Origin: Symploca sp. SIO2E9
GTDB lineage: Bacteria > Cyanobacteriota > Cyanobacteriia > Cyanobacteriales > Coleofasciculaceae
Assembly: GCA_010692645.1 (NCBI GenBank)
Contig: JAAHGS010000024.1
Coordinates: 1-64,000, forward strand
Reading direction: 5' to 3'
Length of the DNA stretch: 64,000 bases
A program made the translations under genes and the position numbers. The notes below the pieces were generated by a model, which saw only the letters and a program-made list of their open reading frames with translations, was not told the origin of the DNA and did not search any database. Positions 1 through 64,000 of this stretch are shown here, one piece after another (position 1 is the first letter of the stretch; each line of letters opens with the position of its first letter).

Positions 1-1
1 T

Positions 2-46
2 ACTGAAACCGTTAAGAAGTATATAGAAAGCCAAAAAAACAAGTAA
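2..46 (+). CDS. 3' end of a gene, probably an IS200-family TnpA transposase (partial)
   Basis: Frame 2 of the window is open from the first base to a TAA at 44-46 and encodes the tail TETVKKYIESQKNK. IS200/IS605 TnpA (Y1 HUH transposases) commonly end in a helix of this kind (…TVKKYIE.Q…), so this is probably the last 14 residues of such a transposase whose body lies before the window. A palindrome (CGGGATAAATCCCG, about 50-63) follows directly, as expected for an IS200-type end. Only 14 residues are visible, so the identification is tentative. Confidence 0.4.
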   Translation, partial: TETVKKYIESQKNK

Positions 47-227
47 CGACGGGATAAATCCCGCCTCCCTCCACTGCCAGCTATTAAAATAGGCTGGCTA
101 ACTCTCGCTCGAAGTATTTTATTGTTTATACTCTCACGTTTATTTATATCCGACTACTTAGTTTATCAATATTGCTCCCACAAAAAGCCGTCAAGCGAAG
201 GACGGGGCTTGAATCCCATATTTTTGG
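47..227. other. Non-coding flank, possible right end of the IS200-like element
   Basis: No gene is seen here. The stretch starts with a palindrome around 50-63 and holds a GC-rich segment near 187-210 (GCCGTC…GACGGGGC) of the type found at cyanobacterial IS200/IS605 ends. It also separates the convergent pentapeptide gene. Element borders cannot be fixed because this family makes no target duplication. Confidence 0.3.
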
Positions 228-1793
228 TCACAAATTACATACGGAGTAATCCAAGGCTTTGAGAAAATCGAAGATCTCATCTGTAGGTGGCAAGACTGGT
301 TTTGTAGTTGATATCGAAGTTTGTTTGTCAATCTTGAACAATAAAGATTCCTTCATCCAATGTTTGCCAAAAGCTGGGTGGTGATAAACACTCAAGCTTT
401 GGTTTTTGGAATTGGTAATCACAGTATGAGTGGGAGCGTTAAAGAAGTCATCTTGAGAACTCAGATCGAGTGCCGCCTTCAAGGACTCAATACCATCGAT
501 CTGGCTAATGGCTTGATTGATCTGGGCAATTATTTTCCCAGTTTGCCTATTTCCCCGACTTACCAAGTTCTCCAGCTCTTTTGATTGAAGTATCTTTAAA
601 AAAGCGGTAATTTGACTATGAGTCGCTAATTTGTCTTGGAAAGGAACAATTGCTAGGTAAGCTAGAAACAACAATTGAGCGTTGCTACTTGTAAAGGTCA
701 AAGTTGTTCTGCGAACACCAACATCAATACTGGGGGGTTTACTCAGTTCTGGATAAACATGAGCAATTTGGGCATAGGTTGAAGCTAAAGTAAAATTGGC
801 GTTGGTATCTAAAGGTGCATCAACGATGATCTTGACTGTAGGTAAAGTTTCATTGAAAAACTTTTTTGAATCTTCCCCCGAAAGGCTAAGTATCTCGCTA
901 TGATCCCCATCCGGACTTAGGTCAAGCCACTCACAGGTTATCCCTTCTGCTTTCAAACCACATCGGGAAACAGCATAGAGTTTTGCCCCAGTAAGAGTAG
1001 CACCGCTTAAGTCTGCTCCGATCCAATTAGCTTTAATCAACCTAGCTTGGCTAAGATCAGCGTGAACCAAGCTAGCATTGAGTAAGTGGGCATTGCTCAA
1101 GTTAGCTCCCATGAGATTAGCTCCACTTAATTTGGCACCACTTAAATCTGCCCAGCTAAGATTTGCCCCACTCAAGTCAGCCCAGCGTAAATTGCTTGTA
1201 CTGAGGTTGGCACAACTGAGATTGGCACAACTAAGATTGACTTTTCTTAATTCAGAATTTGCCAGATTGCTTGCCCTCAGGTCACTTCGACTCAGATCAG
1301 CTCCGTTCAAAGAGGCATTCTCCAAAATTGCTGAACTCAAAAAGGCACCCCGGAGTTTAGCTTCGCATAAGTGAACTCCACTGAGCAGGGCTTGCCTGAG
1401 GAGAGCCCCTCGCAAATCTATGCTACTCAAGTTGGCTTCTCTGAGATTAGCACCTGTTAGGTCTGCGTAAACTAATCCAGCACGAATTGCTGAGACCTGA
1501 GTTAGCGTAGCTTCTCTCAAGTCTGCTTGAACCAAATTAGCGCAGTTTAGTTGAGCATGTGTTAAGTTAGCTTGATAGAGATTAGCACCACTGATTTGGG
1601 TGTAATTGAGCTTAGCTCGGCTCAGATTGGCACCGCTTAGGTTAGCGCCCTTGATGTTAGCTTCACTTAAGTCAGCATCACTAAAGTCAGCGCCGCTCAG
1701 ATAAGCGTCACTTAGGTTTACTCCGGTGAGGTTAGCTGCAGAAAAATCTCTAACTCCTGCTGCATATTGTCTGATAACTTCGGTGACCTTCAT
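228..1793 (-). CDS. Pentapeptide-repeat protein with a C-terminal non-repeat domain
   Basis: About the first 270 residues are nearly continuous A(D/N)LXX pentapeptides (ANLSG, ADLSG and similar), predicted to fold as a right-handed quadrilateral beta-helix. The last 240 residues are not repetitive and have no cysteine cluster or membrane segment; this tail is not a domain I recognise. The ATG at 1793 is preferred over the one at 1805 because MKVTEVIRQYAAG matches the usual start (MxVxEVLxxYAAGxRxF) of cyanobacterial members. These proteins are probably cytoplasmic and their role is unknown. It runs convergent to the transposase remnant and divergent from tyrA. Confidence 0.9.
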   Translation of the reverse strand: MKVTEVIRQYAAGVRDFSAANLTGVNLSDAYLSGADFSDADLSEANIKGANLSGANLSRAKLNYTQISGANLYQANLTHAQLNCANLVQADLREATLTQVSAIRAGLVYADLTGANLREANLSSIDLRGALLRQALLSGVHLCEAKLRGAFLSSAILENASLNGADLSRSDLRASNLANSELRKVNLSCANLSCANLSTSNLRWADLSGANLSWADLSGAKLSGANLMGANLSNAHLLNASLVHADLSQARLIKANWIGADLSGATLTGAKLYAVSRCGLKAEGITCEWLDLSPDGDHSEILSLSGEDSKKFFNETLPTVKIIVDAPLDTNANFTLASTYAQIAHVYPELSKPPSIDVGVRRTTLTFTSSNAQLLFLAYLAIVPFQDKLATHSQITAFLKILQSKELENLVSRGNRQTGKIIAQINQAISQIDGIESLKAALDLSSQDDFFNAPTHTVITNSKNQSLSVYHHPAFGKHWMKESLLFKIDKQTSISTTKPVLPPTDEIFDFLKALDYSVCNL

Positions 1794-2051
1794 TGATGCT
1801 ACCATGTACTGATTTTGAATAGATGAGTTTTAGGGCAAGCACTACCTGTTAGCATTCTGTTAGCATTCAAGTTCTGATCTCAGTTGCTAGGATGGCATTC
1901 GCTGCTGTCAGAAAAAAGTTAGCTACCAGCCGTAGCTGCCAAATTTCCAGATTTGCTACCAGGTCTTAGCTAAAAATTGAAAGGTTAAGGGATCAATTGT
2001 AGCTGACCAGAAATTCATCTTTCCCTCAACTCATTTATAATTCACTGGCAA

Positions 2052-2909
2052 ATGAACATTGGAATAGTAGGACTGGGGCTAATTGGCGGCTCTCTGGGAT
2101 TGGATTTGAGAGGCTGTGGGCACCGAGTTTTAGGAGTTTCTCGCCAACAACTAACTTGTGATCGGGCTATTGAGTTCGGCATGGTTGATGATGCTAGTAT
2201 CGACCTCAAACTCCTAGCCAAAGTAGATGTCGTCTTTGTTTGTACGCCAATTGCGGCAATTATGCCAACTGTGCAATATTTAATTCCCTATCTTGGCTCT
2301 CAAGCAGTAATTACTGATGTGGCTTCAACTAAAAAGGCTGTGGTGGAGTCAGTTACACCTATGTGGTCTCATTTTGTAGGAGGACACCCCATGGCAGGAA
2401 CCGAACAAAGTGGTATAGATGCAGCTTTTTCTAACCTCTTTGCTAATAAGCCCTATATCTTGACTCCAATTGAGACAACACCACCAGATGCTGTCAAGAT
2501 AGTCCAGAAGCTGGTGCAATCGCTGACAACTAAAGTCTATATTTGTAGTCCTGAAGATCATGATCGAGCAGCGGCTTGGGTTTCTCACCTGCCAGTAATG
2601 GTTAGTAATAGTCTGATTGATGCCTGTGGGAGGGAAACTAATTCCGTGGTTTTGCATTTAGCTCAAGTAATTGCAAGTTCTGGTTTTCGTGATACAAGTA
2701 GGGTTGGTGGCGGTAACCCTGAGTTAGGGATGATGATGGCTCGTTATAACAAGCACTCTTTGTTGCGATCGCTAGGAGCATATCGTCAAAGTCTAGACCA
2801 AATCATTGAGCTAGTTGAACAAGAAGATTGGCAAGCTTTAGAAGCAAGACTCCAGCAGGCTAAGTTGGAGCGTACTGAATTCGTTGATCCCAATAAGAAA
2901 TATATTTAA
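2052..2909 (+). CDS. tyrA: Prephenate/arogenate dehydrogenase
   Basis: This 285-aa cytoplasmic enzyme makes tyrosine by NAD(P)-dependent oxidative decarboxylation; in cyanobacteria the usual substrate is L-arogenate with NADP. The N-terminal Rossmann fold shows GLGLIGG at residues 7-13, followed by VFVCTPI near 61-67. The TyrA signature [10 protein letters not shown] is at 112-121, and the C-terminal half is the helical dimerisation domain ([10 protein letters not shown]). There is no fused ACT or chorismate mutase domain, as is normal for cyanobacteria. The end lies 34 bases before the preferred ATG of the downstream protease gene, so the two could be co-transcribed. Confidence 0.9.
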
Positions 2910-2943
2910 CACCCTTCAGTTGCTAGTGAGCACAATCAAACAC

Positions 2944-4176
2944 ATGGTATTAGAAACTCAAAATCCTAAATCTGATCAAGCCGCTTGCTCCCCTTTCAAA
3001 AAAACTCTCGCCTATTTATCGCTGGTATTGTTGGGAGCTGCTATAACTTCCGCTTGCAGTAATCTACCATCGGGCGATCAATCCCAGACTAATGCATCTC
3101 CTCTGCAAAGTGACTCTAATGGTCAAACAGATATTGTTCGGGCTGCTAAGCCCTTGTTAACTGACGACCCCAACTTTGTGACTAAAGTTGTAGAAACAGT
3201 AGGACCAGCAGTAGTGCGGATTAACGCTTCTCGAACCATAACTACTCAGATCCCCGATACTTTTGATAACCCAATATTTCGAGATTTCTTCGGTTTCCGA
3301 AATCAACCGAGAGAGCGAGTGGAAAGGGGTACAGGCTCAGGGTTCATTATTAGTAATGAAGGACGAATTCTTAGCAATGCCCACGTAGTTGATGGTGCCG
3401 ATACGGTTGAGGTAATTCTCAAGGATGGTCGTTCCTTTGAGGGTAAAGTCTTAGGAAGCGATCCTCTTACAGATGTCGCCGTTATCAAAATTGAAGCTGA
3501 AAATCTGCCCACTGTTAGCCTCGGTGACTCAGATCAACTTAGATCAGGAGAATGGGCGATTGCCATCGGTAATCCCCTTGGTTTAGATAATACCGTCACC
3601 ACTGGTATCATTAGTGCTACTGGTCGTTCTAGCTCTCAAGTAGGTGTCCCAGATAAGCGAGTCGAATTTATTCAAACTGATGCCGCTATCAACCCCGGTA
3701 ACTCTGGAGGACCACTTCTTAATGCTTCCGGTGAAGTGGTTGGCATGAATACGGCAATTATTCAAGGAGCCCAAGGTTTAGGTTTTGCAGTTCCGATTAA
3801 TACTGTGGTAGGGGTAGCGAGGCAGTTAATTACACAGGGTGAGGTAGAACATCCTTACCTAGGTATCCAGATGGTTACCTTAACGCCAGAGTTAAAAGAG
3901 AATATTAACAGCAATCCTAATTTCCGCATCAGAATAGAAGATGAGCAAGGGGTACTTATTGCAAGAGTGATGCCCAACTCTCCAGCAGCAAGGGCTGGAT
4001 TACGAGCTGGTGATATTATCCTCAAAATTGATACTCAACCTGTAAAGGCAGCCAGTGATGTTCAAAAGTCTGTACAAAAAACTAAGGTGGGCAGTACCTT
4101 GAGAATGGAATTACGGCGTAATCAACAAAACATCAATCTGGAGGTGCAACCAGGCGCTTTTCCAACCCCTAAATAG
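2944..4176 (+). CDS. HtrA/Deg-family serine protease with one PDZ domain
   Basis: This is a periplasmic or membrane-associated protein quality-control protease. Counting from ATG 2944, residues 21-37 are a hydrophobic signal ending in a lipobox-like ITSAC (Cys38), so lipid anchoring is possible. The trypsin-like triad is His147 (SNAHVVDG), Asp177 (DPLTDVAV) and Ser254 ([10 protein letters not shown]). A single PDZ domain covers roughly 305-400, as in the cyanobacterial HhoA/HhoB/HtrA group; I cannot tell which paralogue. An open frame extends upstream to a TTG at 2884 that would overlap tyrA, but ATG 2944 gives a normal N-terminus. Confidence 0.92.
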
Positions 4177-4194
4177 TGGCGAATTATCAGACTT

Positions 4195-4228
4195 TAAGTA
4201 ATAAGTAATAAGTAATAAGTAATAAGTA
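4195..4228. repeat. Short heptamer array (TAAGTAA units)
   Basis: About five tandem copies of the heptamer TAAGTAA/AATAAGT lie just after the protease gene. The same heptamer occurs in the long array at 27081-27229 and at 43751-43783 and 53836-53870. It matches the known class of cyanobacterial short tandemly repeated repetitive (STRR) heptamers. Confidence 0.85.
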
Positions 4229-4230
4229 CT

Positions 4231-4277
4231 TTGTTCATTGTTGATCAAAAGAAATTTTTTTGATCAACAATGAACAA
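4231..4277. terminator. Perfect 20-bp stem-loop
   Basis: The arms 4231-4250 (TTGTTCATTGTTGATCAAAA) and 4258-4277 are exact reverse complements with a 7-base loop. The hairpin follows the protease gene and could end its transcript, but it has no trailing U-tract on the + strand. A processed structure or a mobile-element relic is equally possible. Confidence 0.5.
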
Positions 4278-4419
4278 CTGACGTTCAGTCAATTGACGGA
4301 TATTGCCGGAGATGGGTTGTTGGACTTGTTGCGCTTAGAAGGCGATCGCGTAAAAGTTTATCCTGGAAAGAGAAAAGCCGGTTTTCGCGGACCCCTGATA
4401 CAGCACCCGGAAAATGACC

Positions 4420-4560
4420 TATAGCAGTTGCCACAGCTGTTAGGACACTTCCTTGTTACCTGTTGTTTTTTGTTCCCTGCTCCCTGTTCCCTGTTAAGAG
4501 TTCCCTGTTCCCTTTAAATCAAAATACGATCTCCTAACCGACATGTCCGTTGCTATACCT
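4420..4560. mobile_element. MITE-like palindromic element
   Basis: The stretch is bounded by imperfect inverted repeats: TATAGCA…TTAGGA at 4420-4445 against TCCTAA…TGCTATA at 4532-4557. Their outer 7 and inner 6 bases match and the middle has diverged. ACCT occurs on both sides (4417-4420 and 4557-4560), a possible 4-bp target duplication. The interior is made of CCCTGTT-type repeats and holds no gene. A 48-codon open frame at 4278-4424 just before it has no recognisable product. Confidence 0.45.
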
Positions 4561-4669
4561 TTAGAGAAAAAAGGCGATCGCACTGAAGCATTGCGCTTTG
4601 CAGATATGTTTGGTACGGGGAGACAGCATATAGTTTTGCTTTCTTAGTTTATGATAATCTGGTCACAAC

Positions 4670-4790
4670 AGTCGGTTCTGGTGGGGAACAGCCATCAGAG
4701 GTAATGGGGAAAGTTCGGTGCAAATCCGGCACTGTCCCGCAGCTGTAATGAGACTGCTTGGTTGTCTCTAAGTCAGAATACCCGCCGACT
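4670..4790 (+). promoter_or_regulatory. Cobalamin (adenosylcobalamin-type) riboswitch
   Basis: Closing stem P1 is AGTCGG (4670-4675) with CCGACT (4785-4790). The conserved core is present in order: GGTTCTGGTGGGGAA, then GGGAAAGTTCGGTGCAAATC near 4708-4727, then the B12-box elements GTCCCGCAGCTGTAATGAG near 4734-4752 and AAGTCAGAATACCCGCC near 4770-4786. Such leaders switch off downstream genes when cobalamin binds. The next gene is a HupE-type metal transporter starting 36 bases later, followed by a CobW GTPase. Both are sensible targets. Confidence 0.95.
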
Positions 4791-4826
4791 AGCAAATTTC
4801 CCTATTCTACATCTGCGAGGTTACGG

Positions 4827-5507
4827 ATGATAGTCAAATTAGCTAGTCAGTACTTATCACATTGTAAATATTCGCCTCAAAAACCACTAAGCAAAGCGAT
4901 CGCCTTTTTGGCAGCAACTAGCCTCTTACTTGTAGCTAACCCAGCTCTAGCTCACCACCCCTTTGGGGGCAAAACTCCCTCCAACTTTTTTGAAGGCTTT
5001 CTCTCCGGTATTGGTCACCCCATAATTGGTATTGACCATTTCGTCTTCGTGGTAGCGATAGGCTTACTCGCAGCAATCAAACCAAAGGCGATTCTAATTC
5101 CAGTAGCCTTTGTCTTAGCAACTCTGGCAGGAACCGGAATTCACCTGATGAGCCTTGATTTGCCAGCTCCTGAGTTATTCATCTCCGCTTCTGTGCTGAT
5201 ATTTGGAATTATATTGGCAATGAAGGATAGTCCCAACTCAATTGCGATCGCAGCCCTAGGAGCGATCGCAGGTTTGTTTCACGGTTACGCTTATGGTGAG
5301 GCAATCGTCGGGGCGGAAATGGCACCACTGGTAGCTTATTTACTAGGGTTTGCCCTAATTCAACTAGCAATTGCTCTGACTGCTTGCCAGGTTGGGAGAT
5401 TTGCGATCAAGAAAGTTACTGATCAACCAGCCTTACTGCTGCGATTTGCTGGCTTTACTATTTGTGGTGCTGGTGCAACTTTCTTATCTTCTGTGATTCT
5501 GGGTTGA
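4827..5507 (+). CDS. hupE: HupE/UreJ-family cobalt or nickel transporter
   Basis: This 226-aa integral membrane protein has about six hydrophobic segments after a cleavable signal (…ANPALAHHPF, cleavage near 42). The family metal motif HPxxGxDH is at residues 64-71, and a second conserved His/Glu group (FHGYAYGEA) is at 151-159. HupE/UreJ proteins import Ni or Co. The cobalamin riboswitch in the leader argues for cobalt here (inference). ATG 4827 is chosen because it follows GAGG at a 6-base spacing and lies after the riboswitch; the longer open frame from 4758 would run through the aptamer. The CobW gene follows after 38 bases, so an operon is likely. Confidence 0.88.
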   Translation: MIVKLASQYLSHCKYSPQKPLSKAIAFLAATSLLLVANPALAHHPFGGKTPSNFFEGFLSGIGHPIIGIDHFVFVVAIGLLAAIKPKAILIPVAFVLATLAGTGIHLMSLDLPAPELFISASVLIFGIILAMKDSPNSIAIAALGAIAGLFHGYAYGEAIVGAEMAPLVAYLLGFALIQLAIALTACQVGRFAIKKVTDQPALLLRFAGFTICGAGATFLSSVILG

Positions 5508-5545
5508 AAGTTCAAACACAATTAAAACCTTAAACAAGCTTTTCA

Positions 5546-6580
5546 ATGCATAAAATACCTGTTACCGTTGTTACCGGCTTTTTAGGTGCTGGCAAAACTA
5601 CCCTGGTGCGCCACTTACTACAAAACAATCATGGACGCCGAATTGCTGTTCTCGTTAATGAATTTGGTGAAGTAGGAATTGATGGTGAGCTGTTGCGTTC
5701 ATGCCAAATTTGCGACGACGAAGAAGAAGCGGCAAATAACATCGTTGAACTAACTAACGGTTGCCTTTGCTGCACTGTCCAAGAAGAATTTTTCCCAACG
5801 ATGCAACAATTGCTCCAGCGTCGAGAGCAAATAGATTGTATGTTGGTGGAAACTTCGGGATTAGCTTTGCCTAAACCTCTAGTACAAGCTTTCCGCTGGC
5901 CAGAAATTCGCAATGGCGCAACTGTTGATGGTGTTGTGTGCGTTGTTGATTGTCAAGCCATCGCTAGTGGTACCTTGGTTGGAGACATTGACGCCCTAGA
6001 GAAGCAACGCCAAGCTGATCCCAATTTGGAACATGAGACTCCCCTTGAGGAACTCTTTGAAGACCAACTAGCTTGTGCTGATTTAGTATTGCTAACTAAG
6101 GTAGATGCTGTAGACGAGGCTACCAGAATTAGGGTAGAAACCTGGCTACAAAAACAGCTAGCTTCCGGAGTGAAGATCATTCCCTGTCGCGATGGACAGA
6201 TTGATCCCGATATCTTGTTAGGCTTTAATGCAGCAGTCGAGGATAATTTAGATAGTCGCCCTAGTCATCATGACCATGAAGCAGAGCATGAACATGATGA
6301 GGGGATTAACTCGGTACAATTTATCCTTAACCAGGCCTTTGAACCGAAAGCTCTTATTAAGAGATTGCAACAGCTAGTGCAACAGCAGGAGATTTATCGG
6401 ATCAAGGGCTTTGTCGATGTCCCCAATAAACCGATGCGCATGGTCCTCCAAGGAGTTGGTAAGCGCTTTGATTCTTTCTATGATCGACCTTGGCAAGCAA
6501 CAGAACCTCGCCAGACGCGCCTAGTGCTGATTGGCCGCCAACTCAATCAGGAGCAAATCGAGGCGGCAATTTGTAATTAA
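5546..6580 (+). CDS. cobW: CobW/COG0523-family GTPase (metallochaperone)
   Basis: This is a cytoplasmic G3E-family GTPase that delivers a metal to a client. The Walker A motif GFLGAGKTT is at residues 11-19, the metal-binding GCLCC (CXCC) at 72-76, a switch-like ETSGLALP near 103-110 and the guanine-specificity motif LTKVD near 187. A histidine-rich loop (SHHDHEAEHEHDEG, about 239-252) suggests metal buffering. The C-terminal CobW_C domain spans about 258-340. Because it follows a riboswitch-controlled hupE, a role in loading cobalt during cobalamin synthesis is the best inference; a zinc role, common in COG0523, cannot be excluded. Confidence 0.9.
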   Translation: MHKIPVTVVTGFLGAGKTTLVRHLLQNNHGRRIAVLVNEFGEVGIDGELLRSCQICDDEEEAANNIVELTNGCLCCTVQEEFFPTMQQLLQRREQIDCMLVETSGLALPKPLVQAFRWPEIRNGATVDGVVCVVDCQAIASGTLVGDIDALEKQRQADPNLEHETPLEELFEDQLACADLVLLTKVDAVDEATRIRVETWLQKQLASGVKIIPCRDGQIDPDILLGFNAAVEDNLDSRPSHHDHEAEHEHDEGINSVQFILNQAFEPKALIKRLQQLVQQQEIYRIKGFVDVPNKPMRMVLQGVGKRFDSFYDRPWQATEPRQTRLVLIGRQLNQEQIEAAICN

Positions 6581-6689
6581 CTGTTGGTTGGTGACATAGT
6601 CCCACACTACCATCTTCGATTATAAGCCTTTGTGCATCTGAATTCAACTTTCGATCATTTGAGAATATAGGAGATAAGAATTTCTCCCT

Positions 6690-6767
6690 ATCTCCCCATC
6701 TCCCCATCTCCCCATCTCCCCATCTCCCCATCTCCCCATCTCCCCATCTCCCCCTCTCCTTATCGCC
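6690..6767. repeat. Tandem pyrimidine repeat (CTCCCCAT units)
   Basis: About eight copies of an 8-9 base unit CTCCCCAT run together here. Related C/T- or G/A-rich tracts lie near 53975-54010 and 58285-58335. No coding role is likely. Confidence 0.85.
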
Positions 6768-6776
6768 TGATAAGCT

Positions 6777-6806
6777 AAAGTTCCTCCTATCGGGGGAACT
6801 TTTTTG
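6777..6806 (+). terminator. Rho-independent-type terminator after cobW
   Basis: The stem AAAGTTCCTCC pairs with GGGGGAACTTT across a short loop (TATC) and runs into TTTTTT. It lies about 200 bases after the cobW stop and is a good end for the riboswitch-hupE-cobW transcript. Confidence 0.75.
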
Positions 6807-7957
6807 TTATTTCCAAGATCAAGTTAACAGAATCTAATCAAGACAGAATTTGTGCCTTGATTTAGTTGATATTGCATCTGCCCAATCACAGATAAAACTC
6901 ACAAAGCTAATTGCACTGAGGGCCCAAGAGCTAAGAAGCATAATTAGCAAGGTTTTCAGAGTTTGTATCCCAACCGATTAAGTAGTCGGACTTAAAGACG
7001 CGGGGACACGGTGACACGGGGACGCGGGGACAAATTGGATGGGGATTTGACCCCAACCAATTTTATGCACCGCAAGTGACGGTGGGGTATTTAACCCAAA
7101 TTAATTTCGATAAATAAAAGCAACTGTGTAAACAATTATGAAATCGCCCGGAATTTCCCTACACCCTACACCCCACACCCCACACCCTGCCTCAACCAGC
7201 AAACTTTATTTTTGTCCAGGTACTTAGTATTTAGAGTATCTATCATTTTGCTTTAGCCTAAGTACTGAGGTGATGGTAGACACCCCTCGCAAGCGATCAA
7301 GCACTACAGCAGCAAATAAGGGTACAATATGCCACGAAACCTCAAGTGCCGCTCATAGACTGTAAACTAGGTGTGGCAAAACTTTCCTTTTATAGAGGCT
7401 GTAAACAAAATCATGGTTAATCAATTTAAAAAACAAGCAAATTCCCCGGATTTATCTGGAGAAACCTCGCATAGTATTTTTCAAGAGATATATTAAATAT
7501 GTCGGTATTATTATTGGGTATTAGTAGTTTACAAACTGACACACTAAGAGTGTTAAATCTATTCAACTATCTCAGAGGATTTGAATAACTTCCTAGATGT
7601 TGGCTTGTCATTTATTTACCGACAAGACAATTAATCTTAGTTGAGAGCAAAGATTTTTTAACCACAGAAGGGAACCCCGTCGATTGTATTTATTTCATAG
7701 ATCAAGGAGATGACAAAGTATTGCTAAGAGTACAAATAATTGAGCTCCTGAACAAGCCCCTCCAATTAGGCAGACCCCACTGTTGTAAAAAAAGTATCAC
7801 CAAGGGAACTCAAAAGAGAGTATAAATTTATATTCTCCTGCAGTTCTGAGGAGCATTCCTAAATTTACTTGCCAGAAGATGCTCACCCTCCAAATTTTAT
7901 TCTGGGGAGAAGTTAATCGGTTGAAGTTACACCAGGTTTTCAATAAAAGTAACAACT
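6807..7957. other. Long intergenic region without a supported gene
   Basis: This stretch of about 1.15 kb holds a dispersed repeat (6994-7115) and a CCCTACACCC-type tract (about 7160-7190). Three open frames of about 30 codons start at 7273, 7411 and 7500. None has a recognisable product; the one at 7273 has a GAGG before its ATG but only 31 codons. The last 130 bases must contain the amidase promoter. Confidence 0.6.
6994..7115 (+). repeat. Dispersed repeat family C, copy 1
   Basis: It starts with AAAGACGCGGGGACACGG-like octamers and continues with GGGGATTTGACCCCAA, ATTTTATGCACC and TTAATTTCGATAAAT. Copies with the same order of blocks are at 13137-13266 (nearly complete), 18447-18531 (shortened) and 29188-29287 (inverted). 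Confidence 0.8.
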
Positions 7958-9826
7958 ATGAAATTGAAGTGGTTATTCTTACTTACTAGTTTTTGGAGCT
8001 TTTTTCTGCTTTCAGGAGCTGCGGAGGCAGCTAGATTACTGTCTTGGCGTTTTGATGCTTCTCAAAACCGACTGGTGTTTACAACTGACAGTGGAATTCA
8101 ACCGAAAGCACAGCTACTGGCTAACCCCACGCGTTTAGTTGTTGATTTGCCTGGTACGACCTTAGGGGGTCCAAGATTAAATCAGCAAGGTAGAGGGGCA
8201 ATTAGGGAAGTCAGAGTAGGGCAATTTGATAACCGGACAACTCGCATTGTCGTGGAGTTAGCACCTGGTTATTTCCTAGACCCACAAAAAGTGCAATTTC
8301 AAGGTCTCTCTCCAAGCCAATGGTCAGTGCAATTACCAAGGCCTGAACCGATAGTTTCATCATCAAGCCCTCGATCCCGTCAAAGGGAAATTCCTGCCAA
8401 TGATTCTTCCTCTTCACCACCGCACTCTAGTAATGCTCAGAGCCTCGAGGCAAATCTGCCGTCAAATTTGAGTGTAACGCGAGATGGGTTTTTCATTCGC
8501 ATTCCCGGTGCGGAACCAGGATTTATCAAGGTAAGAGAAAATCGCCCTAGCAGAAGGAGACGCGATCGAGGAAAACCTCATACCGTTGATGTTGAGGTAG
8601 AAAATTTAATTTTACCTTCGAGTTTGGCAAATCGGGAGTTTGCTCTCAATAGCCATGGGGTTAGTCAAATTCAGTTTTTGCAAGAGCAAACTGATGCTAA
8701 AACAGTCGCTTTGATCAGGTTAAATGTAACGGGAGACTCTAATAATTGGCGGGCAAGTTTTAGCAGTGTAGGTGGTTTGGTAATTTTGCCTGAGAAAGCT
8801 AATGCTGCTAGCAGAGGTAGTAGCAGGCAGAACTCTTCTGGTGATTCTAACAGCAGGCTGGCAACGATTGGGTCAGTGCAACTCGCCAATAACGGCACTC
8901 AGCTGTTGATTAGGGCTAACCGGAATATCAAAGCAATCAGTACTTGGGATATCTCAGCTAATGCCTTCCGAATTACTATACCCTCTGCTCAACTAGCTGA
9001 GCAGGTAAAAGGCCCCAACCTAGACGCCAGCTCTCCTGTCTCAAGAGTCAAGCTTCGGCAGCAAGACGAAAGTACAGTAGTAATTCTGGTAGAACCAGGT
9101 AATGGGATTCAAATTGGGTCACTCAATCAGCTTAATGATCAACTTTTAGCACTGCAATTGCTAAAGACAGGTTCAGCTAGGCCCCCCACTGGCTCGATTC
9201 GAGTACCGCCGCCAGCAAGACGGATACCATCTGCTAGAAGCACTAGACCAAGAATACCTTCTCCCAGAAGTCGTGTTCCTAATAGTCGTATTGTGGTGAT
9301 GCTTGATCCGGGACACGGTGGTAAAGATCCAGGAGCTGTTGGCATCGGCGGATTGCAGGAAAAGGATGTAATTTTGCCTATTTCCCGACGAGTGGAACAA
9401 ATCTTGGAACAAAATGGCATTCAGGTAGTTTTAACTCGCTCAAGTGACTATTTCGTAAGTCTTTCCGGAAGAGTGCAAATGGCAGAAAGGGCAAATGCTG
9501 ATTTGTTTGTCAGCATTCACGCCAATGCCATTAACCTGAGTCGCCCCGATGTGAATGGACTAGAGACCTATTATTACCAAACCGGTAGGAGTTTAGCCCA
9601 AACAATTCACAACAACGTTTTGCGCAGGATTAACATGCGCAATCGAGGGGTAAGGCAAGCTAGATTTTACGTACTCAGGCGTACTTCTATGCCTGCTGCT
9701 CTGGTGGAAGTTGGTTTTGTTACAGGTCGAGAGGATTTTCAGAGATTGGCAAATCCAACTTTTCAAAACCAAATGGCAGAGGCGATCGCTGAAGGTATCT
9801 TACAGTACGTTAGACGGAGACGCTAG
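7958..9826 (+). CDS. amiC: N-acetylmuramoyl-L-alanine amidase with AMIN domains
   Basis: This secreted zinc amidase cuts the amide between N-acetylmuramate and the stem peptide during cell separation or septal remodelling. A signal peptide covers about residues 1-24 (…FLLSGAAEAA). Two AMIN-like regions (about 25-135 and 300-405) should bind the wall or septum, and a Pro/Arg/Ser-rich linker precedes the Amidase_3 domain at about 445-620. Zinc and catalytic residues visible are His453 (DPGHGGKDPG), Glu468 (LQEKD), His521 (SIHANA) and Glu584 (VEVGF). Cyanobacterial AmiC-type enzymes take part in septal nanopore formation in filaments. The stop codon lies inside a 9-bp target duplication of a small mobile element. 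Confidence 0.92.
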   Translation: MKLKWLFLLTSFWSFFLLSGAAEAARLLSWRFDASQNRLVFTTDSGIQPKAQLLANPTRLVVDLPGTTLGGPRLNQQGRGAIREVRVGQFDNRTTRIVVELAPGYFLDPQKVQFQGLSPSQWSVQLPRPEPIVSSSSPRSRQREIPANDSSSSPPHSSNAQSLEANLPSNLSVTRDGFFIRIPGAEPGFIKVRENRPSRRRRDRGKPHTVDVEVENLILPSSLANREFALNSHGVSQIQFLQEQTDAKTVALIRLNVTGDSNNWRASFSSVGGLVILPEKANAASRGSSRQNSSGDSNSRLATIGSVQLANNGTQLLIRANRNIKAISTWDISANAFRITIPSAQLAEQVKGPNLDASSPVSRVKLRQQDESTVVILVEPGNGIQIGSLNQLNDQLLALQLLKTGSARPPTGSIRVPPPARRIPSARSTRPRIPSPRSRVPNSRIVVMLDPGHGGKDPGAVGIGGLQEKDVILPISRRVEQILEQNGIQVVLTRSSDYFVSLSGRVQMAERANADLFVSIHANAINLSRPDVNGLETYYYQTGRSLAQTIHNNVLRRINMRNRGVRQARFYVLRRTSMPAALVEVGFVTGREDFQRLANPTFQNQMAEAIAEGILQYVRRRR

Positions 9827-9907
9827 GGGTGAGCGAAATAAAGACGCGGAGACGCGGAGATGCGGAGACGTGGGGAATTGAAATTCCAACCAAAATTTCG
9901 CTCACCC
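9827..9907 (+). mobile_element. 81-bp MITE-like element, copy A, with perfect 9-bp target duplication
   Basis: The ends GGGTGAGCGAAAT (9827-9839) and ATTTCGCTCACCC (9895-9907) are perfect 13-bp inverted repeats. AGACGCTAG occurs directly on both sides (9818-9826 and 9908-9916). Inside are four GACGCGGA-type octamers and then AATTGAAATTCCAACCAAA. The same element, inverted and 102 bp long, lies at 31895-31996. It encodes nothing and must have been moved by a transposase encoded elsewhere. Confidence 0.9.
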
Positions 9908-9912
9908 AGACG

Positions 9913-10824
9913 CTAGAATCCTAACTTATCTAATACTGGCTGTGTTGAAACCACATGTCGGTTTAAACCTAACTGCTGCGGACTAATTCCTAATGCCAGG
10001 GAAACTAACTGAGGTAAGTGCAGTACTGGCAAACTTAACTTACGTTCAATCACTTTCTCCACTTCTGGTTGACGGGAGTCAAGATTGAGGTGGCATAGGG
10101 GGCAAGGCGTTACTATGCAATCAGCACCAGCATCAAGGGCTTCTTGTATATGCGCCCCCGCCATCTTGAATGATTGGGTAGTGGCATAGCTGGAAAGGGG
10201 CCAGCCGCAACACTGAGTGCGACCTCGATAATATACTGGTGTTGCTCCCAGAGTCCGAAAAACATTCTCCATCGATTCTGGTTGAAAAGGGTTGTCGTAA
10301 GGGATAGATTTCTGAGCTCTGAGCAAATAGCAGCCGTAGAAAGCAGCGCACTTGAGCCCACTGAGTCGGCGGGTAACCTTAGTTTGTAGTGCTTCTAGTC
10401 CGTAATCGGCAACCAATGCCCACAGCAAATGCTTAACTTCGGTGCTGCCTTGGTAAGGTGAACAACTCTCTTTCTTTAACAATCCATTAACTTTCTCAAT
10501 ATAGGCAGTATCTGTCTGTTGGAATTCTTTTAATCGCTCATCAACATGACCAATCACTCCTTGACAGGTGCTGCAATGGGTCAACAATGGTAAATTTAAT
10601 TCCTCTGCTAGGGCAAGGTTGCGAGCATTGACGCTGTCTTCGAGCAGTTGGGAATCTTCTTTGAAAGTGCCAGAACCGCAACAGGCAGCTTTTTTGAGTT
10701 CAATTAGTTCAATTCCTAAGGCTTGGGTGAGCGCAGCAGTAGATTGATATAGTTCTCGGCAGGCTCCTTGGGCTACGCAACCGGGAAAGTAAGCATATTT
10801 TAGTCTCACAGATGAGATAACCAT
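9913..10824 (-). CDS. HdrB-like CCG-domain protein (heterodisulfide reductase subunit B family)
   Basis: The protein has two CCG domains that bind iron-sulfur clusters. The first shows YFPGCVAQGACREL and AACCGSGTF, with an extra Cys pair in THCSTCQGV. The second shows FYGCYLLRAQ, TQCCGWPLSS and TPCPLCHLN. Methanogen HdrB reduces CoM-S-S-CoB, but cyanobacteria lack that substrate and the role of their version is unsettled; it is predicted cytoplasmic. The start at ATG 10824 makes YAYFPGC begin near residue 9 as in relatives; an ATG at 10860 and a GTG at 10887 are alternatives. Its stop codon originally overlapped that of the convergent amidase gene. Confidence 0.85.
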   Translation of the reverse strand: MVISSVRLKYAYFPGCVAQGACRELYQSTAALTQALGIELIELKKAACCGSGTFKEDSQLLEDSVNARNLALAEELNLPLLTHCSTCQGVIGHVDERLKEFQQTDTAYIEKVNGLLKKESCSPYQGSTEVKHLLWALVADYGLEALQTKVTRRLSGLKCAAFYGCYLLRAQKSIPYDNPFQPESMENVFRTLGATPVYYRGRTQCCGWPLSSYATTQSFKMAGAHIQEALDAGADCIVTPCPLCHLNLDSRQPEVEKVIERKLSLPVLHLPQLVSLALGISPQQLGLNRHVVSTQPVLDKLGF

Positions 10825-11140
10825 AGGATTAAGATTAGCTGTGCAGGGTTTAAGGTTCATCTGTGAACGATTATCGCCGATCAGCACATTACCCGCACTT
10901 GATCTCAGGCATTCAGTATACTTAATGAAATTATGTTAAAAGTTATAACCGAAAAATTGTAATTGCTTTAATGTTATTAGTTGAGTGATGCAAAAGACGA
11001 TCTGCGATTGGCGCGATCGCGCCAGCGCTAAAAGCGATTGCTAGTTAGTACAGAATATATCTGCTTGGCAATTTAAGCGTGGAGGACTGGCGTTATTCCC
11101 CATTACTAAAGCAGGGATTTGGCGAACCAGGATTAAGTAT

Positions 11141-11689
11141 ATGAAAACACAAGAGCTTTTGAATCGATACTCCGCTAGTGAGTGGAAGTTTCAGGGAGTT
11201 TCTCTGTCTCATGCTGCCTTAAGTGGAGTCAACTTAAGTAGGGCTGATTTGAGTCGAGCTGATCTCAGTGGAGCTGATCTGAGTCGGGCTGATCTCAGTG
11301 GAACATGTTTAAATCAAGCCAACCTAACTAATGCTGATCTCAGTGGGGCTGACTTGACTGGGGCAAATTTGATGGAAGTTAACCTAATTGGCACTGACTT
11401 GATTGGGACAAATCTCAGTGGTGCCAACCTCAGTGGGGCTGACCTGCGCTGCGCCAACTTGCATCAAGCTAATCTGAGTGGGACTAATCTGACTGAGGCT
11501 GAACTCAGCGGTGCCGACTTAAGTGGAGCTTGCCTTAAAAACACGATTATCAACGACTCTGAGTTGAGTGGTGCTGATTTGACTGGGACTGAACTCAATG
11601 GAACATCTCTAAGTGAATGTAAACTGGCAATAGAAACAACAGCCCATGGCGTCTCTCGCCATTGGATAAGTTGGAGTGGCAGTTGCTGA
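11141..11689 (+). CDS. Pentapeptide-repeat protein
   Basis: The 182-aa protein is about 26 tandem pentapeptides of the ADLSG/ANLSG type from about residue 22 to 160, after a short N-terminal segment (MKTQELLNRYSASEWKFQG) typical of cyanobacterial members. The tail (GVSRHWISWSGSC) is short and ends in Cys. There is no signal peptide or membrane segment. The function is unknown. It converges on a TPR gene, and a hairpin-rich element at 11704-11814 lies between them. Confidence 0.9.
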   Translation: MKTQELLNRYSASEWKFQGVSLSHAALSGVNLSRADLSRADLSGADLSRADLSGTCLNQANLTNADLSGADLTGANLMEVNLIGTDLIGTNLSGANLSGADLRCANLHQANLSGTNLTEAELSGADLSGACLKNTIINDSELSGADLTGTELNGTSLSECKLAIETTAHGVSRHWISWSGSC

Positions 11690-11703
11690 ACAACTTGAGT
11701 TCT

Positions 11704-11814
11704 TTGACACTCCCCCGCTGGCAAGACGGGGGATTTTTGGTTCTAAGACTCGGCTTACCTAGTTCGGCAAGAAGGCTCCCGCTATAATCTTCGATTTAGC
11801 GGCGGGAGTGTCAA
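11704..11814. mobile_element. Palindromic element with two hairpins; likely bidirectional terminator
   Basis: The ends TTGACACTCCC (11704-11714) and GGGAGTGTCAA (11804-11814) are perfect 11-bp inverted repeats. Inside each end is a hairpin: CCCCCGCTGGCAAGACGGGGG followed by ATTTTT on the left, and CTCCCGC…GCGGGAG on the right. Ends of this sort are common at cyanobacterial IS200/IS605 elements. The left hairpin plus T-run can end the pentapeptide gene transcript. The right end supplies the TGA of the TPR gene (11811-11813). No clear target duplication is visible. Confidence 0.55.
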
Positions 11815-12725
11815 TTTCGCAGAATCTCAAAATCTGAGTCACTTTTCACCAGTTCTAGATTTTCAGCATTGAGGCGAATTGCTTGTTGTAGCTTAGCAAC
11901 TGCTTGCTCTTTATTACCGAGCAAAGCGTAACAGCAAGCTTGATTGTACCAAGCATATTCGTCTTCTGGTTCAATGGCGAGGACTTGCTCATAGCTGGCA
12001 ATTGCTTGTTGATAGCGACCAAGTTCTTGCAGCAGTTTGCCTCGCTTGTAAGCACACCAGTAGTCTTGAGGTTCGATTGCCAAAGCTTGCTCATAGCTAA
12101 CTAAAGCTTCTTCAAGATGTCCACAGTGGCGCAAGGCATCTCCTCTTCGATAAAAAGCCCAATAGTCTTGATACCTTGCTTCTAGAGCTTGGTCATAACT
12201 GGTAATTGCTTCGCTATAGCGCTGCAAATGTCGCAGAGCATCGCCCAACCGATACCAACTCCAATAGTCATCTGGTCTTGCTTGCAAAGCTTTCTGGAAA
12301 CAGATGATCGCTTCTTGGTAACAATCAAGATCCTCTAAGGCCACGCGCCCACGGTTATACCAAGCCCAGTAATCCTGTGGTCGTGCTTGTAGGGCTTGGT
12401 CATAGCTGGTGATTGCCTCTTGATAACGAGCTAGTTGCCGCAGCAGGCTAGCTCGTTGGCACCAAGCCCAGTAATCATTTGGTTGATATTCTAAAGCTTT
12501 ATCATAGCTGGCGATCGCTTCTTCTAAACGTCCTAAAGCATCTAGAACCTCACCTCGCCAGTACCAAGACCAATAATCATGGGGTTTGTAATCCAAAGCT
12601 CGGTCATAGCTGTAGAGAGCTTCTTGGTAGCACTGTTGGTCGCGCAAGGCGTTACCCTGATTGTACCAATCGTAGTAGCTATCTGGTCGGCACTCCAGAG
12701 TAGTGTAAGTTAAATAGTTTGACAT
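11811..12725 (-). CDS. Tetratricopeptide-repeat (TPR) protein
   Basis: The 304-aa protein is almost entirely TPR: about eight 34-residue units with the pattern (Y)xEAIxSYDQALxxxPxDYWAWYxRGxxL, unusually rich in DYW(A/S/C)W at the unit junction. Such proteins are protein-binding scaffolds, and no enzymatic domain is present. The ATG at 12725 is preferred; the longer open frame to 12764 reads into the end of a transposon remnant. The final TGA (11811-11813) lies within the inverted-repeat end of the adjacent palindromic element, so the natural C-terminus may have been altered. Confidence 0.88.
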   Translation of the reverse strand: MSNYLTYTTLECRPDSYYDWYNQGNALRDQQCYQEALYSYDRALDYKPHDYWSWYWRGEVLDALGRLEEAIASYDKALEYQPNDYWAWCQRASLLRQLARYQEAITSYDQALQARPQDYWAWYNRGRVALEDLDCYQEAIICFQKALQARPDDYWSWYRLGDALRHLQRYSEAITSYDQALEARYQDYWAFYRRGDALRHCGHLEEALVSYEQALAIEPQDYWCAYKRGKLLQELGRYQQAIASYEQVLAIEPEDEYAWYNQACCYALLGNKEQAVAKLQQAIRLNAENLELVKSDSDFEILRN

Positions 12726-12726
12726 T

Positions 12727-13023
12727 ACCCGCGCTGAAACAGCAGGATTTGGTGAGGCACCCACACTTCTCTAGCGAGTAAGTGTCGGCTTCTCAGCGAC
12801 TCGTCTTTGACGACATTGACTGAGCTTTGAAGCCCTACGCCCTAGGGACTTATTGTTAGAGATTTCTTTTGTATTCGTAGGCTGCATTTCTGCATTTAAT
12901 TGGGTTACACCTACGCCACTTATGATAGCACATGAAATCTAATAATATGCCAGATCCGGTTCGTGATTCATCCTGACACCTCCACTTCGTGGTAGGAGTA
13001 GGACTTCTCACGATTGAAGGTTA
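12727..13023 (-). mobile_element. Internally deleted IS200/IS605-type (tnpB) element
   Basis: Read on the minus strand, this starts with a hairpin end (GTGAGAAGTCCTACTCC…GGATGAATCAC) typical of cyanobacterial tnpB elements. A short segment around an ATG-like start follows (…CAGCCTACGAATACAAAAG). It then jumps to what looks like a tnpB 3' end (codons for KLSQCRQRRVAEKPTL) and a hairpin right end next to the TPR gene. The central catalytic region is missing. It appears to be a non-autonomous deletion derivative. Exact borders are uncertain because the family makes no target duplications. Confidence 0.5.
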
Positions 13024-13136
13024 AATATATCATAGATTGGACAGCAGGGGATGGGCGAGACGCCCATCCCACAGCCATTCCACAAGAAACAGATGATTTT
13101 TGTTTATGCAAATTAGATGTGTTTTAGCTTACAATC

Positions 13137-13266
13137 AAAGACGCGGGGACACGGGGACACGGGTGCACGGGGACACACCAGACAAATTGAATGGGGATTT
13201 GGCCCCAACTAATTTTATGCACCTTATAGACAGTGAGGTATTTGACCCCAATTAATTCCGATAAAT
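13137..13266 (+). repeat. Dispersed repeat family C, copy 2
   Basis: The blocks are in the same order as in the copy at 6994-7115: AAAGACGCGGGGACACGG octamers, GGGGATTTGGCCCCAA, ATTTTATGCACC and TTAATTCCGATAAAT. It lies in the gap before the aminotransferase gene. Confidence 0.8.
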
Positions 13267-13281
13267 CTTCTTGTTGTCATG

Positions 13282-13312
13282 TATTACTGATTACTGATTA
13301 CTGATTACTTAT
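13282..13312. repeat. Short heptamer array (ATTACTG units)
   Basis: About four heptamers of the ATTACTG type lie within five bases of the aminotransferase stop codon on its 3' side. Confidence 0.75.
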
Positions 13313-13315
13313 TAT

Positions 13316-14623
13316 TTAGGGCAACTCTTTCAATACACCTGCCAGCATCTCAAACATTTGGTCAATATGCTCTTTTTCAAGAATTAAGGGCGGAGATAGA
13401 ACCACAATGTCTCCAGCAGTACGAACCAGCAATCCTGTGTCATAGCAACGCTGGAGACAATCCATTGCCTTTGTTGTTGGTTTTCCTGGTATCGGCTCCA
13501 ACTCAATTGCTGCCACTAGCCCCAAGTTGCGAATATCAATGATATGGGGTAAACCCTTGAGAGAGTGGGCTGCATCTTGCCAATAATTAGCTAGTTCAGC
13601 TGCACGCTGGAATAAACCCTCTTCTTCGTACAGTTCAAGTGTTGCTAAGGCAGCGGCACAGGCAAGGGGATGACCAGAATAGGTATGACCATGGAATAGT
13701 TCGATCGCACCTTCTGGACCTTTCATAAAGGCGTCATAAATTCCTTGGCGAGTAAATACTGCCCCCATCGGTACAGTTCCACTAGTAATACCCTTGGCAA
13801 CTGTTACCATATCCGGCATCACACCAAAGTATTCTGTAGCAAAACTCGCCCCCAGACGACCAAAGCCGGTAATTACTTCATCGAAAATTAAGAGAATGCC
13901 ATATTTGGTGCAGATTTCCCGCAGGCGCTCTAGATAGCCTACTGGGGGAATCAGTACGCCAGTGGAGCCAGCCACAGGTTCGACAATGACAGCGGCGATT
14001 GTTGAGGCACCATGTAAGGCAACTATACGCTCCAACTCATCTGCCAGATGGGCTCCCCATTGAGGTTGACCACGACTAAAAGCATTATGCTCTAAATTGT
14101 GAGTGTGAGGTAGATGATCAACGCCAGGGAGCAAGCTACCGAAGAGCTTACGATTATTACCGATACCGCCAACGGAAATACCACCGAAGCAGACACCATG
14201 ATAACCACGCGCCCGCCCAATCAAACGCACTCTCGTACCTTCACCTCTGACTGCATGATAGGCGACCGCAATTTTTAGGGCTGTCTCTACTGCTTCTGAA
14301 CCAGAATTAGCGTAAAATACATGATCGAAATCCCCTGGCATGAGTTTAACTAAGCGCTCTGCCAGTTCAAAGGCATCGGGATGTCCCATCTGGAAGGTAG
14401 GGGCAAAGTCTAGCTGTGCTGCTTTGTTCTGGATCGCTTCGACTATTTTAGGGCGACAATGACCGGCATTTACACACCACAAGCCGGCTGTGCCGTCAAG
14501 AATTTGACGACCATCATGGCTAGTGTAGTGCATGTCTTTGGCTTGGGCAAGTAAGCGCGGCTTGGCTTTGAACTGCCGATTGGCAGTGAAGGGCATCCAG
14601 AAGGCTTCGAGTTGGCTTGGCAC
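13316..14623 (-). CDS. Class III (omega) aminotransferase
   Basis: This is a 435-aa cytoplasmic PLP enzyme of fold type I. Visible features are the phosphate-binding ANSGSEAVETALK (105-117), the Y141-H142 pair of ARGYHG, the cofactor Asp248 in LIFDEVITGFGR and the Schiff-base Lys277 in TVAKGITSG. The start MPSQLEAFWMPFTANRQFK fits the omega-amino acid:pyruvate aminotransferase subgroup (beta-alanine or related amino donors). Substrate specificity cannot be read from sequence. It stands alone between a repeat-rich gap and the divergent response regulator. Confidence 0.85.
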   Translation of the reverse strand: MPSQLEAFWMPFTANRQFKAKPRLLAQAKDMHYTSHDGRQILDGTAGLWCVNAGHCRPKIVEAIQNKAAQLDFAPTFQMGHPDAFELAERLVKLMPGDFDHVFYANSGSEAVETALKIAVAYHAVRGEGTRVRLIGRARGYHGVCFGGISVGGIGNNRKLFGSLLPGVDHLPHTHNLEHNAFSRGQPQWGAHLADELERIVALHGASTIAAVIVEPVAGSTGVLIPPVGYLERLREICTKYGILLIFDEVITGFGRLGASFATEYFGVMPDMVTVAKGITSGTVPMGAVFTRQGIYDAFMKGPEGAIELFHGHTYSGHPLACAAALATLELYEEEGLFQRAAELANYWQDAAHSLKGLPHIIDIRNLGLVAAIELEPIPGKPTTKAMDCLQRCYDTGLLVRTAGDIVVLSPPLILEKEHIDQMFEMLAGVLKELP

Positions 14624-14829
14624 AGTATTCTCCGTTAACAGAACTTTAAAGAAGTAAAGCTTTTTTTAACTCAAGGATTCTTAAAACGACCTTTTCCTTA
14701 TGATTTAGAAGAGGTTCAAGCCAGATTAGCACAGCTAGAGCGCCCTGCTATGGTTTAAAGTTTGATAGGTGCAGTTTACCGTACTTACTGTAAAAATGAA
14801 TAACGGAGCCGCTTTTACCTCAGCAAGCC

Positions 14830-15531
14830 ATGCCATTGATGATCCTAGTAGTAGATGACAACTTAGGAACCAGGCTTTCGGTAAGCGATTACCTGGAACT
14901 TTCAGGCTATTCAGTGATCACCGCTGAAGATGGACAACAAGCAGTATCTCTTATTGATACGAATCATCCACTCCTGATTGTTACAGATATCAATATGCCG
15001 AAAATGGACGGCTATGAACTGGTGCGAAAAGTCCGTCAGAAACCAGCGCTACGCCTCTTGCCAGTGGTTTTTTTAACCGAGCGCAGCAGTACTAAGGAGC
15101 GAATTCGCGGCTACCAGTCAGGATGCGACGTATATCTACCTAAACCTTTTGAAATGGAGGAATTGGGTGCAGTAATTCGCAATCTCCTAGAGCGATCGCA
15201 GATGATGCAAGCCGAGTTGCGATTTTCCTCCAGCGGTGGAGTACACTCACCTCCAGCATTCCCTCCCACTACACAGGCATCTAGCAACCAAGTAAACCAG
15301 ATACAAAATGAGGCAATTGTTCCTAAGCCTACAGATATCCACTTGACTAAGCGAGAACAGGAAGTTTTGGATTTACTGACTCAAGGTATATCTAATACTG
15401 AAATTGCCAATGAACTCTACCTTAGTCCCAGAACAATTGAAAAGTACGTCAGCAGCTTGCTCAGAAAAACGGAAACCAGCAACAGAGCGGAATTAATTAG
15501 ATTCGCTCTGTTGTCTTTATACCGTTGTTGA
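14830..15531 (+). CDS. NarL/LuxR-type response regulator (Ycf29-like)
   Basis: This 233-aa two-component regulator has a receiver domain at 3-122, with acidic residues Asp9-Asp10, phospho-acceptor Asp53 (VTDINMPKMDG), Thr83 and Lys105 (LPKPF). A Ser/Pro/Gln-rich linker (about 125-165) leads to a LuxR-type HTH at about 168-230 (LTKREQEVLDLLTQG…TIEKYVSSLLRK). The architecture and cyanobacterial context resemble Ycf29. No sensor kinase is nearby, so its input is unknown. ATG 14830 follows the divergent aminotransferase by about 200 bases. Confidence 0.88.
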   Translation: MPLMILVVDDNLGTRLSVSDYLELSGYSVITAEDGQQAVSLIDTNHPLLIVTDINMPKMDGYELVRKVRQKPALRLLPVVFLTERSSTKERIRGYQSGCDVYLPKPFEMEELGAVIRNLLERSQMMQAELRFSSSGGVHSPPAFPPTTQASSNQVNQIQNEAIVPKPTDIHLTKREQEVLDLLTQGISNTEIANELYLSPRTIEKYVSSLLRKTETSNRAELIRFALLSLYRC

Positions 15532-15547
15532 CCTTCTAGATCTGTCG

Positions 15548-15781
15548 TTACTTCCCCTTAGGTGTCAAGTTGTCTACATAGTATGGATACCAGGAATGTC
15601 CAAAAGCTAGGTGAGTGACTCCACGATACTTGAGCCTCAAGGTGGAATGGGGCACCAGAATTGGCTTTAGACGCCGAATTTTAAAATCTACGCTGCGATA
15701 TTTGCCAATAATCTTGCTCTCTATCATTTCTAAGGTAGGGAGATTAGATTCATAGCTGATCCCGCGATAAGTGAATTTCAT
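15548..15781 (-). CDS. DUF4278-type small protein
   Basis: The 77-aa protein begins MKFTYRGISYESN, the hallmark start of the cyanobacterial DUF4278 family (MxLTYRGxxYxxN). A basic middle (KYRSVDFKIRRLKP) and a second LKYRGVTH motif follow. There is no membrane segment. The function is unknown. It converges on the response regulator gene. A TTG one codon upstream is an alternative start. Confidence 0.75.
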   Translation of the reverse strand: MKFTYRGISYESNLPTLEMIESKIIGKYRSVDFKIRRLKPILVPHSTLRLKYRGVTHLAFGHSWYPYYVDNLTPKGK

Positions 15782-15784
15782 CAA

Positions 15785-16598
15785 CTTGTGTTCCTGCTTT
15801 CGAGACTTTACCTGTGTTCTTGAGATGTCTGGGCAAAAGCTAACTCTAGCTGTCAGCCACCTGCATAGATTTCAACTTCCAGTTCACTTGTCCCGGAATC
15901 TTTATCGAAAAAATATCCTATAGCCACTCTATTTGATACGTGAAAATACCAGTGTTGCTAGGGAAGCGGGAAGAAGGAAGAGGACACTTCAAAGATTTCA
16001 GGTTTCAATAAGAGCTGGCTACAGTCCCGCTGAAAAAATTGAAATGTCAGCTATGGAAAGGGCATTTATTAAATCATTTAGCTATCATTTATACTAGGTT
16101 TTTTTGAAACTTACTTGCTTCTATCCAGCTACCTCAGTTTATAGTTCATAGTTCATAGTTTAGGGCTCAAGGAACGATTAACGATTTAGCTTGCTTCTTG
16201 TTCTTGCCAGCAAGTTTTAGCGTTGGCGTTAGCGCTCTGAGCAAAGCTATGCTGAGAAGTTTTAGGTAGGAGTCACTCTAGCATGACCTGTAGGAGCATA
16301 GCTTTACGACTTCCAATCCCACTGCTTTTAAGCATGAGATGAGCTTAATACTTCTAGTTTTGGCTATACAGCCCTCAAGTCAGAAGAACAAGATTGCAGA
16401 TTGGAGATGTTAGTATTATTAAACCGCATCATAAAAAGTCAAAAATTCAGTTAAAATTACAACAAAATCTGGGTGTTTAATGAAAAGATTAATATCAAAA
16501 AAACAAGAACATTAAACATATCTATAAAAGCGATTACATCCCTTGAAAAGTAGAGAAAGAAAACGATAAAAAGGTAATGGAGCTTGATTAACAACAAC
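15785..16598. other. Intergenic region of about 0.8 kb
   Basis: No gene is supported. It contains TTCATAG heptamers (about 16139-16164). A segment at about 16200-16340 (AGGAGTCACTCTAGCATGACCTG…GCATAGCTTTACGACTTCC) resembles eroded IS200/IS605 ends. An AT-rich stretch just before the small peptide gene probably holds its promoter. Confidence 0.5.
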
Positions 16599-16898
16599 AT
16601 GGGTATAGAAAAACAAAAGCAACAACAAGCCGACAACTTCAGTGTCGAGGTAAATAACGAGATAGAGTCAACAACACAATTGTGGAAGGAGGTATCAGAG
16701 GAGGAAGCCAGTAACTTAGTAGGCGCACAGCGTCAAAGTCACCGCAGAGACCAGTTTAATGGTCGTCGGGGCAATGCTTTTAGGTGGTACGATGAGAGAG
16801 GTGGTATTGGTCACAATCGCACCAAGCGCATGCAATTTGACCGTCGTGGTAATCCAAGTATTATCCTGTCTCCAACAACTCAACTTGATCTTGATTGA
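16599..16898 (+). CDS. 99-aa hypothetical peptide with a leader-like EEEASNLVGA motif (RiPP/bacteriocin precursor candidate)
   Basis: The N-terminal 45 residues are Gln/Glu-rich and acidic and end in LWKEVSEEEASNLVGA. That resembles the LSxEEAxxLxGG pre-cleavage region of double-glycine leader peptides. The remainder (about 50 residues) is Arg/Asn/Gly-rich and basic (GRRGNAFRWYDERGG, RTKRMQFDRRGNPS). It has no Cys and no membrane segment. ATG 16599 is preferred over an in-frame TTG at 16584. It has its own strong terminator, so it is a monocistronic unit. No maturation enzyme, peptidase or ABC exporter is near. The precursor role is inference; it could be an unrelated small basic protein. Confidence 0.6.
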   Translation: MGIEKQKQQQADNFSVEVNNEIESTTQLWKEVSEEEASNLVGAQRQSHRRDQFNGRRGNAFRWYDERGGIGHNRTKRMQFDRRGNPSIILSPTTQLDLD

Positions 16899-16960
16899 CA
16901 AGACAATTCTTGTTGTTTAGCTTGATTATTTTTATTTAGTTTTTAGAATTTCCTTCATCC

Positions 16961-17008
16961 TGACCAGCAGCTTGCTACTACAGCTAAGACTTGCTGGTCA
17001 TTTTTATT
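16961..17008 (+). terminator. Terminator of the small peptide gene
   Basis: The 9-bp arms TGACCAGCA (16961-16969) and TGCTGGTCA (16992-17000) pair around a 22-base loop that can itself fold, and TTTTTATTT follows. Confidence 0.8.
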
Positions 17009-17013
17009 TCTAA

Positions 17014-17637
17014 TTGGTGCTGTTAAGTAGTCGGATCATAATTAACAAGCGTCATGCTAACGGTGTAATTTCCAGTGCTAAGGGAGCGGTAGACTCTGCC
17101 AAGGAATGTAGAGCTAATCACATCAAGCAATTAAGTGGGAAGCTCAAAAGCGCCAACGAGTGGTTAAAAAAGGCTCTACGGCGGCTGTCTCTAGGTCGAA
17201 AGTTCTACGCCAAGAGAAACTGGCAGCACAGCAAGACTGGCTGTAACTTTCCTCTGTCTTGCTCTCTGAAATATCGAGAAACCAACTGGCAAAATCTTAG
17301 ATTTCAAGTTCACCACAAAAAGCGCTACATCACGCATTTAGAGCGAAAAATTGATTGGGCTGGTGAAGTACAGCCGAATGTATGGCTTACCTTCTGACGA
17401 GAGTGCTGCGCTGGTAATAGCTAGGCGCGGCATGAGATTGAGTGAAAGATTGCCCAGTGCCTTAACCGCCTTGGTTGAAGTGAATTCAACTAAGCACGTC
17501 TGGCACTGGTGGAACAAACTAAATAAGCAAATACAGGTAAGCGCTGTAGTTAATCGAAGACATGATTACTATAGCGTCTCTAACTGGGAACTCTTGGTCA
17601 AACTGTCAGCACTAGATGTTGGCGGTAATACTGCTTA
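17014..17637 (+). pseudogene. Decayed, internally deleted tnpB (IS200/IS605 family)
   Basis: Two overlapping open frames carry pieces of a TnpB-like RNA-guided nuclease. The first (about 17030-17390) has the mid-N-terminal coiled region (FQVHHKKRYITHLERKID). The second (from about 17383) has the C-terminal part (YGLPSDESAALVIARRGMRL… and HDYYSVSNWELL). The central RuvC-like catalytic segment and zinc ribbon are absent and a frame change separates the pieces, so no active product is expected. No TnpA partner is adjacent. Confidence 0.6.
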
Positions 17638-17793
17638 GAGCTTTGCCTGAATGGGAACAGCGTAGCCCTCAGTTTTCTATAACTTTAAAAGAACGGTAAG
17701 TTTCACCAAAAATGCTAGATATCAAGAGCGAGTGCGGTAAACTCGAAGGTTGCATCTTCTTTCCGTTTTATGCCATCTACGGAGATCTAAACC

Positions 17794-18435
17794 TTGGGTA
17801 CACAACTGCGCAGTTACGTATTTCTAGACAGTTTGCAGCCTCAGCACGCCGCCTACATTGGAACGGTAGCGCTAGGGTTTTTGCCATTACCGGGTGATAC
17901 ATCGCTGTGGATTGAAATCTCACCTGGTATTGAAATTAACCGGATTACCGATGTTGCCCTGAAATCGGCTGCGGTTCGTCCAGGGGTGCAGTTTGTTGAG
18001 AGACTTTATGGCCTTCTGGAAGTTCATTCCAATAAACAGGGGGAAACTAGGGCTGCTGGTAAGGCAATTTTGGAAGCCCTCGGAGTCAGAGAACAAGAAT
18101 GTCTTAAACCGCAAGTTGTCTCTAGCCAGATTATCCGCAATATTGATGCCTACCAAGCTCAGCTGATTAACCGCAATCGGCGTGGGCAGATGCTTCTGGC
18201 TGGACAAACCCTTTACGTGTTAGAAGTTCAGCCTGCTACCTATGCTGCTTTGGCTGCTAACGAAGCAGAAAAGGCTGCTTTGATTAATATCCTACAGGTG
18301 CAAGCAGTCGGAAGCTTTGGGCGTCTCTACCTCGGTGGAGAAGAAAGGGACATTATTGCAGGTTCTAAGGCAGCATTGGCGGCAATTGAAAATGTAACTG
18401 GTCGTGAAAACCCTGCTGGCGATCGCAAAGAATAA
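17794..18435 (+). CDS. ccmP: Carboxysome shell protein CcmP (tandem BMC domain)
   Basis: The 213-aa protein matches the characteristic length of beta-carboxysome CcmP. Two permuted BMC domains, about 1-105 and 106-205, form a trimeric pseudohexamer with a large gated pore; trimers can stack. Motifs such as [42 protein letters not shown] and [14 protein letters not shown] agree with the family. The start is TTG at 17794, preceded by GGAG at a 9-base spacing; no ATG fits. It lies apart from a ccmKLMN cluster, which is usual for ccmP. Confidence 0.92.
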
Positions 18436-18446
18436 GGGACTTGCAA

Positions 18447-18531
18447 TTAAAGAGGCGGGGACAGGTCGACAGGTCGACGCTCAGACTTTCTTGGATAGGG
18501 ATTTGACCCATATTAATTTCGATAAAAAAAT
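18447..18531 (+). repeat. Dispersed repeat family C, copy 3 (shortened)
   Basis: It starts AAAGAGGCGGGGACAGG and ends GGGATTTGACCCATATTAATTTCGATAAA, but lacks the central ATTTTATGCACC block. It runs directly into repeat D copy 1. Confidence 0.7.
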
Positions 18532-18629
18532 ATCCGATCGCAGAGGAAACTCCGGGAGGCAGGGGAAGCACAATCAGATCATCGAGTTGGCAAGTAAATT
18601 GGATAATTTATTTCTGGGAGTTCCCTAAA
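18523..18629 (+). repeat. Direct repeat D, copy 1, before the pentapeptide gene
   Basis: About 107 bp, from ATAAAAAAATATCCGATCG to AATTGGATAATTTATTTCTGGGAGTTCCCTAAA. It recurs at 19534-19640 in the same orientation and length with strong conservation at both ends, so the two copies bracket the pentapeptide gene. Confidence 0.7.
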
Positions 18630-18688
18630 TAATAATTTTAAGGAGATTGCTTGGCAATCTGTTTGCAGTACCCTTTGGAGACTTGATG

Positions 18689-19450
18689 ATGTCAAATGTA
18701 GAGCATCTGGCGCTACTGAACCAGAATCCACTAAGGTGGGTTGAGTGGAGAGCAAAGAACTTACACATAGAACCAAATCTAAGTGCAGCTAACCTCATAG
18801 AGGCAAACCTCCAAGGGATTAACTTCCAGCAGACTAACCTCAAAGGCGCTAATCTGAGCCATGCTAATTTGAGCCATGCTAATCTTCAACAAGCTGAACT
18901 AGTCAATGCTCAACTGATCAAAGCTAATCTCAGAGAGGCTAACCTCTTTGAGGCTAACCTGATTGGGTCTAGTTTGAGAGGGGCTGACTTCCGTCAAGCT
19001 AACTTAATTGCCACTAATCTAATCGGAACTGATCTTAGTAAATCCGACTTGAGAGGGGCTAATTTGGGTGAGGCTAAATTGAGAAGGACTAAACTCTGCC
19101 AAGCTGAATTAATTACAGTTAACCTGATCGGTGCTGATCTGAGTCATGCTAACCTTTACGAAGCTGAGCTAATTGGGGCTTACCTTTACAGAGTTAACTT
19201 CCACCAAGCTAATCTAAGGGAAGCTCACCTCAGTAGAGCTTATCTGTTGAGTGCTGACCTTAGCGAAGCTGACCTCAGAAGAGCTGACTTCAGATGGGCT
19301 GACTTCAGATGGGCTAACCTTAGCAGCGCTAACCTTACTCAAGCTAATCTGAGGGGAGCTAACCTCAAAAATGCTAACCTTAGCGGCACTAACCTTACTC
19401 AAACTAACCTCAGAGGAGCAATTATGCCTGATGGTATTATCTATAGTTGA
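18689..19450 (+). CDS. Pentapeptide-repeat protein
   Basis: The 253-aa protein starts MSNVEHLALLNQNPLRWVEWR, a common head of cyanobacterial pentapeptide proteins (LLxQGVxxWNxWR). It is then nearly all A(N/D)LXX repeats from about residue 28 to 245, giving a beta-helix of about 10-11 coils. A tail GAIMPDGIIYS ends it. ATG 18689 is 8 bases after GGAG; ATG 18686 is equally in frame. The function is unknown. The gene is bracketed by two copies of a 107-bp direct repeat, so it may have moved or duplicated as a unit. Confidence 0.9.
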   Translation: MSNVEHLALLNQNPLRWVEWRAKNLHIEPNLSAANLIEANLQGINFQQTNLKGANLSHANLSHANLQQAELVNAQLIKANLREANLFEANLIGSSLRGADFRQANLIATNLIGTDLSKSDLRGANLGEAKLRRTKLCQAELITVNLIGADLSHANLYEAELIGAYLYRVNFHQANLREAHLSRAYLLSADLSEADLRRADFRWADFRWANLSSANLTQANLRGANLKNANLSGTNLTQTNLRGAIMPDGIIYS

Positions 19451-19533
19451 TTGTTCATTGTAATCCTGAACTGTAAATCTCTTGACACTCACAGGATTGA
19501 AGCAGGTATGAACCATGAACAAGGGATTTCCAA

Positions 19534-19640
19534 ATAAAAAAATATTCCATCGAGCAGCAGAAGAGAGGGGGATGGAGAGAAGGATCTTTACGTCGTGTTC
19601 TAAGTGAATTGGATAGTTTATTTTTTGGAGTTCCCCAAAA
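19534..19640 (+). repeat. Direct repeat D, copy 2
   Basis: From ATAAAAAAATATTCCATCG to AATTGGATAGTTTATTTTTTGGAGTTCCCCAAAA. It is the partner of the copy at 18523-18629. Its end abuts the stop codon of the next minus-strand gene (19642). Confidence 0.7.
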
Positions 19641-19641
19641 C

Positions 19642-20169
19642 TCAAACACCAAACCAAATTAATCCACCTACTGTCAAACCGAGGGCGATTAAACTCACCC
19701 AGATGAATTGATTATCTTTGGTGTTGATTAGACTAGGATCGATTGGTTCTGGTTCTGGTCTTGGGCGTCGATTACTCTTAGTGCTGTTAAGATTACCACT
19801 ACCGCGAATATTTTTGGGTTCAGTGTCTGCAATTTTTCCTAAGTCGGGAATTTTTATCATCCATTCTGCTGGTCTGGTCAGCTGAGGTGCTTGTAAAATG
19901 TAGAGTAGACGTTTGCCTTGTTTGCGGGTATTGAGGTCAGGATGTTTACTCAATTGCTCACAAAGAGCGACTGCTTCCGCTTTTTGCCCTGCAGCCTCAT
20001 AGGCTGTCACTAGCCAAATTTGTGCTTCTCCTCCCATCGGGGAGTTGCGATTAATGAGAGCCGTTGCTGCCAGCAAGCACTGGAGAGCAACTCGATACTC
20101 ACCTCGCTCAAATGCTGCTTTTCCTGCTTGGTACTCTATTGCAAATTTTTCTTTGTTTTCTGAACTCAC
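19642..20169 (-). CDS. TPR-containing protein with a C-terminal membrane anchor
   Basis: The 175-aa protein has a TPR-like helical N-terminal half (YQAGKAAFERGEYRVALQCL…, AYEAAGQKAEAVALCEQL). A Pro/Arg-rich linker follows (about 120-145), then one hydrophobic segment at the very end (IWVSLIALGLTVGGLIWF), giving a tail-anchored topology facing the cytoplasm. Similar small proteins are conserved across cyanobacteria, but I know no assigned function. It lies 36 bases downstream of the next gene (20206-20733) on the same strand, so they probably form an operon. Confidence 0.75.
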   Translation of the reverse strand: MSSENKEKFAIEYQAGKAAFERGEYRVALQCLLAATALINRNSPMGGEAQIWLVTAYEAAGQKAEAVALCEQLSKHPDLNTRKQGKRLLYILQAPQLTRPAEWMIKIPDLGKIADTEPKNIRGSGNLNSTKSNRRPRPEPEPIDPSLINTKDNQFIWVSLIALGLTVGGLIWFGV

Positions 20170-20205
20170 GTTCCGACTTGGCTGGTAGATTCCGCAATTA
20201 AAATG

Positions 20206-20733
20206 CTACTCTGACTTCTGCCATTCTTCCAAGACCGCAATTCCCAAGTTAAAGTAGGATTGCTCAAAGAACTCTTTGATCATTGTCTGCCAACCTGCTT
20301 GCAAAGCACTCAAGAACCTTTCTCTTTGCTGGGGAACAATGGCGGTAGTGACAAAAGCCTGTTGTTCCTCCTTGGTGGCAGTAGGTTGATTTTGTGCCAA
20401 TTGCTTAAGCAGTAGTTGAATTTCCGCTGCCGCCTCAGCGAGAGTTTGCTCTTGCCAGCATCGCGCCGATTGCAGTTCCTCTAACAACAACTGGCTCAAC
20501 ACCTGACGATTAGTAATTGCTGGACTCTCAGCAAAGAATTCACTATTTTCAAGGGAGTCAAAGCCTAAATCTGAGTCCCTCGCTACAATTTCTAATTGAC
20601 TAGAATCCAAAGCTCGAGAGTCACAATCTCTTTCTAACTCCACTAGTGAGTTACTTTCTCGACTCCCTGATAACAAGTGTGTTTCAAGATTACTTTGAAA
20701 AGTTTGATCAACATACTTAACATGTTTAATCAT
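20206..20733 (-). CDS. Conserved hypothetical protein with a helical C-terminus
   Basis: This 175-aa soluble protein has an acidic, Ser-rich first 65 residues and a helical remainder (LSQLLLEELQSARCWQEQTL…). The end (LQAGWQTMIKEFFEQSYFNLGIAVLEEW) resembles helical tails seen on some cyanobacterial pentapeptide and NTPase-type proteins (AL.AGG.A.KE…HP.V.I…). I do not recognise a family. It is the first gene of a likely two-gene operon with the TPR protein. An open frame without a start codon lies just upstream (20744-20923). Confidence 0.65.
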   Translation of the reverse strand: MIKHVKYVDQTFQSNLETHLLSGSRESNSLVELERDCDSRALDSSQLEIVARDSDLGFDSLENSEFFAESPAITNRQVLSQLLLEELQSARCWQEQTLAEAAAEIQLLLKQLAQNQPTATKEEQQAFVTTAIVPQQRERFLSALQAGWQTMIKEFFEQSYFNLGIAVLEEWQKSE

Positions 20734-21174
20734 GGCATCGCCCCTAAAGACTTAAATCACAAATTTCAACAACACGAGTAGAGGGCAGGTTTTCGCAAAT
20801 CTCATCTGCGAATTTTGTTTGATCGGGAATTTTGTTAACAAGCTTGATAGCTCTAGTTTTTAGATATTCATAACCATAGCTAGTGATAGTTCTATTGCTA
20901 TGCTCAGGGAGTATTACCGTTGATTAACCCTCTATACTCATCTTGTACCAGGCTATTTTTATTGGTTTAGAGAAAATAAGTATCTCCAACGTTAATGCCT
21001 AATAACAATCAAATAAATTGTTGACACAAATAAATTCTCCTGGATCTTCCTTGCCATCTATGAAAGTATCAAACTTAGGGTTAAATGGTATGAGGGGTGC
21101 TACATACTATATTTATTTGACTATGAAAGCTAAATTACAAATCGGTATTGATTTGTAATTTTACGTCTTGACAC
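20734..21174. other. Gap between ureB and a hypothetical gene; contains an open frame with no start
   Basis: On the minus strand 20744-20923 is open for 59 codons and reads like coding sequence (…SYGYEYLKTRAIKLVNK…), ending 11 bases before the next ATG, but contains no ATG, GTG or TTG. It may be the 3' remnant of a lost gene. ureC, normally next to ureB in this direction, is absent. The rest shows nothing recognisable. Confidence 0.45.
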
Positions 21175-21483
21175 TCAATCTAATAAACCGCTGATTATAC
21201 TATTAAAACCGTAAACTTGACGACTACCTGCAAAAGGTACTAAGGTGACTTCTTTTTCGTCACCTGGTTCAAAGCGAACTGCTGTACCAGCTGGTATATC
21301 TAAGCGCATACCCTTGGTTTGCTCCCTTTCAAAACTCAATGCCTCATTAACTTCATAGAAGTGAAAGTGGGAGCCAATTTGAATCGGGCGATCGCCTGTG
21401 TTGGCGACTGATAGACTTAAAGTTATTCTACCAGCATTGAGTTCAATGTCCTCTGCTCGTACAATTATTTCCCCTGGGATCAT
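21175..21483 (-). CDS. ureB: Urease subunit beta
   Basis: The 102-aa small structural subunit of the nickel urease (urea to ammonia and carbamate) starts MIPGEI, the family hallmark. It shows [35 protein letters not shown] and VYGFN motifs. ATG 21483 is chosen over a TTG two codons upstream. Urease needs the alpha subunit UreC, which carries the nickel site; UreC normally follows directly but is not in this window. Confidence 0.95.
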
Positions 21484-21643
21484 CTTCAACTATTTTTTAG
21501 GTTTGTTTTTCATTTCTAGTTTATTGTGCAGCAATTGCTGAATTGATTTTATTTACATATATTCACATAATCTTTAAAGTTATGTTTCTGGTTTGCCGCT
21601 AGTTTCGCGAATAACTTAATGATATTTGAGCAACTATTTTTCC

Positions 21644-21907
21644 ATGAGTCCCAGAAAAATACTCAAGCATTTAACGGCAATTAGAGAAGTGAGTAGAAGA
21701 GATTCAGACAACTGTCATATTGCCATTCAGGAACAAATAGATAATATTAACAAAATTCTGGCACAAGACCTAGATTTATTGCAAGAATGCCTGAAAAATC
21801 TTGAGAGTCTCCAAGCTCAAACAGCAGAAACAAGAGTATGGAGTAATCAAATTAATTATCCTATCAAGAAACTACGTCGTATCATATACGGACACGATGG
21901 AGAGTAA
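21644..21907 (+). CDS. Hypothetical helical protein between urease genes, opposite strand
   Basis: The 87-aa protein is strongly helical and probably coiled-coil (IQEQIDNINKILAQDLDLL, LKNLESLQAQT), with a basic tail (KKLRRIIYGHDGE). There is no signal or membrane segment. ATG 21644 is preferred over a TTG at 21626. It lies antisense between ureA and ureB, an unusual position for that operon. No family was recognised, and expression is unproven. Confidence 0.5.
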   Translation: MSPRKILKHLTAIREVSRRDSDNCHIAIQEQIDNINKILAQDLDLLQECLKNLESLQAQTAETRVWSNQINYPIKKLRRIIYGHDGE

Positions 21908-21970
21908 TAGTTAACAGTGAACAGTTAACTCCTTCTTCAATGCACACTATATACTGATCACTGATAAGTG

Positions 21971-22273
21971 TTAGCGAATCGGTTCATGAACCGTGACTAG
22001 TTTAGTACCATCGGGAAACGTAGCTTCTACCTGCACTTCGCTCACCATTTCTGGTATGCCTTCCATGACATCATCTCGCTTCAGTAAGGTTGTCCCGTAA
22101 CTCATTAAATCTGCTACAGTTCGCCCTTCTCTTGCTCCTTCTAAGATGGCAGCAGAAATGTAGGCAACAGTTTCTGGGTAGTTTAGTTTTAAACCTCTCT
22201 CTTTACGTCGCTCTGCTAACAGGGCTGCTGTGAAAATTAGCAGTTTATCTTTTTCCTGGGGCGATAGTTGCAT
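21971..22273 (-). CDS. ureA: Urease subunit gamma
   Basis: The 100-aa subunit is collinear with the family: [27 protein letters not shown], then [21 protein letters not shown] and the end LVTVHEPIR. It has structural subunit function in the UreABC urease. It follows ureD on the same strand after a heptamer-containing spacer, and is separated from ureB by about 490 bases that contain an opposite-strand gene. Confidence 0.96.
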
Positions 22274-22306
22274 ATTATCTGTTAGTAGTTATGGTTTTGA
22301 GCTTTG

Positions 22307-22351
22307 TTCATGGTTCATAGTTCATAGTTCATGGTTCATGGTTCATGGTTT
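22307..22351. repeat. Heptamer array (TTCATAG/TTCATGG)
   Basis: About six tandem heptamers TTCATAG then TTCATGG lie between ureD and ureA. A shorter version occurs near 16139-16164. They are STRR-type repeats. Confidence 0.8.
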
Positions 22352-22401
22352 ATCACTTGAGTTATATTCGACAGACATGATATTGTAAATGGGTAATGCT
22401 A

Positions 22402-23250
22402 TTATTGCCATATTCTTGGCTTATTAGGGAGATGTCCGGAAAAAGATAGGCGTAGCAGTTGCCAAACTTGAGTAAACCAGTTTCTTACCTCGGTGGTGGA
22501 AGCGCCACGATAGCGGCACAATAACCCTGAAAGTAGCCTGGTGACACCTACTTCTCCAATCCCTTCCTTAGTTTTCCACAGTTCTTTGACTTGCTCAATT
22601 ATCTCTGGTGATATTGTTTGCCCCAAGCAAGCGAGAGTTCCTACTATTGGTTTTCCCGCTAAGCCATGGGGGCTGCTCAAAACTTCCTCGATCCCTGGTA
22701 GCCATTGCCTGTCAATCCATAAAGGTTTTCCTTGCTGCCAAACTTCAGTGTGCGAGCGCCACTGGCCTTGCAAAAATTTTTCTCCTCTGGCAGAACGACC
22801 AAAGCGCGTAACTTCCCAGCTCAACCAACTAGCTCCTGGTGCTAATTCTACTCGCAAGTCCTGTCGGTAAACAGCGCCATTAAATATTATGGCTTCTTGG
22901 GGCAGCCATTCCAAGCGAGCGCCAGGAGCTATTTGTATCTGGATACTTTGTCTGGCTTCAAGTCCATTACTGCGGTAAATCTTAGCAGCAGCAGCGGTAG
23001 TGATTAGGGCTTGAGCATTTGGTTGGAGGTGTATGTATGAGGAGAGGATATCGCCTCCTACTATACCTCCTGCTGTATGTAAAATTACGCTATGGCAAAC
23101 TACTCGACCTTCTGGATAAAATGGTCGCTGTACCTTTAAAGGCGATCGCATTTTATTGTAAGTTAACTGGGTTTTGCCGTCGCGGTGGGCGTAGATTAAC
23201 TCTAAATTGCCGTGCCATGGGGCTGGGGTTGGTTGTGGTTGTGTTGACAT
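22402..23250 (-). CDS. ureD: Urease accessory protein UreD
   Basis: This 282-aa cytoplasmic chaperone scaffolds nickel insertion into urease together with UreF, UreG and UreE. Family features are HGNLELIYAHRDGKTQL near the start, the HTAGGIVGGD block, AKIYRS, and LEWLPQEAIIFNGA. The ATG at 23250 (MSTQPQPTPAPWHG) is preferred; the longer frame starts with a TTG at 23295. The order ureD-ureA-ureB on one strand is the cyanobacterial standard, but here it is loosened by insertions and lacks ureC. Confidence 0.94.
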   Translation of the reverse strand: MSTQPQPTPAPWHGNLELIYAHRDGKTQLTYNKMRSPLKVQRPFYPEGRVVCHSVILHTAGGIVGGDILSSYIHLQPNAQALITTAAAAKIYRSNGLEARQSIQIQIAPGARLEWLPQEAIIFNGAVYRQDLRVELAPGASWLSWEVTRFGRSARGEKFLQGQWRSHTEVWQQGKPLWIDRQWLPGIEEVLSSPHGLAGKPIVGTLACLGQTISPEIIEQVKELWKTKEGIGEVGVTRLLSGLLCRYRGASTTEVRNWFTQVWQLLRLSFSGHLPNKPRIWQ

Positions 23251-23417
23251 GGGGGAGTTGAATCCAACTGAGTGGCTTAGTAGCTTTGACTGCAATGTGT
23301 TGTCAATTGATTAGAAATCTTAATTTTTTTTTAAAAAAGTAAAATCTCTGATCTTTCACTTGCAATAACCAGTAAGAATACTGCTTATCCCACCTCCTCC
23401 AACAGCCGCGACAATAA

Positions 23418-24527
23418 ATGACTCACTCATCGGCAAGCAGCGACGTGCATCAGACCAAATCAGCAGTAGTTAAAGTTCACTCTTCTGAGGTTTCGGTTTT
23501 AGCCTCTCAACCTGACAATCCTTCTCTGCTAGCATCTACCTCCCCATCATCAAAATCTAACTTTGCTTCTCTGGCTGCTCTGTGGGCGCGGAAATATTAT
23601 CTTGCCGTCACCACTAAGGATGAGGAGTCAGAATGTATTAACACTGATAAATTTGAGGACGTTACTTCTCAAGCAAATCGAAAGCTGACTGCTGAGAAGC
23701 TAATGTACAATCTCAATTTAGCCAGTGCTCAAGCTTGGTCCTTGACAGAAAAGTTGCTCTCGAAAGATATTCGACGCCACGGCATCAATCTAGACTTGAT
23801 CCATCCCTTGGAGATTGCTGCCGATACCCGCTATCTGTTTCAAACAGTTTTAGATGCTTATGCACGGCAAGAAACTCCCCAACGTCTGTCAGTGATTGTG
23901 GGGAAAGATTTTGGTCGAGTACGACAGAAATACACTAGCATTGACCGACGTGCTATTGGCTTTGTCAGTATGCAGTTCCACTATACTGGTCAAAAGTTAC
24001 TTGAGTGGCTCTTACCAAGCGAACAATTGTTGTGGACACCTTACTTGAAGGTAATGGATGACCACATGTACATGCCACTACAGGCTGCTTATCAAGCAGC
24101 AGCCAACCATGCCTATAATTCACCGGCTCTAATTGCTGTTCGCCAACTTCTACCAGTCAGTAGTCAAATTGCTTACTCGGTGTGCAAACAAGTATGTCAA
24201 TCCTTCCCTAACTATAGAAGCTACAGCGGTTCTCTGACAGAAATTAAAGTTAGAACTGCTAGTATCCGCGATGTGGAAATGTTTCAAGTTTACCTGTGCT
24301 TGTGTGTTTTGGATCAAGAACTTTCCTCAGTACAACGAGAGCTCTTTCCTCTGTGCGTGTTGTTATATCCTCGCTTGCAAGTAAGCTGGAGATTAGTACA
24401 GGAGATGCTCAGAATTATGGGCTGGGAAATGCATCAGTGCCTGCTTCCGGAAAATATGGCAACTTTTTTACCTTATCTACGTACCTTGACTGAGATGTTT
24501 TCTTTTGAGGTATTCCGAGAAGTTTAG
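23418..24527 (+). CDS. Conserved hypothetical protein
   Basis: The 369-aa protein has a disordered Ser-rich first 50 residues, then a mostly helical domain with no signal peptide. Recurrent clusters include HPLEIAADTRYLFQTVLDAY, RRAIGFVSMQFHYTG and YLKVMDDHMYMPLQAAYQAA. The C-terminal half has several Cys residues (CKQVCQSF, CLCVLDQ) and leucine-rich helices. I recognise no catalytic motif. It is divergent from ureD and shares a promoter region of about 170 bases with it. Probably cyanobacteria-specific. Confidence 0.7.
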   Translation: MTHSSASSDVHQTKSAVVKVHSSEVSVLASQPDNPSLLASTSPSSKSNFASLAALWARKYYLAVTTKDEESECINTDKFEDVTSQANRKLTAEKLMYNLNLASAQAWSLTEKLLSKDIRRHGINLDLIHPLEIAADTRYLFQTVLDAYARQETPQRLSVIVGKDFGRVRQKYTSIDRRAIGFVSMQFHYTGQKLLEWLLPSEQLLWTPYLKVMDDHMYMPLQAAYQAAANHAYNSPALIAVRQLLPVSSQIAYSVCKQVCQSFPNYRSYSGSLTEIKVRTASIRDVEMFQVYLCLCVLDQELSSVQRELFPLCVLLYPRLQVSWRLVQEMLRIMGWEMHQCLLPENMATFLPYLRTLTEMFSFEVFREV

Positions 24528-24593
24528 GCAAGGTTGAATTAGAATTCTTCAAACCCTCTCCCTGAATACACAACTTAAATGCGTGGGAGCTTA

Positions 24594-25316
24594 TTATAGC
24601 TCCTCCTTTTCCCCCAAATTTAGATAAATTTCCACTGAGCCAATAGAGGCAGCTTCCTTAAATTTATCCGTCTGGTTGACTTCTTCAGTTTCGGGGGAGT
24701 TATAAATACCTGCAAATTGATCATCCCCAGGCATCTGCTGAGTACGGAATTTGATATCTTCTTCAGATAGCTTGTCAAATTCAACGTATTCCCTAGCCTC
24801 ATTGCTCCAGTTAAAAGACAAGGTGGCATCTCCATGAATCTCCTCTGCTTCTGTAATTGTTGTTCCTGGGCCAATTCCTTGAGCAGTTCGATAATTAGGA
24901 TTGTCAGTTAGTAAAGTTTCAATGGTATCTGAATCTTCAAAAGTCTCCCCTGCTGGATACAGAATATAATAGAGTACATCTCCATCTTGGCTGACAGCGA
25001 TCGCATCCCAGTCTACAATCAAAGGAGATTCTACCTTAAATTCGGTATTCTCTGGCAGCGTCTTTTTTAGTTCCCCCAAAGTCATGCCCAGCTTGGCTAC
25101 TCCGATGCCCTCTGCTGTAATCTGCTGAGTTTTAGAGGTATTAACAGAATTGGTAACGGCAGTAGTCTGTTTCTCTGTAGCCTTACTCTCGCTGGCAGGG
25201 GGTGGCGAACTTTCTGTAGTCGGCGGAGCCTTGATTTCGCCACAAGCGATTAGAGTTATTGATAAACTAGCTATTAGTGTGATTATGCTTTGTCTTTTTC
25301 TGATGATCTCTTTCAT
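24594..25316 (-). CDS. Predicted lipoprotein
   Basis: The 240-aa protein has a basic N-terminus, a hydrophobic segment and a lipobox ITLIAC (Cys25), so it is probably lipid-anchored at the cell envelope. A Thr/Ser/Pro-rich linker (about 30-65) leads to a globular domain beginning GIGVAKLGMTLGELKKTLPE, a motif seen in small periplasmic domains of unknown function, and IGPGTTITEAEEIHG repeats that theme. The only ATG overlaps the 3' end of rsmI by 50 bases, so its translation initiates inside the upstream gene. Function unknown. Confidence 0.8.
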   Translation of the reverse strand: MKEIIRKRQSIITLIASLSITLIACGEIKAPPTTESSPPPASESKATEKQTTAVTNSVNTSKTQQITAEGIGVAKLGMTLGELKKTLPENTEFKVESPLIVDWDAIAVSQDGDVLYYILYPAGETFEDSDTIETLLTDNPNYRTAQGIGPGTTITEAEEIHGDATLSFNWSNEAREYVEFDKLSEEDIKFRTQQMPGDDQFAGIYNSPETEEVNQTDKFKEAASIGSVEIYLNLGEKEEL

Positions 25317-26160
25317 ATTCAGGTATAGGTGGAGCTGGTAATGCTAAAGCCATCTGGTATAGTTGACGCCGTGGGAGTTTAGTTAATTGAGCTAATTGTC
25401 GGCTAGCTTGCGATCGCGATACGCCCTGAGACATAATCTCGAATAACTCGGCTTTTAATGCCTCTGGTGAGGGCATTGCCATCTCCAACTGTGCACCGGC
25501 AACGATTATAGTAAATTCTCCCTTAGGTTCATGCTGATTATAATGAGCGATCGCATCTCTAATTGTTCCCCGCCAGAATTGTTCATGTAACTTAGTTAAC
25601 TCCCTTGCCAGTACAATTAAACGCAGTGGTTCCAAGTAATCTGCTAAGTCTTGCAAGGTTTGCCGGAGGCGGTGTGGCGACTCGTAAAAAATTAAAGTTC
25701 TGGCTTCGGCTGGCAGAGATTCTAAGTGCTTTTGCCTATCTTGTCCATTTGCTGGTAAAAAGCCTTCAAACACAAATCTGTTTGTAGGTAGCCCTGCGGC
25801 AATCAGTGCTGTAATTGCTGCATTAGCACCGGGCACTGGTACCACTGATACCTTTGCCTCAATACATGCTTTCACTAACTCATAGCCAGGATCAGAGATT
25901 CCCGGCATCCCGGCATCAGTGACTAAAGCAATATCTTTTCCTTCACTGAGCTTACTGAGCAACTGTGGTATGCGCTGCTGCTGATTATGTTCATGGTAAC
26001 TTATTTGGGGAGTTTTAATCTCAAAGTGCTGCAAGAGATTGCCTGTATGGCGTGTATCCTCTGCCGCAATCATATCCACCGATTTTAATATCCCCACTGC
26101 CCGGAAGGTGATATCTTCCAGGTTACCAATTGGTGTCCCTACTACATAAAGTGTTCCCAT
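25267..26160 (-). CDS. rsmI: 16S rRNA (cytidine-1402 2'-O)-methyltransferase
   Basis: This SAM-dependent methyltransferase of the tetrapyrrole-methylase fold modifies C1402 in the 30S decoding centre. It starts MGTLYVVGTPIGNLEDIT and contains AEDTRHTGNLL, LVTDAGMPGISDPG, VPGANAAITALIAAGLP, FEGFLP and FYESPHRL, all family signatures. ATG 26160 is right for the family; an upstream in-frame start at 26217 would add 19 atypical residues. The C-terminus (RDHQKKTKHNHTNS) overlaps the start of the lipoprotein gene. It is divergent from the PfkB kinase gene. Confidence 0.95.
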   Translation of the reverse strand: MGTLYVVGTPIGNLEDITFRAVGILKSVDMIAAEDTRHTGNLLQHFEIKTPQISYHEHNQQQRIPQLLSKLSEGKDIALVTDAGMPGISDPGYELVKACIEAKVSVVPVPGANAAITALIAAGLPTNRFVFEGFLPANGQDRQKHLESLPAEARTLIFYESPHRLRQTLQDLADYLEPLRLIVLARELTKLHEQFWRGTIRDAIAHYNQHEPKGEFTIIVAGAQLEMAMPSPEALKAELFEIMSQGVSRSQASRQLAQLTKLPRRQLYQMALALPAPPIPEYERDHQKKTKHNHTNS

Positions 26161-26220
26161 TTGTATCCTGATCGTAGGATTATAGAGTTCTGGCTGCAAA
26201 AAGTTACATAGTACCAAAAT

Positions 26221-27087
26221 ATGGTAAAAAAAGGTTTATTTATAGGCATAGTTACTTTAGACTTCGTTTATCTAAGTGGCAAGCTTCCAAGTAACAACGA
26301 AAAGATTGCTGCCTCTGACTATACTGTCTCCGCTGGTGGACCAGCAACAAATGCAGCAGTAACCTTCGGATACCTTGGCAATCAAGCAGAAATTTTAGGC
26401 GTGGTTGGTACTCACCCAATTACTCAGCTCATTGGCTCTGACCTAGGAAATTATCGAGTAAGTATCACCGACCTTGCCCCAGACTATACTGAGCCACCAC
26501 CAGTTTCTTCTATTATTATCACCGAAGCTACGGGTGAAAGAGCAGTTATTTCCATCAATGCTACCAAGATTCAAGCCAGCACTGAGCAAATGCCTGCTAA
26601 TATCTATACTGGGGTAGATTTAGTGATGATTGATGGTCATCAAATGGCTCTTAGCATTGCCTACGCTCCCTTAGCTCAAAAAAATAATATCCCAGTTATT
26701 ATTGATGGCGGTAGTTGGAAACCTGGATTTGAGAAAGTTTTACCCTTCGTGGATTATGCAGTTTGCTCTGCCAACTTCTATCCGCCAGGTTGTAGTAACA
26801 GTGAGGAAGTCTTTACTTACCTACAAGAGTTGGGTATTCCCCACATTGCTATTACCCAAGGAGAAAAACACATTCAATACTTCAGCTTAGGCGTCTCAGG
26901 TAAATTACCAGTGCCGCAAGTTGAGGTCGTTGATACCCTCGGTGCTGGTGACGTTTTTCACGGTGCCTTCTGCCACTATATCTTACAACAAAAATTCACG
27001 GAATCACTAGTAGCTGCAGCTGAAATTGCCTCTTATTCCTGTAAATTCTTCGGCACTCGCCGCTGGATGGAGTTTCAGAATAAGTAA
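26221..27087 (+). CDS. PfkB-family carbohydrate kinase
   Basis: The 288-aa ribokinase-fold enzyme phosphorylates a sugar or nucleoside with ATP. The N-terminal substrate side shows AGGPATNAAVTFGYLG (the PfkB motif 1 region), and the anion hole and catalytic base are in DTLGAGDVFHGAF near 233-245, the Asp of GAGD being catalytic. Specificity is not readable. It ends …FQNK with the stop codon formed by the first unit of the long heptamer array that follows. Divergent from rsmI. Confidence 0.88.
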   Translation: MVKKGLFIGIVTLDFVYLSGKLPSNNEKIAASDYTVSAGGPATNAAVTFGYLGNQAEILGVVGTHPITQLIGSDLGNYRVSITDLAPDYTEPPPVSSIIITEATGERAVISINATKIQASTEQMPANIYTGVDLVMIDGHQMALSIAYAPLAQKNNIPVIIDGGSWKPGFEKVLPFVDYAVCSANFYPPGCSNSEEVFTYLQELGIPHIAITQGEKHIQYFSLGVSGKLPVPQVEVVDTLGAGDVFHGAFCHYILQQKFTESLVAAAEIASYSCKFFGTRRWMEFQNK

Positions 27088-27229
27088 TAAGTAATAAGTG
27101 ATAAGTGATAAGTGACAAGTAATAAGTAATAAGTAATAAGTAATAAGTAATAAGTAATAAGTAATAAGTAATAAGTAATAAGTAATAAGTAATAAGTAAT
27201 AAGTAATAAGTAATAAGTAATAAGTAATG
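27081..27229. repeat. Long heptamer array (TAAGTAA), about 21 units
   Basis: An almost uninterrupted run of the heptamer TAAGTAA; the first few units vary (TAAGTGA, CAAGTAA) and the rest are identical. It starts at the last codons of the PfkB-family gene, whose TAA (27085-27087) is part of the array. It is a likely variable-number locus. Confidence 0.95.
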
Positions 27230-27367
27230 ATGAATTTCATCCTCGCCTATTGTCACACTATCAGTATTCCTTGTTAAGTTTGTATATTAATTGCTCAGCA
27301 TGATAAATAAACAAGATTGTATACATTACCTGACTAGGTTGGAAATGCAATTACACTAATCAGGGAC

Positions 27368-29131
27368 ATGTACACAATCAACACTGATGGATTGGAGTTA
27401 AACCTAGGACTTGGAGAATATAAATTTAACTTCTGGGACTTCCAGACTCCTGACAGTTTAGACACCATCAGCATTGAACTCCAGGGCGGTGCAGCAAGTT
27501 ACAACCTTGGCAACGGTTGGCAAAGTTTTAGTGAATCCCTGGAGTTTGACAGGGAGTATTTTGTAGGAGAAGTAAATCAATTCAAGATTAGAATTGATTC
27601 ACCAGAGGCTACTTTATTTACTCGAACAACTGGGGAATTGGAATATCCCGATGATGATTTAGCCAGTAATGGAGTTATTGAATTTAGTTATGAAAGTATC
27701 CTACCAGAACCAGTTGCTTACCCACTAGAAGAAATCAATTTCATGGGTAGTGTGGTTCTACGGGACTACTGTACTGAACTAAGAACTGACAGATACGAAT
27801 TTTCAGTAGAACAGCTCGAAGACCAATTCTTTCAAAATGCAGTAGATTTGTCACCCTACGGTGTCTCAGGTAGTGCTGGTTTGTGGAATACTAATTCCGG
27901 TGTGCATAAGCTAACTTTTGATATGCGAGGTGACTATGATCAAGCAAACCTTTTGTTCTGGAATGGTCAAGAATTGGTAGAAATAAATCCAGTACACATT
28001 AGTAACAGTACGATCTCAATCTATGTCGATGCTCTGTCTGATCAATGGGGTTTTGTTCTACTTGATAGCAATGATGCTAGTAATGATACAGACTTGAGAA
28101 TATCAGGAATTGAGTGGCTTGGTGATTCTAGCCAATTCAACCTCAATGGTGGGTACTTGGCAAACCTCACTGGCATCACACCCACTGACAGTATCGGTAA
28201 TGCCAAGATTGAGGGCGATTCAGTTACTCTTACCACTGGAAAATATGACCGTGCTGCTTCCAGTCTGGGACAATGGACAATGGGTGATAAGGAGTATCTT
28301 AAAAACTTTGGCACAGAAGGAACAGCAGTAACTTTCACTGACTTAGAATCTGGTATCTACTCCTTTGATTGGTCAATGTATTCAAGTGATAGAGATAATC
28401 ATGATGCTCTGTATGCTTGGAATGGCAAGGAGCTAACTAAAATAGGTGAACGTGCATCAGCTCAACAGATATCCTCAGCCAGGTGGGTACAGGAAAACAT
28501 AACCGCGACAGTAGATGTGGTTTATGATTATCTGACCATTATTGCCCTAGACGAAGTGGATAAGCGCGGCACCACTGATTTTACTATTGAAAACTTCCAA
28601 TATTCAGAGCAACTAGATTACACACCACCGGAACCAATTAATATCAATCCTGATATCCAAACTGGCGATATTAACCTACGTGAGGGGTATACAGGCATTG
28701 CTACTGGTGGAGGCGATAGAGCGATTAGCACTATCAGTGAGCAACTAACTGGGAACCGCGATGAGTTAACTGGATTAGGGACTGAGGGCAGTTATGGTAG
28801 TTGGATTGGTCTGGAAAATGGTTACTATGAGGTTACTTGGTCACTATATACCAGTGAAAATGATTTAGACCGCGATGCAATTTACTGGTGGCATGATGAC
28901 CAAGCTTATTTGTTAGCTGAGCGTGAGGATGCTAATATCCAGACTAGCAGGACGAGAGCGGTTAGCGATCGCAACACTACAGTTTTTGAAGTTACTGACA
29001 ATCAGTTAAGTTTCTTCGTCCTCGATGAATTCGATAAGTCTGGTACTACTGAGTTGAGGATTTATGGTATAGAAAAGGTGTTTGAACCAGTAGATGTTTT
29101 TGATATGCCACCTGTAGAGATTATGGTTTAA
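27368..29131 (+). CDS. Large acidic protein with two or more homologous beta domains
   Basis: The 587-aa acidic protein has no obvious signal peptide. At least two homologous units are visible, about 255-415 and 435-578. Each begins with a (N)LxxGYxxxxTG pattern and continues with GTEGxxxxxxxLExGxYxxxWSxYxS. Then comes a DA(L/I)Y-W segment, and each closes near a VDKRGTT or FDKSGTT motif. The first 250 residues look like a diverged beta-rich version (WNGQELVEIN). Such architecture suggests an extracellular or sheath protein or carbohydrate-binding beta-sandwiches, but no family was recognised. Confidence 0.7.
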   Translation: MYTINTDGLELNLGLGEYKFNFWDFQTPDSLDTISIELQGGAASYNLGNGWQSFSESLEFDREYFVGEVNQFKIRIDSPEATLFTRTTGELEYPDDDLASNGVIEFSYESILPEPVAYPLEEINFMGSVVLRDYCTELRTDRYEFSVEQLEDQFFQNAVDLSPYGVSGSAGLWNTNSGVHKLTFDMRGDYDQANLLFWNGQELVEINPVHISNSTISIYVDALSDQWGFVLLDSNDASNDTDLRISGIEWLGDSSQFNLNGGYLANLTGITPTDSIGNAKIEGDSVTLTTGKYDRAASSLGQWTMGDKEYLKNFGTEGTAVTFTDLESGIYSFDWSMYSSDRDNHDALYAWNGKELTKIGERASAQQISSARWVQENITATVDVVYDYLTIIALDEVDKRGTTDFTIENFQYSEQLDYTPPEPININPDIQTGDINLREGYTGIATGGGDRAISTISEQLTGNRDELTGLGTEGSYGSWIGLENGYYEVTWSLYTSENDLDRDAIYWWHDDQAYLLAEREDANIQTSRTRAVSDRNTTVFEVTDNQLSFFVLDEFDKSGTTELRIYGIEKVFEPVDVFDMPPVEIMV

Positions 29132-29187
29132 TCATGATGATCATTATTGGATGGAATTCTCGCACCCCTCACTCTAAGCTCGGACAT

Positions 29188-29287
29188 TATTATCGGATTG
29201 TCAAGGAAAATGGGGTCAAATTCCCATCCTTTGAAAGTTTGGTGCGTCTCGGTGTCCCCACGTCTTTATTTCTTGGAGTTACCTAAT
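29188..29287 (-). repeat. Dispersed repeat family C (copy 4) joined to repeat D end
   Basis: Read on the minus strand it shows GGTAACTCCAAGAAATAAAGACGTGGGGACACC, then GGGAATTTGACCCC. It therefore joins the repeat D terminal block to a family C octamer block. It covers the stop codon of the Uma2-family gene (29266-29268). Confidence 0.65.
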
Positions 29288-29958
29288 TTCTCGACAAATA
29301 TAGCATGCTCAGGGGACTGCAAACCTACTTGTAAAACAGCCAATACACGTTGCATATTCCCCGCTAATAACTCTGCAACTGCTAACCACAACCCTGGAAA
29401 AATTTGAGAGTGAAGAATGCCCTTGGTATCAGCGGATATCTCAAGATACTCACCCTTGTCCAAATAGAACCAGCTAAGCTTGCGATCGAGAACTTGCCAA
29501 ACTATATATTCCTTGACTCCATTGCGGCGATAGGCTTGCTTTTTATTATGAAGGTCAATAGCGACACTACTGGCAGCAATTTCGACAATTAACTCTGGTG
29601 CGCCTTCGATGTAATCATCGTCACTCAGCCGTGTTTGACCACCTGCTTCCTCGTTGATAAGAAGCACAGCATCCGGTTGAGGTTCGTTATCTAAGTCTAG
29701 GCGCACGCTGGGTTCAATTCCCAATGCTACACCAGGTGTTGTGGCTTCGTAACCGATTAACCAGCCGATGATCCAAGCATGAGGTTGACTGTGACTTCTA
29801 AAACGCAGTGCCGCAGGCATGTAGACAATCCCTTCGATCAATTCAGCTTTTCTGAGGTTAGGCATGGCGTTGTAGCGGCGCTCGAATTCGTAACAGTTCA
29901 AGCGATCGCCATTTTCCAGGGGGGGGATTGTTAAAGGCTGAGAGGGTATTTTAACCAT
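29266..29958 (-). CDS. Uma2-family (DUF820) restriction-endonuclease-like protein
   Basis: The 230-aa protein has a PD-(D/E)XK nuclease fold, a family expanded in cyanobacteria with no settled function. Landmarks are ELIEGIVYMP, EPSVRLDLDNEPQPDAVLL (Asp of PD), GAPELIVEIAASS (E-x-E) and the Lys of KKQAYRRNGVKEYIVW. ATG 29958 is preferred because it starts a typical N-terminus; an in-frame start at 30072 would add a hydrophobic, atypical extension. The last residues GNSKK and the stop are inside a dispersed repeat, so the C-terminus was probably altered by insertion. Confidence 0.85.
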   Translation of the reverse strand: MVKIPSQPLTIPPLENGDRLNCYEFERRYNAMPNLRKAELIEGIVYMPAALRFRSHSQPHAWIIGWLIGYEATTPGVALGIEPSVRLDLDNEPQPDAVLLINEEAGGQTRLSDDDYIEGAPELIVEIAASSVAIDLHNKKQAYRRNGVKEYIVWQVLDRKLSWFYLDKGEYLEISADTKGILHSQIFPGLWLAVAELLAGNMQRVLAVLQVGLQSPEHAIFVEKLGNSKK

Positions 29959-30111
29959 GACAAAAAAAATGGGTGCTAACTCAAAAAATTCAGAAATTTG
30001 ATTTTGAGATCGTCTTAAGGGTGTAGAAACAGAGGACATCAAATAAGAGAGTTTATTTTGATAACTTCTCAAATCTATCTCAAAAGTTAAATTATTTCAG
30101 AGGTCAAAGTT

Positions 30112-30519
30112 ATGCCTGTAATTAATCCCAGTGAATGTAACATATTTGTTCAAATTTGGGTGGATACTAATGCTCTCCAAAACGGCTCTACAAATGGTGT
30201 ATATCTAGTAGATAGTAATTATAACAATGGTAGTTCAGAGGAAGGGACAGCTTCTCTCAAGACATATGCCACAACTAATAGTAAGATTTGTTGGCAGATC
30301 TTGAATACTAATATCAACTCAGATGTTACACTCAGCATTCAGAATTTTGGAAATGCGAGCGTGTTTGGAGCAGGTGGTACACCACAACAATATTCATCCA
30401 CAATTTGGACTGGACAAGTACAAGCAAATGGAAAGGCTGATTATTCAATAACTTTCAACGTGGTGAAAGGTGTAGGGATTAGCACGACCGTTTGTCCGAC
30501 GTTGTATGTTCACTCATAA
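30112..30519 (+). CDS. PixA/AidA-like inclusion body family protein (1 of 2)
   Basis: The 135-aa beta-rich soluble protein has the plan IWVDTNAL…GVYLVDSN…GTASLKTYATTNSKICWQIL…VFGAGGTPQQ…. It matches the arrangement of PixA/AidA-type inclusion-body proteins, which form cytoplasmic protein crystals in some bacteria and are controlled by cell density in Xenorhabdus and Ralstonia. It has no signal peptide. It is homologous to the next gene, 72 bases downstream, which shares VNQGIYMMDN and AAGQPQQQ. An AGAGG motif precedes ATG 30112. Family assignment is by pattern and moderately sure. Confidence 0.6.
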   Translation: MPVINPSECNIFVQIWVDTNALQNGSTNGVYLVDSNYNNGSSEEGTASLKTYATTNSKICWQILNTNINSDVTLSIQNFGNASVFGAGGTPQQYSSTIWTGQVQANGKADYSITFNVVKGVGISTTVCPTLYVHS

Positions 30520-30591
30520 AGATTCTGAATCATAGTTCCAAGACTTTAGCATTCAATTCCAATCAACAGAAGGAAACTAAAGAGACTAATC

Positions 30592-31092
30592 ATGATACAA
30601 ACTCTACATCCCAACAAAACTGTTGTGCGCGTACCCGAACACAGGGAAATCAATCCGCTAACGGCGATTACCATTGCTGTTGACACAGCATACATTGCCG
30701 CTCAACAAGGCCGAAATGTCAATCAAGGCATTTACATGATGGACAATATGGTAGCTAATGGCAGCACTAAAGAGGGAACACTAGAATTACACACCAAATG
30801 TCCTGTCGGTAGCTTAATCGGCTTCAACACAGTAGCCATTAATGGTGAAGGTACATCACAAGATCAAGTTATCATTACTGGATTTACGGTATCTAATGGG
30901 AGTGTTTTCACTGCCGCAGGTCAACCACAGCAACAAACTTCTCCCGGTCATGAACCTCCTGGCAGTTATTGGGTTGGACAAGCATTAAATACAGGTACAC
31001 AAACGTATCAGATACAGATCAAAGTAATGGTTGGTATACTTCATCCTGTTTCATACTTTATTAACTGGGATCCATTTATAACAGCCCAATGA
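30592..31092 (+). CDS. PixA/AidA-like inclusion body family protein (2 of 2)
   Basis: This 166-aa paralogue of the preceding protein shows IAVDTAYIAAQQGRNVNQGI, NGSTKEGTLELHTKCPVGSLIGF, VFTAAGQPQQQ and SYWVGQALNTGTQTYQIQI, each aligning with its neighbour. It is cytoplasmic by prediction. A clear terminator follows at 31158-31192, so the two genes form a compact transcript. They converge on the TPR/sigma factor pair. Function is unknown; an inclusion-forming or storage-like role is inference from the family. Confidence 0.62.
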   Translation: MIQTLHPNKTVVRVPEHREINPLTAITIAVDTAYIAAQQGRNVNQGIYMMDNMVANGSTKEGTLELHTKCPVGSLIGFNTVAINGEGTSQDQVIITGFTVSNGSVFTAAGQPQQQTSPGHEPPGSYWVGQALNTGTQTYQIQIKVMVGILHPVSYFINWDPFITAQ

Positions 31093-31157
31093 CTCAAGCA
31101 ATGACAATCAACAATCATGTAATCAACTAACTTGTGAGCTGAGTCGAAGATCTTGTA

Positions 31158-31192
31158 GGTTGGGTTGCCTTGAGGTAACTCAACCTTTTTTT
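31158..31192 (+). terminator. Terminator after the PixA-like gene pair
   Basis: GGTTGGGTTGCC pairs with GGTAACTCAACC (one G-T wobble in each arm) around TTGA, followed by seven T residues. Confidence 0.85.
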
Positions 31193-31198
31193 CTCGAA

Positions 31199-31335
31199 AT
31201 AAGTGCAAGGTTTTAGCGTAATTATGCCAAAAACCTTTGCACAATTGATGAAAATCTGGCTTGGCTTACATGAATAATCACTCCGGAACTGTTCCCTGTT
31301 CCCTCCCCTTTCCACCAGACTTATTCAGCAAACCC
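31199..31335. mobile_element. Partial MITE-like element at the 3' end of the TPR gene
   Basis: It runs from AAGTGCAAGGTTTTAGCG to AGACTTATTCAGCAAACCC and shares block order with 45307-45441 (AAGTGCAAGG…CCTTGCAC…GGAAAATCT…TTCCCTGTT…ACTTATTCxGCAAACCC). The right terminus is shared, but the left terminus (GGGCTTGCTGAAT) of the longer copy is not found here. The TAG of the TPR gene (31335-31337 on the minus strand) straddles this terminus. Confidence 0.55.
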
Positions 31336-33029
31336 TAGTTAGTGCTAAACAAGTAATGATGCAGAGACTCCTCAACCTCCCCGCGAGCAGGGTAGAGCAA
31401 TTGCTGACTCAAAGCACTTTCATAAGCCTCTATAGCACCAGCCTTATCCCCCAACTCCAACAATGCTCTACCTTGCCAGTAGTAAGCAGTAGCCGGATTA
31501 AATGCCATCAGTTTCTTAGCTCGCTCACAAGCCTCTTGGTACCATCTCCGACTGCTAGCATCATCACCGATCACCCGATAACTCTCCCCCAGCCATACCG
31601 CAGGGGGCACAGATTGCAGATAAGCACCTTCTAGGGGTAACAACTGCCATCCTTGCTTTAAGGCTTCCACAGCCTCCCGGTGTCTCCCTACCAGTGCCAA
31701 CACCCGCCCATGGCGAAACCAAGCATCTGCCAATTGGGGCTGAAGTTGCGTTCCCTTGGCAGACAGACTACACCCTCGCTCTATATCCTGGAAACTTTCC
31801 ACCAAAACTCGACCAACTGTTGCCCAAACACTCCATCTTTCAGGAAAGAGCTCAAGCATCTCCTCCAGTATTGAAGTAAAGGTAACTTTACCCCGGGTGA
31901 GCGAAATTTTGGTTGGAATTTCAATTCTCCGCGTCTCCGCGTCTCCGCGTCTCCGCGTCTGCTTACTCCTTCCCCCACTCTTTTTTTCGCTCACCCCCTT
32001 ACCTCCCTCCTTGTAGGAAATGGGTTGGGGGAGAAGTTCAACAGAGGCAGTTATTCCCGCAGCAGGCAAAATCTCACACAATGCTCGATAAATTTCGCAA
32101 TTGTTCTGATGCAGCCCATAAGCCTTGAGAATCGCCTCCGCCGCCCCTTGGTATTCACCTGTATGGAACAAACATTGTCCATAGTAATACCAGCCGCTAG
32201 GACTATTGGGGTGTTCCTCTATAAACTTTCTCCATAGCGCAATAGTTTTTTTCCACTCACCTCGAAATAGGTAATAGTACGCCAGTGACTCATGAGCATC
32301 AGCAGAATCAGGAGCAAGACGCAGCGCCACTCGAATCATCTGCCTAGTTTGCTTACCCTCCTCACCTCTTACTAATCCCTGGCGACAGCGAGAATCAGCC
32401 AACTGTTTGAGAGTTAGAAAGTCATCAGGGGCTAACTCTAGCGCTCTACTTAAGCGTCGCCTAGCTTCCTGAAAGTTACCCACCGCCATCAGAGCCTGAT
32501 AACTATTGCGTAATAGTAAGAAATCATCTGGGTGAACTTCTAAAGCTCTATTAAATACATCTAGGGCTTCAAGAGGAGACTCTGTATCTAGATAAACTTG
32601 GCCCAGGGCAAGCCAGTGAGCCGTGTTATCTGGTTCTATCGATGCTGCTAAGGAGAACATAGAAGCTGCCTGCTGAGGGCAATGGCGACAGACTTCAATC
32701 AATCCACCCAGATGATGTCTAGTTGCTAGATTACGGCATAATGGCAAGGCACTCTCATACACCTCTATGGCCTGGGCCTCCCTTGCCATCAACTGCAGGG
32801 TTTTCCCCAGTTCCAGTCGCACCTCAATCAATGGCAATTGGGGTTGCCGTTTGAGTACTTGGCAGTATTCCTCAACAGCCTGCTCCCAACGACCCATTGT
32901 ACATAGCAACCTGGCCAATTCTAAGCGTTTCTTCCATCCAGAAGGATACTGCTGCACATACTTAGTTAATGTTTTCAGCTTTTGGTCTTGTCTAATTGGT
33001 TTTTCCTCTAAAACCAAGTGAGCATTCAT
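31335..33029 (-). CDS. TPR protein translationally coupled to a sigma factor gene
   Basis: The 564-aa cytoplasmic protein is built from about 12-14 TPR-like units (for example GRWEQAVEEYCQVLKRQPQ, ESPLEALDVFNRALEVHPD, GDKAGAIEAYESAL). Its ATG at 33029 overlaps the TGA of the upstream sigma factor gene (ATGA), so translation is coupled. A basic low-complexity insert (…KKSGGRSKQTRRRGDAETRR…), roughly residues 345-378, is encoded by a 102-bp mobile element inserted in frame. The stop codon straddles another element end. Such a partner could bind or regulate the sigma factor; that is inference. An upstream in-frame start at 33086 is less likely. Confidence 0.85.
   Translation of the reverse strand: MNAHLVLEEKPIRQDQKLKTLTKYVQQYPSGWKKRLELARLLCTMGRWEQAVEEYCQVLKRQPQLPLIEVRLELGKTLQLMAREAQAIEVYESALPLCRNLATRHHLGGLIEVCRHCPQQAASMFSLAASIEPDNTAHWLALGQVYLDTESPLEALDVFNRALEVHPDDFLLLRNSYQALMAVGNFQEARRRLSRALELAPDDFLTLKQLADSRCRQGLVRGEEGKQTRQMIRVALRLAPDSADAHESLAYYYLFRGEWKKTIALWRKFIEEHPNSPSGWYYYGQCLFHTGEYQGAAEAILKAYGLHQNNCEIYRALCEILPAAGITASVELLPQPISYKEGGKGVSEKKSGGRSKQTRRRGDAETRRIEIPTKISLTRGKVTFTSILEEMLELFPERWSVWATVGRVLVESFQDIERGCSLSAKGTQLQPQLADAWFRHGRVLALVGRHREAVEALKQGWQLLPLEGAYLQSVPPAVWLGESYRVIGDDASSRRWYQEACERAKKLMAFNPATAYYWQGRALLELGDKAGAIEAYESALSQQLLYPARGEVEESLHHYLFSTN
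31895..31996 (-). mobile_element. 102-bp MITE-like element, copy B, inserted in frame in the TPR gene
   Basis: The ends GGGTGAGCGAAA (31895-31906) and TTTCGCTCACCC (31985-31996) are inverted repeats identical to those of copy A (9827-9907). Inside are the same AATTGAAATTCCAACCAAA block and four GACGCGGA octamers, in opposite orientation to copy A, plus 20 extra bases. The flanks CTTTACCCC and CCTTACCTC agree at 7 of 9 positions, fitting an ageing 9-bp duplication. Element plus duplication is 111 bases, exactly 37 codons. Confidence 0.9.
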
Positions 33030-34108
33030 CTCCACCCCAAAGGACCAGGATAGTTGTACCAAGCATGTGGCAGTGTTTCTAGACATGTAGCTGTTACCCT
33101 GTAATTGATTTGCTCGACAATGTGCTTAATCTTGATTACTGCTTGAGCATTAGCTCTCACCTTTTTTTGATCGGATTGGGTTATCCCTCCCACAGCTTTC
33201 CCTCTTTTTTTGGCTCTCCTTGGAGCCTCCTTGGCAAGGGAAGTGCTTGCTCTAGCTTTGCCTTTGAGTGGATGGGAATGGGAGGCATCTAAAGGAGAGT
33301 AATCCAACCCTAAAAAATAGTTATGCAAACTCTTTTGCAGAATTTTTCGCGCTTTTTCCATGCGTTTGTCAACGTTATCTACAGAGATACCAAGTTGTTG
33401 GGCAATGTCATTTGACGACATCTGCTGGTAGCAACGCAGGCTAAAAATATGACGCAGTCTCGAAGGCAGAGCATTAATAGCGTGGCGGATGTACATGCTC
33501 AACTCACGACGGAGAAGGGCTGACTCAGGAGAGTCGATGCTAGAAGCAATTTCTGAGCTATCTCCCAATGCAATTTCTTCAAGGCTTTCAATACCAATTG
33601 CCCCTCTTTTGCTTTCTCGATGCATATCCACGCAGAGGTTATGGGTTAATCTAGTCAGCCAGGCTTTGAGGTTGGTGATTTTGTGTGCATACTTTGGCAA
33701 TTGATTCCAGGCTTTGAGGGTAGCCCGAGAAAGTGCTTCTTCTGCATCCGTATGCTTGCCTCCCATCCATTGAAGGCAACGACTGTAAAGATATTCACGA
33801 TATTGCTCCCACAGTTGCCAAAAGACACTGCGATCGCCAGCAGATAAAATGCTTAGTAGTATCTGCTCCTTTGATTGTCTTGAGCCTTTGATGGTTTGCT
33901 TGTCAACTTGAGTTTTGCCAGCAAATACTTTACTCAAGTTGTTGGCAGCTAAACCAGTGCGCTCACCCATGACTTCGAGGGTATATTGATTGCCGCCGTT
34001 GTCCTCACATTCTGCATTGCATTTTGCTAAGTTTAATTTCTGCAATCCTTGAGACGTAAGCATTACACCGCGCTTGCGCCTATCTTCGGGTACATGTTTC
34101 GATATCAT
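33026..34108 (-). CDS. ECF-like sigma-70 factor with an N-terminal HTH-like domain
   Basis: The 360-aa protein has three parts. Residues about 14-75 (LTSQGLQKLNLAKCNAECED…YTLEVMGERTGLAANNLSKVF) match the helix-turn-helix module that opens many cyanobacterial NTPase, WD40 and pentapeptide proteins. Sigma region 2 is at about 88-165 (DAEEALSRATLKAWNQLPKY, LKAWLTRLTHNLCVDMHR) and sigma region 4 at about 213-262 (LPSRLRHIFSLRCYQQMSSNDIAQQLG). A basic tail of about 95 residues follows, ending PHAWYNYPGPLGWR. No anti-sigma factor with a membrane segment is adjacent; the coupled TPR protein is the natural candidate partner. The target promoters are unknown. Confidence 0.85.
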   Translation of the reverse strand: MISKHVPEDRRKRGVMLTSQGLQKLNLAKCNAECEDNGGNQYTLEVMGERTGLAANNLSKVFAGKTQVDKQTIKGSRQSKEQILLSILSAGDRSVFWQLWEQYREYLYSRCLQWMGGKHTDAEEALSRATLKAWNQLPKYAHKITNLKAWLTRLTHNLCVDMHRESKRGAIGIESLEEIALGDSSEIASSIDSPESALLRRELSMYIRHAINALPSRLRHIFSLRCYQQMSSNDIAQQLGISVDNVDKRMEKARKILQKSLHNYFLGLDYSPLDASHSHPLKGKARASTSLAKEAPRRAKKRGKAVGGITQSDQKKVRANAQAVIKIKHIVEQINYRVTATCLETLPHAWYNYPGPLGWR

Positions 34109-34657
34109 CTGATAATTGCAATCAATTGCTATGATTTTGATAAATTAACTCCTCAATTTAGCGCTCTTCCATCACTTTCATGAGAGAATATTTGAAGCGT
34201 CAAGATTTAGTGACAAGGACTCTTAGTTAATATCAATTTACTAAATGCTTGCTATACATTAATCCCCGCGTGTCCTCCTCTGTGGCGTCGACCTGTGATC
34301 AGAATCTTTAGCCAAGATAAATGAAATCGTTATAAGACACGTAAACGCGATCAAAGCAGGTTCAATTTTTATTTTCTCCCCAGAGTGATTAAAGAGCTTT
34401 AGGTTGCTCTACACTGTCTAACCTTGGCATTTCCTAAAAATAGCCAAGGATCTTAGCAACTTTAGAGCCTATCTGTAAATTGCTATATTTTGGGTTTTAA
34501 GTTGCTATATGCTTCTCTAAATAAAGCTTTTCTTTTTATGCCTAGAGTTGATTTTTGTAAGATTTATTAACACAATTGGATTTTCCCAAATTGATAGCAG
34601 TTTTCATTTATTTGTTAAAATTAATAAATCTTAACGAAACTGCGGAATTCCTCATCC
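34109..34657. other. Divergent promoter region between the sigma factor gene and crtD
   Basis: About 550 AT-rich bases with no supported open frame. It must hold promoters for both flanking genes. I see no clear operator, riboswitch or repeat. Confidence 0.55.
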
Positions 34658-36178
34658 ATGGCCAGCCAGAATCTTAGCAATCGCAAAACCCACCGTGTCA
34701 CAGTTATTGGTGCAGGTATCGGCGGTTTAACGGCTGGAGCCTTACTAGCCCGTCGAGGTTATCAGGTGCTAGTGTTGGATCAAGCTCTAGTACCTGGAGG
34801 CTGTGCTTCTACCTTCAAGCGTCGCGGATTTACTTTTGATGTGGGAGCAACTCAAGTTGCAGGTTTAGAAGCAGGTGGTATTCACAAACGGATTTTTGAA
34901 GAATTAGAAATTGACTTACCAGCGGCAATGCCTTGCGATCCTGCCTGTGCAGTGTTTTTACCTGGTGAAAGTGTACCAATTAATGTCTGGCGAGATCCAG
35001 AAAAATGGAAAATAGAACGCCAAAGACAGTTTCCTGGCAGCGAACCCTTTTGGCAACTGATGGCAACTTTATTCAATGCTAGCTGGAAGTTTCAAGCCCG
35101 TGATCCAGTACTGCCACCACGTAGTTTATGGGATTTGAGGCAGCTGTTATCATCAGTACGTCCTGATACCTTAGTTACTGTACCCTTTACCTTTATGAGT
35201 GTGGGGGATGCTTTGCGTCGCTATGGACTATATGAAAATCAGCGTTTGAGAACATTTTTAGATTTACAACTCAAACTTTATTCCCAAGTAGATGCCGATG
35301 AGACAGCACTACTTTATGCAGCGACAGCGCTAGGGGTTTCCCAAGAGCCGCAGGGGCTATTTCATCTTCAAGGTAGCATGCAAGTACTAAGCGATCGCTT
35401 AGTTGAGGCCTTGGAAAAATACGGCGGCAAGCTGTTAATGCGCCATAGCGTTGAAAAGATTGAAGTCTCAGGTGGTAAAGTTACTGGCGTGAGAATTCGT
35501 AATCAGAAAACTTCTCAAGTATGGAAAGAACCTACTGAGCAAGTGGTGGCAAATCTCACAGTTCAGAATTTACTTAAACTTGTAGGAGATGCCATGCCCA
35601 GAGGCTATCGGCGTCGGGTGGAAAAATTACCGCCAGCTTCCGGTGCCTTTGTGATTTATCTCGGAGTTGAGCAAAGTGCTATTCCCTTAGATTGTCCTCC
35701 CCATCTCCAGTTTCTTTATGATTATTCGGGAGCAATTGCAGAAAATAACTCTCTATTTGTTTCTGTCAGTAAACCAGGAGATGGACGCGCACCAGAAGGT
35801 AAAGCAACAATTATTGCCTCCTCTTTTACCGACTCTCAAAGGTGGTGGCTAAATTCTCAGCAGGATTACAACAGTTTAAAACAAAACTACACCAAAAAGG
35901 CGATCGCTCGTCTAGCTGAATACTTTTATCTCAAACCAGAAACCATTCTCCACCAAGAAGCAGCAACCCCTCGCACCTTTGCTCATTTTACAGGTAGAGA
36001 ACAAGGAATCGTTGGCGGTATTGGTCAAAGAATATCTACTTTTGGACCATTTGGCTTTGCAACTCGCACCCCCATCAATTGCCTTTGGCTAGTAGGGGAT
36101 TCTACTCATCCAGGGGAAGGAACTGCTGGTGTTAGTTATTCTGCTCTTACAGCTGTAAGACAGATTGAGGCTTCTTAA
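34658..36178 (+). CDS. crtD: Carotenoid C-3',4' desaturase
   Basis: The 506-aa FAD flavoprotein belongs to the phytoene-desaturase/CrtISO superfamily. The dinucleotide site VTVIGAGIGGLTAGALLARRG is at about 14-34, followed by PGGCASTFKRRGFTFDVGA. The C-terminal FAD motif is LWLVGDSTHPGEGTAGVSYSAL near 479-500. The composition and cyanobacterial context agree best with CrtD, which introduces the C-3',4' double bond in myxol glycosides; CrtISO-like proteins are the main alternative. It probably sits on membranes. A 12-bp hairpin lies after the stop. Confidence 0.8.
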   Translation: MASQNLSNRKTHRVTVIGAGIGGLTAGALLARRGYQVLVLDQALVPGGCASTFKRRGFTFDVGATQVAGLEAGGIHKRIFEELEIDLPAAMPCDPACAVFLPGESVPINVWRDPEKWKIERQRQFPGSEPFWQLMATLFNASWKFQARDPVLPPRSLWDLRQLLSSVRPDTLVTVPFTFMSVGDALRRYGLYENQRLRTFLDLQLKLYSQVDADETALLYAATALGVSQEPQGLFHLQGSMQVLSDRLVEALEKYGGKLLMRHSVEKIEVSGGKVTGVRIRNQKTSQVWKEPTEQVVANLTVQNLLKLVGDAMPRGYRRRVEKLPPASGAFVIYLGVEQSAIPLDCPPHLQFLYDYSGAIAENNSLFVSVSKPGDGRAPEGKATIIASSFTDSQRWWLNSQQDYNSLKQNYTKKAIARLAEYFYLKPETILHQEAATPRTFAHFTGREQGIVGGIGQRISTFGPFGFATRTPINCLWLVGDSTHPGEGTAGVSYSALTAVRQIEAS

Positions 36179-36205
36179 TTTATCTTAATATTCCCCAGAT
36201 ATTGA

Positions 36206-36240
36206 CCCTTATTCCTAACTCCAAGCAATAGGAATAAGGG
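36206..36240. terminator. Hairpin after crtD
   Basis: CCCTTATTCCTA (36206-36217) and TAGGAATAAGGG (36229-36240) are a perfect 12-bp stem with an 11-base loop. No T-run follows, so it may be a processing or stabilising hairpin rather than an intrinsic terminator. Confidence 0.5.
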
Positions 36241-36304
36241 CCAATTACTTGACAGATACCCCTAGCACAGATTACCTTTGCTAAAAGTTAAAAGTTTCTT
36301 TAAA

Positions 36305-37390
36305 ATGTTGCCAGAGAATAATAAAGGTACAAAGTCATCCTCAAAATATCTCCTGTTCTACATTACCTGCGCAGATGATGTGGGCGGTCCGTTTTGGGAA
36401 TACGGGCAAATTAACGGGGCGATTCTGGCTGAGGATTTTTCTTTAGAGAAGGATTTAGGTTCGCTATTCACTTCGGATCGAGATGATTACTGGCGCAGCC
36501 ATCACCTGTTAGCAGGAAGCTTATGGTCAGGAGAAGGAAATTCTGTATACTTCTTTTATGGAGGTTGTCCACAACCACCAAATTTACTCTTTGAGTCCTT
36601 GGGTTTCTCCAAAGGAGTAATTAAAAATAATTGGGAGTTTGATTGGGAACCTCCCCAACCACTGAAATTTATCGATTGGGGGGAACACTACGATTACTGT
36701 TACCACCCAGAGTATCCAGATCAAATTCATCGCCAGTGGCGTGATCCTTTCATTGTCTTTCACCAAAACAAGTATTGGATGTTTACTTCTGCTGCGGCGA
36801 AGACAACTTCCAAATTATACAAAGGTTGTGTTGGTCTGTCGGTAGCAGATAATCTGGAAGGGCCTTATACAGCATTACCACCAGCTTTGTTCCCGCACTT
36901 TAATACAGAGGAAGGCGAGGAAGGTATTGTCTATGAGTGTGAACGCAGCCACGTCTATTATCAAGACGGGATGTGGCACTTATTCTTCTGTGTATGGCAG
37001 CGACGGACAAATCCTCTTTGGTTTGAGCAAATTGGCGAGGACGTTAATGCTGTTGCTGACTCTAGTCTGTACCACTATGTCTCGCCAGAAATACAAGGAC
37101 CCTATACTCCAGTCTCAAAATTACCTGTTGTCAAAGGATCTTCCGAGTCTAACCTCTATGCTACCAGTTTCATTCTAGGTTTAGAAGAGGAACTCGTAGC
37201 CTATGGCTTAGATATCGAAAGCTTGTCCCTTGATGTCTCTGGGCATTGGAAAGTCTTATGGGATAAGGGTTATCCAGAAATCAAGAAAGTCAATTCTTGG
37301 AATGGGAAAGATTTGACTAACCTCTATTGGCGATTAAAGCCTGAGGGACACCAAGTGTGGGATGCAATGCTACTCAAGCTTCCTGCTTAA
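36305..37390 (+). CDS. Five-bladed beta-propeller glycoside hydrolase-like protein (GH32/43/68 clan)
   Basis: The 361-aa protein has no signal peptide. It shows the clan GH-J/F layout: a first strand with Asp residues (YITCADDVGGPFWEYGQ), the transition-state RDP motif in QWRDPFIVF, and an acid/base-type Glu in YECERSHVYYQDG. Its substrate is unknown; levan, fructan or sucrose-type beta-fructosides and arabinosides are typical of the clan. ATG 36305 is preferred over an upstream TTG at 36278. A related gene lies 525 bases downstream and a terminator separates them. Confidence 0.7.
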   Translation: MLPENNKGTKSSSKYLLFYITCADDVGGPFWEYGQINGAILAEDFSLEKDLGSLFTSDRDDYWRSHHLLAGSLWSGEGNSVYFFYGGCPQPPNLLFESLGFSKGVIKNNWEFDWEPPQPLKFIDWGEHYDYCYHPEYPDQIHRQWRDPFIVFHQNKYWMFTSAAAKTTSKLYKGCVGLSVADNLEGPYTALPPALFPHFNTEEGEEGIVYECERSHVYYQDGMWHLFFCVWQRRTNPLWFEQIGEDVNAVADSSLYHYVSPEIQGPYTPVSKLPVVKGSSESNLYATSFILGLEEELVAYGLDIESLSLDVSGHWKVLWDKGYPEIKKVNSWNGKDLTNLYWRLKPEGHQVWDAMLLKLPA

Positions 37391-37410
37391 GAATTGTATT
37401 AATAACAATA

Positions 37411-37447
37411 AAAGGGGATAATTATAATAAGTTATCTCCTTTTTTCA
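37411..37447 (+). terminator. Terminator after the first propeller glycosidase gene
   Basis: AAAGGGGATAA pairs with TTATCTCCTTT (one G-T pair) and TTTTT follows. Confidence 0.8.
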
Positions 37448-37915
37448 TTCATCCTTAATGGTTGATCTGAATCAAGGGTGCAGGATACCCCATCCTCAAA
37501 GGAATGGGGTAGGGAGTGTCAATACTGTTAAGTTAAGATAATTGTCGATTTCTAAAATACTATTCCAGAGTCCACAATTCCTAGCTAGTTTACTGATATG
37601 TATTAAAATGGTTTGGTAGCGATATAGTCTTATTCATCCTTTTACATGCCATCGTATCTTAAAGATTTGGTATTGATCCCAGCACTGAGCAAATATACCA
37701 ATGACAATCAACCACTAGTATTTGTAATCTTGGAATATATTAGCAACTGCTAGGGCAAAAAGGTGATTTTAGGCATCATAAGTAACAAGCTATAGTTTGG
37801 CCTTACTACCCGCTTCCTACTTCATCTATTCAAGTTAGTCAAAAGGCTAACTTTTTCATCTAAGCCATCACGGTACTGTACGAACAAATAACACTACACA
37901 AAAGTTAGGTAATTA
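37448..37915. other. Intergenic region between the two propeller glycosidase genes
   Basis: It has a GC-rich palindromic stretch (about 37475-37520, ACCCCATCCTCAAAGGAATGGGGT) resembling an IS200/IS605 end. A 34-codon open frame at about 37647-37751 has no recognisable product. The rest is AT-rich promoter-like sequence. Confidence 0.5.
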
Positions 37916-38893
37916 ATGTTTCCTCATCCAACTCTACGACTTTCAGATAAATGGCTATGGGATTTCTGGCCAGCTCAAGATGGTTCCGACTACCACTTAT
38001 TTTACTTACAAGCTTCCAGAGCTTTGCGAGATCCACACCTACGACACTGGAATGTCTCCATTGGTCACGCAGTTTCTAAGGATTTACTCCACTGGGAAAC
38101 CCTTCCTGATGTTCTAGAACCTGGATATGCTGATAGAACCTTTGGTGGTCGGCACGAGTATACTACCTGGACAGGAAGTACGATTCAGCATGAAGGTTTA
38201 TGGTATCTATTTTACACCTGTAGTTACAAAGAAGAAAAAGGATTAATCCAGCGGATTAGCCTTGCTACCTCTAGCGACTTAATCCACTGGGAAAAACATC
38301 CCAGAAACCCTCTATTTGGGGCAGATCATAATCATTATGAGCAACTAGACCTTAACATGTGGCATGATGAGGCTTGGCGGGATCCTTGGGTGTTTAAGCA
38401 TCCAGAAACGGGTGAATTCCACGCCTTGATTACTGCCCGCGCTAACAAGGGTCCAGCAAGAAGTAGGGGCGTGATTGGTCATGCTACTTCCAAAAATCTA
38501 ATTGACTGGGAAGTGCTGCCTCCATTGACTAAGCCAATGACTTTTGCAACCATGGAGTGCACTCAATTGGTCAAACTCCAAGGGCGCTACTATCTGCTGT
38601 TCTCAGTTCCCCCACGGGAGTTTGCGGGTAGTAACCTCACTGGCACCTTCTACATGGTTGCTGATGATCCGTTGGGACCATTTTCTCCTCCACAAGTTCT
38701 CTGGGCGGATCCCGTGGGACAGCTTTATGCCGGAAAAATAATCAAAGGTCCTGAGGGACGCTGCTACTTTATGGCATGGCGTAATCTTGCTCAAGATGGC
38801 ACTTTCCATGGTGATGTGTGCGAAGCTCTGCCGATAACGGTTGATGAACAGGGCAATTTATTAGTCTATCCACCAGATATGTTATACACTTGA
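37916..38893 (+). CDS. GH32-like five-bladed beta-propeller glycosidase
   Basis: The 325-aa protein has no signal peptide. It begins with an aromatic, Asp-containing strand (WLWDFWPAQDGSDYHLFYLQ) in place of the usual WxNDPNG nucleophile motif. It then has GHAVSKDLLHWE, the RDP motif (AWRDPWVFK) and an EC motif (TMECTQLVKL) carrying the likely acid/base Glu. These are the GH32/GH68 hallmarks, so a beta-fructoside or sucrose-type substrate is plausible (inference). A decayed fragment similar to its C-terminus lies just downstream. Confidence 0.75.
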   Translation: MFPHPTLRLSDKWLWDFWPAQDGSDYHLFYLQASRALRDPHLRHWNVSIGHAVSKDLLHWETLPDVLEPGYADRTFGGRHEYTTWTGSTIQHEGLWYLFYTCSYKEEKGLIQRISLATSSDLIHWEKHPRNPLFGADHNHYEQLDLNMWHDEAWRDPWVFKHPETGEFHALITARANKGPARSRGVIGHATSKNLIDWEVLPPLTKPMTFATMECTQLVKLQGRYYLLFSVPPREFAGSNLTGTFYMVADDPLGPFSPPQVLWADPVGQLYAGKIIKGPEGRCYFMAWRNLAQDGTFHGDVCEALPITVDEQGNLLVYPPDMLYT

Positions 38894-38928
38894 TGTTTTA
38901 GGGATTTGAGCGACAATAGAAACTGCGG

Positions 38929-39060
38929 GGTGATGAGTTCTACCAGGTAATTTGTCTCAAAGAGCGTAATCCTACTGAAGATGGAACTTTCCGTGGTGAT
39001 GTCTGCGAACCTCTGCTGGTAGCAGTTGATGAAGAAGGCAATTTTGTAGTGTACCTAGCA
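38929..39060 (+). pseudogene. C-terminal remnant of another GH32-like gene
   Basis: An open stretch translates to GDEFYQVICLKERNPTEDGT followed by FRGDVCEPLLVAVDEEGNFV. It aligns with the C-terminal DGTFHGDVCEALPITVDEQG of the gene ending at 38893. No start or upstream part remains. It is the trace of a tandem duplicate that has been deleted. Confidence 0.65.
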
Positions 39061-39067
39061 ACATACT

Positions 39068-39098
39068 CCCACACTTACCCTTGTAAGTGTGGGTTTCT
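39068..39098 (+). terminator. Hairpin followed by a short T-run
   Basis: CCCACACTTAC (39068-39078) and GTAAGTGTGGG (39083-39093) form a perfect 11-bp stem with a 4-base loop, then TTTCT. It could terminate transcription from the glycosidase gene or be an IS200/IS605 end. Confidence 0.6.
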
Positions 39099-39210
39099 AG
39101 CGCGACTATCGGTTTTCTCGATAAAAACTCCCAGATTAGTTTTTCCGCTAGATGACAATAGTAAATAGCAGCTAAGGTTATGTTTTCATCAAGCTAGCGG
39201 AGCGTCACGA

Positions 39211-42200
39211 ATGTACGTTTATCGCACTCCTCAGTTCAACTCTAAAGCAGAGCGCTACGGTATTCAAAAGCGCATCGAGCAACTGTGTGCTGAACTCGAA
39301 AATCAGGGAATTGATGAGGTACAAGGGCGTTTTGAGAGGATATATCCCTACTTAAAACGCCGCCTTCTGAACCAGAGAGTGATTGGGCGTATCCTGATCA
39401 TCGATCAAGAGCAACTATTATGCTTGGTCGATATCTTTAAGCGCGGTGACAAAGATTACGAACAGTTTCTGGAAGCACCAGTCGAGTATGGTCAAACCTA
39501 TCTCGAAACTCAACTGGATTTAGGGCTACTGCAAGATTGGCTTGCCCAGGTAAAACTCAAGCAGCCCCTGAATCAAGAACTCCCGGAATTACCATCAACG
39601 CTGCAACCTTGGCTAGAACCTCCTGGTTGGGAGATGGATAATCTGGCAGCAGATTGGGTAATTTACGAAAGCGAAGAATGGGTGAGGCGTTTCAGAAAAC
39701 CCGAAATTCAAGAATCCTGGGAAGTCTATTATCAAATTATTATCGGAATTAGAGCTAAAACCATTCAGTGGTCAGTTGTTCCCGATTGCTCTGATTTCAG
39801 GTTGTCTCAATCTAACCATCATTACGTACTCTACAGCGAACTGGAAGCCACAGGTACCACAGTTGGCGGAGTCTTATTTCTACTGGCTCCCTTTAATTAC
39901 AAGCCATCATCCCAAGAGATTATACGGGTGGGTGAAAAAATTGGCTGGTTTGATAAATCTAAGACCAACAATATTCCAGGGCAGAATTTCGAGAGGCGAG
40001 AAACTTCGTATCTGCAAGCCTTAACGCCCTTTGCTCGACGCTTCTATCCCGCCTACTTGCTAGCCGATGAAGATAGTTGGCTGGCGATTGAACAAGGACA
40101 GGAGTCAAATCTTGCTCTTTCGAGTGAAGAAGAACAGATTCTCAATTCAGTTTCCACTTCAACAATCGATAACGGTTCACTGCCATTATTCATCAATGGC
40201 AGAGCAGGTAGCGGCAAATCTACAATTTTACTTTACTTATTTGCTGACTACTGCTACCGGAAGTATTACAACAAACAAGGAAAACGCCGCCCTGAGCCTT
40301 TGCCTGGTGAACCTTTGTTTCTTACCTATAATAAGCGATTAATAGAAGTTGCCAGAGAAGGAGTCAAGAAACTGCTCTCCTCCCATCATCGTTTCGTTGC
40401 CGAAAGAAGTCAGGGAGATGAGATGCCTAGCATTGATCTCAACTTCCAGCCCTTCAGTGAATTCCTCTTAGAATTGCTAAGAGCTACAGAGGGTGATGCT
40501 CTTGGGAATAGTTTAGCTTCAAGCTTCCCTCGCTCAAAATACATCTCTTTCCACCGTTTCAAACAACTCTACCAGGGAACTATTCCTTTAGAGACTCCAG
40601 ATTTAGCATCTCTACAGAGAATAACTCTCCAACTTCCACAGAGAAGACGCTATTCGGCAGAAATTTGCTGGCACGTGATCCGCACCTTTATTAAAGGTTA
40701 TACTCTTGAGGGTGAGATGGCTCCCGAAGACTACACCGAAGAAGTGCCGCGTAGGTCACGTACTATTGATCTAGAGAAATACCAAGGCATTTACAATACT
40801 ATCTGGGAACACTGGTATAAACCCATTACCCAAGAACATGGTTACTGGGACGACCAGGATTTGATTGCTAAAGTATTAGAACTAAACTGCTATAGTCCTT
40901 CTTTTACAGCAATTTTCTGCGATGAAGCTCAAGATTTTACTAAGTTAGAACTACAGCTGATTATGAGGCTGTCTATTTTTTCCCAATATAATTTAGGATA
41001 CCAGCCAATACCTAGTTTACCCTTTGCTTTTGCTGGAGACCCCTTACAAACTCTCAATCCTACTGGATTCAGCTGGTCCAGGGTTGAGACTGTATTTCAA
41101 TCAGCAGTAATTAGGGCATTAGATCCAGCAGAACAATTAAAACTAAAGATTAATTTCCAGGAACTCTCATTTAATTATCGCTCTAGTCCACCAATTGTTA
41201 AATTCACTAATTTAATTCAGCTGTGGCGTCACGTACTGTTTAATATTCCTCAACTTAAACCCCAGATGCCCTGGCAACAAGGCAAATTCAGAGAACCACA
41301 AAAATTCATCATTAACCAAAACATCAGTACTGAGCAACTGAGAACTTACATCAGAGATACGATGATCATCGTGCCTTGTGAAGAGGGAGAGGAATTAGCT
41401 TATGCTCAGGGGGATGAGGTACTCTCAGCAATTGTTCCCTCCCTCGAGGATTCAGCATCTAAATACCAAGGGACTTCTTTACCCAAGAATATTTTAAGTG
41501 CGATCGCTGCCAAAGGATTAGAGTTTAAAAAGGTTATTCTCTACAAGTTTGGCGAAGATTGTAATCAAAAGGTTTGGAACCTCAACAACCAACCGACAGA
41601 TCAAAGAGTTAAGGTTGAATATTTTTTCAATAAGCTTTATGTCGCCGCTAGCAGGGCAACAGAACACTTATTTGTGGTGGACTCGGAACTAGGAAACTAT
41701 CAGTTGTGGCAATACGCTAGTGACGAAGCTCTATTGCATGCCATGCGACAGCATGCTAAAAAAAAGGAGCTTTGGGAAGAGAATGTTTGCACCATTAGTC
41801 CTGGTAATACTAAATATGCCCAGGAACTGCAAGAAAATGAACTGCACATGATTGCCCAAGAGCTTGAAAACAAGGGACTAAATTCAAAAAGCCCTTGTTT
41901 GCTCAGACGTGCCAGACAGTTTTACTGTGCTCTTGGTGATACTTTCAAAGCAGAGGTTTGTGAGGCCTGGACGCTTAAATTTGAAGAGTTTTTTCAGGAG
42001 GCTGGTAGACGCTTTTTACAATTAGGTGATCAGGAGCAGGCTTGGGATTGCTTCTGGTACGGGATGTGTTGGGAGGAATTGGTGGCTTGGTATAACCTTT
42101 ATCCAGATAGTAAAACTGAAGAGTATCCCTTGGTAAGCTTTATGGCTGCGCCGCCACAAGATATTGAAGCTATCAATAATTTCACCTCTTTTATTCGTCA

Positions 42201-43716
42201 ACAATTTAACAATGGCGGCTTAGAAATTGATAATTTTCAACAAAACAATCAAGCTTTAACTCCTAAAAATAAATGGCAAAAAGCTGTAGAAGAGTATGCT
42301 AAACGACTCGAAGAATTACTTAATCATCAAGATTTTAACTTGGAACAATGGCAACAGTTTGGAGAGCTTTTAGAAAGCTTAAAATCTAGGTGGAGTTGGC
42401 TGAACTCCCTAGCGGGTAAATGTTTTTATCGTGCTCAAAACTATGAGCAGGCAGTGCGCAACTGGGAAGATGGAGAGGTTATCGAAACTCAAGATTATAA
42501 CAAAGCGAAAGCTCTATTATTAGGCATTCCTGAAGGTTTAGGATATTGGGAACAACTGGGGGGATATGAGAATATTCTTACTGAGTGGGAACAGTTAGGC
42601 AAACCGCGCAATCACCACTGGCTTAAATATGTGGCATTTGTCCTGGAAAATCTCCATCAGTATCAAAATGCTTTTGTTGTCTATATCTGGTTGGATCAAC
42701 TAGTCAAAGTTAAAGAATGCTTTGAAAAGTTAAGTCAGGGAGAGGTTCAACTCAAGATTTTGACTATTTTGTTGCAGTATCTATACCGCAAAAAATATTT
42801 TCATGAGGCTTTGAAAGTACTTGATGAATATTTACCCATAGTTACTGCTTCTGATGCCCACAAAGCTAATTTAAAGTTTAATTTTATTTATCAATTGGCT
42901 TGTTCAGAATTAATACCAGAAGATTTAGACACACAGCAAGTAAACAATACTGAAGTGGGACTTTATGAAAAGTTCTTTAAAGAGCAGGTGCTATCAACTT
43001 CTGAATGGCATCAGCATCTGTTGATGCCACAGCTAGGAATTGCCCTGGAAAAAATTGGTTTATTGGTAGAAGCTATCGAATTTTACGATAGATTTGTCTC
43101 ATCTCCTCAGACAGAGCTACAGCAGTTTGCACGAGAGCGTTGGATAGCAACTAAGAAAAAACAGGAGGACTACGCTAGAAAACAAGGTCATACCTCGCAG
43201 GCTTCAAGAAGTCGCTCAGAAATGCTAAAAAAGGCTCGCAGTTGGTCAATTAATCCGCAGTTAGTGCCAGTTGAACCTCCACCAGCTCCCAAAGAGCGCC
43301 CAAGTTCCCAAATTATTACAGAGACAAGAATTTCCTCTGGAGATGTTACCCCAAAAGCTCAAAAAAATTTAGTAGATACTACCAAACCTGTGATTACAGG
43401 ATTGCCAAAGGGAACAAAAATAGAGCAGTTAGAACATGGGGTGTTCCAATTTATGGTTCGCCATTTGGTGATTAGAATACTAAAGCAGGCTCAGCAAGTT
43501 CTGATTATTGATACTCTCAATAATCGAGAAGTGCGATTAGATTTGGGGCAATGTAAGCTCAATATTGGCGAGGCAACAGTAGAAGTTGATGGTGGCAGTA
43601 AATTATCTTTTGATTTTTCTGGCAGTGGTTTTAGTGGCACTTTAGTCTGTGATGATAGTCAGTTGAGTTTGCAATTAGATATTCAAGGCTTGTCTGAAAA
43701 AATTAGTATAAAATGA
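39211..43716 (+). CDS. Very large superfamily I (UvrD/Rep-like) helicase
   Basis: The 1501-aa cytoplasmic protein has a long N-terminal domain (1-320) without a recognised family, then SF1 helicase motifs. These are Walker A GRAGSGKST (330-338), DEAQD (571-575), GDPLQ (609-613), NYRSS (655-659), KGLEF (768-772) and VAASRA (811-816). Residues about 850-1330 are helical, TPR-like repeats. A Pro/Ser linker (about 1355-1385) leads to a small beta domain at the end (about 1395-1501). GGAG precedes ATG 39211. It stands alone. Such oversized SF1 helicases can serve in repair or antiphage defence; neither is shown here. Confidence 0.8.
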   Translation: MYVYRTPQFNSKAERYGIQKRIEQLCAELENQGIDEVQGRFERIYPYLKRRLLNQRVIGRILIIDQEQLLCLVDIFKRGDKDYEQFLEAPVEYGQTYLETQLDLGLLQDWLAQVKLKQPLNQELPELPSTLQPWLEPPGWEMDNLAADWVIYESEEWVRRFRKPEIQESWEVYYQIIIGIRAKTIQWSVVPDCSDFRLSQSNHHYVLYSELEATGTTVGGVLFLLAPFNYKPSSQEIIRVGEKIGWFDKSKTNNIPGQNFERRETSYLQALTPFARRFYPAYLLADEDSWLAIEQGQESNLALSSEEEQILNSVSTSTIDNGSLPLFINGRAGSGKSTILLYLFADYCYRKYYNKQGKRRPEPLPGEPLFLTYNKRLIEVAREGVKKLLSSHHRFVAERSQGDEMPSIDLNFQPFSEFLLELLRATEGDALGNSLASSFPRSKYISFHRFKQLYQGTIPLETPDLASLQRITLQLPQRRRYSAEICWHVIRTFIKGYTLEGEMAPEDYTEEVPRRSRTIDLEKYQGIYNTIWEHWYKPITQEHGYWDDQDLIAKVLELNCYSPSFTAIFCDEAQDFTKLELQLIMRLSIFSQYNLGYQPIPSLPFAFAGDPLQTLNPTGFSWSRVETVFQSAVIRALDPAEQLKLKINFQELSFNYRSSPPIVKFTNLIQLWRHVLFNIPQLKPQMPWQQGKFREPQKFIINQNISTEQLRTYIRDTMIIVPCEEGEELAYAQGDEVLSAIVPSLEDSASKYQGTSLPKNILSAIAAKGLEFKKVILYKFGEDCNQKVWNLNNQPTDQRVKVEYFFNKLYVAASRATEHLFVVDSELGNYQLWQYASDEALLHAMRQHAKKKELWEENVCTISPGNTKYAQELQENELHMIAQELENKGLNSKSPCLLRRARQFYCALGDTFKAEVCEAWTLKFEEFFQEAGRRFLQLGDQEQAWDCFWYGMCWEELVAWYNLYPDSKTEEYPLVSFMAAPPQDIEAINNFTSFIRQQFNNGGLEIDNFQQNNQALTPKNKWQKAVEEYAKRLEELLNHQDFNLEQWQQFGELLESLKSRWSWLNSLAGKCFYRAQNYEQAVRNWEDGEVIETQDYNKAKALLLGIPEGLGYWEQLGGYENILTEWEQLGKPRNHHWLKYVAFVLENLHQYQNAFVVYIWLDQLVKVKECFEKLSQGEVQLKILTILLQYLYRKKYFHEALKVLDEYLPIVTASDAHKANLKFNFIYQLACSELIPEDLDTQQVNNTEVGLYEKFFKEQVLSTSEWHQHLLMPQLGIALEKIGLLVEAIEFYDRFVSSPQTELQQFARERWIATKKKQEDYARKQGHTSQASRSRSEMLKKARSWSINPQLVPVEPPPAPKERPSSQIITETRISSGDVTPKAQKNLVDTTKPVITGLPKGTKIEQLEHGVFQFMVRHLVIRILKQAQQVLIIDTLNNREVRLDLGQCKLNIGEATVEVDGGSKLSFDFSGSGFSGTLVCDDSQLSLQLDIQGLSEKISIK

Positions 43717-44520
43717 AAGGGGAAAGATGATGCTATAAATAGTATTATCTTAAGTAAGAAGTAATAAGTAAGAAGTAATAAGTGTCTATTTAGGGTTGAA
43801 TCAGAACGTCATCAATGCCTTATTTTGATAACCTGCCAAGTCGTGAACTATCTGTTTCGGCTGCACTAATTCCTGATGAAATAGCTTGCGATCGAGAGAA
43901 GTAGCAGGAAGCTGACCTGTTACTACATAACACTCCCCACACTCCCCCATCCCCCATCTCTCAATTATCAATCTTGTGAAGAACAATATTGAACATTAAT
44001 TTTTGTCCAAAGTCCAAATAAAGGGTTACAGCCATTATCACACGTTATTTGCATAACTTCCAAGAGATAATTGAAACCTTACTCTGGGAACTCATTGCTA
44101 ATTTGCCCGATGATGTTAATGCGATCGCTTTGGCAGTCATAACTAAAGTTAAACCGTACGCATGTACTATTAAACTCTCAAAGCTTTACTTAGCTTATAT
44201 TTTGATAGGGAAGAACAAATTTACTACTGCGTACAAATCTCTCAAAGCCTTGTTTAGTCTGGATTTTTGCTGGATAACATGTTTTTAATCTGACTTGTCA
44301 TTGTAGTGCGATTAGCCCGAACTCAGGTAGATAAATCAACAATCATACAAAATATTGATACATTTATTCTAGCAAGTGAGCCAGGAACAACCAAAGTAAT
44401 TTTGCTTGCAAAGGTGATGAACTGACTCTGCCTAAGATCATAGATTTTGCATAATTATCTGATTGATGATATATATTATAATTAACCAATTAATTAAATT
44501 CTCAGGAGTAGAGGTTCATA
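43717..44520. other. Intergenic region of about 0.8 kb
   Basis: It contains a heptamer array (43751-43783) and AT-rich sequence. A 79-codon open frame at 44049-44288 starts with TTG and has no convincing family; I do not call it. The last 60 bases hold the promoter and a purine-rich ribosome site for the next gene. Confidence 0.5.
43751..43783. repeat. Short heptamer array (TAAGTAA/TAAGTAAGAA)
   Basis: A few units of the TAAGTAA heptamer with slightly altered spacing, about 35 bases after the helicase stop codon. Confidence 0.75.
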
Positions 44521-44988
44521 GTGCTTCGGTTAATCAAAATAAGTGCTGTCTTGTTAGTTATTGCTTTTTGTGCTATTACAATAGATTGTGGTTCTGCAGA
44601 AGCTCAGAACATCACTCAAGGTCAATTAAATACAGTATGTTTTGAAGCATTAGGGATCCGAAGTGGACAAAGCCAAACTGATACAAAAGGTGCTGGCTAT
44701 GGTATGGACAATGGTGAAATATCTATGGCATGTGTAAGACAATCAAAAACAAAATGGGATGAGCTTTTACAGGGTACAATTAAATACATCAAAGAATATC
44801 CTGCCTCTGACGAGAGATATCTCTTGGTTCTAAAGACATGTCGTGGAACTGGAGAGGCATACGAAAATACCTTTCGTAAATGTAATTCTATAACTTCTCC
44901 AACAATTATTGCTGCATCGGATCAATTGAGAGGATATACGCAAACTCAACTAATAGAATTCGTAATGAAAAATATCAAAGAATCATGA
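44521..44988 (+). CDS. Small secreted protein of unknown function
   Basis: The 155-aa protein starts with GTG at 44521 after a GGAG/GAGG site. Residues 1-28 are a signal peptide (LIKISAVLLVIAFCAITIDCG) with cleavage near SAEA-QN. The mature part of about 125 residues has four cysteines (TVCFEALG, MACVRQ, KTCRG, RKCNS), probably two disulfides, and a C-terminal helix (LIEFVMKNIKES). The layout resembles small periplasmic Rap1a/immunity-type proteins, but this is only a pattern likeness. Isolated gene. Confidence 0.65.
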   Translation: MLRLIKISAVLLVIAFCAITIDCGSAEAQNITQGQLNTVCFEALGIRSGQSQTDTKGAGYGMDNGEISMACVRQSKTKWDELLQGTIKYIKEYPASDERYLLVLKTCRGTGEAYENTFRKCNSITSPTIIAASDQLRGYTQTQLIEFVMKNIKES

Positions 44989-45138
44989 GAAGTGATTCAG
45001 GTGAAGTCTCTTAGTCGTCGGAAATAGAAGGCTCTATCCATTAATCGCATATTTCTTAAAGTCGGAAAGTCTTATTCTTGAGGGAGTGACAAGCAGACTT
45101 GCCTTAAATTTTCCTATCGTAATAATGATTATTAAGTA

Positions 45139-45441
45139 GGGCTTGCTGAATTAATGTAAAAGGTATAGCGCTACGCGCAAGGCAGAGGCCAGAAGGCAGA
45201 AGGCAGAAGTTGACTGTGACAAAGTTTTAGCGATTTAGCTTGTCCTAACCTTAATACGTACTGCTATATGCCAAACAAGGGTTTTGATCCTTTTTTAACG
45301 CTTACAAGTGCAAGGTTATAGCGTCTAGAGGCTTAAAATCCTTGCACTTTTGAGGAAAATCTCTGAGCTGATCATAGATAATCAGGCTTAGAACTTTTCC
45401 CTGTTTCTTCTCCTTAACCAGAGACTTATTCCGCAAACCCT
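45139..45441. mobile_element. 303-bp MITE-like element with imperfect terminal inverted repeats
   Basis: The left end GGGCTTGCTGAATTAATGT (45139) and the reverse complement of the right end, GGGTTTGCGGAATAAGT (to 45441), match at most positions. TAAGTA flanks both sides (45133-45138 and 45442-45447). Inside are a GAAGGCAGA repeat (about 45180-45210) and a palindrome CAAGTGCAAGG…CCTTGCACTT. There is no coding capacity. The right half recurs at 31199-31335. Confidence 0.7.
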
Positions 45442-45762
45442 AAGTAGTCGCACAAAATAAATTACACATTTTGAAAATTGAAATCCTTACATAGTAAGGG
45501 CTATAGAGTATCAGAGTATGTAATTAATTTTGTTGAGGTACTTATTATTGAGCATTCTCAATTATAGCAGTGCGCTCTCGGCTATTTACAGTACAGATGT
45601 TCTAAGCAGTTGATAATCAAGCATCGATTTGTGATTTGTAAATACACCAGTGCGCAGCGCTATAGCTGTCGATTTTTTCAGAGTACCAAATAGCTGAAAA
45701 AACAGTCTGGTCAAGACTTGATCTAGCCTGTCATCCCCTCAAGGATTTCCCGTATTCTTTCT

Positions 45763-48054
45763 TCAAAGTTCCACCTCCAGCAATTGATCATTTTTTCTAG
45801 GCTGTGGCTCTAAGATCACAGGTGGTGGCTTGAGAATATCTTGCCAGGCTTGAATCTGCCTTTGAGCTTGTTGATAAGATTTAGTACCAGAAGGAACCAT
45901 CTTCGCGATCGCAATCGCACTAGTTAAGTCAAAAGAGGCTCTCTCTTGCGCCATAGCTAAGATTTGATTACTCCAGCGATTTACCATAATTACCACCTCA
46001 GAGCGGGCTTTTGCCGAGGTTGGTACTTGCCTTGCCACCAGAATTGCTTGTTTGAGAGCTTCCGGTGTACCAACACTAGATACCCGGTAAGCTTCCTGTA
46101 CAATCCGCTTACCCTCAAGTTCCGTTTGCCAGAGTTTGATGTTTCTTTGGGCTTCAGGGTAAAGCGCTCTTCCTGAACTAATGCGTGCTGCAGTGCCAAT
46201 TGCCGTGGAGAGATCCCCTCTATAGGCTAGAGCACGAGCTTGGTTAAGGTAAGGCTGGTCTTCTGTGCGCTCGATCCTGTTTACCCATTGCTTAATTCTT
46301 GCTTGTGCTTCCTGGTGGAGTAAACGACCAGGGGCAATGCGACTGGCTTCTTGCACTGCTGCTCGCAAAGCTGGAATGCTACCTGAGCTCGCTAATTGGT
46401 TGGCACGATCAAGGTAAGGCTGGTCTTCTATGCGTTGGATGCTTTGACTCCATTGTCCAATGCGGCTTTGTGCATCCTGATATAACGCTCTCCCTGAACC
46501 GACACGACTGGCTTCTCTAACAGCTTCTCGCAGAGATGGAGCACCGCCATAACTAGCAAGTTGTATTGCCCTTTCCAGATAGGGTCTGTCTTCTATAGTT
46601 TGAACCTGATAAGTCCAGCGTTCAATTTCAGTGCGAGCTTCCTGATAGCGGGGATTGTTGCGGGGGACTTGTCGTGCTTCTGCAATCGCGGTTTTTAAGT
46701 CAGTTGTTAGACCAGTATTAGCAAAGGTCCTGGCTCGCTCTAGAGTAGCAATATCTTGAATTTCCCGCTGCCAGCGATCAATTAATTTCTGCCCTGGCTC
46801 ATAAAGGGGGCGATTGGAATCGAGCTTCTGCACAGAGGCTATTGCTTCCTCTAAATCCCAAACTGTTCCTGATTCAGAGGCTGATAGAGCTAATCCCAGA
46901 TCCATTAAGTCTTGTCGCATCTGCGGTCTGTTGAGGCTGGCAGGCAGTTTATTAGCAATTTCGAGGACGCCAGCACTGTTACGTTCCTCCAGTCTTTGCC
47001 GAGCAATTTTAATTAACTTATCACCACATTTGCCAATTAAATCGCGAGCTTCTTTGTAGGCATAACTCTTGGGAGGGATTTGCTCTGCCTGGGCAATTGC
47101 AGCCAACAGGTTTTCTAAGCCTCCACTTCTGCTGAGATTGAAAGCTTTATCAAGTTTTTCACTTTCTTTCTGGGCAATCTGAATATTATCACTGAGTTGA
47201 TCGTACTTGAAGCTTGACCAGTACTTATTTTCTACGTAGGTTAGGGCAACTGCTTCTCTAAAAGCCTGGTTCCAGTTTGATTGCCTCAGTTGGTATTCTG
47301 CTTGCGAGTAAAGTTTTTCTGCCTTAGACCAGATTGTTTGCCAGCGCCCAATGCGCTCCTCTACCAAATTGTAGGCAGAAACACCTTCAGGAATTGCTCT
47401 GGCAATCTTAATTGCTTCTTCAAGTTTACCAGCATGAAAGCTCTGTTCACCGATGTTTAAGATATCGAGTGACCACTCTTCGATATTGCGGTTGATTTCC
47501 GGGCGCAAAGGATGATTGTTGGGCAAAGTATCCACCAGAGCAATTGCCTCGAGCAGATCCTCAGATGTTTGCTTAGAAGCCGCCACCTGAGAGCAATAAA
47601 GTCGCATTGAAGCTGAGGCTGTTGGCCAAAAAATCTTGGGGCAATTGGGCACTGATGGCAGCTTTAAGAGCAGTGCTGTTGCCACAAATCCCAATCCACC
47701 TGAAGTCAGCAGCACTAAAACTGCCCAGAATTGCCAACCGACTGAAAAGCCTCGTTTTTGCGACCTATGCATATGAGATTGCTGAGGTGGGGGTGAACTA
47801 AGTGTAGATTTAGCCAATTGTTGAGTATTGTAATTTATACTATGGGAACCTGACCTTGGTGAGTGCGAAGTTTTTGCTCGACGATTATACTTGGCGAAAG
47901 CGGCGTTGACAGCGCCTAGTATTCCTGAGCGGCAGGGCTCCCGGAGATGCTCGGGAGAAAACTCACTATGGTTACTTTGTAGTTGATATAACTGATCCTG
48001 TTCTCTAGGACTTGGTTGAGGCAAATGGTCGCTAATTTCCTGATTTTTATTCAT
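45763..48054 (-). CDS. Single-pass membrane protein with tandem helical repeats
   Basis: The 763-aa protein has a disordered, Ser/Gln/Pro-rich cytoplasmic head (1-105) and one membrane segment at about 108-132 (FWAVLVLLTSGGLGFVATALLL). About 600 residues of helical repeats of roughly 65 aa follow. Each contains (A/E)DxPYLxRAxxLAxxGxxxxLRxAVxEAxRIxxGRxLYxEAQxxIxxW. The repeats should lie outside the cytoplasm. A Pro-rich tail ends it. Related proteins in cyanobacteria carry loose labels such as chromosome segregation ATPase, but no ATPase motif is present. Role unknown. Confidence 0.8.
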   Translation of the reverse strand: MNKNQEISDHLPQPSPREQDQLYQLQSNHSEFSPEHLREPCRSGILGAVNAAFAKYNRRAKTSHSPRSGSHSINYNTQQLAKSTLSSPPPQQSHMHRSQKRGFSVGWQFWAVLVLLTSGGLGFVATALLLKLPSVPNCPKIFWPTASASMRLYCSQVAASKQTSEDLLEAIALVDTLPNNHPLRPEINRNIEEWSLDILNIGEQSFHAGKLEEAIKIARAIPEGVSAYNLVEERIGRWQTIWSKAEKLYSQAEYQLRQSNWNQAFREAVALTYVENKYWSSFKYDQLSDNIQIAQKESEKLDKAFNLSRSGGLENLLAAIAQAEQIPPKSYAYKEARDLIGKCGDKLIKIARQRLEERNSAGVLEIANKLPASLNRPQMRQDLMDLGLALSASESGTVWDLEEAIASVQKLDSNRPLYEPGQKLIDRWQREIQDIATLERARTFANTGLTTDLKTAIAEARQVPRNNPRYQEARTEIERWTYQVQTIEDRPYLERAIQLASYGGAPSLREAVREASRVGSGRALYQDAQSRIGQWSQSIQRIEDQPYLDRANQLASSGSIPALRAAVQEASRIAPGRLLHQEAQARIKQWVNRIERTEDQPYLNQARALAYRGDLSTAIGTAARISSGRALYPEAQRNIKLWQTELEGKRIVQEAYRVSSVGTPEALKQAILVARQVPTSAKARSEVVIMVNRWSNQILAMAQERASFDLTSAIAIAKMVPSGTKSYQQAQRQIQAWQDILKPPPVILEPQPRKNDQLLEVEL

Positions 48055-48323
48055 AACTCACACCACCACGCGCTATGCCTTACCTAGCTTGTTTTATAGC
48101 ATTGTAAGTAGTTGAGATCCTAACCCCCTGAGACAGAAAAAGCTAGTTCAATCTTGAGTAGCTACCAGCTTTGAATAAAAAACACAGAGTTATAGAGCCG
48201 ATAGTGGGGATGATTCCCTCAAAATTAACTTAATATGCCTACTCCCAAAATTTATACCTAAGCTCGACCTCAGCATCCGGATTGGGGAAAGAATATTTAA
48301 CAGTTTTGACATCTGCCGGCTTT

Positions 48324-48464
48324 ATGAGCTACCTTTCTGATTACGAAAAAGCTCAATTAAGTAAAGAGGCCGAGAGGAGAGGGATTCCACTTGTTGACTT
48401 GATACGCTGGTGCATTAGTCGCTTCCCTCCCCCAGATGATAAAGTCGCTTTAGTCGCTTTGTAA
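48324..48464 (+). CDS. Small hypothetical protein
   Basis: A 46-aa open frame from ATG 48324 (MSYLSDYEKAQLSKEAERRG…). It has a helical segment, then LVDLIRWCISRFPPPDD. The sequence looks like a small DNA-binding or antitoxin-type helix bundle but is too short to assign. A TTG 14 codons upstream would lengthen it. It has no neighbour on the same strand. Confidence 0.35.
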   Translation: MSYLSDYEKAQLSKEAERRGIPLVDLIRWCISRFPPPDDKVALVAL

Positions 48465-48669
48465 ATGGTGTTGGGCAACTCCGTACCTCCGTTGCCCCGC
48501 TATCCTTCCCCTCCCTACTTCGTAGAGGGAGGGGATTGTCGCGATTTTCGTTCAAAACCGCGATTCTGAAGGTTGTGGCGAAGCGGTTTAAAAACACGCC
48601 TCGCCAGGTTCATAAATGAACTCACCCCTCCATGCTTGGGCATAGACTCCGAATGCCCTGCCCCCAGGT

Positions 48670-49587
48670 TTAAACAGATTCAGCTTGCCAATTCGATTCA
48701 GTTCGTAATTGCTCAATTAACTGAGCCAGCTCCTCACTACTAACATGGTAAACATCTCCGCAAAACTCACAAGTTGCTTCTGCTCCGTGGTCTTTTTCAA
48801 TCATGTCTTGAAGTTCCTCTTCTCCGAATAACTTCAGGGCACCCAAAACGCGATCGAAAGAGCAACCACAATAAAAATGTAGCATCTGGACTTCAGGCAG
48901 TATCACCAAACCCATATCCCCCAGCAGCTGTTCCAACATCTCTGGCAAAGTCTTGCCTGCTTGCAACAGTGGTGTAAATCCTGATAACTTAGCAATGCGA
49001 GATTCTAGAGTTGCCACCAATTCTTCATCTCTAGCAGCCTTGGGCATAACTTGGATTAATAAGCCCCCGGCTGCTGTAACGCCATCGGCACCAACAAAGA
49101 CGCCAACTACCAAAGCTGAAGGCGTTTGTTCGGAAGTTACTAAGTAGTGAGTGATGTCAGCGCCGATTTCACCAGATACGAGTTCGACGGTACTCGAATA
49201 GGGATAACCATAGCCAACATCTCGGACAACATAGAGGTAACCATTGCTACCTACCGCACCGCTAACATCTAGTTTGCCTTGCTCGTTGGGGGGCAATTCT
49301 ACCCCAGGGTTTTCCACATAGCCTCTAACAGTTCCATCTAAACCAGCATCGACGAGAATTCCACCGAGAGGACCTTTACCTTTGACGCGAATGTTGACCC
49401 TTGAACCCTCTCGCTTCATGCTAGAAGCTAGTAGCAAGCCTGAAGACATGGTTCTACCGAGTGCGGCAGTCGCCACATAGGAGAGATTATGACGCCGTCG
49501 GGCTTCTTGTGTGAGGCGTGTTGTGATCACGCCGACGGCTCTAATCCCACCCTCAGCCGCTGTAGCGCGAATTAATTGATCAGCCAT
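48670..49587 (-). CDS. hslO: Redox-regulated chaperone Hsp33
   Basis: The 305-aa cytoplasmic holdase is activated by oxidation. The zinc-binding redox switch cysteines are Cys240 and Cys242 (YCGCS) and Cys273 and Cys276 (CEFCG), the CXC-X(n)-CXXC arrangement of the family. The N-terminal domain shows LGRTMSSGLLLASSMKREG and GPLGGILVDAG, also typical. The C-terminus (ELAQLIEQL) is standard. It is expected to be active under heat plus peroxide stress. Monocistronic. Confidence 0.96.
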   Translation of the reverse strand: MADQLIRATAAEGGIRAVGVITTRLTQEARRRHNLSYVATAALGRTMSSGLLLASSMKREGSRVNIRVKGKGPLGGILVDAGLDGTVRGYVENPGVELPPNEQGKLDVSGAVGSNGYLYVVRDVGYGYPYSSTVELVSGEIGADITHYLVTSEQTPSALVVGVFVGADGVTAAGGLLIQVMPKAARDEELVATLESRIAKLSGFTPLLQAGKTLPEMLEQLLGDMGLVILPEVQMLHFYCGCSFDRVLGALKLFGEEELQDMIEKDHGAEATCEFCGDVYHVSSEELAQLIEQLRTESNWQAESV

Positions 49588-50260
49588 GAAGGAACCTTAC
49601 ACTTCTTAACAAACTCAATTTTTATTTTAACGAGAACCCTAACTATTCCCCTCTTCAACTCTCGTAAGAGGGGGATAGTAAGCAGGGCAAGGGAAGTAAA
49701 GTCTTGCCACTGCGGTAAGACTTTCAAGTGTGGGTTAATGTGCAGGCAGTTATGGCATTACTGTGATCTGTACTTTGGGAAGACACCAGAGCCTAAGATT
49801 TTCTCAAAGTCCCGTTAATCAAAAACTTGTTTGTAACAAAAATAAAACTTTCCCTTGCAAATCTTAAATACTTGCCCCTAGATTTAGCTGACATATTTGT
49901 AACCTGAAAAAATACTAAGTACTTAGTCAACCTCTTAGTTTTTTTCAGATATTATGGAGATGATTAAGGACAAGTACAGACCAATAAAAAACTGTTAACA
50001 AAAGCCCAAAGCACTTATAAAAATGTGGCTACATGGCTTAATCTAGCTACATAAAAAACCTGCGAGTTGTTAAACTATGTAGCCTTTATTCAGGGAGAAA
50101 TTAAGTTAAAACGGTTTTTATCCTACATCCTTAAATTTTTGAGCAATTGTCAAGAAGTGACTGCATTCAGTAAGGGAGAAAACAGTATTTACGATAAAAT
50201 CAAGCTCTAAATATTGCCCAGATAGAGGACAAAGGTGAAAAACACTACAAACTAAAGATT
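49588..50260. other. Intergenic region upstream of nifJ
   Basis: About 670 bases. The first part (49640-49820) holds hairpins such as CCCCTC…GAGGGGG and AAAGTCTT…AAGACTTT, plus an open frame with no recognised product, probably eroded repeat sequence. The last 300 bases are AT-rich and should contain the nifJ promoter. No operator is called. Confidence 0.5.
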
Positions 50261-53200
50261 ATGAATAAAAGAACTATTGCCACACTAGATGGTAATGAGG
50301 CAGTCGCCAAGATTGCCTACCAACTCAATGAAGTAGTTGCTATTTATCCCATCACCCCCTCTTCACCGATGGGTGAGTGGGCTGATGCTTGGTCATCGGA
50401 AGGAAAACCTAACATTTGGGGTACTGTTCCCTCAGTGGTAGAGATGCAGAGTGAGGGTGGTGCTGCTGCTGCCGTGCATGGGGCTTTGCAGACTGGCTCA
50501 ATGACGACAACCTTCACGGCATCTCAGGGTTTATTGTTAATGCTCCCTAACCTGTATAAAATTGCCGGAGAACTGACTTCAACGGCGTTACATGTGGCGG
50601 CACGCTCACTTGCAGCCCAGGCCCTCTCTATATTTGGTGATCATCAAGATGTGATGGCATGCCGTGCCACTGGCTTGGCGATGTTAGCTTCAGCGTCGGT
50701 GCAGGAAGCTCACGATTTTGCTCTGATTGCCCAAGCTGCTACTCTGGATTCACGAGTACCCTTTATCCATTTCTTCGATGGTTTCCGTACTTCCCACGAA
50801 GTGCAAAAAATCGAATTGCTCTGTGATGACGATCTAAGGGCAATGATTGATAATGGACTGGTTAGAGCTCACCGCCAAAGGGCTTTATCCCCTGATCATC
50901 CAGTATTAAGGGGTACAGCGCAAAACCCAGATGTTTATTTCCAAGGGCGGGAAACAGTTAATCCCTATTACAGCATCTGTCCCGATATTGTCCAGAAGTA
51001 TATGGACAAGTTTGCTGAATTGACAGGGCGTAGTTATCAGCTATTTGAATATCATGGTGCCCCAGATGCCGAACGAGTAATCGTACTCATGGCTTCTGGT
51101 TGCGAGGCAGTACATGAAACTGTAGACTATCTTACTAGTAGTGGTGAGAAAGTTGGCGTCTTGAAAGTAAGGCTTTATCGCCCCTTTGCTCAAGAGCGGT
51201 TTGTTGCTGCCTTGCCAGCAAGTACTAAAGCAGTTGCCGTTCTCGATCGCACTAAAGAACCAGGTGCCTGTGGCGAGCCTTTATACTTGGATGTTGTGGC
51301 GGCAATTCACGAAGCCCAGTTTGGCTCAGATGTCAAACTTAAAGCTAAAGTCCAAAATCTAAAATCAGTTGTTGGTGGTCGCTATGGTTTATCCTCAAAG
51401 GAATTAACTCCGGCAATGATTAAGGGTATCTTTGATAACCTTGCTACCGAGATGCCGAAAAACCACTTCACCATTGGCATTAATGACGACCTCACCTATA
51501 CCAGCTTACCCTACGAACCTAGCTTTTCTACAGAATCTCAACAGGTCGTGCGGGCAATGTTTTATGGTTTAGGTTCAGATGGTACTGTCGGTGCGAATAA
51601 GAATTCGATCAAGATTATTGGTACAGAAACTGATAACTATGCCCAAGGTTACTTTGTCTACGACTCCAAGAAATCTGGTTCAGTTACTGTTTCTCACCTA
51701 CGCTTTGGCCCTGAGCCGATCCGTTCTACCTATTTAATCAGTAAAGCTAATTTTGTTGCCTGCCACCAGTGGGTATTCCTAGAACAATTAGATGTTCTCA
51801 GTGGTGCTACTAATGGCGCTACTTTACTACTCAATAGTCCCTATCCTCCAGAGGAAGTTTGGGGTCGCCTGCCTTACCCCGTGCAGGAGCAAATTATTAG
51901 CAAACAACTGAAATTGTATACTATTGACGCTACTAAAGTGGCTATTAGTAGTGGTATGGGTCGCCGCATTAACACTGTTATGCAGACCTGTTTCTTTGCC
52001 CTAGCTAAGATTTTACCCCGAGAAGAAGCGATCGCTAAAATTAAAAAGTCGATTGAAAAAACTTATGGCAAGAAAGGGGCAGAAATTGTCCGCATGAATA
52101 GGGAAGCTGTGGATAATACCCTAGCAAATTTGCATCAAGTGGAGGTGCCAGCGAAAGCAGATAGTAAGATTGAAAGAAGGCTGCCAGTTCCTGATACTGC
52201 TCCAGTATTTGTGCAGGAAATTTTGGGCAAGATCATTTCCCGTCAAGGTGATGAAATTCCAGTTAGTGCTTTACCAGCAGATGGAACCTATCCCACTGGC
52301 ACGACAAAATGGGAAAAACGCAATGTTGGCATTGCAATTCCAGTATGGGATCCTGATGTTTGTGTTCAGTGCGGTAAGTGTGTTATGGTTTGCCCTCACG
52401 GTGTGATTAGAGGCAAGTCTTATCACCAGCAGCATTTAGAGGCAGCACCAGCCACATTTAAGTATACCGACACTAAGGATAAGGAATTTGCTGGTGATAA
52501 ATTCACGATTCAGGTAGCGGCAGAAGACTGCACCGGCTGCGGTATCTGTGTAGATATTTGTCCTGCTAAGAATAAGTCTCAGCCGCGCCTGAAAGCAATT
52601 AACATGGAACCCCAGTTGCCTTTAAGAGAATCTGAGCGGGAAAATTGGGATTTCTTCCTCAAAATTCCTAATCCAGACCGGAGTAAACTGCATTTAGACC
52701 GCATTCGGCAGCAACAGTGGCAAGAGCCTTTGTTTGAATTCTCTGGTGCCTGTGCTGGTTGTGGTGAGACCCCTTATATTAAGTTAGCAACTCAGTTATT
52801 TGGCGATCGCATGGTGGTTGCCAATGCTACTGGTTGCTCCTCGATTTACGGCGGCAACCTGCCGACAACACCATGGGCACAGAATGCCGAAGGTAGGGGT
52901 CCAGCTTGGTCAAATAGTCTTTTTGAAGATAACGCTGAATTTGGTCTTGGCTTCCGTGTCTCCATTGACAAGCAGAGCCAATTCGCTACTGAACTTGTCG
53001 AGAAGTTGGCTAGTGAAATTGGCGATAATCTCGCTAGTGCCATACTCAACGCCGAACAAAAAACTGAAGCCGATATCTGGGAACAAAGGGAGCGAGTTGC
53101 TAAGCTTCAAGATAAACTAGAGCAGATTATTAACTCCAATAATCTCAAATCAGAAGACGCTAAGCAACTACTAAGCCTTGCCGACTATCTGGTTAAAAAG

Positions 53201-53845
53201 AGTGTCTGGATTATCGGTGGTGATGGTTGGGCTTATGATATTGGTTATGGTGGTTTAGATCATGTTATTGCCAGTGGGCGCAATGTTAATATTCTGATTC
53301 TCGATACAGAAGTATATTCCAACACTGGGGGGCAAGCCTCAAAAGCAACTCCCAAGGCAGCAGTAGCCAAGTTTGCGGCGGGCGGCAAACCTGCTGCTAA
53401 GAAAGACTTAGGCTTAATGGCAATGACTTACGGTAATGTTTATGTTGCCAGTGTCGCCATGGGGGCGCGAGACGAACATACCCTCAAGGCTTTTCTGGAG
53501 GCAGAGGCTTATCAGGGTCCATCCCTAATTATGGCCTATTCCCACTGTATTGCTCACGGTATTAATATGACAACGGCGATGTCTCATCAAAAGGCATTAG
53601 TGGATTCGGGACGCTGGTTGCTTTATCGTTACAATCCAGACTTGGTGCAGGAGGGCAAAAATCCTTTACAAATAGATATGCGCTCACCGAAATCTCCTGT
53701 GGAAAAATCCATGTATGAGGAAAATCGCTTCAAAATGCTGACTAAGAGCAAACCAGAGGAGGCTAAGCAACTGCTGCAAGGGGCACAGCAGGATGTGGAT
53801 ACTAGGTGGCAGATGTATCAGTATCTGGCAGCTCGTAATAAGTAA
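50261..53845 (+). CDS. nifJ: Pyruvate:ferredoxin/flavodoxin oxidoreductase
   Basis: The 1194-aa single-chain enzyme oxidises pyruvate plus CoA to acetyl-CoA and CO2, reducing ferredoxin or flavodoxin. The N-terminal domain starts with AVAKIAYQLNEVVAIYPITP. Two ferredoxin-like 4Fe4S motifs are at Cys701-Cys711 (CVQCGKCVMVC) and Cys757-Cys767 (CTGCGICVDIC). The proximal cluster begins at CAGCGE (831-836). The TPP-binding GDGWAYDIGYGGLDHV is near 987. In cyanobacteria it works in fermentation, low iron or nitrogen fixation; no nif genes are in this window. It ends …ARNK with its TAA in a heptamer array. A DHOD-like gene follows. Confidence 0.97.
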   Translation: MNKRTIATLDGNEAVAKIAYQLNEVVAIYPITPSSPMGEWADAWSSEGKPNIWGTVPSVVEMQSEGGAAAAVHGALQTGSMTTTFTASQGLLLMLPNLYKIAGELTSTALHVAARSLAAQALSIFGDHQDVMACRATGLAMLASASVQEAHDFALIAQAATLDSRVPFIHFFDGFRTSHEVQKIELLCDDDLRAMIDNGLVRAHRQRALSPDHPVLRGTAQNPDVYFQGRETVNPYYSICPDIVQKYMDKFAELTGRSYQLFEYHGAPDAERVIVLMASGCEAVHETVDYLTSSGEKVGVLKVRLYRPFAQERFVAALPASTKAVAVLDRTKEPGACGEPLYLDVVAAIHEAQFGSDVKLKAKVQNLKSVVGGRYGLSSKELTPAMIKGIFDNLATEMPKNHFTIGINDDLTYTSLPYEPSFSTESQQVVRAMFYGLGSDGTVGANKNSIKIIGTETDNYAQGYFVYDSKKSGSVTVSHLRFGPEPIRSTYLISKANFVACHQWVFLEQLDVLSGATNGATLLLNSPYPPEEVWGRLPYPVQEQIISKQLKLYTIDATKVAISSGMGRRINTVMQTCFFALAKILPREEAIAKIKKSIEKTYGKKGAEIVRMNREAVDNTLANLHQVEVPAKADSKIERRLPVPDTAPVFVQEILGKIISRQGDEIPVSALPADGTYPTGTTKWEKRNVGIAIPVWDPDVCVQCGKCVMVCPHGVIRGKSYHQQHLEAAPATFKYTDTKDKEFAGDKFTIQVAAEDCTGCGICVDICPAKNKSQPRLKAINMEPQLPLRESERENWDFFLKIPNPDRSKLHLDRIRQQQWQEPLFEFSGACAGCGETPYIKLATQLFGDRMVVANATGCSSIYGGNLPTTPWAQNAEGRGPAWSNSLFEDNAEFGLGFRVSIDKQSQFATELVEKLASEIGDNLASAILNAEQKTEADIWEQRERVAKLQDKLEQIINSNNLKSEDAKQLLSLADYLVKKSVWIIGGDGWAYDIGYGGLDHVIASGRNVNILILDTEVYSNTGGQASKATPKAAVAKFAAGGKPAAKKDLGLMAMTYGNVYVASVAMGARDEHTLKAFLEAEAYQGPSLIMAYSHCIAHGINMTTAMSHQKALVDSGRWLLYRYNPDLVQEGKNPLQIDMRSPKSPVEKSMYEENRFKMLTKSKPEEAKQLLQGAQQDVDTRWQMYQYLAARNK

Positions 53846-53870
53846 TAAGTAATAAGTAATAAGTAATAAG
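53836..53870. repeat. Heptamer array (TAAGTAA) at the nifJ stop
   Basis: About five copies of the heptamer. The first unit contains the nifJ stop codon, the same arrangement as at the PfkB-family gene (27081). Confidence 0.85.
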
Positions 53871-54088
53871 GAAGAAATATGTTCGTTGCTGTTTATTGCT
53901 TATTACTTAAAGTCAGGACAAGATAGTGAGCATTTTTATTGTATATTTTATGGTTGAATTAGAATTATTTAAACCCTCTCCCCCTCTCCCTCTCTCCCCC
54001 TCTCCCCCTCTTATTGAAGACATCAATTAAATCCTGACAGCTTATCTGTAACAGGCTGTTTTCTATTTGGTCTAATGGGAGAAGAGAA

Positions 54089-55084
54089 ATGGATCTAAGT
54101 ACAAATTATATGGGGTTAAAGTTGCGATCGCCTTTGGTAGTTGGCGCGGCTGCACCTTTAACTGAAAATCTTGATAACCTTAAGCTTATGGAGGATGCTG
54201 GCGCGGCGGCGGTGGTTTTGCATTCTTTATTTGAGGAACAATTAAGGCAGGAGCAGTTTGAGTTACACCATCATTTGGAGTATGGTACTGAAAGTTTTGC
54301 TGAGGCTTTAACTTATTTCCCAGAACCAGAAATTTTTCATGTGGAAGCTGAGGAGTATCTTGATCACATCCGCAGGGCTAAGGAGATGGTTGATATTCCG
54401 ATTATTGCTAGTCTTAATGGTTCAAGTTTGGGTGGATGGTGTGATTATGCCGCTGAGATTGAGCAAGCAGGAGCTGATGCTTTGGAATTAAATATCTATT
54501 CTATTCCCACTAGCATGGATATAACTGGGGCGCAGTTAGAGCAGAACTACATTGATATTTTACAGGCAGTCAAATCGCAGCTGAAGATTCCAGTGGCTAT
54601 CAAAGTTAGCCCTTTCTTGAGTAATACAGCAAATATGGCTAAACAGTTGGTTGAGGCTGGTGCAAATGCGCTAGTTTTATTTAATCGCTTCTATCAACCG
54701 GATATCGATTTAGAGGAGTTGGAAGTAACACCTAATATTTTACTCAGTACGCCGCAAGCAATGCGTCTGCCTCTACGCTGGATTGCTATTCTTTATGGTC
54801 GTTTAGCAGTGGATTTTGCTGCTACTAGTGGTATTCACAAAGCGCAGGATGTTTTGAAAATGCTAATGGTTGGTGCTAATGTCACTTTACTAGTAAGTGT
54901 GCTACTGCGCCATGGCATTGAGCATATTGCCGAAATTGAGCAGGGAATGCGCAAGTGGATGGAAGCTAATGAGTATGAGTCTGTTAAGCAAATGCAGGGT
55001 AGTATGAGTCAGCTTAATTGCCCAGATGCTAGTGCTTTTGAAAGGGTTCAGTATATGAAGGCAATTCAAAGTTATAAAGTGTAG
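54089..55084 (+). CDS. Dihydroorotate dehydrogenase-like flavoprotein
   Basis: The 331-aa TIM-barrel FMN protein is similar to class 1 DHOD (LRSPLVVGAAAPLTENL, IIASLNGSSLGGWCDYAAEIE, ADALELNIY, IPVAIKVSPFLS, NALVLFNRFY). This cyanobacterial clade usually sits next to nifJ and is not the housekeeping PyrD. Its substrate is not established. It follows nifJ by 243 bases and could be co-transcribed. The C-terminus (MKAIQSYK) is normal. Confidence 0.88.
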   Translation: MDLSTNYMGLKLRSPLVVGAAAPLTENLDNLKLMEDAGAAAVVLHSLFEEQLRQEQFELHHHLEYGTESFAEALTYFPEPEIFHVEAEEYLDHIRRAKEMVDIPIIASLNGSSLGGWCDYAAEIEQAGADALELNIYSIPTSMDITGAQLEQNYIDILQAVKSQLKIPVAIKVSPFLSNTANMAKQLVEAGANALVLFNRFYQPDIDLEELEVTPNILLSTPQAMRLPLRWIAILYGRLAVDFAATSGIHKAQDVLKMLMVGANVTLLVSVLLRHGIEHIAEIEQGMRKWMEANEYESVKQMQGSMSQLNCPDASAFERVQYMKAIQSYKV

Positions 55085-55329
55085 TCATTAACAATTCATT
55101 AACAATAGGGTAAGAACTACTTACTAGTAGCGAAAAACCTACCGCAAGGATGTCACTGGGGTAGGATATCACTATATGTTACAAAGAAGTAAGCTGCATC
55201 CCACGTCTTTTAAGCGTGGGATGTAGCGTTAAGGCTTTCAAGCCGCGTTAGATGTTTGGTTGATACTCGATTGTAGACATACTATCATTATTAAAAGGGT
55301 TGGGAGTTCAACCCTAGGCGTAGGAGATG
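55085..55329. other. Intergenic region with hairpin typical of IS200/IS605 ends
   Basis: CATCCCACG (55197-55205) and CGTGGGATG (55215-55223) form a 9-bp stem. A GC-rich stretch follows (AAGGCTTTCAAGCCGCG). Hairpins of this sort mark cyanobacterial IS200/IS605 ends. No gene here. Confidence 0.4.
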
Positions 55330-55821
55330 TTAGACAGGCTGTGCCTGCAATCTCTGCTTGATGCCTGAATCCCACGAATTCAATTCGTGGGAGTGGCTCA
55401 ATTCGGTTAACTCATAGGGGCACTGACTGGGGAAAGCTTCCAGGAGCAACCCAGTTTCCGCCCGTGCCCGTTTCCGGGCTTCGGCGTAGCTCTCGGCAAA
55501 GATGCTCTCAAGATATGGTTTGAGGCTAGGAGAATCTTTCAAGGCATCCCTGATACGACTACGATGCTCGATGATGCTGCTTTCCCATCCTCCTTTCCTC
55601 TCTAGAGGTTGGAATTCCCACTTGAGTAGGTGGAGCAGCAACACAATCAGGTTGCTTTTGAGACTACGACGCTCACTTCGCCCCATATCTTCGATTTCCT
55701 CAATCAGATTCTCCCAATCCACCTCCGTGTAGTTTTGGTTGCGCAGCTTTTGGGCGGTTGTTTCAAGCCAACGCAGGTAATCTGTTTCATATAGAGTTGT
55801 ATGATTAATCTGAGTAGCCAT
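55330..55821 (-). CDS. DUF29-family protein
   Basis: The 163-aa helical protein has the family signature start (TTLYETDYLRWLETTAQKLRN), then VDWENLIEEIEDMGRSERRSLKSNL and LLLHLLKWEFQP. The DUF29 family is expanded in cyanobacteria without known function. ATG 55821 is preferred over an upstream start at 55869. The last 22 residues (SHSHELNSWDSGIKQ…) are encoded by a palindromic segment (55371-55391), so the C-terminus was probably rewritten by a repeat insertion. Confidence 0.85.
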   Translation of the reverse strand: MATQINHTTLYETDYLRWLETTAQKLRNQNYTEVDWENLIEEIEDMGRSERRSLKSNLIVLLLHLLKWEFQPLERKGGWESSIIEHRSRIRDALKDSPSLKPYLESIFAESYAEARKRARAETGLLLEAFPSQCPYELTELSHSHELNSWDSGIKQRLQAQPV

Positions 55822-56111
55822 GGTATCAGGTTTAATCCCTATGAAGGATTCTAACTGTTGCGATCGCATGATTGCGCTGAGCTTCGCTCAATCGCTGTGC
55901 GCTATCCCCTACAGCCCTCTGGGCATCCAACGGCCGGGGTAATCGCTTTTAGCGCTGGCGCTACCACGCAAATCGCGCCATCTCAAAGATTTTGATCGAA
56001 ATTGATAAATGAATCGACGCGTCTAGTCAACTAGGGCTGTATTTCAAGCCACCGATATACCTGTAGGATTATCGGTAGCTTGTTGACTCTTGCCAAATCA
56101 CTGACGGTACA

Positions 56112-56942
56112 CTAGCTCTTAGCATCCCAAACAGGCTGTTCTATTTTCTCGTAAGCGTCAGCTTGTGGTGCACTGCCGTACCAAGGTTTGCCAGAGAAGT
56201 AAACTGCATCCTGAGGTAGAAACGTTCCTTTGCCAGGTAATGTCATCGGCTGGCGCATATAGAAGAAGAAGTTTATGTTTGGGTCTTCTGCACCAATCTG
56301 TTGGGCAGCTTCCAAGGTGACACCAGAGACTTTCTTAACAAGATTATTCCAATCTGCACCACCATATTGAGCTACATTTGGTTTCTTACTCCAATTAACA
56401 ACACTCTTATAGTACCCGTCAGCTTGCGGTGCGCTACCCCACCAAGGCTTACCAGAGAAAAATACGGCGTCTCTTGGGTTAAAGGTGCCTTTGCTGGGCA
56501 ATACCATTCCGTGTCGCATATAAAAGAAGAAGTTGATATTCGGATCGCCTTCGGCAATCTCTTTCGCTTGTTCTAATGTAATATTAGATACTCGCCTTAC
56601 CTCTCCGTCCCAATCGGCTTCACCATACTGGGCCACATTTTGCACTTTCGTCCATTCCAAATGGGCATTTATATACCCGTCAGCTTGTGGTGCGCTACCC
56701 CACCAGGGATCACCAGAGAAAAAGACAGCATCCTGTGGATTAAATTCGCCGCGACCCGGAAGGACCATGTACTCTCGCATGTAAAAAAAGAAGCCAATAT
56801 TGTCATCATCTGTGGCAATTTTCTTGGCATCTTCTAGCGAGATACCAGACTCATGGCGTACTTTTTGTTTCCACATTGAGTCCGGTGCACCACCGTATAG
56901 GGCGACATTAGGGACTTTGATTACTCGTTCCCAAACTTCCAT
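56112..56942 (-). CDS. Protein of three tandem ~88-aa domains, unknown family
   Basis: The 276-aa soluble protein has no signal peptide. Three domains at about 1-89, 90-176 and 177-276 each contain (P)NVAxYGGADW, then a helix (ISLEDAKKIA). Each continues with INFFFYMRxxMxLPxKGTFxPxDAVFFSGxPWWGSAPQADxY. Strong aromatic conservation (FFFYMR, PWWGSAPQAD) in every copy suggests ligand binding, as in multi-site lectins, but no lectin family is recognised. It stands alone between DUF29 and epimerase genes. Confidence 0.75.
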   Translation of the reverse strand: MEVWERVIKVPNVALYGGAPDSMWKQKVRHESGISLEDAKKIATDDDNIGFFFYMREYMVLPGRGEFNPQDAVFFSGDPWWGSAPQADGYINAHLEWTKVQNVAQYGEADWDGEVRRVSNITLEQAKEIAEGDPNINFFFYMRHGMVLPSKGTFNPRDAVFFSGKPWWGSAPQADGYYKSVVNWSKKPNVAQYGGADWNNLVKKVSGVTLEAAQQIGAEDPNINFFFYMRQPMTLPGKGTFLPQDAVYFSGKPWYGSAPQADAYEKIEQPVWDAKS

Positions 56943-57112
56943 TATTGAAACCTCTTATCGAAAGATTGAACTTTAGACAAAATTTGACTTTCTGTCTTCA
57001 GTCCATACATTCTTAAGACGATTCCAGAGAGCAAATTCTGAATTTTTCGAGTTAGAGGCTGTTTTTTCCCAATTTTTTGCCGCCCCCTTCCCCACTCCCC
57101 ACTCCCTATTCC

Positions 57113-58072
57113 CTATTTCCCACTCCCATACAAAGATTTAATCCATTCCCATTCCTTACTCAAACCTTCAGCTAAAGTAACCTGTGGCTGATACCCAATC
57201 AATTTCTTCGCCTTAGAAACATCAGCAGCAGTATGACGAGCATCTCCCATAGCCCTCTCAATATGGTTTCTACGAATTTTACGCCCGACAATTTGTTCCA
57301 TGGTATCAAGCACATCGGCTAACACCACTCGGCTACCGCCTCCAATATTGAAAATTTGACCAACTGCTTCTGGGGCTTTAGCAGCAGCGAGATTAGCAGC
57401 AACGGCATCGCTGATAAAGGTAAAGTCTCGGGTTTGTTGCCCATCGCCGTATATGGGAATTGCCTCATCAGCGATAACTGCCTTGAAGAATTTGTGGAAA
57501 GCCATATCTGGGCGCTGGCGAGGACCATAAACTGTAAAGTAACGCAGCGCCGTAAAGGGAACGTTAAAGTTTTGGTAATACAGTTGGCATAGTCTTTCAG
57601 CTGCTAACTTGGTGATTCCATAAGGAGAAACTGGCTGAGGGCAAATTGATTCTGAAGTAGGTAGGGTTTCGGCATTACCATACACTGAAGAGGTGGAAGC
57701 GAACACTAAGCGCTTGAGCTGCGGTGCATCCTTTGCCGATTCTAGCAAGATTTGCGTGGCGTTGATATTGCGTTCAGTATAAGCCCGAAAGCCTTTACCC
57801 CAGCTAGCACGCACGCCAGCTTGAGCAGCTTGATGATAGACTACTTCTACATCCTTGAGTAGAGCTTGCCAATCGAGATCCTCAATGTTGCCCTCAACTA
57901 ACTCAAAAGCTGGATGAGCTTCAAAAAGGGCGACATTCTTGCGCTTAAGTGTGGGATCGTAGTAATCATTAAATTGATCAATACCAATTACTCTCTCTCC
58001 TTGGTTCAAAAGTGCTTCTACCAGATGAGAACCAATAAAACCGGCAGCACCAGTAACGATATTAATAGCCAT
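57113..58072 (-). CDS. NAD-dependent nucleotide-sugar epimerase (UDP-glucuronate 4-epimerase-like)
   Basis: The 319-aa extended short-chain dehydrogenase has GAAGFIGSH at 8-16 binding NAD, the YxxxK catalytic pair in SPYGITKLAAE near 151, ALRYFTVYGPRQRPDMA and a C-terminal sugar-nucleotide domain. The YGPRQRPDMA motif and length favour UDP-glucuronate or UDP-glucose 4-epimerases that feed capsule or sheath polysaccharide. Its position next to the glycosyltransferase operon, though on the opposite strand, agrees. Confidence 0.85.
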   Translation of the reverse strand: MAINIVTGAAGFIGSHLVEALLNQGERVIGIDQFNDYYDPTLKRKNVALFEAHPAFELVEGNIEDLDWQALLKDVEVVYHQAAQAGVRASWGKGFRAYTERNINATQILLESAKDAPQLKRLVFASTSSVYGNAETLPTSESICPQPVSPYGITKLAAERLCQLYYQNFNVPFTALRYFTVYGPRQRPDMAFHKFFKAVIADEAIPIYGDGQQTRDFTFISDAVAANLAAAKAPEAVGQIFNIGGGSRVVLADVLDTMEQIVGRKIRRNHIERAMGDARHTAADVSKAKKLIGYQPQVTLAEGLSKEWEWIKSLYGSGK

Positions 58073-58468
58073 AAACTAAAGTCTCAAATAAGTTTGTTGA
58101 TTTTCTAGTGACTGTCAAAACAGAAATTCCAGACTCAGATTTGGTCAAGGAATCCTGATGTCAAGATTGAAGACGACTAGATGACCTATTGCTCAAACCC
58201 AATATGGCATATTTATAAAAATAGGCAATAATCTCCCTTCCTCCGGTAGATAAGCAGGTACAGATTTAACTTGCATCTTTAGATAGAGGGGGGGATGGGG
58301 AGAGGGGGAGATGGGGGGATGGGGAGATGGGGAGAGAATTTTAGAGCTTTCCTCAAAGGGTTGAAAGTTCAATGCTAGATGCACAATAGCTTAGTTCATC
58401 TAGACACTAGATGCTGACTTTGCTAGATTAGGGCTGAGTCTTGTATCTTGCCAGGACGAAGAAAATTT
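58073..58468. other. Intergenic region with purine-rich tandem tract
   Basis: It contains GGGGAGATGGG-type repeats at about 58285-58335, related to the C/T tract at 6690-6767. No gene is supported. It is followed by a small mobile element and then AT-rich promoter-like sequence up to the glycosyltransferase operon. Confidence 0.5.
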
Positions 58469-58619
58469 GGGAGCATGTCACCTTTGTAAGCCCTCACCCT
58501 AAATCCCTCTGGCAAGCCTGGGAGAGGGACTTTGAAGGCCTGATTCCCTTCTCCTAATGTTGCCAGAAGGGGCTGGGGGATGAGGGCAAAGGATTGATCT
58601 GCAAACCTAACATGCTCCC
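58469..58619. mobile_element. 151-bp MITE-like element with perfect 8-bp target duplication
   Basis: GGGAGCATGT (58469-58478) and ACATGCTCCC (58610-58619) are perfect 10-bp inverted repeats. GAAAATTT flanks both sides directly (58461-58468 and 58620-58627). Inside are CCCTCACCC…GGGATGAGGG and CCCTCTGGCAAGCCTGGGAGAGGG palindromes of the type widespread in cyanobacterial genomes. Non-coding. Confidence 0.9.
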
Positions 58620-58893
58620 GAAAATTTGCCCTACAGTCTCACCTATTGCGCGATAGCATCCGGAAAGCTAGCAGTTGAGTGTGTAGATTCTTATACCTGT
58701 CTACAAGTGAGCTTTAGTCGAAAATAAAAATCTACTAAAGGCTCCTTAACTGGGCTATGGAGGTTTATTGTTAATAGTAGCTGTCAGTAACTTATCTCAG
58801 AATAAATAGCTAAGACTCTAAAATAGGCATTGAAAATAATAGCCTCCGATTATATCACACAATTAGCCAATCGTCTTCAGCCAGAATTGGGTT

Positions 58894-60096
58894 ATGAAAA
58901 AACACTTCGTCTATTTTACTAGAGATATTTTACCACGAGCAGAAGCTCATTTAGTTCATGATGTCAATATGGCTAATGCTTCTGCTAACTTAGGTTATTC
59001 TTCGGTCTTAGTCTATTTAAGCAAAACAGAGGAGTCGCGCAATCCAGTTGATTGGTTCTATCCTTTTCGGCCTAAACAGCCTCAACAAGAACTGATCAAC
59101 TTTTATAATATCCAGGATAAGCTCAAGGTGACTTCACTGCCAATGCCTTGGCCGATTGGGAAAATTAATAGTAAACTGACTACCCCAAGCACGATTATCT
59201 GTCGTTACTATTTTCCAGTTCATATTTTCCCTCATACTAAAATTTTACACACTTTAGACTGGAACCTGATCAAAACTGCAGTTAAGCATCAAATTCCAGT
59301 TATTTATGAACGGGAACATTTTCAAAAAACTCCCTATGAGAAAGAAATTGTAGAAAGCCCCTTTTTTCAGGTAGCTGTAACGGTAGCTGATAATGTTCGA
59401 GAGGATATGATCAAACGGGGAATGCCGCCTGAAAAAATTATTAAACTCCACAGTGGCTTTAATCAGTCGTTTGCAGTCAGACAGCCGGAGAAAGCGGCGC
59501 AATGGCGCGAACAGTTATTGTCAGCAGGACGTAAACAGTTAGTAGTATATTCAGGGGGGCTTTATAAATTTAAAGGGGTGGATTTGCTGATTGAGGCTGC
59601 TCGGGAATTGCCAGAAGTTCAATTTGTCTTTGCTGGGGGTAAGGAATCTCAGGTAGAAGCTTACCGACAGCAGGCGCGAGAACAGCAAGCAAACAATGTT
59701 ACTTTTTTAGGCTACATTAAGCATGAGCAGTTACCAGTCTTACTGCAAGCAGCTGATGTTTTAGCTCACCCTCATTGTTCTGGAGAAGCAGCAAGTTTTA
59801 CCTCTCCCTTGAAACTCTTTGAGTACATGGCTTCTGGTACCCCAATTGTAGCCACAGAGATTCCCCCTTTAGCTGAATTTAGATCTTCAGGAGCAATTGC
59901 GGGTTGGTGCGAACCTGATAACCCCACTCAGTTTGCTCAATGTCTACAACAGGTATTGACAACTCATCCTCGGAAAATAGAAGGATATACCGATAATCTT
60001 GAGTTTGCCAGTCAGTTTTCTTGGGAAAATCGGATGGCAAAAATTTTTAGCTGTGTAGAAGAGCCAATGCGTCCGCAACTGCTAGAGAGCAAGTGA
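58894..60096 (+). CDS. GT4-family glycosyltransferase
   Basis: The 400-aa cytoplasmic GT-B enzyme has an N-terminal acceptor half (1-205) and a donor half with VVYSGGLYKFKGVDLLIEAA near 217, FVFAGGKESQ, HEQLPVLLQAADVLAHPHCS and SPLKLFEYMASGTPIVATEIPPLAEF (E-x7-E region near 298-325), the hallmarks of GT4. It adds a sugar to a lipid-linked or surface glycan; donor unknown. The stop overlaps the GTG of the next gene (GTGA), so translation is coupled. It opens the glycan operon. Confidence 0.88.
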   Translation: MKKHFVYFTRDILPRAEAHLVHDVNMANASANLGYSSVLVYLSKTEESRNPVDWFYPFRPKQPQQELINFYNIQDKLKVTSLPMPWPIGKINSKLTTPSTIICRYYFPVHIFPHTKILHTLDWNLIKTAVKHQIPVIYEREHFQKTPYEKEIVESPFFQVAVTVADNVREDMIKRGMPPEKIIKLHSGFNQSFAVRQPEKAAQWREQLLSAGRKQLVVYSGGLYKFKGVDLLIEAARELPEVQFVFAGGKESQVEAYRQQAREQQANNVTFLGYIKHEQLPVLLQAADVLAHPHCSGEAASFTSPLKLFEYMASGTPIVATEIPPLAEFRSSGAIAGWCEPDNPTQFAQCLQQVLTTHPRKIEGYTDNLEFASQFSWENRMAKIFSCVEEPMRPQLLESK

Positions 60097-61061
60097 ATAA
60101 TACCATGGACAGAAAAATTGTTGGGATGATTTCGGGGTACTCGGCCTTAACACAAAGCGATTGGCTATGGCAGCAAACGCCTACTCCTTTCGGTGTTTGG
60201 GGTAATATTCAAATGCTGGCGAAAGCAGCACAGCCCGATTTTCTACTCATGTACCAATTTAATTTTCCCAGACCAACGCCCAAGCAGCCATGGTGGAAGC
60301 GTCTTCGCCAAAAGCCAAAGCCGCCAGCGCCTGAGATAAATTCTCTCTTGCGAAGTGTTCCTAAAGAGCGAATTATATTTTTACTGCGGGAACCACCTTT
60401 AGATGAGGTGATTAAGAGAAATAAATTTAATTATGAGCAGGCTAAGCAATATTGCGGTTACATTTCTGGTCCCGATGACTTTGCCCCAACTCCTGACTAT
60501 ATGCCTGCTATTTGGTACCATGCCAACTCATTTCGCGAGTTGAATGAAATGGGAGTTCCCCCAAAAGAAAAGACTTGCAGTTGGATTACTTCTGGTATTA
60601 ATCGTACTGCTAGTCATCGCCAGCGGTTGGAATTTTTGCGCCAATTACAAGCAAGTGAGACTAGTGTAGATTTATATGGTCGCAATTTGCCTAGTTGGTC
60701 TAACTCTTCTGGGGAATTAAAAAATAAATGGTACGGAATGGCACCATATTATTACAATTTGGCGGTTGAGAATTATGCCTCTAATGATTGGTATGTGAGC
60801 GAAAAACTGTGGGATTCACTACTGGCTTGGTGCTTACCGATTTACTATGGAGGGCCAGCAGCTGATAAGTTGTTACCACCTGGTAGTTTCCTCAGATTGC
60901 CTAGCTTGGATGAAAAAGGAATTGCCTATATTAAAGAGGTGACAGCGACGCCAGATGCATGGCACCAAGCTAAGGAGGCAATCGCTGAAGCACGTCAGAT
61001 TATCCTGCACAAACTTAATCTGCTCAACTGGTTGTCTGATTTTGTTGACCAATTATCTTAA
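60093..61061 (+). CDS. GT10-like (alpha-1,3-fucosyltransferase family) glycosyltransferase
   Basis: The 322-aa protein carries the GT10 donor-binding signature in ENYASNDWYVSEKLWDSLLA, followed by LPIYYGG, at about 226-254. Earlier, LRSVPKERIIFLLREPP and SWITSGINRTASHRQRL fit the family's N-terminal half. GT10 enzymes usually transfer L-fucose from GDP-fucose; the donor here is inferred only by family. The GTG at 60093 overlaps the previous stop; an ATG at 60105 is the alternative. The next gene starts 4 bases after the stop. Confidence 0.8.
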   Translation: MNNTMDRKIVGMISGYSALTQSDWLWQQTPTPFGVWGNIQMLAKAAQPDFLLMYQFNFPRPTPKQPWWKRLRQKPKPPAPEINSLLRSVPKERIIFLLREPPLDEVIKRNKFNYEQAKQYCGYISGPDDFAPTPDYMPAIWYHANSFRELNEMGVPPKEKTCSWITSGINRTASHRQRLEFLRQLQASETSVDLYGRNLPSWSNSSGELKNKWYGMAPYYYNLAVENYASNDWYVSEKLWDSLLAWCLPIYYGGPAADKLLPPGSFLRLPSLDEKGIAYIKEVTATPDAWHQAKEAIAEARQIILHKLNLLNWLSDFVDQLS

Positions 61062-61065
61062 AGCT

Positions 61066-62061
61066 ATGGATGGTATTTGTACCCTAGGTAATGATAAAGT
61101 TTACCAGCAAATAGTTGCTCTCCTCAATAGTATTGAGGCAATCATGGGACCGGATATGCCTGTATGCATCTATCCCTATGATCACAACACAGAGCAGATT
61201 GCGGCTGAAGTTGCTCGACGTCCCAATGTTCAGTTATACAATGATAAAGCTTCAATGGAGCGATGGGATCTCTTTGCTCAAAGAGCCTGGGATACTCATC
61301 CTACCGCTAAGCAACGTTGGGTTCAGAGCGGGCATTCGGGCTATTATCGATTTGGTACTCATCGGCGTTACTGTGCCTTTGATGGTCCGTTTGAGCGCTT
61401 TCTCTACATGGATGCTGACACTTTGCTGATGGCACCAGTGGATTTCGTATTTGCACAACTGAAAGAAAGTGATTGTGTCGTTTATGATTTTCAGCGCCAT
61501 GATCCAACTCATGTTTATGATCTTGCTTCAGCCAAGCTAGCAGAGTTATTTCCCACAGCGAGAATTAATCAGGAAATTTTTTGCTCGGGATTTTATGCTT
61601 CTAAACAAGATTTGTTTGATGAAGAAAGAAGAAATTGGCTAATCTCAAAACTTCAAGAGGGAGATGCCGAAGTTCTTTATCCCATGGCACCAGACCAAAC
61701 TCTAATCAACTACATGATGATGAGGTCTAATCTGGCTGTCTATAACTTTGCCTTGAATTTACCGAAAGAGGAAATCACTGGTTGCTGTGTTACTTCTAGC
61801 CATTTTCAGCAACAAAATAATCTCCTTTATGATCATGGCAAACTGCTGACTTATATTCATTACATTGGCATAAAATTAAATATTTTCAACAGGCTCTGTG
61901 CTGGAGAAAATATTGATTTCCCTTATCGTGACCTATTTTTACACTATCGCTATCTACACGAACCAGAGCAGCGACCAAAGTTTACTGGTAAGCCTGAACC
62001 CTACAAAACTACTCCTAGTCTGACTACAAAAGTCTTGCGCAAACTTGGATTAAATAAATAA
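61066..62061 (+). CDS. GT8-like sugar transferase (Npun_R2821/R2823-type)
   Basis: The 331-aa protein has an N-terminal nucleotide-sugar fold beginning MDGICTLGNDKVYQQIVALLNS and a DxD metal motif in LYMDADTLLMAP (Asp116, Asp118). It lacks a membrane segment. It is paralogous to the following gene, sharing the GICTLGND/GIYITAND start, the DxD and PDQTLINYM/SDQPIINYM. ATG 61066 is set 4 bases after the previous stop. Family members occur in cyanobacterial glycan clusters; donor and acceptor are unknown. Confidence 0.8.
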   Translation: MDGICTLGNDKVYQQIVALLNSIEAIMGPDMPVCIYPYDHNTEQIAAEVARRPNVQLYNDKASMERWDLFAQRAWDTHPTAKQRWVQSGHSGYYRFGTHRRYCAFDGPFERFLYMDADTLLMAPVDFVFAQLKESDCVVYDFQRHDPTHVYDLASAKLAELFPTARINQEIFCSGFYASKQDLFDEERRNWLISKLQEGDAEVLYPMAPDQTLINYMMMRSNLAVYNFALNLPKEEITGCCVTSSHFQQQNNLLYDHGKLLTYIHYIGIKLNIFNRLCAGENIDFPYRDLFLHYRYLHEPEQRPKFTGKPEPYKTTPSLTTKVLRKLGLNK

Positions 62062-62071
62062 GGATGTTGCT

Positions 62072-62986
62072 ATGAGTCGTGGTATTTATATTACTGCTAA
62101 TGACCGAGTAATCGACCAAACAATTGCTCTACTCAATAGCATTCGCCTGTATGACGCCGATACTCCGATTGTCTTAATTCCCTATGATGACAATTATCAA
62201 GAAATTGCCAAAATCTTAAAGGAGTCCTATGGTGTACAGGTTTATGAAGATTTAGAATTCATAGACCGCCTTTCTAAGCAACTATACCAAATTTTTGGCG
62301 AGGGCTTTTTTGCTAGACCTAATCAATTCCGCAAACAAGCCTGCTGGTTTGGGCCCTTTGATGAGTTTATCTATATTGATACTGATATCGTTGTTTTTGA
62401 TAAAATTGCCAACACGATTGACTACCTCAAAGACAATGATTTTATTTGCTATGACTACCAACATAAGGGAGGCATAACTAACGTTTTTTCTTCTAAGGTC
62501 ATTGAAGAAAACGTCTTTAGCCAAGAAGAGCTTCAGGATATGTTTAATGGTGGTTTCTGGGGTTCCAAGAAAGGGCTAATTTCTGAACAGATTTTATACG
62601 ATAGTTTTACCGAATGCGCTACTCATCCCGAATACTTTGACTTTTCCCAGAAGACTTCAGACCAGCCAATAATTAATTATATGATTTTGAAGCGCATTCC
62701 CAGTCGCTTTAACATTGTGCGCAGAGCTGGTGGGGCACCTGGAAGTTGGGCAGGCAGCAAGCATTTCCAACGCCAAGGTGAACAAATTATCGATCCCAAC
62801 GTCAATCAACCCCTGGAATATTTACACTGGGCAGGTATTCGTATTCAGCCAGGGTGTGCCTACTGGGATATCTGGAAACGCTACCGTTACCTGAATGAAG
62901 CGATGCCAGATGACGAGTCTTTGCGTACTCCAACTCAGAAAAATCAGATTCAGCAACTAAAAGAGAAAGTCAAGCGCTGGTTTTGA
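62072..62986 (+). CDS. GT8-like sugar transferase, paralogue of the previous gene
   Basis: The 304-aa protein starts MSRGIYITANDRVIDQTIALLNS and carries a DxD motif at Asp103-Asp105 (FIYIDTDIVVFD). The later block SDQPIINYMILKRIPSRFN and HWAGIRIQPGC match its neighbour's plan. It lies 10 bases after the preceding gene and ends immediately before the sulfotransferase ATG (TGA-ATG). Tandem duplication with divergence suggests two different sugar linkages in one glycan. Confidence 0.8.
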   Translation: MSRGIYITANDRVIDQTIALLNSIRLYDADTPIVLIPYDDNYQEIAKILKESYGVQVYEDLEFIDRLSKQLYQIFGEGFFARPNQFRKQACWFGPFDEFIYIDTDIVVFDKIANTIDYLKDNDFICYDYQHKGGITNVFSSKVIEENVFSQEELQDMFNGGFWGSKKGLISEQILYDSFTECATHPEYFDFSQKTSDQPIINYMILKRIPSRFNIVRRAGGAPGSWAGSKHFQRQGEQIIDPNVNQPLEYLHWAGIRIQPGCAYWDIWKRYRYLNEAMPDDESLRTPTQKNQIQQLKEKVKRWF

Positions 62987-63583
62987 ATGTATTATCCTGA
63001 ACATCAAGTTATTAGTGTTCATATACCAAAGACAGCAGGCAATAGTATTGCTAGGGGATTAGCTTATAATGGTTTTGCTAAAACTCCCCTCTTAAAAAAA
63101 CATGCTAAGGCACAAGAGTATCGAGAGGTAGTGGGCAATAGAGTTTGGGAAGAGTGTTTCACTTTTGCTTTGGTGAGAAACCCTTGGGATCTAATGGTAT
63201 CAAGCTATAACTGGTGGCTACAGAAAGCCTCTAAGTACGAGCAGCTTCATCAAGAGATTGAAGCAATTCGTCAATTGGGTAGTTTCCCAGCTTTCATCAA
63301 TTCTATTTACGGCAGCATGATGCTTAACGAGTATTATGGCTCCATTGTTGACTGGATTTGCGACTGCCGGCAAAAAGTAATTGTCGAATTTGTTGGTAAG
63401 TTTGAAAGCCTTGACGATGATTGGTCTTACATTTGTAAACGCTTGAGTTTGAAGGATACAACTTTGCCTCATACCAATCAAACCTCACGTCTAACTTATC
63501 AAGACTATTATGATACCAAGTCAAAAAAAATCGTTGAGCAACGATTTGAATGGGCAATAAATCAATTTGGATATACCTTCTGA
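62987..63583 (+). CDS. Sulfotransferase family protein
   Basis: The 198-aa cytoplasmic enzyme has the PAPS 5'-phosphosulfate loop HIPKTAGNS at 12-20 and the 3'-phosphate site ALVRNPWDLMVSSY at 61-74, as in carbohydrate sulfotransferases (Sulfotransfer_2). It is short for the family, but both loops and the FVGKFESLDDDW segment are present. It starts directly after the preceding stop. Together with the glycosyltransferases it points to a sulfated surface polysaccharide (inference). Confidence 0.85.
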   Translation: MYYPEHQVISVHIPKTAGNSIARGLAYNGFAKTPLLKKHAKAQEYREVVGNRVWEECFTFALVRNPWDLMVSSYNWWLQKASKYEQLHQEIEAIRQLGSFPAFINSIYGSMMLNEYYGSIVDWICDCRQKVIVEFVGKFESLDDDWSYICKRLSLKDTTLPHTNQTSRLTYQDYYDTKSKKIVEQRFEWAINQFGYTF

Positions 63584-63632
63584 CTAAGATTATTTTCTGA
63601 GTACAGCCCGACAGAAATAACCCAACAGTCCT

Positions 63633-64000
63633 ATGAATGTTAAACCTATTCTATCTATCGTTACCCCGACTCTCGGAAAATTCTCTGATTATTGGCTCCA
63701 ATGTCTTCTGCAAGTGGAAGGAGATGTTCAATTCCTTTTCGTTTATCCCCCTCAGAGCCAGCCTAGAGTAATAAATGATGCCAGAGTGCAAGTTTTAACT
63801 AGCCCCTACAAAGGCGAAATGATGCAGCGATTTGTAGGTTTACTCAATGCAGGAGGGGAATATGTCTTAGCTTTAGATGATGATGACTTTGTACATCCCC
63901 AAGTATGTGAACTGACTAAACAATATTTTAATAGGTTCTCTGATAGTTGGGTTCTCAGATTACAAAAAGCAGTTATCGATATTTCTGATCAAGAACGCAT
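63633..64000 (+). CDS. GT2-like glycosyltransferase, truncated by the window end
   Basis: The first 122 codons are visible. It starts MNVKPILSIVTPTLGKFSDYW, a GT-A family start (LSIVTPT), and has a DxD motif in LALDDDDFVHPQ near 88-98. No stop occurs before position 64000. It continues the operon after a 49-base gap. Probably an inverting GT2 family sugar transferase. Confidence 0.8.
   Translation, partial: MNVKPILSIVTPTLGKFSDYWLQCLLQVEGDVQFLFVYPPQSQPRVINDARVQVLTSPYKGEMMQRFVGLLNAGGEYVLALDDDDFVHPQVCELTKQYFNRFSDSWVLRLQKAVIDISDQER

Follow-up and report, generated by a model that had tools for sequence, protein, structure and literature searches.

In-frame insertion of palindromic elements into proteins is best known from Rickettsia, and for other prokaryotes one discussion of the subject calls it only "conceivable" (PMC10969869). 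The Rickettsia palindromic elements (RPEs; Ogata 2000/2002) are, as outlined in that same source, short palindromes that lie in frame in unrelated protein genes and contribute a conserved peptide to them. Gene-overlapping MITEs, sometimes giving in-frame fusions, are represented by QMITE1 and QMITE2 of Coxiella burnetii (PMC5896051) and by the enterobacterial RU elements (PMC2759123), with the QMITEs mostly supplying gene ends or small basic peptides of their own. A minisatellite-bearing MITE has been described from Porphyromonas gingivalis (PMC4596501), and cyanobacteria harbor Nezha and other MITEs, some with open frames (Zhou 2008; Wolk 2010, both as cited in PMC10969869). In the ISKra4 group of insertion sequences (p-MULT 4; Guerillot et al. 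2014, PMC3942029), several elements have their insertion sites upstream of sigma-A promoters.

We analyzed a 64,000-nucleotide stretch of Symploca sp. SIO2E9 (positions 1 to 64,000 of contig JAAHGS010000024.1, assembly GCA_010692645.1; hereafter the window) that carries two copies of a cyanobacterial MITE. Like the RPEs, this element sits in frame in unrelated protein genes and adds one conserved peptide, a likeness of description rather than of compared sequences; it differs from them in belonging to another phylum, in a host that is not an obligate intracellular bacterium, and in having clear 9-bp target duplications, a candidate transposase source and an internal 8-bp minisatellite. It overlaps genes as the QMITEs and RU elements do, but whereas QMITEs keep mostly to gene ends or their own peptides, here full copies lie midway in long multidomain proteins. 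Again by description, it resembles the P. gingivalis element in having a tandem repeat within a MITE, although the host differs, and Nezha and its kin in being cyanobacterial. The autonomous relatives reported below agree with ISKra4 insertion sequences in inverted repeats, 9-bp duplications and transposase family, while the MITE itself has no transposase and does have a minisatellite. On the reading that we prefer, to which we would give a probability of about 90%, a non-autonomous MITE has been moved in trans by an ISKra4-family transposase, landing harmlessly between genes and persisting within genes as translated copies.

The insertion between convergent genes

An 81-bp copy of the element (9827–9907, plus strand, A-rich left end first) separates amiC, a cell-wall amidase gene with AMIN and Amidase_3 domains (7958–9826, plus strand), from an HdrB-like gene with CCG domains (9913–10887, minus strand). 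The initial annotation had delimited it by perfect 13-bp inverted repeats (left, GGGTGAGCGAAAT, 9827–9839, plus strand; right, 9895–9907, minus strand) and by a perfect 9-bp duplication, AGACGCTAG, at 9818–9826 and 9908–9916, and every one of these coordinates is confirmed. The duplication spans both of the overlapping TAG stops: the amidase gene ends CGC TAG inside the left copy (stop at 9824–9826), the HdrB-like gene ends TTC TAG inside the right copy (stop at 9913–9915, minus strand), and, as had been proposed, both genes are intact and neither protein is changed. Within the element, positions 9842–9870 (plus strand) hold 3.6 copies of a minisatellite unit, AGACGCGG, which by inspection is free of stop codons in all six frames. 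The left end lacks an inner block, GNGTGGGG, that is usual in the family; the corresponding inner part of the right end, GGTTGGAATTTC, is retained.

The pre-insertion junction predicted from the duplication, with the two stops overlapping in CTAG, is found in a sister genome of the same genus (G001), where the same convergent pair meets without the element. Once the element and one copy of the duplication are removed, the window sequence is 89% identical to this empty site along a gap-free alignment of 1010 bp. This allele, together with the family-wide 9-bp duplications, bears out the interpretation of the locus as a transposition footprint. Two of the earlier statements went too far. The insertion was called recent and datable, and the only bound on its age is that it is younger than the split from the sister species (~89% DNA identity across the junction); it was also taken to define the element exactly, and the 81-bp copy is shortened and atypical for a family that usually measures 102 bp with ends of ~24 bp.

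The MITE family in the genome

Exact matches to the 12-base end number 231 in the 7.7-Mb genome, as against 3 for a reversed control pattern, and there are 177 to the 23-base left end, as against 0 for its control. Copy number in this cyanobacterium is roughly 180 or more; a BLAST search of the genome returns about 40 copies directly, the majority longer than the window copy. Lengths run from 81 to 201 bp, varying mainly through AGACGCGG and its 8–10-bp variants, and no copy holds a transposase gene. Among 57 copies in 1.57 Mb the modal length is 102 bp, the window's 81-bp copy is the shortest, and 38 have a perfect 9-bp duplication, with none perfect at 5–8 or 10–12 bp. A sample of 96 copies gave perfect duplications in 66 and at least eight of nine matching bases in 78, so that the duplications looked for in related copies are indeed there. 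End motif and duplication stand far above chance, and the element is a high-copy MITE: short, dispersed, with inverted ends, a fixed 9-bp duplication and empty orthologous sites, two of them in the sister genome.

Intergenic positions hold 38 of 55 copies, against about 20% expected, an excess that is consistent with purging of harmful insertions, the survivors within genes being mostly read through. The intergenic copies show no excess at divergent positions, in which they differ from the promoter-inserting members of the ISKra4 group, and promoter targeting of that kind is unsupported. Eight of the 38 lie between convergent genes, and one strand of the 81-bp copy folds at −37.4 kcal/mol (z −5.45 versus shuffles), from which one might argue that the element is kept at such junctions as an RNA-level device, either a bidirectional terminator or an mRNA-stabilizing hairpin, rather than being a neutral footprint. 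We consider this improbable: the convergent share only slightly exceeds the ~14% found for random intergenic positions, strong folding is a consequence of inverted ends, no T-run follows the hairpin, and the sister junction does without the element altogether.

Among named genomes, a pattern scan located the ends in Symploca MAGs, Nostoc, Desmonostoc, Calothrix, Fischerella, Xenococcus and others. Of 193 other genomes of the class, sampled evenly, none matched the exact left-end pattern, and the distribution of the family is therefore patchy. The plasmid and phage collections searched returned minisatellite matches only, and the end sequences did not appear in the literature on mobile elements that we searched.

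Autonomous relatives

The full-length insertion sequences whose existence the initial annotation had raised, sharing the MITE's ends and flanked by 9-bp duplications, are present in other cyanobacteria. Calothrix membranacea has an autonomous element of 1899 bp flanked by CCCTTAACA, with a transposase (L233) scoring 275 bits against the ISKra4-family profile NF033572; an intact 1932-bp element in a genome of the Allocoleopsis group (G015), flanked by GTTATTGGG, encodes a transposase scoring 282 bits. The family call uses this profile's cut-off of 205 bits, which the transposases of L233 and L255 exceed. A 1324-bp element of Fischerella muscicola also has a 9-bp duplication, CAGGCGATG, and its transposase gene is broken, split over two frames. 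Alongside the Calothrix transposase lies a passenger gene of 137 aa (L233, 973–1386, minus strand) with no NCBIfam or Pfam match, and a small protein of similar appearance is encoded close to an ISKra4-like gene at L120, 644–964.

The MITE end GGGTGAGCGAAAAAAGGCGTGGGG matches the end of the G015 element, GGGTGAGCGAAAAAAAGCGTGGGG, at 23 of 24 bases, and where the right MITE end has AAATTTTG, the insertion sequences have AAAAAANG. When the sequences are read side by side, ends and duplication length are all that MITEs and autonomous elements are seen to share, and it is these two features, rather than any internal homology, that point to ISKra4 as the probable source. The genome itself contains no intact matching transposase, only an 82-residue fragment, although in an assembly of 383 contigs an intact source may have been missed. 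One could accordingly imagine that the copies are moved by a different transposase recognizing similar ends by chance; the lack of any internal match seen and the missing enzyme would fit, but we think this quite unlikely, given a 23/24-base end match, duplications of 9 bp in each of three separate genomes, and the ISKra4 copies, internally deleted but still bearing these ends, in two related MITE-carrying genomes (G001 and G002).

Other candidate sources were rejected. PF01609 transposases were represented in the same genome by one 69-codon match without matching ends, and a 385-aa ISKra4-like gene at G000:C135 falls below the family cut-off and likewise has no matching ends. Occurrences of the end motif outside MITEs, followed in 22 genomes, led to no full element.

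Copies read within genes

A 102-bp copy plus its 9-bp duplication adds 111 bp, or 37 codons, and keeps the frame, and one forward frame of the element is open and hydrophilic, encoding a conserved peptide close to GVSEKKSGGTSKQTRRRGDAETRRIEIPTKISLTR. In the 96 copies, which were not selected for frame, 14 lie in genes (about one in seven) and the frame stays open in 12, counts that are approximate since genes were called by a simple script. Nine of the 14 use the same forward frame, where a random phase (1 in 6) predicts about 2.3 (P about 1e-4); the exceptions are one frameshifting copy, one that adds a stop near the gene end, one on the reverse strand and one in a second frame. An in-gene copy at C1:11857–11958 (L122) occupies the normally blocked frame that begins GGG TGA, and reads TGG in place of TGA, as if read-through had been restored. 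Two in-frame copies occur in a single gene of ~1550 codons (L301; G000:C330:23527–23628 and 24115–24216).

Searching the genome with the peptide gave 149 matches, of which about 18 fall within open frames of more than 250 codons, and matches are found in G001, G002 and G014 as well. The peptide has no Pfam match. Its hosts include TPR, CHAT, AAA, CHASE2, OprB porin, DUF2079, WD40, polyketide-synthase and AIRS-domain proteins. In the AAA ATPase host (C113) it lies in an unaligned inter-domain stretch, and no close orthologue turned up among the relatives searched.

The one in-gene copy aligned to a close orthologue is the second copy in the window, a full-size 102-bp element (31895–31996, minus strand) read in frame as VSEKKSGGRSKQTRRRGDAETRRIEIPTKISLT in the gene for a 583-aa TPR protein (31335–33086, minus strand; insert at residues ~364–397). 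The two sides of its target duplication, CTTTACCCC (31886–31894) and CCTTACCTC (31997–32005), match at 7 of 9 positions. The sister orthologue, 558 codons from stop to stop, lacks exactly the 34-residue insert, with 87% protein and 88–89% DNA identity on both sides of it. That in-frame copies are mere gene-prediction artefacts, the element's open frame bridging unrelated open frames, is very improbable: the gene caller is simple and a minisatellite that is stop-free in any frame does extend open frames, but the sister TPR gene is continuous, and curated domains flank or span the inserts in the host proteins (CHASE2, DUF2079, Pyr_redox_2, WD40 blades, TPRs).

For the TPR host, structure prediction from the sequence alone, of low confidence overall (pLDDT 57.5), places the insert as low-confidence coil between helices, lending weak support to its serving as a linker. 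Three more distant TPR homologues (L407, L409 and L428) have, at this linker, repeat-like peptides of other kinds, such as PLPLSYKQRGVRGE and PLKRGENPVNVPLDRG, which suggests that several dispersed repeats may enter the same tolerant site of this family.

Proposed mechanism and significance

If the MITE is indeed mobilized by ISKra4, the transposase, a Mutator-like DDE enzyme, would presumably recognize the ~24-bp ends, GGGTGARCGAAAAAANGNGTGGGG, and a 9-base staggered cut at the target followed by repair would leave the 9-bp duplication that is seen. At 9818–9916 the target would have been the AGACGCTAG sequence, in which the stops of the two convergent genes overlapped; each gene would be left with its own stop after target duplication, and the insertion would therefore be neutral. 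Gene-internal copies in open phase would be tolerated as translated linkers because copy and duplication together make whole codons and the element can be read as an open, hydrophilic stretch in one forward frame, so that a filter rather than targeting would account for them. The stop-codon site is another harmless mode of insertion, for which special targeting is unnecessary. As the source transposase has apparently been lost from this genome, the copies are probably now stranded.

A more adventurous view, which strikes us as doubtful, is that this selfish element has been selected for translatability, the 111-bp unit, the stop-free minisatellite and the single hydrophilic open frame having been maintained because they make gene insertions survivable. 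Were this so, such selection would keep a cyanobacterium steadily furnished with new protein linkers. In-frame insertion is in any case now seen in a cyanobacterial lineage, and sister empty sites, fixed duplications and a candidate transposase source make it experimentally testable. Annotators who meet the same ~34-residue peptide repeatedly in these genomes, in proteins otherwise unrelated, should take it as transposon-derived.

Minor observations

At G000:C2:103596–103896 (L134) one copy is inserted at the edge of another; the 9-bp duplication, ACCCAGCAT, takes in the final four bases of the older one, and the order of insertion can be read from it. The minisatellite unit differs among genera, being GTGTGGGGA in Nostoc and Calothrix and AGCTGGGGG-like in Symploca, and these arrays (L188, L195, L209, L211, L217 and L230) appear to have arisen by expansion of the inner left end. 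Elsewhere in the window, the heptamer AATAAGT is repeated about 21 times in an array at 27079–27228.
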